From: a virus
Virus record (IMG/VR): IMGVR_UViG_3300005613_000396
Span: 1 to 24,823 of that record
Direction: 5' to 3' (one strand)
Length of the DNA stretch: 24,823 nucleotides
The notes under the pieces: model-generated
What the model was told of the DNA's origin: nothing
Database searches by the model: none
Seen by the model: the letters and a program-made list of their open reading frames with translations, nothing else
Translations under genes and position numbers: made by a program
Part shown: in pieces, positions 1 to 24,823 of the stretch
How the letters are laid out: each line of letters opens with the position of its first letter
How positions within the stretch are numbered: the first letter of the stretch is position 1

Positions 1-1891
<1,891 letters not shown>

Positions 1892-1902
<11 letters not shown>

Positions 1903-2268
1903 TTTAATTTACCACCCTTTCTATTTTGTCTTTGAACTCGTCATTTTTTATTTCGGTTCCACTTAATCTCAATAAATTAAAACCACATTTTTTTAAATAG
2001 GCATTTTCGGCCCTATCTTTCTTTTTAACTCTTTCGAGAGAGTGCCAATAATCACCGTCTGCCTCAATAACCAAATTTAGTTTCGGGATATAGGCATCTA
2101 CAAGGAATTTCCCGTTTATCAATTTCTGAGTTTCAAAGAGCAATCCTCGCCTTTTTAATTCCTGATATACTTTTACTTCTATTGAGGTCGGATTTTTGAC
2201 GGACAATGTTTTTGCCCCCAATAATCCTCCTCTTCTCATCGATTCCTTATAAATTCCTTTGTCTGCCA
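1892..2268 (-). repeat. 10-bp direct repeat flanking the endonuclease gene
   Basis: TGGCAGACAA occurs at 2268-2259 (codons 1-4 of the endonuclease, ATG GCA GAC AA) and at 1901-1892 (CTG GCA GAC AA, the proposed start of the fibre gene). The copies are exact over 10 bases and differ outside. The span listed covers both copies and the gene between them. Confidence 0.6.
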
Positions 2269-2269
2269 T
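1904..2269 (-). CDS. DUF559/Vsr-like endonuclease, probable free-standing homing endonuclease
   Basis: 121 aa. The core [22 protein letters not shown] (shown here in two parts: [10 protein letters not shown], then [12 protein letters not shown]) is the PD-(D/E)XK-like signature of the DUF559/Vsr superfamily, with likely metal-binding D58, E69 and D71. The following pattern R-x2-D-x3-K/N[15 protein letters not shown] is also typical. The N-terminal 25 residues are basic. It has its own strong promoter and 5' hairpin (2270-2304), and its ATG directly abuts the hairpin. Its stop sits 1 nt upstream of the fibre gene's CTG. The first 10 nt after the A of its ATG are repeated at the start of the fibre gene, suggesting that it was inserted there and took over that gene's start. 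Free-standing Vsr-like endonucleases are known as mobile elements in phages; DNA repair is the other possibility but fits the context less well. Confidence 0.85.
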
Positions 2270-2304
2270 AAGCGCTGTATTTCACAACGCTTTTTTACAT
2301 TATA
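2270..2304 (-). promoter_or_regulatory. Late-type promoter with 5'-terminal hairpin (unit 6)
   Basis: Reading the minus strand: TTGTGTTATAAT with -10 box at 2299-2304, then GTAAAAAA, then a hairpin AAGCGTTGT-GAAAT-ACAGCGCTT (2270-2292; 9 bp, one G-U), then ATG at 2269 with nothing between. A start point about 7 nt past the -10 would put the hairpin at the extreme 5' end of the mRNA. No -35 box and no Shine-Dalgarno site are visible. Confidence 0.75.
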
Positions 2305-2316
2305 ACACAAATTACA

Positions 2317-2478
2317 TTAAGCGGTAGTCTTTGTTTTTAAATTCCAATTCTCAAGATAAGCCTGAAAAATTAAAATCTCGTCCTCGCTGGAACCAACCAA
2401 GATCCGGTTAACATCTGGAGTTAAAAGCCTGCCTCTTTCTAAGGTAGCCTCTATTTTGTCTTTGTTTTCCCAAGACAT
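2317..2478 (-). CDS. Hypothetical small protein, 53 aa
   Basis: An ATG at 2478 begins MSWENKDKIEATLERG and the frame ends TKTTA at 2317. The start lies 5 nt after the stop of the preceding 111-aa structural gene, and GAGAAG inside that gene's last codons can serve as its ribosome site. The protein is a mixed-charge, probably helical product with no family I recognise. Its stop comes just before the promoter of the endonuclease unit, so it is the last gene of the head-gene unit. It could be a small head or head-completion protein, but only its position suggests that. Confidence 0.6.
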   Translation of the reverse strand: MSWENKDKIEATLERGRLLTPDVNRILVGSSEDEILIFQAYLENWNLKTKTTA

Positions 2479-2483
2479 AAGAT

Positions 2484-2819
2484 TTACTTCTCTATTACTA
2501 TAACAGTTGCTGAGGCCTCACGCTCAATTAAATTGATTGCCGTTTGTCCATTCGGCACCAAGAAATCAAAGACTTTCCCGGCAGGGATAACCTCATCAAA
2601 GTTAGACGCTGTTACATCATCAGTTCCCCATTTGAGGTAAACATCTTTGGTAATAGCATAAACCCGAATATAGGTTGTTGCCACATTAAGAGTAATTTCC
2701 GTTGAAGAACTAATAGAAGCGTCAACTGTTTGTTCCAAAGCCACCACATCGGGCGTACTTTGAATTTCGACCGGATTAGGCCACTTTAGGCTCCCGTCCG
2801 CATTCTTTCTAAATTGCAT
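2484..2819 (-). CDS. Small virion structural protein (putative), 111 aa
   Basis: The sequence starts MQFRKNADGSLKWPNP and is rich in beta-branched residues (STEITLNVATTYIRVYAIT, VIPAGKVFDFLVPNG, ASATVIVIEK), suggesting a compact beta-sandwich. A very strong Shine-Dalgarno AAGGAGG lies 6 nt before the ATG, implying high expression. It sits two genes downstream of the major capsid gene, where phages often encode decoration or head-tail completion proteins. I do not recognise the family; a capsid decoration or stabilisation role is inference from fold-like composition, expression signal and position. Confidence 0.6.
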   Translation of the reverse strand: MQFRKNADGSLKWPNPVEIQSTPDVVALEQTVDASISSSTEITLNVATTYIRVYAITKDVYLKWGTDDVTASNFDEVIPAGKVFDFLVPNGQTAINLIEREASATVIVIEK

Positions 2820-2857
2820 AATTAACCTCCTTTCTTACCTTACCACAATTCTAACAT

Positions 2858-2887
2858 GAGGGGTTTTTGATTGGAATAGAACCCCTC
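2858..2887 (-). other. Intergenic stem-loop
   Basis: GAGGGGTT and AACCCCTC form an 8-bp perfect stem with a 14-nt loop between the 391-aa structural gene and the 111-aa gene. No U-run follows, so it is not a canonical intrinsic terminator. It may be an RNA-processing or partial-attenuation site. A TGTTAGAAT extended -10-like sequence follows directly and could start an extra transcript for the 111-aa gene. Confidence 0.4.
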
Positions 2888-2901
2888 AAAACTATTCGGC
2901 G

Positions 2902-4077
2902 TTAGGCTGTTGCCATTAACGGAATACCGTAAACATTGCTTCCGATTTTGACTGTTAAATTAGCGGTTTGTTGATTGTTGTTGCAACCTTCATAGTCGCC
3001 TTGAGCAGCCATAAAACCATTACCAGTGTCGTTTTGGGTTTCTAGCAAATAAGTAGCATTTGCTGTTCCTTCCCACCTAAATAGTGAGCGAATACCAGAA
3101 CCACCGGCCGAAATTAGCATTCCGAACACTTCTTCGCCCGAAACGTCTCCATTATTGATCTGAATGTCGGACCAAATCGGAGCTATTCTTGCACCTGACG
3201 CAATAGTTGCAGAAGATAAATCTGCACCAAATTTCGCCCATATGTTGTGTGCACCTGCTGTGGCATCTCCACCCCTACTCGATAAAGTGCCTTCAACTGT
3301 CATCACTGATGATAGTGCCTGCAGTCTATCAGACGCACCGCCAGATTTTATGAATGGGAACATGCCGTGTCCGAGGATTTTAGCATCTCCATCTGTTTCG
3401 GGTTGGAAATAAGTTGCATACCTGAATCCAGTTGTCGTGTTTCCAGTAAATGCCATCCACCCAGTTACGGCTTCGAAATCAAGACTTGAACCTCTTAATA
3501 CTCTAGCATCTGATGCAAGAGTCATGCTCGAGAAGTCCAAAACAGCAGTTCCATTATCAGCCGCCCCAGCAACAAGAGCCTTGCTCGCTTTTACTGTTCC
3601 AGCTGTAACACCCAACTCTGTGGCTGCGACCTTATCACTACCAATTGAAACAACTCCTGCATTGGTCATTGTAACGTCTCCACTTAAAGCGGCAATAGTC
3701 GCTGTAGTTCCATTACCAATCGCAATTCCAGCATTAGTATTACCAATATCAAGAGCTACACCCACACCAGAAGAATTACCAACAAGGATATTTCCCTCAG
3801 CAAGTGATATTTCTGCTCCTGCGATAGCTCCAACTAAATTGAAATCAGACTCACTTGTAGTACCCTGATTTTCATACAGACCTTTTGTCCCGTCTGCTGC
3901 GTCAGTCTTAATAAAAAGACAGCCCTTAGCAAAGCCGGAAGAATCAGCTGTAGGAACAGTAGTACCTGTACAAAGAAGAACCTTTCCGTCTCCATCGTAC
4001 CCAAGCACCTGCATATCAACCTCGTTTATGGTCCGTGCGTGTCCACCAATCTTAATCGGTCGATTAAATACTTTCAT
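2902..4077 (-). CDS. Virion structural protein, 391 aa (putative head decoration/fibre)
   Basis: The N-terminus (MKVFNRPIKIGGHARTIN) leads into a Gly/Ala/Thr/Ser-rich body. Residues about 90-170 (SLAEGNILVGNSSGVGVA, SGDVTMTNAGVVSIGSDKV) resemble the repetitive beta-strand stretches of phage fibre and head-fibre proteins. The C-terminal half (FRYATYFQPETDGDAKILGH, WAKFGADLSSATIASGARI) looks like a globular beta domain. Shine-Dalgarno AAAGGGGGTGA lies 3 nt before the ATG. It follows the major capsid gene after a 131-nt structured gap. A surface protein of the capsid is the most likely role from position and composition; a tail appendage is the alternative. Confidence 0.6.
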   Translation of the reverse strand: MKVFNRPIKIGGHARTINEVDMQVLGYDGDGKVLLCTGTTVPTADSSGFAKGCLFIKTDAADGTKGLYENQGTTSESDFNLVGAIAGAEISLAEGNILVGNSSGVGVALDIGNTNAGIAIGNGTTATIAALSGDVTMTNAGVVSIGSDKVAATELGVTAGTVKASKALVAGAADNGTAVLDFSSMTLASDARVLRGSSLDFEAVTGWMAFTGNTTTGFRYATYFQPETDGDAKILGHGMFPFIKSGGASDRLQALSSVMTVEGTLSSRGGDATAGAHNIWAKFGADLSSATIASGARIAPIWSDIQINNGDVSGEEVFGMLISAGGSGIRSLFRWEGTANATYLLETQNDTGNGFMAAQGDYEGCNNNQQTANLTVKIGSNVYGIPLMATA

Positions 4078-4080
4078 TTT

Positions 4081-4208
4081 TCACCCCCTTTCGTTAAATA
4101 AATCAATTATCAATTGTCTTCTGTGGGCGTCCCTTGCGGGAGACTGTCTTTCAGCCCCAACAGCTCTTACCGGGCGTGGTTGAGTAACAAACCCCACGCC
4201 AGGGTTCG
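4081..4208 (-). other. Structured intergenic leader between capsid and next gene
   Basis: The 131-nt gap has several GC-rich hairpins on the minus strand: GGCGTGG paired with CCACGCC (perfect 7 bp, 14-nt loop) just after the capsid stop; CTG-AAAGA-CAG; and TCCC-GCAA-GGGA with a GNRA-type tetraloop. An AT-rich segment and the Shine-Dalgarno of the 391-aa gene follow. No U-run terminator and no clear promoter are visible. It may tune the ratio of capsid to downstream products or stabilise the capsid mRNA 3' end. Confidence 0.45.
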
Positions 4209-5384
4209 TTAGAAGTCGCTCACATCCTGAGTCAAACTGACCATTAACAATGCGCCATCAGCAAAGGTCTTAGTACCAACACCGATAATTCCCTTCGGCA
4301 AGTCGGCAAAACCTTTTTCCTTATCAGCAACTTTCAAGTCCATGAATTGCAGAACCATATCAATAGATCCACGAATCATGAAAACTGAATCCAGCTCCTG
4401 ATCGTTCCAACAATCGGTCGTATCTGTTAGATCGTCCGATACAGCAATGTCACCAAAGCCGGCGAGAGTCATCTCGTCATTGGAATCATCATTGGTCGCA
4501 GTAATGCGTCGCTTTCTCCGGATAATGAAGTTGTTCTTGGCACTCATCTGGACATAGTCAGTCCCGGCAGTACCAGAATCGTTAATACAAGCGGTTAATG
4601 CCGCTCTTGTCGTATCAACGTCAGTACCGCAGAGAACTCCAACATATCCTGAAGTTGTGTTATCAAGATCGTCTTGGAATTCAAACGTAACTCCGCCAAT
4701 GGTAACTGTGTCGCCATTGGTTGGTTCGGTTGCTAACTCCAGCGTAGCGCTCCAAGGAAGGTTGTTTGACTGTACAACAGTCCAACCCTGCCAAGGACCA
4801 ACAACTCCGTTTGCCAAAACCGAATCGCCAAGTCTGCTTTCACGGTCGCTCTTTGCTCTTCTTAATCTTGCCACTGTACGAGGGCCTAAAACACAGGCTC
4901 TCATGGCAGTTTCGTAAGGAGCGTCGAACGCACCCAGTTTCCCTTCGGCTTCCTCCAAAATATCAAGGATATTTACGGTGGTAACTTCAACAGGAGAACC
5001 GGAAATGCTGTGTTCAGCATTGGTAATCTCGCTTAAAAACTTCTGCTCAACTCCGTTCATTAACCCTTTACGGATTGATTTCAGGGATTGACCCAAAAGA
5101 TCGTAAGGAGATTGCTTAGACTCGGTAATGTCGATATCCTCTGCGGCGTACTCGAAGGTATCAACCTCCAAAGTTTCCTTAGTAGCAGATTTTTCCTCAA
5201 ACGAAATGTCGCTGTGAGGAGTGTAAGTACCAACCTGAGGATGGGACAAAATCGGTCTGTGGGCTTTGTACCCGGTGTCGCTAATGAGTTCGGAGAGTGA
5301 TTGGTTGGCTAGATATACAGCGGTGTTAGACACATACAGATCAGCCTGCAAATCACCCCAAAACTCTTGTCTCACGTCATCCAT
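4209..5384 (-). CDS. Major capsid protein, HK97-fold (putative)
   Basis: 391 aa, encoded directly after the acidic scaffold-like gene, the usual place for the major head protein. The N-terminal part (VYLANQSLSELISDTGYK, GTYTPHSDISFEEKSATKET) and the helical middle (SPYDLLGQSLKSIRKGLMNG, YETAMRACVLGPRTVARLRR) match the layout of HK97-like capsid proteins: N-arm, E-loop-like strand pair, spine helix and P-domain. Residues about 212-325 (LATEPTNGDTVTIGGVTFEF onward) look like an inserted beta domain of the sort found on capsid surfaces. The C-terminus (KGIIGVGTKTFADGALLMV) returns to the core. Shine-Dalgarno GAGGGGGTGA sits 8 nt before the ATG. The capsid role rests on fold pattern and context, not on a catalytic motif. 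Confidence 0.8.
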   Translation of the reverse strand: MDDVRQEFWGDLQADLYVSNTAVYLANQSLSELISDTGYKAHRPILSHPQVGTYTPHSDISFEEKSATKETLEVDTFEYAAEDIDITESKQSPYDLLGQSLKSIRKGLMNGVEQKFLSEITNAEHSISGSPVEVTTVNILDILEEAEGKLGAFDAPYETAMRACVLGPRTVARLRRAKSDRESRLGDSVLANGVVGPWQGWTVVQSNNLPWSATLELATEPTNGDTVTIGGVTFEFQDDLDNTTSGYVGVLCGTDVDTTRAALTACINDSGTAGTDYVQMSAKNNFIIRRKRRITATNDDSNDEMTLAGFGDIAVSDDLTDTTDCWNDQELDSVFMIRGSIDMVLQFMDLKVADKEKGFADLPKGIIGVGTKTFADGALLMVSLTQDVSDF

Positions 5385-5448
5385 TTATTATTTCACCCCC
5401 TCTCTATTATTAAGTTTTTCAAGGGAGTGCTTGGGGTGTCTAAAGAGG

Positions 5449-6102
5449 TTATTTTTGTGCCTTGTGCTTTGCTCTCGCCTTCTTTGCTTCCTGCCAGGCC
5501 TCAACGCCTTCTTTACTATCAAAGTCAAAATCTTCAGGATTTAAAGGTTTGGCGGGATCATAGCTCGGCGCAACAGAACCCTTCTTAGAACGCCTGGGAG
5601 TCGCTTTTTTAACACGCTCCTCCCGCTCAACTTCCTCTTTCCTAGAAAGGATATAAGGATGTTTCGCTGCCTCCCTTACGGGGATACCTTTCAATTTAGC
5701 AAGATCTTTGACCTCTTCTTTCAGTTCGTCTTTTAAGTCAAGAGATTCAAGCTCTCTTGCTTCAAAACGCTCTGCAAGCTTCTGATCAACTAACTTGTCA
5801 ATATCAGGCTCACCGCCTTCAACGGGTTTTTTACCCTTCCCGGGAGTATCCTCGGGTTCTTCGGAAGTTTGGGCCTTTTCCCTCCAGCTTATCTTTTGCC
5901 TAATAGCTCCGGATAGCTTTTCACGATGGGACCTTTCCCTCTCGACAAGTTTATCAAGAAACTCCTCGTCCATTTCCGGATCGAGCTCAAATTCTTTTGA
6001 AAGAGTTTCTTTCAACTCCTCATCCTTAACTTCCTGTTGTGCCTCTTCTTCAGCTTTCTGCTCCTCGGGAGACACCTCGAGGTTTTTATTTTCTTCGGGC
6101 AT
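5449..6102 (-). CDS. Scaffold-like head assembly protein
   Basis: 217 aa, very rich in Glu, Lys, Asp and Arg and almost free of aromatic residues, predicted to be largely coiled coil (EEQKAEEEAQQEVKDEELK, DLKDELKEEVKDLAKLKG). The C-terminal end is basic (KKARAKHKAQK), as in scaffolds that bind capsid protein through a C-terminal helix-turn-helix. It lies immediately upstream of the capsid gene. Scaffolds guide procapsid assembly and are then expelled. AAAGGAGG precedes the ATG by a few nt. Its roughly 120-nt leader carries a complex inverted-repeat structure (6153-6224). No protease motif is visible, so a fused head protease is unlikely. Confidence 0.75.
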   Translation of the reverse strand: MPEENKNLEVSPEEQKAEEEAQQEVKDEELKETLSKEFELDPEMDEEFLDKLVERERSHREKLSGAIRQKISWREKAQTSEEPEDTPGKGKKPVEGGEPDIDKLVDQKLAERFEARELESLDLKDELKEEVKDLAKLKGIPVREAAKHPYILSRKEEVEREERVKKATPRRSKKGSVAPSYDPAKPLNPEDFDFDSKEGVEAWQEAKKARAKHKAQK

Positions 6103-6152
6103 GGCCCTCCTTTTCTTTCTACCGATGGCTATTTGCCGATCTGGCAGTTAAT

Positions 6153-6236
6153 GTTGGAGAAAAAGGAAAGCGTTGTGTATAACCCTTTTCTCCAACCTTA
6201 ATTGTCAGAGTCTCACAACGCTTTTCTCCCACTATA
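6153..6236 (-). promoter_or_regulatory. Late-type promoter and alternative-hairpin leader (unit 5)
   Basis: The -10 box TATAGT is at 6231-6236, preceded by TTTGTAG. The 5' element AAAGCGTTGTG (6224-6214) can pair perfectly over 11 bp with CACAACGCTTT at 6177-6167. A second pair, GTTGGAGAAAAGG (6196-6184) with CCTTTTTCTCCAAC (6166-6153), is 13 bp with one bulge. The two pairings interleave, with 0-1 nt between the 3' arm of the first and of the second, so they should exclude each other. An RNA switch is possible. The AAGGAGG site of the scaffold gene lies about 40 nt further on. Confidence 0.65.
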
Positions 6237-6246
6237 CTACAAATTG

Positions 6247-6588
6247 TCAACTATGTCTAAACTTTTTACCGCAATGCGGACAGAGAAGCCTGGTCTCAAC
6301 TGTTTCAAACTCAATTCTATAACCTTCTCTTTCGGGATGAGAGATGTACTGTTCGGCCAACTTAACATAATCCTTGCCGTGTCGCTCCAGTGTGTAAACC
6401 CTAACTTTTCGCTTGCCACGATAAACAGCGGCGTCTGCGTCTTTTTCTTTTGGTTTTGAAGACTTTTTAGGAGAAGTCGAGCCCTTCTTCTGGGCCTTTT
6501 CAATGGATTCTTTCAAATCCTCTTCTGATATCCCAACGTATTTCAGCCCTAACTTTTTGGCTTCTTTTTGGAGTTCTTTGTAATCCAT
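6247..6588 (-). CDS. Hypothetical protein with SAP/HeH-like N-terminus and zinc-ribbon C-terminus, 113 aa
   Basis: The N-terminal segment DYKELQKEAKKLGLKYVG...EEDLKESIEKAQ fits the two-helix SAP/HeH nucleic-acid-binding pattern (residues about 2-33). A Lys/Ser/Pro-rich linker follows (GSTSPKKSSKPKEKD). The C-terminal region YISHPEREGYRIEFETVET ends in LLCPHCGKKFRHS, with CPHC as half of a possible zinc site. The protein may bind nucleic acid or contact the head during packaging; this is inference. There is no Shine-Dalgarno site: a -35/-10 promoter ends 6 nt before the ATG, so a leaderless mRNA is predicted. Confidence 0.6.
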   Translation of the reverse strand: MDYKELQKEAKKLGLKYVGISEEDLKESIEKAQKKGSTSPKKSSKPKEKDADAAVYRGKRKVRVYTLERHGKDYVKLAEQYISHPEREGYRIEFETVETRLLCPHCGKKFRHS

Positions 6589-6624
6589 ACAATTATTTTA
6601 CCAATTACTCTATATAAATGTCAA
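6589..6624 (-). promoter_or_regulatory. Promoter predicted to give a leaderless mRNA
   Basis: Consensus -35 TTGACA (6624-6619), an 18-nt spacer, then -10 TAAAAT (6600-6595). Six nucleotides (AATTGT) follow, then ATG at 6588. Transcription would begin at or next to the A of the start codon. There is no Shine-Dalgarno site between. Confidence 0.65.
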
Positions 6625-7100
6625 GCTTTCCCCTCATCAATAACCGGCATAATGGCCGACACTTGGGCCGGGGTTATCCCCTCTGGAATATAGTCAGAAT
6701 TAATCATATAAAGGTCTATTTCTATCTCTTCTTTCAATATCTCGTTAAAATCGTCAATCTCTTTTTGACGTTCCTCAATGGCCTTTTTGTATTTCTTTTT
6801 AAGTTTATCCAACTCCCGGTTAAATTTAGCTTCGTCATCAATCAAATATTCTTCGGTACTGCCTACTTTTATAGTTTTGGGCTTGCCATCTACCTTGACC
6901 GCATATTTTTTGGCAAGATCCATCCTCTTTTTATTATAATCAAGAAATTCCTTGCCGGCGGTAAATGCTTTTTGCAAGGCTTCAATCTCGGGGCGTAATT
7001 TAGTAATATTCCTGGCAACAGCATATGCCCACTTAGCACCAGGGAGATTAGAAACAGCTTGAAGTCCGTTGTAAAGATCGAGGATGTCTTGTTTGTTCAT
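6621..7100 (-). CDS. Hypothetical phage protein, 159 aa (DUF1617-like appearance)
   Basis: Largely helical and charged: an N-terminal segment AYAVARNITKLRPEIEALQK, then YNKKRMDLAKKYAVKVDGK, then a short strand region (TIKVGSTEEYLI) and a long coiled-coil-like stretch (FNRELDKLKKKYKKAIEE). The C-terminus has GITPAQVSAIMPVIDE. The arrangement of helical arms around a 'LAKKYA...DGKP' turn reminds me of the small phage DUF1617 family, which often sits among structural genes; I hold this loosely. The start is the ATG 6 nt after a TGATACAAT extended -10 box, with no Shine-Dalgarno site, so a leaderless mRNA is predicted. Confidence 0.6.
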   Translation of the reverse strand: MNKQDILDLYNGLQAVSNLPGAKWAYAVARNITKLRPEIEALQKAFTAGKEFLDYNKKRMDLAKKYAVKVDGKPKTIKVGSTEEYLIDDEAKFNRELDKLKKKYKKAIEERQKEIDDFNEILKEEIEIDLYMINSDYIPEGITPAQVSAIMPVIDEGKA

Positions 7101-7115
7101 AAAATTATTGTATCA
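7101..7115 (-). promoter_or_regulatory. Extended -10 promoter predicted to give a leaderless mRNA
   Basis: TGA-TACAAT (7115-7107) is an extended -10 whose TGA is also the stop codon of the 47-aa gene before it. AATTTT and then ATG follow at 7100, so the predicted start point falls on the start codon. No -35 box is visible. Confidence 0.5.
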
Positions 7116-7256
7116 TAGCCCGTAATTCTTGGCTACTTTCTTTTTTTTTAGCTTTCTTTTCTTTTTTAATATCTCCCTCAAGTCTGGGTTGCGGGCTTTT
7201 TTAATCGCCTCTTCAATCCACCGCCTTAGTTGAGCTTTTGTCCCCTCATTTCCCAT
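7113..7256 (-). CDS. Small Lys-rich protein, 47 aa
   Basis: An ATG at 7256 begins MGNEGTKAQLRRWIEEAIKK, followed by a strongly basic tail (EILKKKRKLKKKKV) and the C-terminus KNYGL. It probably forms a helix plus a disordered basic tail and may bind nucleic acid. The start is 14 nt past the stop of the previous small gene, with GAGGG and GAGG just upstream. The final YGL is shared with the terminase, the 89-aa protein and the 238-aa adaptor-like protein. No family is recognised. Confidence 0.55.
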   Translation of the reverse strand: MGNEGTKAQLRRWIEEAIKKARNPDLREILKKKRKLKKKKVAKNYGL

Positions 7257-7270
7257 ACCTCACAATACCC

Positions 7271-7414
7271 TCATTTTTTCTTTTTTTTAGTTTTTACCTC
7301 TCCGGCATAACTTTTACCACCTTTAAAGCAAATCCTCATGTACTTATTGCCTTTCAGTTTTTTTGTCCTCACTCGTCCTCCCGCTTTTACACATTGTACA
7401 AAGGCTTTGGGCAT
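7271..7414 (-). CDS. Small basic protein, 47 aa
   Basis: MPKAFVQCVKAGGRVRTKKL leads into GNKYMRICFKGGKSYAGEVK and a run of lysines at the end. The fold could be a small beta barrel. I chose the ATG at 7414 because AAAGGGGGTGA ends 4 nt upstream; an upstream ATG at 7471 lacks a ribosome site and would overlap the 36-aa gene in another frame. Small basic proteins of this style are frequent near phage terminase genes and may bind DNA, but the function is unknown. Confidence 0.6.
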   Translation of the reverse strand: MPKAFVQCVKAGGRVRTKKLKGNKYMRICFKGGKSYAGEVKTKKKKK

Positions 7415-7418
7415 AAGA

Positions 7419-7529
7419 TCACCCCCTTTTCTTCCCCTTCCTTCTTTTAGGGAAATTCCGAAGGCTACCATATTTCCTTTTATGTCTGGCCTTCCTTTGA
7501 GCTAATGTTCTGGGTTTTCCTTTTGGAAT
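7419..7529 (-). CDS. Very basic small protein with probable ATT start, 36 aa
   Basis: The frame I/M-PKGKPRTLAQRKARHKRKY, then GSLRNFPKRRKGKKRG, holds 20 Lys/Arg residues in 36. It has no ATG, GTG or TTG at a usable place. ATT at 7529 lies 6 nt after GGGGGTGA, the same ribosome site used by the capsid gene and its neighbours. The stop overlaps the Shine-Dalgarno of the next gene, consistent with translational coupling. ATT starts are rare but real (E. coli infC). It is probably a nucleic-acid-binding peptide; it could be chance, but the composition and coupling argue against that. Confidence 0.5.
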   Translation of the reverse strand: MPKGKPRTLAQRKARHKRKYGSLRNFPKRRKGKKRG

Positions 7530-7543
7530 TGTGTTTCACCCCC

Positions 7544-7813
7544 TCACAGTCCGTATTTTGTTTTAGTTTCTTCAATCTGTTCTTTGGTCGGTTCTTTTTT
7601 CTCAGAGAAAGTCACGAAGGGTCTCAATATCTCGTGGAGCTTATCCCTGGCAATAATCCTAGCCCTTAGTTGTTCTCCCAACTGTTTGTTCTCGCTTTTG
7701 GTATCAAACCCACCGAGGGAGTCTAACTGTTCAATCGTTTCCACAACATAACCTAAAAACTCTTGGAAGTCGGGATCTTTTTTTAGTTTCTTAATGAGGT
7801 CGCTGGATAGCAT
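7544..7813 (-). CDS. Hypothetical helical protein next to terminase, 89 aa
   Basis: MLSSDLIKKLKKDPDFQEFL, then helices GYVVETIEQLDSL and QLGEQLRARIIARDKLHEIL, ending TKTKYGL. It is probably an all-helical dimeric protein. It lies directly after the large terminase, where phages often keep small packaging or head-completion genes. Two starts are possible: ATG at 7813, placed 6 nt after a TATAAT box in the TANAATAATNNNATG pattern, or ATG at 7828, which abuts AAAAAGG with no spacing. I chose 7813. No family is recognised. Confidence 0.6.
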   Translation of the reverse strand: MLSSDLIKKLKKDPDFQEFLGYVVETIEQLDSLGGFDTKSENKQLGEQLRARIIARDKLHEILRPFVTFSEKKEPTKEQIEETKTKYGL

Positions 7814-7825
7814 GTTATTATTATA
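7814..7825 (-). promoter_or_regulatory. -10 box predicted to give a leaderless mRNA
   Basis: TATAAT (7825-7820), AATAAC, then ATG at 7813. It has the same geometry as the boxes before 7100 and 6588. No -35 box is visible. It lies between the terminase stop and the 89-aa gene. Confidence 0.45.
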
Positions 7826-7839
7826 CATCCTTTTTATAC

Positions 7840-9879
7840 TTAAAGTCCATATTCCATTCTGGCGGCCTTTTGTCTTTGTTTCTTTTGATAAATACTCTTT
7901 TTAAGTCTTGCCTTCTCTTTTGCTGGATCACGCCTCTCAAGAGTGCTCAGGGCGTACCTAGAAGCGTCAAGACAATTATGTACTAAAATCCCGTTAGCAA
8001 AATATTCATGACAGCCGTCAACAGTTAAATCAAAGACTTTCTCTTTCCAACTTCCTTCTACGACGCAGTGCTTTAGCCTTGCAATTTGGATGACAGTATT
8101 TTGATATTCCTGAGTATCTTGTCTTGTATTTTTTTCCACAAACTTCGCAAGTCCTTGTTTTGTACTTCTTGTTCTCCCAAGTCTTTTTTCCATGTTTTTT
8201 ATGCCACTCAATACCTTCTGGTGAACTGTGCCATTTTTTAGCCGCCTCAATTCCTTTCTTATGAAACTCTTCAAACCATTTACGACCTTTTTTCTTAATA
8301 TTTTCTTTGGCATGAAGCGACATGTGAGCATTTTTATCAACCAGCTCGAGATTTTGAATATTATTATTCCAAGGATTGCCATCTTTGTGATGAACATGCT
8401 TGTTTTTAGGAATAGCATCACAAAATTCGCTCCAAACCACTCGATGAAGAAATCTAGTACCCCTGCTAAAATATCTCGCCCCCGGATAAAGATGATATTC
8501 TTTGCCTTTGAATAATTGCACAGGTAAACCCCGTCTCCCGATTGTAATTTTGATATTCGTTTCCATCCTTTTATTGTTTTTATTTTATGATCCGCAGTAC
8601 ATTTAATTATAATTTCTTTAGTATCTAATTGCAACCTGTATTTGTTTACTGGTTTCGTTCCGTTACTCCATCTTTTAACTACTGAATTGTACCCACTACT
8701 TGTCAGAACCAAGTCATCTGGATTAATATCTTTTATTGCCTTAGTCCCACTAGATGTATTGATTAATGTGTCGCCAGTAAAACAATGATTGAAGGCATCC
8801 TCCGGTATGTTGGGCGTAATCGTCTTGCCCAGCCTGTCTGTCGCCCAGGTGTAATTGCGGTACTCTTTTATTAAATTAACACTCCTTTTAGTAACCGAGA
8901 TTGGTATATCCTGAAGAAACTGTATCCCCTGCCTCACCGAGTCCCTGCCTTTTTCCGCCCCCCTAATGTTTACTCCATATCCGTAAATCTCGTCAATGCT
9001 CTTGGGTTCAGCGCTGTCGGCAATCACAAGAGTTTCCGGGTGATTAACAATATCAAGAATGAAATCGGCTATTTTCTTGTTGCTCATCCCCTTCTGATAG
9101 AACTGTTCGTCTAAAACATACCCCCCGTTTAAATAGTAAACATCAACCAGGGCAGAGGGATCTATGGTGTACCCGAAATCCAGCCCCCGGCGCACCAGGC
9201 GTGCCTCGTGAGGTATTTCGTCTATGATCTGCCAACCGCTATAAATCTTTCCTTCAAGCTCTCCAAACTCGCCCCTCCCGTAAACCTTCCAAAAGTTTTT
9301 CCTATCCTTTTTCGACTCAAGGGAGCGGACAATGTTTTCATCAAGCGCCTCATTGTCTTTATAAGTTAAAATGAGATGATCGTAATCATCCCTTTTGGGG
9401 AAAATATCATCGCTTACCCAGAACTCTGTAACCGGGTTGTAGTCTATAAAGACAAACTCGTTGGTTCTAATTTCAAGCTGTTCAAAAGTTTCAAAGGGAA
9501 CATTGTTTGCCTCGTTTATAAACAACCTGTCTCTCCTCGGTCCCCTTACCTTGCCGGGCTGGTCTGCCGAGAAAAACTCAATCTTGCTACCGGTTTCAAA
9601 GGTATAAACATAATCTGTTTTATTCCAACTTTTGGGCTTAAATAAATTGAGACTTCCCATAATTTCAAGAAAGTCTCTTACAGATCCTCTTTTCAAATGC
9701 GGAAAGGTTTCTGAAACAACAGAGGTCAGGGTCGGCTTCTCGTCTCTTTGGGCCAAGTCAATCAGAATAAGTAAAATACTGTAGGTTTTTGAGGCAGAGC
9801 TTCCCCCCTGGACAATACGGAGTCTCTTATCAAGGGCCTTAATCTTTTTTAACCCAGTTGTAATACCGGGACGACTCAT
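7840..9879 (-). CDS. terL: Large terminase subunit with intein
   Basis: 679-aa precursor; splicing gives a 409-aa terminase. This motor ATPase and nuclease packages and cuts phage DNA at the portal. Visible motifs: Walker A GGSSASKT (25-32), Walker B RLFINEA (118-124, catalytic E123), coupling motif FIDYNP (144-149), nuclease Asp residues in LDFGYTIDP (D234) and IADSAEP (D288), and the third nuclease motif NH/CLDASRYAL, split by the intein after His365. The C-extein is 44 residues, starts at Cys636 and ends RMEYGL. The gene overlaps the small terminase gene by 4 nt. The intein runs from Cys366 to Asn635. Within it another gene lies in a different frame (8030-8521), yet the terminase frame has no stop throughout. 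Motif set and order fit Terminase_3-type proteins. Confidence 0.93.
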   Translation of the reverse strand: MSRPGITTGLKKIKALDKRLRIVQGGSSASKTYSILLILIDLAQRDEKPTLTSVVSETFPHLKRGSVRDFLEIMGSLNLFKPKSWNKTDYVYTFETGSKIEFFSADQPGKVRGPRRDRLFINEANNVPFETFEQLEIRTNEFVFIDYNPVTEFWVSDDIFPKRDDYDHLILTYKDNEALDENIVRSLESKKDRKNFWKVYGRGEFGELEGKIYSGWQIIDEIPHEARLVRRGLDFGYTIDPSALVDVYYLNGGYVLDEQFYQKGMSNKKIADFILDIVNHPETLVIADSAEPKSIDEIYGYGVNIRGAEKGRDSVRQGIQFLQDIPISVTKRSVNLIKEYRNYTWATDRLGKTITPNIPEDAFNHCFTGDTLINTSSGTKAIKDINPDDLVLTSSGYNSVVKRWSNGTKPVNKYRLQLDTKEIIIKCTADHKIKTIKGWKRISKLQSGDGVYLCNYSKAKNIIFIRGRDILAGVLDFFIEWFGANFVMLFLKTSMFITKMAILGIIIFKISSWLIKMLTCRFMPKKILRKKVVNGLKSFIRKELRRLKNGTVHQKVLSGIKNMEKRLGRTRSTKQGLAKFVEKNTRQDTQEYQNTVIQIARLKHCVVEGSWKEKVFDLTVDGCHEYFANGILVHNCLDASRYALSTLERRDPAKEKARLKKSIYQKKQRQKAARMEYGL
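7975..8784 (-). other. Intein in terminase (270 aa), with out-of-frame endonuclease
   Basis: It starts at Cys1 (CFTGDTLINT, codon 8784-8782) and ends ...EYFANGILVHN before +1 Cys (codon 7974-7972). Block A, block B (TADH at intein 63-66; GWKRISKLQSGD) and blocks F/G (VFDLTVDGCH, penultimate His, final Asn) are all intact, so splicing should work. It sits in the third nuclease motif, a conserved site where inteins often persist. About 88 residues of N-domain and 35 of C-domain are recognisable. The roughly 150 residues between them match no endonuclease; they are the shifted-frame reading of the HNH gene, with a hydrophobic stretch (FFIEWFGANFVMLFL) and then a Lys/Arg-rich stretch. Confidence 0.88.
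8030..8521 (-). CDS. HNH homing endonuclease nested out of frame in the terL intein
   Basis: About 164 aa, -1 relative to the terminase frame. It has the common phage HNH layout: KGKEYHLYPGARYF, LHRVVWSEFCDAIP, then the HNH core HVHHKDGNPWNNNIQNLEL with a following HMSLHA, then a Lys-rich linker and a CEVCGKKY...YCHPNC zinc motif and a basic tail. It would nick or cut the intein-free terL allele to spread the element. A GTG at 8521 is preferred: it follows the last conserved residue of the intein N-domain, fits where relatives start, and has purine-rich GGGAGACGGGG upstream. The other choice, ATG at 8566, abuts AAAAGG and lies inside conserved intein block B. Its stop lies within VFDLTV of the intein C-domain. 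Fusion by frameshift would need two opposite shifts. Confidence 0.85.
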   Translation of the reverse strand: MQLFKGKEYHLYPGARYFSRGTRFLHRVVWSEFCDAIPKNKHVHHKDGNPWNNNIQNLELVDKNAHMSLHAKENIKKKGRKWFEEFHKKGIEAAKKWHSSPEGIEWHKKHGKKTWENKKYKTRTCEVCGKKYKTRYSGISKYCHPNCKAKALRRRRKLERESL

Positions 9880-10256
9880 TCTTTCTTTTCTTTAGTATAG
9901 TCTAAAAGGGGAATTGGTTCGCCGCCGCTCGTTACGTCCACACTCTGCGACGCTCTGCCTTCTGTCCGGTCGGTTACTTCCTTTAGGTAGGATAAATCTT
10001 CCTTTGCCTCAACAATTGCCTGATAAGCCAGCTCTTGCGCAACGGTTCTTTCTTTTTCGGGGTTATTTTCCAACCAACTCTTAAACTCGTCCGCAGTCAT
10101 TTTGACTAGCTTTTTATACTGAAAGCCAATAGAATCCTCTGCCTTCCAATGACCACCGGATGGGTTTCCTGATTTGCCCTTGGGAAAAGTATATTTATTT
10201 CCCTTAACAAACCTTCCCTTTGAGTCTCTTTGTTTCTTGGGGTCCTCTTTCTTCAT
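9876..10256 (-). CDS. terS: Small terminase subunit (putative)
   Basis: 126 aa from the ATG at 10256. The N-terminus DSKGRFVKGNKYTFPKGKSG and NPSGG is the Lys/Gly-rich DNA-binding style of DUF5681-type proteins linked to terminases. The middle (FKSWLENNPEKERTVAQELA) and AKEDLSYLKEVTDRTEGRA are helical and match the oligomerisation region of small terminases. It overlaps the large terminase by 4 nt (ATGA). A GTG at 10295 in the same frame would add 13 residues but lies inside the 5' hairpin element GCGTTGTG; GAAAGGAAG upstream of the ATG supports the shorter form. It would recognise the packaging site and regulate the ATPase. Confidence 0.75.
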   Translation of the reverse strand: MKKEDPKKQRDSKGRFVKGNKYTFPKGKSGNPSGGHWKAEDSIGFQYKKLVKMTADEFKSWLENNPEKERTVAQELAYQAIVEAKEDLSYLKEVTDRTEGRASQSVDVTSGGEPIPLLDYTKEKKE

Positions 10257-10315
10257 AGCACTATGCTTCCTTTCGGTCTCTCCTCCAGGTTTCACAACGC
10301 TTTGGGTAAATTATA
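10257..10315 (-). promoter_or_regulatory. Late-type promoter with conserved 5' element (unit 4)
   Basis: The -10 TATAAT is at 10315-10310, followed after 9 nt by GCGTTGTG. The arm AGCGTT can pair with AGTGCT just before the ATG at 10256 (6 bp, two wobble pairs), enclosing GGAGGAGAG and GAAAGGAAG, so the Shine-Dalgarno region would sit in a large loop and the start codon right after the stem. It is the weakest hairpin of the five copies. Confidence 0.6.
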
Positions 10316-10324
10316 TCGTACTGA

Positions 10325-11905
10325 CTATTTAGAAGCTCCCATTTTCACCAGCTTGACAACTTCATCCTCTAGGAGCTTATCATTACTGGTTTTCAACAAT
10401 TTATCAAACTTCTTGAGATATTTGTTTAAAGCCCTTTCAAGATCAATCGAGTTCATTGTTTTGTATCCAAAATTACTGGGTAGCATCCTAGAGATAAATC
10501 CAGAAACAGTTCCAAAAGTGGCAGCGTCTACAATATTAGCCAGTTTCATTGAGGCTCTCTTTAAAACACCACGCTTTGCAACCTTTTGATAAAGTCTATT
10601 TACCTTTTCTTCCATCCTGCCAACTAGTCGGCTAGTGTTAAACATTTCACTCATTCTTTCGTCAAGCATTTTAGTTACATTGTCGGGCATTAACTCTCTG
10701 ACGGTTCTTTTTATTCCCTTCCTAGTATTCTCAAAAGCCTGAAGGTTGACACCAGTTAACGGTTCGCCCGACCTTTTGCTAAACGCTCTTGAAGCAAACT
10801 CCCGACCATACTCACGGGACAAGTCATTCATCTCTCTTAATGTCAACCCTTCACTTCTAAACTTAGCTTTTAGTTCAACAATTCTTGCTTTTCTAACTGG
10901 GTCTTTTATCTTAGTATAAAGTTCTTCCAAGTTATCTAGTGAGTCTTCAACAAAGTTCTGTTTTACTGTTTTAGACAAAAACTTACCCTTTTCGTCTCGC
11001 AACCTTCGCCCCCCGATTTTAGTTTTCTCAATAACATCATTGGGCTTTAATAACATACCCTCACCAGCTTCGTCTAACTTGTCATCAACCTTTCTTGCCA
11101 ACGCCTCAATTCCATCGTCGATTTTTTCCCCTAACTCAGAATATGTCTTAACTCCGGTTGTATCTATGGTTGAAAGAGCCTTTTTAGCCCTACTTATGTC
11201 CCTCGTCTTTCCCTGCACTATTTTACCAACAACATCATCTATTTCGTCACTTGCCCTTGCCACTCTTCTAAGCCTGCGTGTGTCTAAAACCTCGCCAGTA
11301 ACCCTTGAAATCGTCTTCCCCGCCTTAGCTGTCCCCTTAATAGCGCTCTCGGCTGCTTTAAGCTCTGGAATCACAGAGGCGATATTTATTACATCCTCTA
11401 TATCCTGCATGGCTTCCGGATGTTTTTCTTTTAATTCAGAATACTTTCTGGTAAAGCCCTGAACAGCTTTGGTTTGAGCTATTTTCTCCCCTCCGGCAGC
11501 CACCAGATCCTCAACGAATTTTGGTGCAATTAACTTCAGTGCCTCCATCTCGACATCTCCCACTATTCCCGCAGCTGCTCCCAAAGTGCGGAGCGTTTCC
11601 CGTTGTCCTAATGGACCCAAAATCCCACTTGCACCAACCTTGCCCGTACCCAATGCACCGCTCGATTCGCCTTTTTTAAATTGTTCACGAATTACCCCAC
11701 CCCTTTCTCTGAATGACTCTTTAACGCCCGACACAAATTCACCTACGGCTCCTTTTGTTTCGACCTTAGACTTATAGGCAGGATGTTTCTCTAATACTCT
11801 GTTTGTCAATTCTTCATCATCCATCTCGGCATAGGGAATACCATCATGGGCAATTCCCTTGGGGTATTTGTTTCTAATTAATTGTGCGAACTCTTCTTGT
11901 GTCAT
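10325..11905 (-). CDS. Probable internal virion / DNA-ejection protein, 526 aa
   Basis: The sequence opens MTQEEFAQLIRNKYPKGIA and has a Gly/Ala-rich segment (SGALGTGKVGASGILGPLG; LRTLGAAAGIVGDVEMEALK) at about residues 80-125 that could form amphipathic or membrane-inserting helices. Long basic helices follow (KKALSTIDTTGVKTYSELG, NTRKGIKRTVRELMPD). It is the last of three long consecutive genes, each overlapping the next by a few nt, between the tail genes and the terminase. In podophages such sets are injected proteins that build a channel across the cell envelope. No lysozyme motif is visible. Function is inferred from layout and composition. Confidence 0.55.
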   Translation of the reverse strand: MTQEEFAQLIRNKYPKGIAHDGIPYAEMDDEELTNRVLEKHPAYKSKVETKGAVGEFVSGVKESFRERGGVIREQFKKGESSGALGTGKVGASGILGPLGQRETLRTLGAAAGIVGDVEMEALKLIAPKFVEDLVAAGGEKIAQTKAVQGFTRKYSELKEKHPEAMQDIEDVINIASVIPELKAAESAIKGTAKAGKTISRVTGEVLDTRRLRRVARASDEIDDVVGKIVQGKTRDISRAKKALSTIDTTGVKTYSELGEKIDDGIEALARKVDDKLDEAGEGMLLKPNDVIEKTKIGGRRLRDEKGKFLSKTVKQNFVEDSLDNLEELYTKIKDPVRKARIVELKAKFRSEGLTLREMNDLSREYGREFASRAFSKRSGEPLTGVNLQAFENTRKGIKRTVRELMPDNVTKMLDERMSEMFNTSRLVGRMEEKVNRLYQKVAKRGVLKRASMKLANIVDAATFGTVSGFISRMLPSNFGYKTMNSIDLERALNKYLKKFDKLLKTSNDKLLEDEVVKLVKMGASK

Positions 11906-12909
11906 ATTCCTAAAGGATTTTCGTCCTCCTCATCACCAAATATCTTCATGGGGTCATTTTTACCTTTTTGTGATTTTAATGGGTCTATATTTATTCCTAA
12001 AGAAGCAGAATATCTATTAGACAAAAACTCTTCAATAGCTTTAATTCCAGCAATATTGTTTTGCATAGTCTTTGTTTCGCTTGGCAATGCTTTATTTAAA
12101 AACTCACGTTCTTTATCACTCACTTGAGTACCAGATATGGCTTTAATGAATTGCGATGTATAAACCGTCATTAAAGCCGCAAGCTCATCCTCTTTTTCAG
12201 TTGTTTTTCCTATTGCCCTGGTTCCAGGAATAATAGTTCTTCCAAAAACACTTAATCCTCCCCTGATAGTTCCAGGAATTATTCCTGTTTTAACCTCTTC
12301 AAGCATATCTATTAATTCCTGCCCCGTATCAAAAGTGCCAACAGTTCCTAACACACCCTCTCTTTCTAATCCTGTCCCAAGCTCTTGACCCTTGGTAATA
12401 ACTATTTTCTTAATTTTTTCTCTTGCCTGTTCTTGTTGTTCTGGTAAAAGCATTTCAAAGTCTTCAATACCTGTAATTTCCTCTTCCTCACCAACTAATA
12501 AATCGTAAACCTTCCCTAACTTATCTAGCTCCGAAGTATCCCTAACTCCTTTATTAAAAGCATCCCTTAACATTTCCTGTTTAGTCATTCCCCCAAATGG
12601 GTTTGAGATATCTTCCTCAACAACTTCTTCCTGATCTACTTGTTTTTCTGGTCCTAAATTTGATAAAACCCTTCTTCGCTCTTGTAGTCCAATATTAATC
12701 TGCTCTTGACTTGAACCGCCAGTCTTTAATTTTTCAACTAACTCTTCTTCATCCGGCTTAATCTCAAAAGTTTCTTTTTGAGCAGTTTCTTTTTGAATAT
12801 CACTAGACTGCAACACCCATCCTTGGGCAGTGAATTTATACACTTCCCCTGTTTTAGGGTCTTTATAGGTGCTACCTACGCCTCCTGATGGCGTGAATGA
12901 TGGTTTCAT
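11902..12909 (-). CDS. Probable internal virion protein with N-terminal 'PSFTPSGG' module, 335 aa
   Basis: The ATG at 12909 overlaps the previous stop (ATGA) and has GGGAG 5 nt upstream; an upstream ATG at 12921 is less likely. The first 32 residues (MKPSFTPSGGVGSTYKDPKT, then GEVYKFTAQGW) repeat the pattern that ends the preceding protein. The middle is acidic and helical (DEEELVEKLKTGGSSQEQIN; GVRDTSELDKLGKVYDLLVG), followed by a Gly/Ile-rich stretch (VKTGIIPGTIRGGLSVFGRT). It overlaps the next gene by 4 nt. The role as an injected or internal head protein is inferred from its position between two similar genes. Confidence 0.55.
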   Translation of the reverse strand: MKPSFTPSGGVGSTYKDPKTGEVYKFTAQGWVLQSSDIQKETAQKETFEIKPDEEELVEKLKTGGSSQEQINIGLQERRRVLSNLGPEKQVDQEEVVEEDISNPFGGMTKQEMLRDAFNKGVRDTSELDKLGKVYDLLVGEEEEITGIEDFEMLLPEQQEQAREKIKKIVITKGQELGTGLEREGVLGTVGTFDTGQELIDMLEEVKTGIIPGTIRGGLSVFGRTIIPGTRAIGKTTEKEDELAALMTVYTSQFIKAISGTQVSDKEREFLNKALPSETKTMQNNIAGIKAIEEFLSNRYSASLGINIDPLKSQKGKNDPMKIFGDEEDENPLGI

Positions 12910-14213
12910 ATTTGCTCCCATCCCGAACTTTTATATTGCCAAATTGTGCCAGTTAATGGATCAACCCATATACTACCAATTCCTCCCGAAGGAGTAAAAC
13001 TTGGCGCTGTAACTGAAGGAGTAGTCTTAGTTGTAGCTGTTACCAATCCTGTTGAAAGATAATTATCGGCAGTACTTTCTGTTCCAGTACCACTCTTAGG
13101 TATCTTGTAATAATGAACTTGCCCTCTTGAATCAGTAAAACTCTTTAACTGACCGGCCGGGACTGTAGAAGGATCAACCACCGCTATCCCGCCCTCGGTT
13201 GTGATCTTGTTGGTTGCTTCTCTTACTTCATTGGCAAACTGGGCCTCAGCCATTTTTGCGTTAATGGTTTCGACATCATCATTTAAGCTAACTCCCGCCT
13301 GCGACATAAGTAAAGCTTTCGCCGGGTCAATCATGAGCTCTTTAATTGTATTTACTGTTTCTTGCGCATTGGAAAGATCAAACTCAAGCAAAGCAGTTTG
13401 TTTTTCGGCAATGTTTCTGCTTTCTTTTGTTAACTCGACAATATCCCTGTTGGCTAAAGAAAGAATAGTATTGTAATAGTTCAGCCTATCTTGTCGGTCT
13501 TGGGTAATGGCGTTGATTGACCTGTCTATCGACTGATAGGCATTGGCCAAGTATGTATTTTGTAAAGCCACCACTGCATTGATAACCCCAGCTCTTGAGG
13601 CTACATCTTCCATTGTCTGTTGTATTCGTGGATTCCGGATCACCGCTAAGCCGGTTACTTCTTTTTGCTGGCGGATAAGCTCGTTACCCTCAGTCAAAAG
13701 CTGATCCAATTCTCCGAGAAGCGCTTTTTGTTCTGCTAAAACTTCTCCCGTTCCGAGCCGCTCCCTTTCGGTCTTTTCTAAATCTTCTCTAAAGGGTTCA
13801 GTTAAGGGTTTCGCTTCTTCTAGTGTTTCCCGTTCTCTTTTCCTTGCCTCCGTTAACCGCTCTTGAGTTTTGGTTTCCCGAGCCGCCAAGTTTTGCTCTA
13901 ATGTTTTTCTGGCAGCTTCAAGCTCTGCTGTTAGGCTGGTCTGGGTTTGAGCGGGCAAAGGAACATTGACCGGAGCCTGTATTTCAGTAGCTTGTACTTT
14001 CTGCGGTTGAAGATAAGAAACATTCTCGGGTGCAGTTTGAGCAATCACTTCACTAGATACCGCTTGACCGGCACCCTGCTGATTAGAAGAAGGGTGAATA
14101 ACGCCGGGATCGGATAAGGTGCCTCCCCAATACTGGCGTCCACTGTACCAACCTCCTTGTTGGAAACCACCTGCTGGTGCTGATATTCCTAATTGTTGTG
14201 GCGTTTGTGGCAT
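12906..14213 (-). CDS. Probable internal virion protein, coiled coil, 435 aa
   Basis: It starts at ATG 14213, directly after the promoter hairpin; a TTG at 14231 in the same frame lies inside the hairpin and is rejected. The N-terminal 100 residues are Gln/Pro/Ser/Gly-rich and disordered (PQQLGISAPAGGFQQGGWYS). A long coiled coil follows, about 110-300 (LEAARKTLEQNLAARETKTQ, AITQDRQDRLNYYNTILSLA). The C-terminus has a VHYYKIPKSG element, a Thr/Ser linker and the module PSFTPSGGIGSIWVDPLTG, which recurs at the start of the next protein. Coiled-coil, low-complexity proteins at this place in podophages are usually ejected with the DNA. Partner and fate are inferred. Confidence 0.55.
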   Translation of the reverse strand: MPQTPQQLGISAPAGGFQQGGWYSGRQYWGGTLSDPGVIHPSSNQQGAGQAVSSEVIAQTAPENVSYLQPQKVQATEIQAPVNVPLPAQTQTSLTAELEAARKTLEQNLAARETKTQERLTEARKRERETLEEAKPLTEPFREDLEKTERERLGTGEVLAEQKALLGELDQLLTEGNELIRQQKEVTGLAVIRNPRIQQTMEDVASRAGVINAVVALQNTYLANAYQSIDRSINAITQDRQDRLNYYNTILSLANRDIVELTKESRNIAEKQTALLEFDLSNAQETVNTIKELMIDPAKALLMSQAGVSLNDDVETINAKMAEAQFANEVREATNKITTEGGIAVVDPSTVPAGQLKSFTDSRGQVHYYKIPKSGTGTESTADNYLSTGLVTATTKTTPSVTAPSFTPSGGIGSIWVDPLTGTIWQYKSSGWEQI

Positions 14214-14248
14214 AGTGCTGTCTTTCCACAACGCTTTTGGTTATTATA
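14214..14248 (-). promoter_or_regulatory. Late-type promoter with 5'-terminal hairpin (unit 3)
   Basis: TTGTGTTATAAT with -10 at 14248-14243, then after 8 nt the arm AGCGTTGT, which pairs with ACAGCACT (14221-14214; 8 positions with one G-U and one C-A mismatch). The loop GGAAAG is Shine-Dalgarno-like. ATG follows the stem directly at 14213. Confidence 0.7.
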
Positions 14249-14261
14249 ACACAAGTTAAGT

Positions 14262-14705
14262 CTATTTTATATTTAAAATCTTAACCAAGCTATCAAACCT
14301 TTCTTCTATGGGTTTTTTGGCGTCTGCAACAACCTCAACGTGTTCCTTCGTTTCCTCCAATCGTTGCTCTTTGGTTATTTTTGGCTTCTTTTCTTTCTTT
14401 TCTTTTTCTTTTGGTCTAGTAGACTTAACTAACTTTTTATCTTTCCCCACTTTATAATCAAGAATGTTTTTATTTCCATTGTCAATCCCCGCCATTAGTT
14501 CCTTTTGTTCATGATCCGGCTCCCAAATATTTACCTCCTCCCCGGCGACCTTCGCCTTTTCTTTCCCAACCACTTTCCAATTTACCACAATTCTGTCGTT
14601 CTTTTCCCTGTCCCCCATCCACATCCGGAGATGATCCTCAGAATGAATCCTCCCGTCGATCGTTCCAACTATTTTCCCGGTTGCCTTTTCGTAAAAGATA
14701 ATCAT
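14262..14705 (-). CDS. Hypothetical tail-region protein with Lys/Glu-rich C-terminal half, 147 aa
   Basis: The N-terminal part MIIFYEKATGKIVGTIDGRI, HSEDHLRMWMGDREKNDRIV looks like a small beta domain as seen in phage fibre-chaperone or fibre-accessory proteins ('YxKxTGKIvGTIDGR'). The second half is a low-complexity charged helix (STRPKEKEKKEKKPKITKEQ, KPIEERFDSLVKIL). The start overlaps the preceding gene's stop (ATGA). It closes the tail transcription unit. Assembly help for the fibres is a reasonable guess from position but not shown. Confidence 0.5.
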   Translation of the reverse strand: MIIFYEKATGKIVGTIDGRIHSEDHLRMWMGDREKNDRIVVNWKVVGKEKAKVAGEEVNIWEPDHEQKELMAGIDNGNKNILDYKVGKDKKLVKSTRPKEKEKKEKKPKITKEQRLEETKEHVEVVADAKKPIEERFDSLVKILNIK

Positions 14706-15148
14706 ATGTTTAGTTTATTCCTAAAAATCTTGTAAGCAAAGTTAAACGTAACCGTGCCAGAGGTAGCGTCATTTCTCCCCTCAACCACAAGGTATATATT
14801 TGTTGCGTCTGCATAAGCGTAAGCATAATAGTAATACAAAAAATCAACAAAGGTTCCGGGACACATATTGTAATTACTCCCCCCGGCAAACACATCAACG
14901 TAGCTAGTAAAATAAGGAACATACCCCAGTCCGTGTGCGATCGTCTCCTCTTTCCTATGATAATACCAAGTTCCGAACGGAAAAAACACCTCCGAATCAT
15001 AGTAATCAGCACAATCTATTACAACAGCCTGGTCCCCGCTTGCGTGATATTTTAAGGTGTTATAATCCGAGCTAAAAATTAAGTTGTCCGGGTCAGTTTC
15101 GGTTAAAACATTTTTGGTTGCTTTGGAAATAGCAATTTTGTAAGCCAT
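14702..15148 (-). CDS. Fibre-associated protein, paralogue 3 of 3, 148 aa
   Basis: Shares with the next two entries the frame 'K..VSKAxxNVLTxTDPdnxiFsSdyNTxK...' and 'tIaHglGYVPyft'. Here: ISKATKNVLTETDPDNLIFS, IAHGLGYVPYFTSY, ATNIYLVVEGRN, then a strand-rich end FNFAYKIFRNKLN. It has a longer middle than its paralogues and a Tyr/Ala-rich patch (FLYYYYAYAYADA). Overlaps with both neighbours are short. It is probably a beta-sandwich attached to the tail or fibre; no enzymatic motif is visible. Confidence 0.6.
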   Translation of the reverse strand: MAYKIAISKATKNVLTETDPDNLIFSSDYNTLKYHASGDQAVVIDCADYYDSEVFFPFGTWYYHRKEETIAHGLGYVPYFTSYVDVFAGGSNYNMCPGTFVDFLYYYYAYAYADATNIYLVVEGRNDATSGTVTFNFAYKIFRNKLNI

Positions 15149-15528
15149 TATGTCCCTGGTGTTTCAAAAATATAATACTTTATGTCAACATTGTAATTTG
15201 CCCCGCCGTCGTCTTTATAAAAGGTTAACCTAATGTTGGTTGCGTCCACCGATAACAACCACCACTTCCCGGCAAAATTGTAATCAACCTCGTTTGGTAG
15301 AGTGGTTTTACCATCCGGAAACTCAGCAAAAGCATAAACCGCCGGAGTTGACGACCTCCCGTGTGCGATTGTAAAAACCTTTGGATCGGCGTTGACGGTT
15401 TGGGAATAATAATTCCCCTCGGCGATTATCTTGAAAGTGTTTAGCTCACTATTAAAGATAAAATCATTAGGATCAGTCGCCGTCAAAACATTTTCACCAG
15501 CTTTGGTAACTTTCAAAACATAAGTCAT
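15148..15528 (-). CDS. Fibre-associated protein, paralogue 2 of 3, 126 aa
   Basis: Starts MTYVLKVTKAGENVLTATDP, then NDFIFNSELNTFKIIAEGNY, FTIAHGRSSTPAVYAFAEFP, DATNIRLTFYKDDGG and KYYIFETPGT. It aligns by eye with both neighbours over nearly its full length and lies between them with 1-nt stop/start overlaps (TAATG type). Local duplication within the operon is the simplest origin. The role is presumably the same as its paralogues, with different surface residues. Confidence 0.6.
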   Translation of the reverse strand: MTYVLKVTKAGENVLTATDPNDFIFNSELNTFKIIAEGNYYSQTVNADPKVFTIAHGRSSTPAVYAFAEFPDGKTTLPNEVDYNFAGKWWLLSVDATNIRLTFYKDDGGANYNVDIKYYIFETPGT

Positions 15529-15884
15529 TAGGTAATCTCGTCATAAAAAATATAATACCGATAATCCTTGTAGGTTGAGCTGTGTTTATTTGAAATGTAA
15601 AGGTTTGATGTGTTTGCATAAGCCCTCCAGCCCGACCCAAGAGGATCAAAACAGTTTGCGATCCTATACTCGCCGCTAGCAATCTCGCAATAAACCAAGT
15701 AAAAGGGAATGTATCCCAAGTTGTGCGAGATCGTCGCAACGTTGTTTAGGTCAACCGTGCCGCTTCCCCTTGCCTTTTCTTTTATCAAGAACCAGTCTGA
15801 GTCTGCATACAAGGCGTAGTGATCCGGATCGGTATCTGTCAAAGCATTGTATCCAGCCAACGAAACTCTGATTGTGTAGCTCAT
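15528..15884 (-). CDS. Fibre-associated protein, paralogue 1 of 3, 118 aa
   Basis: Starts MSYTIRVSLAGYNALTDTDP, then ATISHNLGYIPFYLVYCEIA, ANTSNLYISNKHSS, YRYYIFYDEIT. The shared elements are the N-terminal 'AG.NaLTdTDPd', the 'iaHnlGyiP' turn and the C-terminal 'YyIF' strand. It overlaps the end of the 378-aa fibre gene by 4 nt. In other phages small proteins of this style follow tail fibre genes. No catalytic site is visible. Confidence 0.6.
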   Translation of the reverse strand: MSYTIRVSLAGYNALTDTDPDHYALYADSDWFLIKEKARGSGTVDLNNVATISHNLGYIPFYLVYCEIASGEYRIANCFDPLGSGWRAYANTSNLYISNKHSSTYKDYRYYIFYDEIT

Positions 15885-17017
15885 ACATTCCCCATCACGA
15901 TTCTGTTGTCAGTTCCGTCCGTGATTAAAATTCTGTTGTTTGCCCCATCTATTTTAATATTCGCTCCCCCAACCAAAAAATCCCCACTCAAAGTCTGAGA
16001 GGATCCGGCTTTTAAAAGTGCGTCCGCCGCCCTCTGGTCATCAACAATCTCCCATTCTCCTGCCGTAATTTCATCATCACCAGCGTTAGTAGCAACGTAT
16101 GGCTTATTATCGTCGTCTGTATCAAACCACAGATCTCCTGCCGATATTGCTGTTGGAACACTGTCCTGAGCAAATACTTTGATTTTTCTAGTATCGTCAA
16201 CCGCTACCCACTCCCCAGCCTTTATTTCATCATCCCCCGCATTCGTAGCCCGATAAAGTTTGTTTCCGTCATTAGTGTCAACCCATAAATCACCAGCCCC
16301 CTCAGCAGTCGGTACGCCATCTTGATAAAAAGTTACTATTTTCCCGTCGGCAGTTGATTGAGCAGTGGCCGCATCTGCTATGGCTTGGGCAATATCAGTA
16401 TCTTGAATTTCTACCCAAGCAGACCCACTCCATCTATAAAGTCGGTCATCATCAGTATCAACCCATAAATCCCCCGTAGCTTCAGCGGTCGGTTCACCTG
16501 ATTGATAGAAAGTAGTCACTTTACCATCTGCTGTTGCCTGTGCTGTGGCTGCATCTGATAACGCTTGGGCAATATCTGTGTCTCTCACCGCTTCCCACTC
16601 ACCAGCTGTAATTTCATCCGCCCCAGCACTCCCGGCTCTATATAATTTATTTTTATCATTAGTATCAAACCACAAATCACCAGTAGAGATAGAAGTAGGC
16701 ACACTATCCTGTTTGAAAATGTTGATCTTTGTATAACCAGATCCGGAAAGGTCAGCAGAGGAAGCCCACATCTTCCCATCCATATCAACCCTCCAAGGAG
16801 CATCTCCCCAATCAGCCGCCCCCAACCAAATCCCAAGCAGGCTGGACCCAAACACCTCGTCGCCATAACCTCTTTTGAAAACATCAGAATACATCTGCGT
16901 TCCGCCGAGGTTTTGACCGAAAGGAAGTTGTCCGGGAACATGCTCCTCTCGCAACTCCTGTTCAGCTGGTTTTAACTTACTTTTAAGTTGGGGAGTGAGG
17001 TCTTTAATTTTTGCCAT
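15881..17017 (-). CDS. Tail fibre / appendage protein with four internal repeats, 378 aa
   Basis: The N-terminal 95 residues (LPFGQNLGGTQMYSDVFKRG, GSSLLGIWLGAADW) probably anchor the protein to the tail. Residues about 98-345 hold four copies of a 50-65 aa unit: F-x-Q-[DS]-x-V/E-PT-x4-GDLW-[FV]-DT-[ND]-D, then LYR, then EITAGEW-x-V-x-DT; two units also carry DIAQA-x2-DAATAQ-x-TADGK helices. The C-terminus (KIDGANNRILITDGTDNRIV) matches the end of many phage fibre proteins. The start is 1 nt after the previous stop. Repeat units could be gained or lost by recombination, changing fibre length. Confidence 0.7.
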   Translation of the reverse strand: MAKIKDLTPQLKSKLKPAEQELREEHVPGQLPFGQNLGGTQMYSDVFKRGYGDEVFGSSLLGIWLGAADWGDAPWRVDMDGKMWASSADLSGSGYTKINIFKQDSVPTSISTGDLWFDTNDKNKLYRAGSAGADEITAGEWEAVRDTDIAQALSDAATAQATADGKVTTFYQSGEPTAEATGDLWVDTDDDRLYRWSGSAWVEIQDTDIAQAIADAATAQSTADGKIVTFYQDGVPTAEGAGDLWVDTNDGNKLYRATNAGDDEIKAGEWVAVDDTRKIKVFAQDSVPTAISAGDLWFDTDDDNKPYVATNAGDDEITAGEWEIVDDQRAADALLKAGSSQTLSGDFLVGGANIKIDGANNRILITDGTDNRIVMGNV

Positions 17018-17018
17018 A

Positions 17019-18452
17019 TCATCTATTTACAAAGTTTCCCAAAAGCTCAATCTTTCTCACTGGACAGGCGTTACTTGCGTGTCCGTTTTCAAAATCCAAC
17101 ACCACTCTCACATCTTCAACTGCCGGAAGGTCAATGCTCTTTAAGACCTCTCTAGTTAAACCTGTTCCGGTAATAGAAAATGAGCTAGATTCTTCCGCCC
17201 CCTGGTTTCCTTCCAAGCTCAAATCAACCCGGGCCGAAGCTCCCAATGTCTTAGTTGTTACAATCACACAGGTAACTTTTCCTAGTTTCCTGCCATCGGT
17301 TACATCCAAAAACACCGACTTCCAGTTAGAATCAGTCGAGAGGCCGCTAAACTTTGCTAGACGATAGTTAGAGCCTCCGTCGGTACTTGCCACCATCGGA
17401 GTACCAAAAGGAGCCGCCAGCCCCCCTACGGTAGCATAGCCTGCGTCTGCCAGAGTGCTTATCTGAATCGGCAGCTGTTCAACCGGAGCGCCGCAACTAA
17501 AGATATCCTCATCGGAAACAAAGATAACTGTATTTTTGTAAAGAGTTTTCTGTCTGTGATCGGGCAATGTCCCAACAAAGTATCTTAATGGCTTTAACTG
17601 CCTGCCGCTCATCCAACCGATCGCAAACGCCCCGGAACTGTTATCCTGATATGCCACATAAACAATCCCGTTGTGAACATACAAAAAGCCTATCTTCTGG
17701 CTTCCTAATCCTGCCTCGTCTGATAAAACATTGCTGACCGCCGAACCGTCGTATAAATAAATCTGCCCTCTTCTTCCTTCTCCATAGTTAACCGCTATAT
17801 ACCAAACATTGGCATTGTAAACTATGTCAGCCACTTCTGCGCCCTCACCAAAGTCTAATTTCTGAACATCTAGGGTAGCCGATCCCTCAACATAAACCCC
17901 AACATACCGGCCATTGCCGAATACCATAATATCTTCTTTGGCAGCAACCGGGTGCAAAGAGTCTTCCAGGGCGGCATCGGTTGTACTTCCCCAGTCCGGA
18001 TCAATTACCTCAGTAGCCAAGGGCATTTTCAAAATATCACCACCGGCAGCCGTGTTAAAAAAACCGTAAAGGTTTGCTTTTAATCTGATGACGCTTTCCC
18101 CTTCGGTCATGTCCGTCACTGTCTGCGGCCAAGAAGGAGCGCCACCGCTAGTTGCAGCGGTTGAGGATAGTTTGAACAACTTGGTCGTTCCAATCCCAAA
18201 AGTAGTATCAGAAGCAGTGGGTTTATCTAAAATAAAACGGATCAGCTCATCTACCTCTCCATCCTGATCTCCATTGGTTAAATCTGCGAGAGCCGGGGAT
18301 TGTTGAATAAAGTTAGGATCGCTTATTACATCTGCCCGCATTGAACTGGCCTGTCCTTTTGACCCTAAATAAGTGTTACTGTCAAGATGGGCCAGAGGAG
18401 AAAGGCCATCTGAAAATTCTTCCAGTGTTATACCAAAATCATAGTCGGACAT
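17019..18452 (-). CDS. Tail protein with propeller-like repeats (putative nozzle), 477 aa
   Basis: Almost entirely beta: recurring segments such as LKANLYGFFNTAAG, DIMVFGNGRYVGVYVEG, DIVYNANVWYIAVNYGEGRR, GQIYLYDGSAV, GFLYVHNGIVYVAYQDNSSG and TLYKNTVIFVSDEDIFSCG have the blade-like spacing of a beta-propeller. Podophage nozzle/tail-tube proteins carry propellers and are encoded next to portal and adaptor genes, as here. GGAG sits 6 nt before the ATG within the portal's last codons. A tail hub or receptor-binding protein is the alternative. Confidence 0.55.
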   Translation of the reverse strand: MSDYDFGITLEEFSDGLSPLAHLDSNTYLGSKGQASSMRADVISDPNFIQQSPALADLTNGDQDGEVDELIRFILDKPTASDTTFGIGTTKLFKLSSTAATSGGAPSWPQTVTDMTEGESVIRLKANLYGFFNTAAGGDILKMPLATEVIDPDWGSTTDAALEDSLHPVAAKEDIMVFGNGRYVGVYVEGSATLDVQKLDFGEGAEVADIVYNANVWYIAVNYGEGRRGQIYLYDGSAVSNVLSDEAGLGSQKIGFLYVHNGIVYVAYQDNSSGAFAIGWMSGRQLKPLRYFVGTLPDHRQKTLYKNTVIFVSDEDIFSCGAPVEQLPIQISTLADAGYATVGGLAAPFGTPMVASTDGGSNYRLAKFSGLSTDSNWKSVFLDVTDGRKLGKVTCVIVTTKTLGASARVDLSLEGNQGAEESSSFSITGTGLTREVLKSIDLPAVEDVRVVLDFENGHASNACPVRKIELLGNFVNR

Positions 18453-18455
18453 CTT

Positions 18456-20219
18456 TTACTCCAGCACCGGTGTTCCCGCTTCCCTAAGCGCCTCTGGCGG
18501 TTGCGTTCCCTGAGCCAAAGCCTCCTGAGACTCCGGAGGTTGTTCAAGCGTCTTGGGGGGGACGTTAATGCCTCGAATCTTGTACATCATATCGAGCAAG
18601 AAATTAATTCTCACCGGATCTTGTTCAAATTGAATAAGCTGTAAAATATCCTGAACAGTTTCGTTGTAGAGATACCCCTCGCCGGTAATAGTTACAAAAA
18701 ATCTAGGCAGTACACTTTTCCAAATTTCTTTTGAGTTTTCAATAACCGGATCGGCGTCTCTTAACTCATCAAGCTTCTCCTGTTTAATCCCTTCCGCCAT
18801 GGCCTTAGTATGCGGTCCTATCTGAACCAGGTTCTGCACATACCAGCTATCAACCATAATCTCACGCAATTGATCCAATATCTCTACTTCTCCAACGAAC
18901 CTGAAAACATCCTTGCCTTTCATTCCCTTAACCATCTCCGGCAAGATCCACTCCCTAAATACTCTCTTATATACCAAAGTAATCTTTTGCCGCAGTAAAA
19001 CGAACAACCTGCCCGCATTTTGGTCAATCAATAGTCCCAACCTAAACGGAGTCCCGGAGGGGAGACTTTCCCCTCTTACCACTTCAAAAGAATTTGAGAT
19101 CCTGTCAGCGTCAGCCAACAACCTATTCCAGTCAGCGATTAACTGATCCAGGCTTCTCATTCTTACATCGACTTGTTGTAAATCATCAGTTATCACCACA
19201 TCACCATTGTCTAAATCAGCCCTGATATTCTGTAAAACCTTTGAGTCTTTGCTTCTAAAAATAACCTTGGAGGCCCAGTCTAATCCTCTGGCAAGCTGAT
19301 TGCCTATCTCGTTAGCCCTGATCTGATGATCGAATAACATTTCGTACATCCCAGTTCTCCAAAACCTTCCCTCGTACCTTCCCCGGTGAGCGTAAAGGTA
19401 ATAATCGGTGATTTCGCCGTCTAATTTTTCGGCAAAAAGAACAATCTTCTCTCTACCCCCACCCTTTTTAAGCCCGGCCACAATCACCTTGGCCAAGAAA
19501 AACACATTGTCTCTGCCTCCCTTTTTACCCTGAACCTCGTTAAACTCTTTTTCCGACACTTCCCCGGTAAATTCAAATATTTCATATCTTTTGTTTGTCA
19601 CTTCAACCGGCGTGGACAAACTTGAGGCGGTAAATGTTTTGTTGCCTAGGTTTTTAATTACTTTATCTACATCTTCCCACTCCGTCATCTTTTTCAAATC
19701 GGTTGCCGTCATCTCATGCCTTTCAATTACGCTTGTATCTTCAATATGCTTGGCGGTAATGTTGGTGATGTAAGTATTAAGAGGATCAACAAATTCATAC
19801 CCACCCTCAACTTTCTTAAAGCCCACATTCCCGTTGGTAACATATTCTTCAACCGCCTCTTTTAGTTTTAAATCCTCGCCATTTTTGGATAACCATTCTT
19901 TTAGGGAAGCATTGGCCAAGAATACTGCCGAGAAGTCTTTTGATGGATTCTGAGAGAAGATCAAAATGTTTTTGGTATCAAACTTTAAGTTCTTTACTTC
20001 ACTGTCGGCCCGGGGAGAAATAATATCGTAATAGTAGTTATAAGAAAGGTCAGCGTTAATCTTATCCTGTAAATCCTTATTCCTAAACTTATAAATTCTC
20101 TTTATTAAATCGTACTGATTGAAATCCACACCCTCAGAAATCTCTACCTGATGGGAGAGGTAGTTGTTGATCTCTGTTTCCATTCTTGAAAACAAACCCG
20201 GTTCAATATCTTTTTTCAT
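18456..20219 (-). CDS. Portal protein (putative)
   Basis: 587 aa, a typical portal length for podophages. It begins MKKDIEPGLFSRMETEINNY and contains RADSEVKNLKFDTKNILIFS, VEEYVTNGNVGFKKVEGGYE, FEFTGEVSEKEF (strand region), long helices around SLDQLIADWNRLLADADRIS, and a C-terminal Gln/Pro/Glu-rich tail (EQPPESQEALAQGTQPPEAL). The mixture of clip-like strands and long stem helices with 'TYITNITAKHIEDTSVIERH' resembles portals of phages that use a separate adaptor. It overlaps the adaptor-like gene by 4 nt. The portal is the dodecameric DNA gate at one capsid vertex and docks the terminase. Confidence 0.7.
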   Translation of the reverse strand: MKKDIEPGLFSRMETEINNYLSHQVEISEGVDFNQYDLIKRIYKFRNKDLQDKINADLSYNYYYDIISPRADSEVKNLKFDTKNILIFSQNPSKDFSAVFLANASLKEWLSKNGEDLKLKEAVEEYVTNGNVGFKKVEGGYEFVDPLNTYITNITAKHIEDTSVIERHEMTATDLKKMTEWEDVDKVIKNLGNKTFTASSLSTPVEVTNKRYEIFEFTGEVSEKEFNEVQGKKGGRDNVFFLAKVIVAGLKKGGGREKIVLFAEKLDGEITDYYLYAHRGRYEGRFWRTGMYEMLFDHQIRANEIGNQLARGLDWASKVIFRSKDSKVLQNIRADLDNGDVVITDDLQQVDVRMRSLDQLIADWNRLLADADRISNSFEVVRGESLPSGTPFRLGLLIDQNAGRLFVLLRQKITLVYKRVFREWILPEMVKGMKGKDVFRFVGEVEILDQLREIMVDSWYVQNLVQIGPHTKAMAEGIKQEKLDELRDADPVIENSKEIWKSVLPRFFVTITGEGYLYNETVQDILQLIQFEQDPVRINFLLDMMYKIRGINVPPKTLEQPPESQEALAQGTQPPEALREAGTPVLE

Positions 20220-20932
20220 AGGCCGTACGCTTTCTGATCCTTACTTTTAATTCTCATCTTAGGTCTTTCGTCCGGGGATCTGAGTTGATAGTGTTCTCTC
20301 ATTGACTGCTTGATCCTCTCTTTTTCTGCACTCAAAGTCTTAATCTTCTCACTCATTCCGTTAGCAATTGCGTACTTCAAGGCTGCGCTTACCGGTAAAA
20401 ACTCATGGAATATCGAAGCAAACCCGGGTTCTGTTGTCGTGTCAGTACTGTCAAAATGATTAGCCCCTCTTTGAAATTCTACCTCAATTCCGCTTGTTGC
20501 CCCGTAGTCTGGAATCGGGACAGGAAAAAAGGCGTTGTCTATTTTATAATATTTTGAGGGAGTACCGGTGTCATCCAACTCACTATCGCTCAACTCTCGC
20601 CTTAATTTCGGAGTTAATGTTTGCCATTCTCCATTCGGATCTTTTACCCGGAAACGGTGAACAACAAGGCTTGCGTCCGGGACAGTAAAGTGGTCTTGGT
20701 TGGCCGTTAGGTCAAGTTTGGCAATGGGGAAGTCGGTGTTGGTAGTGTCGTCCCAAATAAAATTAGGATCGGCTTTAAAAAGCTCGGCAACTGCTTCGTC
20801 CTGGGCCAGATTGATATTGCGGGTCCTATCCTCTAAAGCATAATCGGTGTTGTTGGTTGTGCCATCACCAAAAAGGAGAAAGTCGATATGCTGGATTATT
20901 CCCGTGTAGTCTGTCGTGTCGTTAAACTGCAT
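20216..20932 (-). CDS. Head-tail adaptor-like protein (putative), 238 aa
   Basis: An N-terminal helix with INLAQDEAVAELFKADPNFI, a strand region LDLTANQDHFTVPDASLVVH, RFRVKDPNGEWQTL and IEVEFQRGANHF, and a helical C-terminal part (ALKYAIANGMSEKIKTLSAE) followed by a basic tail ending KAYGL. This matches the look of phage adaptor proteins that form a ring below the portal. It is the first gene of the portal unit and overlaps the portal start by 4 nt. The ATG at 20932 follows a 5' hairpin by 1 nt with no Shine-Dalgarno site. Confidence 0.55.
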   Translation of the reverse strand: MQFNDTTDYTGIIQHIDFLLFGDGTTNNTDYALEDRTRNINLAQDEAVAELFKADPNFIWDDTTNTDFPIAKLDLTANQDHFTVPDASLVVHRFRVKDPNGEWQTLTPKLRRELSDSELDDTGTPSKYYKIDNAFFPVPIPDYGATSGIEVEFQRGANHFDSTDTTTEPGFASIFHEFLPVSAALKYAIANGMSEKIKTLSAEKERIKQSMREHYQLRSPDERPKMRIKSKDQKAYGL

Positions 20933-20967
20933 GGCGTTGTTAGTTCACAACGCTTTTTTGTATTATA
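20933..20967 (-). promoter_or_regulatory. Late-type promoter with 5'-terminal hairpin (unit 2)
   Basis: TTGTGTTATAAT with -10 at 20967-20962, then ACAAAAAA, then the perfect hairpin GCGTTGT-GAACTA-ACAACGC (20953-20934), one C, then ATG at 20932. It is the cleanest of the five copies. There is no -35 box and no Shine-Dalgarno site. Confidence 0.75.
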
Positions 20968-21003
20968 ACACAAAAGTTCCACTTGGCTATATAGTAACAC
21001 AGT

Positions 21004-21081
21004 TCAGAAAGACGACCAAGTAGCCACTACAAGCAACGACATCAAAACCGAAGCGACGAGAATAATCAAAAACTCTTTCAC
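21004..21081 (-). CDS. Tiny membrane protein, 25 aa
   Basis: GTG at 21081 begins (M)KEFLIILVASVLMSLLV, ending VATWSSF. Almost the entire peptide is one transmembrane helix. GGGGGTGG lies a few nt upstream, inside the end of the previous gene, and the start overlaps that gene's stop by 4 nt (GTGA). It could act with its neighbour in lysis or membrane remodelling, but size and hydrophobicity are the only evidence. Confidence 0.5.
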   Translation of the reverse strand: MKEFLIILVASVLMSLLVVATWSSF

Positions 21082-21221
21082 TTCACCACCCCCTTAACAA
21101 CAACCGCTAACAACTTTACAATAGCCGCTACCGTAATAATCCCCATAAGATACCTAATTATCTCCTCAAACTTGTTAGTAGTCATTCTTCGAAAGTAAAA
21201 CGGTGCTATTTTTCTTTTCAT
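21078..21221 (-). CDS. Small single-span membrane protein, 47 aa
   Basis: ATG at 21221 overlaps the HIT gene stop (ATGA) and begins MKRKIAPFYFRRMTTNKFEE; an internal ATG at 21185 would give 35 aa. One hydrophobic segment (YLMGIITVAAIVKLLAVVV) is flanked by basic residues. Paired with the 25-aa peptide that follows. A holin-like or regulatory membrane peptide is possible; no family is recognised. Confidence 0.5.
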   Translation of the reverse strand: MKRKIAPFYFRRMTTNKFEEIIRYLMGIITVAAIVKLLAVVVKGVVK

Positions 21222-21676
21222 TTTAATATCTTCACATCAATTTTATGAGCGTCTTTCTCAATTATCGGGTCCCACAGATGGTCTTTATCTGGTGTTAAAT
21301 GAATATGGAAATGTGCTGGTCTTACCGTTCCGCTTATCGGGTCAAATCTGTTGAACCTATATCTCCAGAAATAAACCACCTTCTCCACTTTCGTTCCACC
21401 AACTCTCTCCAGTCCACTCTCCAACATCTTCTTTTCCCCATAATCAATCGCCGTTGGCAATTCCCCTGCTTCTCTAAAGGTCATATCGGCAAACTTCTCA
21501 AAATGCCTTTTGGAAATAAACATTGTGTGGTATCTCCAATAGGGTGCTAAGCTGGCAATCCATACCCAATGCTCAAACTCTTTTAAGACTATCTGATATT
21601 TCTCCCATTGACAGAACGTGCAAACATTCGGCGGCAGTTTCTTTAACCACTTATCATAGTCTTTCCGGCTCATCAT
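21218..21676 (-). CDS. HIT (histidine triad) family protein, 152 aa
   Basis: The histidine triad HFHIHLTP (residues 122-129 from this start) is the catalytic motif of HIT hydrolases and transferases that act on nucleotide phosphoester bonds, such as Ap4A-type or nucleotidyl substrates. An N-terminal CTFC and the segment WIASLAPYWRYHTMFISKRH, FEKFADM match the family core. The ATG at 21676 has AAAGGA 6 nt upstream; an ATG at 21694 overlapping the previous gene is possible. Next to a ParB-like protein and a HAD phosphatase it may belong to a small nucleotide-processing set. The substrate cannot be told from sequence. Confidence 0.8.
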   Translation of the reverse strand: MMSRKDYDKWLKKLPPNVCTFCQWEKYQIVLKEFEHWVWIASLAPYWRYHTMFISKRHFEKFADMTFREAGELPTAIDYGEKKMLESGLERVGGTKVEKVVYFWRYRFNRFDPISGTVRPAHFHIHLTPDKDHLWDPIIEKDAHKIDVKILK

Positions 21677-21677
21677 C

Positions 21678-22226
21678 TTAATTCCTTTGTCCATTTCTCG
21701 GCCTCCTTCCTCCCGAACCCAATACAGACAAGTCCCGATAATTCTTTCTCAAACACTCGCTGGTATCCACAAGCCCCTCTCTTAATGTTCTCCTTTGGGT
21801 AGGGTCTTGGGGCAAATCCGACCGCAACCTTACATCTTTCCAGTCAATGGGCCTTCCGATAATCGGCCTGTCTTGATTTACCCTGCTCACGTAAATCACT
21901 TTACAGTCTTCGCCTCTTATCCTCGCCAACCACAGCCTGTGAAGTCCATCAACTATACAATCCACATCTCCGTCATTTTCTATCAATGGTGGAGCAACCA
22001 CATAATCGGGGTGTTCTAAAACCTCATCTAAATCAAAAATATCAAAACCGCCTTCCTTTAACTCCATTTCCATTTTCTCTATCCATTCCAAATTTCCAGC
22101 GAGAACATACCTTGAAGTAGGTTTTAACTCATCTGGTTTCATGGTTCTAATTTCAACATGAGCGGATTGGTAAATCGGATAACCATCTTCAAGGGTTTTG
22201 ATTTTACTAACCCGCTCTTTTAACAT
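21678..22226 (-). CDS. ParB-like domain protein, 182 aa
   Basis: Residues about 76-115 read VVAPPLIENDGDVDCIVDGL, HRLWLARIRGEDCKVIYV. The core DGLHRL (94-99) followed by a helix and strand fits the ParB/sulfiredoxin fold, whose GxHR-type loop binds nucleotide or phosphate. The rest of a partition protein (HTH region) is not evident; the C-terminal tail is Arg/Gly-rich (GSGGRRPRNGQRN). The ATG overlaps the HAD gene stop (TAATG). Similar stand-alone ParB-fold proteins in phages include nucleases and CTP-binding regulators; which of these applies is unknown. Confidence 0.6.
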   Translation of the reverse strand: MLKERVSKIKTLEDGYPIYQSAHVEIRTMKPDELKPTSRYVLAGNLEWIEKMEMELKEGGFDIFDLDEVLEHPDYVVAPPLIENDGDVDCIVDGLHRLWLARIRGEDCKVIYVSRVNQDRPIIGRPIDWKDVRLRSDLPQDPTQRRTLREGLVDTSECLRKNYRDLSVLGSGGRRPRNGQRN

Positions 22227-22537
22227 TAAACAAAAAGTTTTACTATGCTATCCCAGTTATTTTCAAACCTTATACCTCTATCGTCAATGTAAGCAATCGC
22301 CTTTGGCTTTTTATTGGTGATTTTTAGGTCAGGAAAACCATTCATTTCAAGCCACGGTTTAGTTTCTGCGATATTTTCTCTAGCGGTATAGATTACCACC
22401 TCATAACCAGCACTTAAAAATGTTTTAATTGCCCATTTAACATCTTTCACCGGTTCTCCATAAAGTTCACCATTTCTCCATCCTTCCCTGAACTGGTGAA
22501 TTGGTCCGTCAAAATCAATTGCGATTGTTTTTTTCAT
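22226..22537 (-). CDS. HAD-superfamily phosphatase, 103 aa
   Basis: Motif I IDFDGPIH (nucleophile D8, D10), motif II YTAREN (T51), a lysine in ITNKKPKA (K76-K79) and motif IV YIDDRG (D85, D86) give a complete minimal HAD active site. The fold is small, without an obvious cap. Phage HAD proteins of this size are often nucleotide or nucleic-acid-end phosphatases. I chose the ATG at 22537 because motif I then starts five residues in and GGGGG is 5 nt upstream; an upstream in-frame TTG at 22624 is unlikely. Its ATG overlaps the stop of the 27-aa membrane peptide. Confidence 0.8.
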   Translation of the reverse strand: MKKTIAIDFDGPIHQFREGWRNGELYGEPVKDVKWAIKTFLSAGYEVVIYTARENIAETKPWLEMNGFPDLKITNKKPKAIAYIDDRGIRFENNWDSIVKLFV

Positions 22538-22617
22538 CTTAACCCCCAAACTATTGTTCCAATAATAAAACCTGCGAATAAGAATAGAAAATAGAAAAAT
22601 GCTTTCATTGGTTTCAT
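22534..22617 (-). CDS. Tiny membrane protein, 27 aa
   Basis: MKPMKAFFYFLFLFAGFIIG, then TIVWGLR: one transmembrane helix with basic ends. AAAGG lies 8 nt before the ATG at 22617, and the TGA overlaps the next gene's ATG (ATGA), as expected for a real operon member. The function is unknown. Confidence 0.5.
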   Translation of the reverse strand: MKPMKAFFYFLFLFAGFIIGTIVWGLR

Positions 22618-22637
22618 TCTCCAAACCTTTCTACTTT

Positions 22638-22663
22638 GTTTACATCTTTTTTAACTTGTAAAC
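22638..22663 (-). other. Perfect 7-bp inverted repeat in an AT-rich gap
   Basis: GTTTACA and TGTAAAC are separated by 12 nt in the 66-nt gap before the 27-aa gene. It could be an operator-like site or a weak RNA hairpin. No clear -10 box sits with it. Confidence 0.3.
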
Positions 22664-22683
22664 TAAATCTTTACTTTGTTATT

Positions 22684-22989
22684 TCACTTTTCCAACCTTT
22701 TTTGGAGTATAACAATTAGGTCATCTAAAACAGCGATTCCAAAATCAACAGTTATTTTCTCTCGTCCTTCCTTTTTCTCAAGCACGAGGATGGCTTTTCT
22801 GACATCAATAGCGTCCTTTATCTCCCCAATTATCTCTTTCTCCAGTTGAGAAAATTTGGATTTGGAGAAGGAGAGAATACGGTTCACCAGCTCGCCAGCA
22901 TTGACAAATGCCTCCGCTCGCCAGACGCTTGTTGAACCAAACTCGTTTTTAAACTCTCTCTCAATCTTCTCCCACCGCTTGTCTGTCAT
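22684..22989 (-). CDS. Hypothetical helical protein, 101 aa
   Basis: MTDKRWEKIEREFKNEFGST, then helices such as AGELVNRILSFSKSKFSQLE and IVILQKRLEK. GGAGG lies 9 nt before the ATG at 22989; an upstream ATG at 23019 would extend further into the nuclease gene. The start overlaps the nuclease gene by 29 nt. It is probably all-helical. No recognised family and no catalytic motif. Confidence 0.5.
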   Translation of the reverse strand: MTDKRWEKIEREFKNEFGSTSVWRAEAFVNAGELVNRILSFSKSKFSQLEKEIIGEIKDAIDVRKAILVLEKKEGREKITVDFGIAVLDDLIVILQKRLEK

Positions 22990-23314
22990 TTTTCCCCACC
23001 TCCTCTCCAAACCTTTCAATCTTTAACCAAGGATAAGACCTTCCGTCTTTTTTGTTCACTCTCTTGCAAAGCAAAACATCCGCCCCTTTCTCCTCTAAGT
23101 ATTGATAAATTGCCTTGCTTATATTTTTTCTGTATTTTATTTCCCAATGTTGGTTGATTAGTTGAGACTTTCCGTTAGCGTATCGTGCTTCCACATACAA
23201 ATCAGGTTTGTCCTCAAAAGCTGTCCACTCCACGACATAGCCCAATTTACGCAAGAGTTTCCTTGCTTTCCTTTCTCCGGTTTTCCCTTTCCTTCTTGAA
23301 GTTTTTCCACTCAT
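22961..23314 (-). CDS. PD-(D/E)XK nuclease, resolvase-like, 117 aa
   Basis: An N-terminal basic region SRRKGKTGERKARKLLRKLG (Glu in GER) is followed by KPDLYVEARY and WEIKYRKN: the E...PD...ExK arrangement of Hjc-like Holliday junction resolvases and related PD-(D/E)XK nucleases. Then AIYQYLEEKGADVLLCKRVN matches the helix and strand that close this fold. It may resolve branched DNA before packaging, as phage resolvases do, or act as a repair nuclease. The ATG overlaps the previous gene (ATGA). The first 16 codons and ribosome site also occur as a stub at 24529-24593. Confidence 0.7.
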   Translation of the reverse strand: MSGKTSRRKGKTGERKARKLLRKLGYVVEWTAFEDKPDLYVEARYANGKSQLINQHWEIKYRKNISKAIYQYLEEKGADVLLCKRVNKKDGRSYPWLKIERFGEEVGKNDRQAVGED

Positions 23315-23331
23315 TTTATCTTCTCCACCTT
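23267..23331 (-). repeat. 65-bp direct repeat, copy A (5' end of nuclease gene)
   Basis: It covers the ribosome site and first 16 codons of the nuclease gene. Copy B at 24529-24593 is the same length with a single mismatch (23285 c against 24547 a, plus strand). Confidence 0.8.
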
Positions 23332-23601
23332 TTCTCTAAGCTCTTTTCTTAATCTATTCCGAGCGTGAAACTCAACCGCCTCGTGGACGGCATTGATATG
23401 GTTTTCGGTTAGTTCTATTTTCTCAATCGCTTCGTTTGGTTTCTCATCTTCCCCCACCAGCTCAAGGAAGTGTTTTTTGAAGAGGTCAATAAAAATATCC
23501 CGATAATCCTTTTTCCCAAACTTCTTTACCCACCCCTCGTCATCCTCAAGAATCATCACAATCTCCTCTATCTTCTCCCTTAACCCCTTGGTTTTAGTCA
23601 T
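23311..23601 (-). CDS. Hypothetical protein, 96 aa
   Basis: MTKTKGLREKIEEIVMILED, then KKDYRDIFIDLFKKHFLELV and EFHARNRLRKELREKVEKIK: acidic-then-basic helices. AAGGAG precedes the ATG. It overlaps both neighbours by 4 nt (ATGA), part of the tightly coupled accessory operon. Family not recognised. Confidence 0.55.
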   Translation of the reverse strand: MTKTKGLREKIEEIVMILEDDEGWVKKFGKKDYRDIFIDLFKKHFLELVGEDEKPNEAIEKIELTENHINAVHEAVEFHARNRLRKELREKVEKIK

Positions 23602-23789
23602 AATTTCTCCTTTTCCTTTTCTTGCTTCTTAAACTCTCTCCAGTTTTCGCACCACTCTTTTTTTTCATCTCCGTTGGTTATTGTTGAGCCGAACCCCAAG
23701 GCCCCAAATACGATTCCAGCACACTTACCGTGATATTCACAACCCTCGCAATTTTCCTTATCCTTGGTTTTATTCTGTTTGGTGGTCAT
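23598..23789 (-). CDS. Small Cys-rich protein, 63 aa
   Basis: KENCEGCEYHGKCAGIVFGA, then KKEWCENWREF: four of the five cysteines fall in C-x2-C-x4-C plus a later Cys, a possible zinc or Fe-S site. The tail is Lys/Glu-rich. It overlaps both neighbours by 4 nt. The function is unknown; a small metal-binding protein is the most that can be said. Confidence 0.5.
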   Translation of the reverse strand: MTTKQNKTKDKENCEGCEYHGKCAGIVFGALGFGSTITNGDEKKEWCENWREFKKQEKEKEKL

Positions 23790-23980
23790 TTAAGTATTAA
23801 AGCAAGAAACCCTAATGCCCCCCCAACTAGCCACAGAACCCCTAACAATAGGTTTCCCCACTCTTCTAACAATTCGTCAATAGTCTGTGGGAAAAAGTGG
23901 AATACGGGAACCCTGTTCCAAACGACCCCCATCCTTGCCAAACACGAAGCAGATACTATAATCAAAAATAACTCGTTCAC
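23786..23980 (-). CDS. Small membrane protein with two hydrophobic segments, 64 aa
   Basis: Segments LFLIIVSASCLARMGVVW and LLLGVLWLVGGALGFLALIL, joined by a soluble turn (FFPQTIDELLEEWGN). The topology with two spans resembles small holins, but no lysis enzyme is visible in the window, so I do not call it one. Start and stop overlap the neighbours by 4 nt. Confidence 0.5.
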   Translation of the reverse strand: MNELFLIIVSASCLARMGVVWNRVPVFHFFPQTIDELLEEWGNLLLGVLWLVGGALGFLALILK

Positions 23981-24522
23981 TTTTCCCTCCCTTCTATTGT
24001 TTGATTAACTTTTGTCTCTACCGTCACGAGCGTGTCATTCCTGTGTCTGCCGTGGGCAACTATTAAAATTCTGTCCATTTTAAAGCCTCGGCTTTTTCCC
24101 AAACCATTTGTATTCCAACCAAAACTAATCACCTTGCCCCCGGGCTTTATAATCCTAGCCATTTCATTTTTCAAGTCACTATAAAACTTCATCTGTGTTG
24201 TTTGGCCCGTTACTTTATGTCCAAATCCCTTGTAACACTCCGAAACTTGCCTGAAACTATACGGCGGGTCAAATAAACAACCATCAAGTCCCTCGTCTGG
24301 CTGTTGTCTCAAAAACTCTAGGGCATCCAGGTGGTAATCTGTCGGCATTTCAGGATTAAGGTCGTTGGTCAGCTGAGCGGGGCTATGCTTACCAGCAAAC
24401 GGGTCAATCCACTTACCCTCGATCAACATTCCGCTTCCCACTTCCTCAGCCAATAGTTGCCCAATCGGCTTAATTATAAAAGTCCATTTGTTGGGCATTG
24501 CCCACTTTCTATCTATCTTCAT
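23977..24522 (-). CDS. DNA methyltransferase (DPPY-type, putative), 181 aa
   Basis: The catalytic motif FDPPYSFRQ with a hydrophobic lead (DGCLFDPPYS) marks an amino-methyltransferase (N6-adenine or N4-cytosine). The earlier segment WIDPFAGKHSPAQLTNDLNP fits the S-adenosylmethionine-binding motif I region (here DPFAG rather than FxGxG). Further on, RIIKPGGKVISFGWNTNGL matches the strand and loop after the catalytic motif. No separate target-recognition domain is evident at this size. A role in protecting phage DNA from host restriction is inferred. AAAGGA lies 8 nt before the ATG, within the duplicated stub region. Confidence 0.75.
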   Translation of the reverse strand: MKIDRKWAMPNKWTFIIKPIGQLLAEEVGSGMLIEGKWIDPFAGKHSPAQLTNDLNPEMPTDYHLDALEFLRQQPDEGLDGCLFDPPYSFRQVSECYKGFGHKVTGQTTQMKFYSDLKNEMARIIKPGGKVISFGWNTNGLGKSRGFKMDRILIVAHGRHRNDTLVTVETKVNQTIEGREK

Positions 24523-24528
24523 AAGTCA

Positions 24529-24593
24529 TTTCCTTTCTCCGGTTTTACCTTTCCTTCTTGAAGTTTTTCCACTCATTTTATCTTCTCCACCTT
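24529..24593 (-). repeat. 65-bp direct repeat, copy B, encoding a 16-aa stub
   Basis: A copy of the start of the nuclease gene (copy A at 23267-23331) with its GGTGGAG ribosome site and ATG (24575). It reads MSGKTSRRKGKTGERK and then hits a TGA where the two copies diverge. The ribosome site and stub lead directly into the methyltransferase gene. Confidence 0.8.
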
Positions 24594-24823
24594 AATGCAT
24601 TTCTACATCGGGAATAACAGTCCGTGGCTTAAATATCACTTTATAGTGGTCAACACCAACATCCTTACTATCTATCTGCTCTGCAAAATAAGTAACATTG
24701 TCAGATAAACCCAAGAAATGTTTTTTATAACTATCTTGACCAACTTTACAGGTAACACTTAATTCTCCCTCTGGGTCGTTATTTCCCAAAGAACAAAATC
24801 CCTCTAGGATTAAGATATATTCT
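24592..24823 (-). CDS. Hypothetical protein (N-terminus beyond window)
   Basis: The frame is open to the right edge (EYILILEGFCSLGNNDPEGE...) and ends KPRTVIPDVEMH at 24592; a TTG at 24789 is in frame but not needed as a start. Strand-rich with Cys residues. Its stop lies at the edge of the duplicated nuclease start. No family recognised. Confidence 0.5.
   Translation of the reverse strand, partial: EYILILEGFCSLGNNDPEGELSVTCKVGQDSYKKHFLGLSDNVTYFAEQIDSKDVGVDHYKVIFKPRTVIPDVEMH

Follow-up and report, generated by a model that had tools for sequence, protein, structure and literature searches.

Can the RNA leader that precedes the scaffold-position and capsid genes of this phage adopt two mutually exclusive folds and, if so, is it likely to act as a switch? 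The leader lies in a 24.8-kb virus record (24,823 nucleotides, analysed whole and referred to here as the window), nearly all genes of which are on the minus strand. The major capsid protein (MCP) gene (4209-5384, minus strand) was recognised by its match to a PHROG major head protein. It is preceded by an open reading frame of 217 amino acids (5449-6102, minus strand) that is labeled "scaffold" by position only: its product matched no family above noise in PHROGs or Pfam.

Four interleaved arms in the leader

Direct reading of the minus strand shows that the leader contains, as an earlier note on this DNA had claimed, four interleaved arms in the order A-B-A'-B'. Arm A (AAAGCGTTGTG, 6224-6214), recognised also by comparison with a family-wide 5' tag, is perfectly complementary over 11 bp to arm A' (CACAACGCTTT, 6177-6167), which was identified by reading and as part of an inverted repeat. 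The 5' strand of arm B (GTTGGAGAAAAGGG, 6196-6183) and its 3' strand, B' (CCTTTTTCTCCAAC, 6166-6153), were identified from the inverted repeat and by folding, and form 14 continuous pairs, one of them G-U. Of the helices as originally described, the perfect 11-bp A thus stands, while the 13-bp B with one bulge gives way to a 14-bp helix with none. All four arms are also marked by covariation (see below). Arm B forms the inner portion of a longer inverted repeat of 27 nt (6209-6183 and 6166-6140, 85% complementary) whose 16-nt loop holds A'; the outer strands of helix B (5' strand 6198-6209, 3' strand 6140-6151, minus strand) were delimited by the inverted repeat and by covariation of the outer pairs.

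Mutually exclusive leader helices – the arrangement looked for in an attenuator, and asserted here by the earlier note – were found: both helices coevolve, and A' and B' are separated by 0 nt. Given this gap, full A and full B helices should be geometrically incompatible in a simple H-type pseudoknot, and a full pseudoknot was ruled out as a candidate. Over a stretch that includes ~16 nt probably upstream of the transcription start, the leader folds better than 200 of 200 dinucleotide shuffles (z -4.07). Around the leader, comparison with Rfam gave nothing up to E 5; elsewhere in the window there were two chance-level matches. Just upstream of arm A, the promoter scan found a -10-like box, TATAGT (6231-6236, minus strand), which together with TAGACA gives 10 of 12 promoter matches; a Shine-Dalgarno-like AGGAGG lies at 6106-6111 (minus strand).

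Distribution of the leader among related phages

Relatives of the MCP (4209-5384) were found in 15 viral contigs, or 52 (the 15 included) with an alignment query, and in two genome contigs that belong to Patescibacteria MAGs, L090 (Candidatus Shapirobacteria) and L091. From the presence of MCP relatives inside these MAGs we infer that the hosts of these phages are probably ultra-small Patescibacteria. The A-B-A'-B' leader is present in the window and in L004-L009, L054, L062, L063, L066-L070 and L090 (n = 16 leaders; that of L054 is identical in L055 and L056), and in all 16 it precedes the scaffold-position gene. L091 has a divergent form with a long insert. More distant relatives (for example L010-L018, L057-L060, L064 and L065) are without A and A' and have other hairpins at this place. 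A search with the leader pattern gave nine matches, eight of them in MCP relatives; the ninth, L102, is without a nearby A arm. The leader begins 7-40 nt past the end of the open frame before it, counted from the stop codon (16/16), so that coupling to translation of that gene, or read-through from upstream, is possible. A -10 box (5/6 or better) is found near A in only 5 of the 16 leaders.

Covariation of helices A and B

The earlier note had named a lack of covariation in relatives as a sign against its proposal. That sign is absent: covariation is present in both helices, which are kept in 15 relatives despite sequence divergence. In an 11-row alignment (11 of the 16 leaders; L005, L007, L008, L063 and L066 excluded), two-sided changes affect 11 of 17 counted pairs of helix B and 3 of 11 pairs of helix A; on account of gaps, the six innermost of the 14 inner B pairs, plus the outermost pair, were excluded. 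Pairing occurs in 92.8% of cells, compared to 34.5-44.4% when partners are slid by 1-3 columns, and in 94.2% of the cells of helix A alone. For four of five covariation measures none of 500 shuffles equalled or exceeded the observed value; the fifth, further pair types, was not raised (355/500 shuffles as high). When B was paired with B' across phages (an energy matrix of all 16 leaders), self-pairing was far stronger than cross-pairing among 11 representatives (mean -27.8 vs -15.9 kcal/mol), with 0 of 20000 permutations giving self-pair energies as low; L005 replaced L004 in this permutation set. L091, because of its long insert, is outside both the alignment and the permutation sets and was read by eye.

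Helix A shows almost no variation, and its covariation support is therefore thinner: compensated pairs come from L067, L068 and L090, while helix A is unchanged or mismatched in the L004 and L006-type rows and mismatched in those of L009 and L070. Overall, the phage's own A is mismatched to A' in L004, L005, L008, L009, L070 and L091. That B is paired in every leader and A is mismatched in several would fit a static helix B, serving RNA stability or the binding of a phage protein (scaffold or capsid, for example), with the A:A' complementarity a by-product of tag sharing. The 94.2% pairing of helix A, with its compensated pairs in L067, L068 and L090, speaks against such a static helix, which would also leave the location of A' in the loop of B unexplained; we consider it rather unlikely.

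Over the stretch read, the leaders of L066 and L067 differ only in the B 5' strand, which is perfectly complementary to B' in L067 and has several mismatches in L066 (-46.2 vs -27.8). Template switching or an assembly effect could be the cause.

Folding of the two states and hairpin T

The earlier note had called for folding energies of each form. In the window these are close together: -45.3 kcal/mol for the A state vs -41.4 kcal/mol with A unpaired. When the window leader is folded as prefixes of increasing length, A:A' is present at 52-68 nt, helix B takes its place at 72-110 nt, and A returns at 122 nt; in the complete A-state fold, part of the Shine-Dalgarno region is paired with the start of B'. 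Across the leaders the A state is favoured in 12 of 16 and the alternative in 4 of 16, in L067 by about 25 kcal/mol (+24.9). The balance of states is thus not conserved. This speaks against fine thermodynamic tuning of a switch; control could instead be kinetic or in trans.

Downstream of B' is a further hairpin, T (CTGCC...GGTAG, 6119-6147, minus strand; from folds and a T scan of the leaders), whose 5' arm is overlapped by the end of the outer 3' strand of B. T is terminator-like (at least four T in the eight bases after the best stem) in 8 of 16 leaders (L009, L062, L063, L066, L067, L069, L070 and L090), and a terminator scan, applied to L062, L066 and L069, recovers it in each; in the window, L004-L008, L054 and L068 the hairpin is without a U-run. 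In L091, which is outside the 16-leader count, ACCGCC-AGATA-GGCGGT precedes a run of eight T, the final base of the stem not included. Since the outward extension of B overlaps a hairpin that is terminator-like in half of the leaders, the layout resembles that of an attenuator, and in those 8 of 16 leaders control may be of transcription rather than translation. In the free fold of L062 the inner part of B and T form together, and B need not, therefore, prevent T.

Of the readings considered for the leader, the best supported is a conserved RNA switch that would act in cis ahead of the scaffold-position and capsid genes, its output, direction and signal being hypothetical; our confidence that it is such a switch is evenly divided. 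Of the two helices built from the four interleaved arms, only one could fully form at a time. As RNA polymerase passes, A:A' would form first and then be displaced by B:B'. In the A state, B' and T would be freed, and termination could follow at T in relatives with a U-run, while in the window the start of B' would pair with the Shine-Dalgarno region. The B state could sequester the 5' arm of T and would leave the ribosome site free. Because A is also the tag of other late mRNAs, whatever recognises the tag could set the switch jointly with the late genes. Such a switch is supported by the self-pairing of B with B', by two-sided changes in both helices, by close energies combined with the A-B-A order of the prefixes, by a terminator-like T that overlaps the outer part of B in 8/16 leaders, and by the same gene position in 16/16. 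It is weakened by the variation in favoured state (12/16 vs 4/16), by own-A mismatches in six phages, by the lack of a U-run after T in 8/16 including the window, by the coexistence of B and T in L062, and by compensated changes in helix A that come from few lineages.

A tag shared with other late mRNAs

Arm A is the tag GCGUUGUG, which stands at the start of other late mRNAs across the phage family. The assertion that arm A recurs at other promoters of the window proved correct: GCGTTGTG is found at four further promoter-like sites on the minus strand (20953, 14234, 10300 and 2290). Tag and stem scans place the corresponding tag leaders (all minus strand) at 20933-20955, with the stem GCGTTGT/ACAACGC 1 nt before the ATG at 20932; at 14214-14236, with an interrupted stem before the ATG at 14213; at 10257-10302, with the stem AGCGTTGTG/CATAGTGCT touching the ATG at 10256, in the position of the terminase small subunit; and at 2270-2292, with the stem AAGCGTTGTG/TACAGCGCTT touching the ATG at 2269.

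Across the family, tag leaders were defined by the tag, a -10 box with at least 5/6 matches and an ATG within reach, a stem not being required; 30 sites were obtained first, and the five with only 4/6 -10 matches were dropped to leave 25. At least six continuous pairs, joining the end of the tag to bases 0-2 nt before the ATG, are present in 15 of the 25 (shuffles: mean 0.78, maximum 5). Because the tag was picked by pattern, part of its conservation follows from the selection itself; neither the stem nor its contact with the ATG was selected for, except at loci found with patterns that demand GC downstream. Stems are interrupted at window 14234, in the terminase leaders of L009 and L054, and in L142; there is no clear stem in L109 (same type of site as L141), L120, L143 or L069:6499 (the L144 site). 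The tag leader at L054:8928 has 11 bp with the right ATG, the 25-leader scan having used another. Natural alleles include GCGUUGUG/CACAACGC in the window and GCAUUGUA/UACAAUGC in L066. A general enrichment of stems at start codons was looked for among 636 starts and rejected, there being no peak 0-2 nt before the ATG; the AUG-touching stem is therefore particular to the GCGUUGUG class. The GCGUUGUGAAA of tag leaders resembles what we take to be a conserved 16S rRNA stretch, GUGUUGUGAAAU.

The tag lies 6-13 nt downstream of the -10 box in the 25 leaders, and from this spacing the transcript is presumed to start at the A just before GCG, which would make the tag the very 5' end. All 25 tag leaders belong to phages that also bear the A-B-A'-B' leader, and the scanned records without that leader have either no tag match or, where the leader rule could be applied, matches that fail it. 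The 15-kb record L006 has the leader and no tag match, so a phage with the leader may be without the tag. Among 34 viral stretches with tag matches, those that pass the hairpin-ATG test and have a -10 box and a long open reading frame are L023 and L024, both in contigs of MCP relatives; by a rough estimate of the size of the collection, the number of matches is near chance. The tag was also considered as a host feature and found unsupported: in the two Patescibacteria MAGs a loose pattern matched twice per MAG, always within the phage contigs. A strict pattern, which would also miss most phage copies, gave none in 379 genomes.

If the tag were a DNA operator, or a signal in the initially transcribed sequence, for a phage transcription factor, A' would be an inverted second site. 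Its constant placement after the -10 box and the tag changes held in common within one phage (L066, L090) would follow. Left unexplained, however, are the compensated changes of B and B' and the G-U-containing arms that touch the AUG, and the A of the scaffold leader is without a good nearby -10 in 11 of 16 cases; we regard this explanation as very improbable.

A further prediction concerns pairing in trans. If A', exposed in the loop of helix B, pairs with the GCGUUGUG tags of other late mRNAs, it would open the AUG-touching tag hairpins or mark them for decay; where a relative has a terminator, the leader would be freed at T as a small RNA, and the leader's own A would be a self-inhibiting strand or a vestige. 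A' is indeed more constant than the own A: L004, L005, L009, L054 and L070 differ in A with A' unchanged, and in L009, L054, L070 and L091, where the own A is weaker, full pairing of A' with the phage's tags is kept for most or all of them. Where the own A has drifted, A' thus often retains its complementarity to other mRNAs, and pairing in trans is a possible, if unlikely, function. In the L066 phage the same two changes (GCAUUGUA) occur in A, in A' and in another promoter tag, and the L090 phage has GCGUUGUA throughout; such shared changes would also fit a protein or other tag-reading factor. On thermodynamic grounds only, A' would gain 4 to 8 kcal/mol by pairing with the four window tags once the cost of opening their hairpins is deducted, and the occurrence of all 25 tag leaders in leader-bearing phages agrees with such pairing. 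Against trans pairing, two of three tags in L069 and one of four in L054 are one base off A', L006 has the leader without a tag match, and the absence of a U-run from T in 8/16 leaves no obvious small-RNA end in those phages. In its fullest form the proposal would make the capsid leader the hub of a phage-wide RNA circuit, in which A' pairs in trans with late-mRNA tags to free or block the start codons that abut the tag hairpins. The capsid operon would be switched by the same tag in cis, and RNA pairing alone would keep capsid and late genes in step. We offer this circuit tentatively and think it doubtful.

A hairpin at the scaffold-position start codon

The start codon of the scaffold-position gene itself lies within a small hairpin, GGGC-CAU-GCCC as written here (6097-6107, minus strand; start-codon hairpin scan). 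Hairpins with the AUG in the triloop occur at register 0 in 39 of 636 open reading frame starts, compared to 3-24 at other registers. The 39 are mostly starts of the scaffold-position gene, and both sides of their stems vary (GTCC/GGAC, ATCC/GGAT, GACC/GGTC, GGGC/GCCC, GCCC/GGGC, TGGC/GCTA). A start codon within a conserved, compensated hairpin, as in a start-codon operator, was therefore found here and also in MW202577.1, a named phage record (L148) whose capsid is 55% identical; the register did not fit in L005 and L008. MW202577.1 has TTCC-UAU-GGAA at the scaffold-position start and a twin, GTCT-UAU-AGAC, upstream, with neither tag leaders nor A'. As it has the start-codon hairpin without tag or A', this hairpin appears to have the wider distribution, and the tag together with the A-B switch would be the joint elaboration of one clade. 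Two observations here favour the static helix B discussed above: the start codon has a conserved hairpin of its own, as would befit a protein operator, and MW202577.1 retains a long hairpin at this place without A or A'.

In the distant relatives L010, L012, L014, L016, L018, L064 and L148 a second small hairpin (GCCC-UAC-GGGC, ACCC-UAC-GGGT, GCCC-UAU-GGGC or GTCT-UAU-AGAC) lies ~10-25 nt before the start-codon hairpin, which it resembles as if the two might be copies of one binding site. In several genes of MW202577.1, and at the window starts 6588 and 7100 (minus strand), only a few bases separate a -10-like box from the ATG, the spacing expected for leaderless mRNAs.

Comparison with known systems and other features of the window

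Some transcription attenuators, for example the Bacillus trp leader with TRAP (PMC3913778), are built of terminator, antiterminator and anti-antiterminator. The phage leader is similar in being promoter-proximal, with competing helices, a terminator-like hairpin in half of the leaders and structural genes after it. It differs in having no known ligand, protein or leader peptide, in that T is without a U-run in the other half, and in that its first arm is common to other phage mRNAs. Trans-acting small RNAs derived from bacterial UTRs exist, and they share with the leader a loop segment complementary to the 5' ends of other mRNAs and sometimes a terminator; here, however, there is a cis complement in the same phage leader, and the leader is known from sequence alone. 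The coat operators of RNA phages are translational operator hairpins that hold a start codon. As with those operators, the start codon before an assembly gene lies in a small conserved hairpin with compensatory changes, but the phage is a tailed dsDNA phage, the hairpin is different and the binding protein is putative. The scaffolding protein of P22 autoregulates; dosage control of a scaffold gene beside a capsid gene would be common to both systems (putatively, in the present case), whereas binding of the scaffold-position protein to its own mRNA would be hypothetical.

To our knowledge, gene control in Patescibacteria phages is poorly understood. Sequence alone here yields a late-gene tag that spans the family, a two-state leader with coevolving helices, and a start-codon hairpin that is conserved. 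If capsid dose is set by the leader, scaffold, capsid and other late proteins would be balanced at the level of RNA; if A' acts in trans, the result would be an unusual RNA-only regulon. The leader looks like an undescribed control element: it is not described in the accessible portions of two papers on Patescibacteria phages (PMC12911398, PMC13059738), a scope outside which most subscription papers fall. A literature search on P22 scaffolding autoregulation gave no relevant paper.

Elsewhere in the window, the large terminase open reading frame (7840-9879, minus strand) contains an intein (Pfam Intein_splicing). An overlapping open reading frame in another frame (8030-8566, minus strand) presumably encodes an HNH endonuclease-like protein, judged by eye from an HHKDGN...N motif. 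Positions 1-1900 (minus strand) belong to an open frame that resembles a tail fibre, contains long collagen-like GDTG repeats and extends past the end of the record.

Follow-up and report, generated by a model that had tools for sequence, protein, structure and literature searches.

The terL locus and its intein

The window, meaning the whole stretch of DNA that was analyzed, is a complete virus record of 24,823 bases. Its minus strand carries an ORF for the large terminase, terL, that contains an intein, and the intein in turn contains an HNH endonuclease gene in a different reading frame. The features of the locus are as follows.

7840..9879, minus strand: terL large terminase ORF; 679-aa precursor, predicted 409 aa once spliced
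7975..8784, minus strand: intein; 270 aa, precursor residues 366-635, conserved HN preceding Cys+1
8512..8784, minus strand: N-terminal splicing half of the Hint domain; intein residues 1-91, AlphaFold2 pLDDT 85-95, gp41-1/Mtu RecA-like
8098..8511, minus strand: intein-frame linker overlapping the HNH gene; no stops, predicted disordered, poorly conserved
7975..8097, minus strand: C-terminal splicing half of the Hint domain; intein residues 230-270, AlphaFold2 pLDDT 83-93, HN invariant
8567..8596, minus strand: A-rich, weakly structured stretch 5' of the HNH start, without a Shine-Dalgarno (SD) motif
8564..8566, minus strand: likely HNH start ATG; its A ends the intein Gly codon GGA and its TG opens the conserved Trp codon TGG
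8030..8566, minus strand: I-HmuI-like HNH endonuclease gene; 178 aa, frame -1 relative to the intein
8321..8452, minus strand: HNH_3 catalytic domain, HVHHKDGN ... N; Pfam PF13392, HNH residues 39-82
8081..8149, minus strand: HNH zinc-binding motif, CxxC ... CHPNC; C140, C143, C158 and C162 invariant

The terL ORF (9879..7840) has no internal stop across its 679 aa, and Pfam places Terminase_3, Terminase_3C and Intein_splicing all in its frame. The intein is inserted in the terminase nuclease motif at NH/CLDASRY (the slash marks the junction). Motif requirements for an intein (Cys/Ser in block A, TxxH in block B, and a C-terminal HN followed by Cys/Ser/Thr) are met; residues C1, T63, H66, H269 and N270 are invariant across all 14 aligned inteins, and the +1 residue is Cys or Ser. 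The Hint fold test was likewise met, with Foldseek matches to the Mtu RecA and gp41-1 inteins (prob 1.00), and gp41-1 is also the best sequence match in the PDB. AlphaFold2 models residues 1-91 and 230-270 with a mean pLDDT of 83-95 per ten-residue block, and residues 92-229, which overlap the HNH gene, at only ~28-49. A first-pass annotation of this DNA had placed the splicing motifs and an intact intein in the terminase frame; the intein (8784..7975) and the 409-aa extein were recovered exactly as it had claimed.

Phage HNH genes often reside in group I introns, and the insert might accordingly be an RNA intron with an HNH gene rather than an intein. This can scarcely be credited, given the full set of splicing motifs and the Hint fold in a terminase frame that is open throughout; the group I intron reading was rejected, as the window has no Rfam intron match.

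The HNH ORF (8566..8030) matches HNH_3 (PF13392) with an E-value of 2.8e-13, and the catalytic residues H59, H60, N68 and N72 are invariant in the alignment of relatives, which satisfies the test for an HNH_3 domain with conserved catalytic residues. Its predicted structure has a pLDDT of 88.2 (AlphaFold2), and I-HmuI (PDB 1u3e) is both its only PDB sequence match and its best structural match. The earlier identification of an HNH gene in the -1 frame inside the terminase intein is thus borne out.

Three other regions of the window, all on the minus strand, can be recorded here. Positions 1-1749 encode a collagen-like repeat protein (QGDTG repeats) that runs past the contig end. It adjoins a gene for a small protein (1904-2269) that matches PHROGs families phrog_559 (HNH endonuclease) and phrog_3339 (homing endonuclease), possibly a second homing gene. 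Positions 14702-15884 hold three adjoining look-alike small proteins (148, 126 and 118 aa), apparently tandem paralogues.

Reading frames, selection and the HNH start among relatives

The queries used to gather relatives were the terminase, the HNH, an alignment of HNHs, a second HNH family and an intein alignment. The resulting 173 nested records, which include some contigs fetched more than once, fall into 101 clusters at 90% nucleotide identity. Both intein halves were detected in all 101 clusters, and every cluster has its HNH out of frame, with none in frame; the relative frame is -1, as in the window, in 93 clusters and the other frame in 8. Terminase and intein form a single contiguous ORF in 100 of the 101. 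The intein-seeded scan returned 78 loci with the HNH out of frame, none in frame, and one HNH-less mini-intein. Its query spans the overlap and so favours the nested layout, which the HNH-seeded scans do not, and the out-of-frame layout was found alike from both kinds of seed. Inteins were recognized by a profile made from this group; distant inteins with an in-frame HNH are therefore uncounted. Relatives whose HNH is always in frame would have refuted the first-pass annotation, and no such relative occurs among the 101 clusters.

The layout was at first a single-contig observation, which two compensating indels in sequencing or assembly could in principle have produced from an in-frame HNH. 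Its presence in about 100 distinct phage sequence clusters argues against such an error and leads us to exclude it; the layout also occurs in the GenBank genomes of Tetrasphaera phage TJE1, Acinetobacter phage Highwayman and Rhodobacteraceae phage LS06-2018-MD07 and in a Halobacterium plasmid, and what chance remains for compensating indels is negligible.

Across the HNH gene, the intein frame of the 100 contiguous clusters contains no stops, compared to ~603 expected (450 + 46 + 106) under a null model in which only the HNH protein and codon usage matter. The unused third frame contains 2102 stops (1953 + 23 + 126) vs. ~1917 expected (1802 + 19 + 97), which indicates that the null is well calibrated. 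The test took in contiguous ORFs only; among the nested records, only L062/L063 have their intein halves in different ORFs. For the window alone, with the HNH protein fixed and phage codon usage assumed, the intein frame is open with a probability of ~0.006-0.009. The figure of ~1e-4 first put on this chance was thus too extreme for the window by itself (0.6-0.9% of draws), while the accompanying inference that selection keeps the intein frame open is supported by the stop-free frame in all 100 clusters.

Substitutions between related pairs number 514, 415 and 943 at HNH codon positions 1, 2 and 3, respectively. Since position 3 of an HNH codon coincides with position 2 of an intein codon, changes there alter the intein frame. 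HNH identity also exceeds intein-frame identity in every pair compared. Together with the position-3 bias, this marks the HNH protein as the conserved product, and it settles in favour of the HNH frame the question, raised at first pass, of which frame the substitutions fit. The predicted structures agree with the substitution pattern, with the splicing halves and the HNH modelled well and the overlap linker poorly. The alignments thus show one stretch of DNA holding two overlapping putative coding frames, both of them maintained; within the overlap, they show selection acting on HNH residues, with the intein frame mainly held against stops.

These data also bear on whether the HNH is a dead, frameshifted remnant of a once in-frame endonuclease, open only by chance. 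An in-frame endonuclease is the usual intein layout, and one relative (L054, see below) has an in-frame LAGLIDADG in another of its inteins. A remnant would nevertheless be very hard to reconcile with invariant catalytic and zinc residues, with purifying selection on the HNH codons, with an HNH open at full length in ~100 clusters and with the absence of any in-frame relative from the 101 clusters. A decayed in-frame domain is rejected by the substitution pattern.

The ATG at 8566 is the likely start of the HNH gene and is conserved in the family; in the main group, the HNH ATG is built on GGA TGG in this way. The HNH starts at this site in 67 clusters, and in 65 of them TGG is preceded by A; the other two have a G, which makes the start GTG. 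Of the 15 clusters with a start elsewhere, 4 have the A (Fisher p 7e-9, uncorrected for relatedness; since the clusters are related, this value overstates their independence). GTG 8521, the other start proposed at first pass, is absent from most relatives and was rejected. No SD motif precedes the HNH start of the window, SD-like motifs are present at only 2 of 58 HNH starts, and few window genes have an SD. GC content is 25% in the 30 bases before the start and 38% in the terL body further upstream, and 90% of upstream windows have more structure than this site. This region fits internal, SD-independent initiation, with translation itself being inferred.

Alternatively, programmed -1 ribosomal frameshifting might fuse the HNH to the N-terminal half of the intein, as -1 is the usual programmed direction and the HNH frame of the main group opens just a few codons 5' of the ATG. 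We judge this improbable because no slippery heptamer common to the start regions could be seen by eye (no program scan was made) and because the conserved start codon lies at a position that is synonymous for the intein. Other lineages, moreover, have the HNH in the other relative frame with an ATG of its own, and free-standing relatives are ordinary genes. Internal initiation remains our preferred reading.

Occurrence, insertion sites and evolutionary forms

In the three GenBank phages named above, the annotation across the HNH consists of the terminase only. The HNH profile matched twice in plasmids, once at a site nested within a TerL intein. In the archaeal plasmid pGSL19_54.9 of Halobacterium sp. 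GSL-19 (L200), the HNH is out of frame inside a terminase intein that is annotated merely as a Hint domain-containing protein. An HNH-profile scan of genome contigs found no relative, and the HNH family is thus essentially viral in these data.

One relative (L039:788-3658) has two inteins in a single terL. The intein in the nuclease motif holds an HNH of the window's family, and the P-loop intein (GGSR/C ... HN/SGKT) holds a NUMOD4-HNH ORF that is also out of frame, in the other phase. The NUMOD4-HNH family is unrelated to the window HNH and occupies a second terL intein site; all 10 of its members that were examined share the out-of-frame layout. Besides L039, such an ORF in a P-loop terL intein is recorded for L105-L119. 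Another relative (L054:183-3647) encodes a 1155-aa terminase with a LAGLIDADG in frame in one intein and an HNH out of frame in another. The HNH tree contains differing insertion phases and two relative frames. Within one TerL motif, intein junctions vary by one to a few codons (NH/C, DHI/CDA, DA/CRY, HDW/C), and these aligned junctions suggest separate insertions, or a sliding of the site, between lineages.

Free-standing members of the HNH family lie next to or near terL in Shemara, BP10, EauM-23 and Poludnitsa. They are interleaved with nested members in the HNH tree, which forces at least three changes between the two states. Intein-less terL relatives with an uninterrupted NHxxDAxRY exist, which satisfies the test for an intein-less allele, and one relative (L187) has an HNH-less mini-intein at the same insertion site. 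We found no two near-identical genomes that differ in the presence of the intein, and homing therefore rests on inference from the biology of the family and from a patchy distribution. In L062/L063, Vibrio phage 1.245.O (L201) and Brochothrix phage BL3 (L202), terL is split inside the overlap into an N-intein and a C-intein ORF, with the same HNH family between or overlapping the two. The HNH is intact in L062/L063 and Vibrio phage 1.245.O; in BL3 only its zinc end is left.

The location of these genes raises the possibility that the HNH has been domesticated as a packaging factor and is not, or is no longer, a homing enzyme. All family-1 HNHs that can be placed lie in or beside terL, and HNH proteins, which work together with terminases in some phages, are reported as components of packaging machines (Kala et al., 2014, as cited in PMC12613952 and PMC10448857). 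We regard domestication as unlikely, given that many terL relatives have no intein, that the HNH sits inside the intein and resembles I-HmuI, that the L187 mini-intein lacks it, and that it has decayed in BL3.

The first-pass annotation had suggested that a nested HNH may be an intermediate between a fused and a split intein. The split side of this proposal is supported by L062/L063, Vibrio phage 1.245.O and BL3, but a fused ancestor is not, since an in-frame HNH occurs in 0 of 101 clusters. The interleaving of free-standing and nested members makes passage from a free-standing HNH to an out-of-frame nested one the likelier path, and the order free-standing, nested, split is our inference from the tree and the split relatives. 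The nested state looks long-lived rather than transient. Whether out-of-frame nesting is both the standard HNH layout in phage TerL inteins and the route to split inteins and fractured genes is, in our estimation, an evenly balanced question. Its breadth can be cited for a standard layout: two HNH architectures, two sites, both alternative frames, and both bacterial phages and an archaeal plasmid. If the broader proposal holds, the overlapped linker encodes nothing needed, and a stop plus an internal start would therefore split the intein and leave the HNH and the splicing domain untouched.

Proposed mechanism and relation to known systems

We consider it highly probable that the TerL intein of the window is mobile and that its homing endonuclease comes from a gene of its own, which overprints the linker in the -1 frame. 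Ribosomes would translate the terL precursor, which would splice to an active terminase, and other ribosomes would initiate within the same mRNA, at the SD-less ATG on the Gly-Trp codons, to make free HNH. The HNH would cut intein-less terL alleles of co-infecting phages, and repair would then copy intein and HNH together. In such a system the HNH would no longer have to fold within the intein, and the linker may later gain stops, giving a split intein without harm to either function. Precursor splicing, HNH translation, cleavage of intein-less terL and homing are all inferred, as there are no expression, cleavage or splicing data.

The endonuclease would thus be a separate overprinted gene, kept in ~100 sequence clusters and overlooked by annotation. 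The layout would uncouple endonuclease dose from terminase dose, and conserved intein residues would supply a start codon. It also offers a clean natural case of dual coding, with one frame conserved while the other is for the most part merely held open, and a testable path by which contiguous inteins could become split ones, which find wide use as tools in protein engineering.

Inteins are the textbook case of endonuclease domains fused in frame. The window does not meet that test for a canonical bifunctional intein, its HNH being in the -1 frame, nor does it meet the split-intein test, as the N and C halves lie in one contiguous ORF; only the relatives L062/L063, L201 and L202 pass that test. 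I-HmuI is encoded in a group I intron, whereas the HNH of the window overlaps a protein-splicing element. Fractured genes, in which gp41-1-type split inteins are accompanied by a free-standing endonuclease, were reportedly described by Dassa et al. in 2009. The window resembles them in that its endonuclease gene is independent of the intein frame, and it has split relatives in L062, Vibrio phage 1.245.O and BL3; it differs in that its intein is contiguous and shares DNA with an HNH_3/I-HmuI-type endonuclease.

The large terminases of mycobacteriophages also contain inteins (Kelley et al., 2016; PMC5050341), but those are inserted in the ATPase domain; the inteins of our main group occupy a nuclease-domain motif and have the HNH out of frame. 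A literature search, which did not cover Gosselin et al. (2025) and Dassa et al. (2009), found no description of an out-of-frame endonuclease within a splicing intein. Going by its title and by the citation of it in PMC11855218, which credits it with frequent overlapping frames, Gosselin et al. (2025; bioRxiv 10.1101/2025.01.02.630785) treat actinobacteriophage inteins of "non-canonical architecture" and may report related layouts; priority with respect to that work is unsettled.

The closest precedent is ShiLan and similar insertions in phage methylases, which carry an out-of-frame HNH but no splicing domains (PMC11855218; PMC12613952). In both systems the insertion keeps the frame of the host gene open and encodes an HNH in a different frame, the HNH has no SD, and the distribution is patchy. 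In ShiLan the host frame has no splicing domain and the insert is thought to be retained in the protein, whereas the host frame of the window is a complete intein, so the test for a ShiLan-type insertion is not met. The gene involved here, moreover, is terL, the hosts are diverse, and the HNH starts on conserved intein codons.
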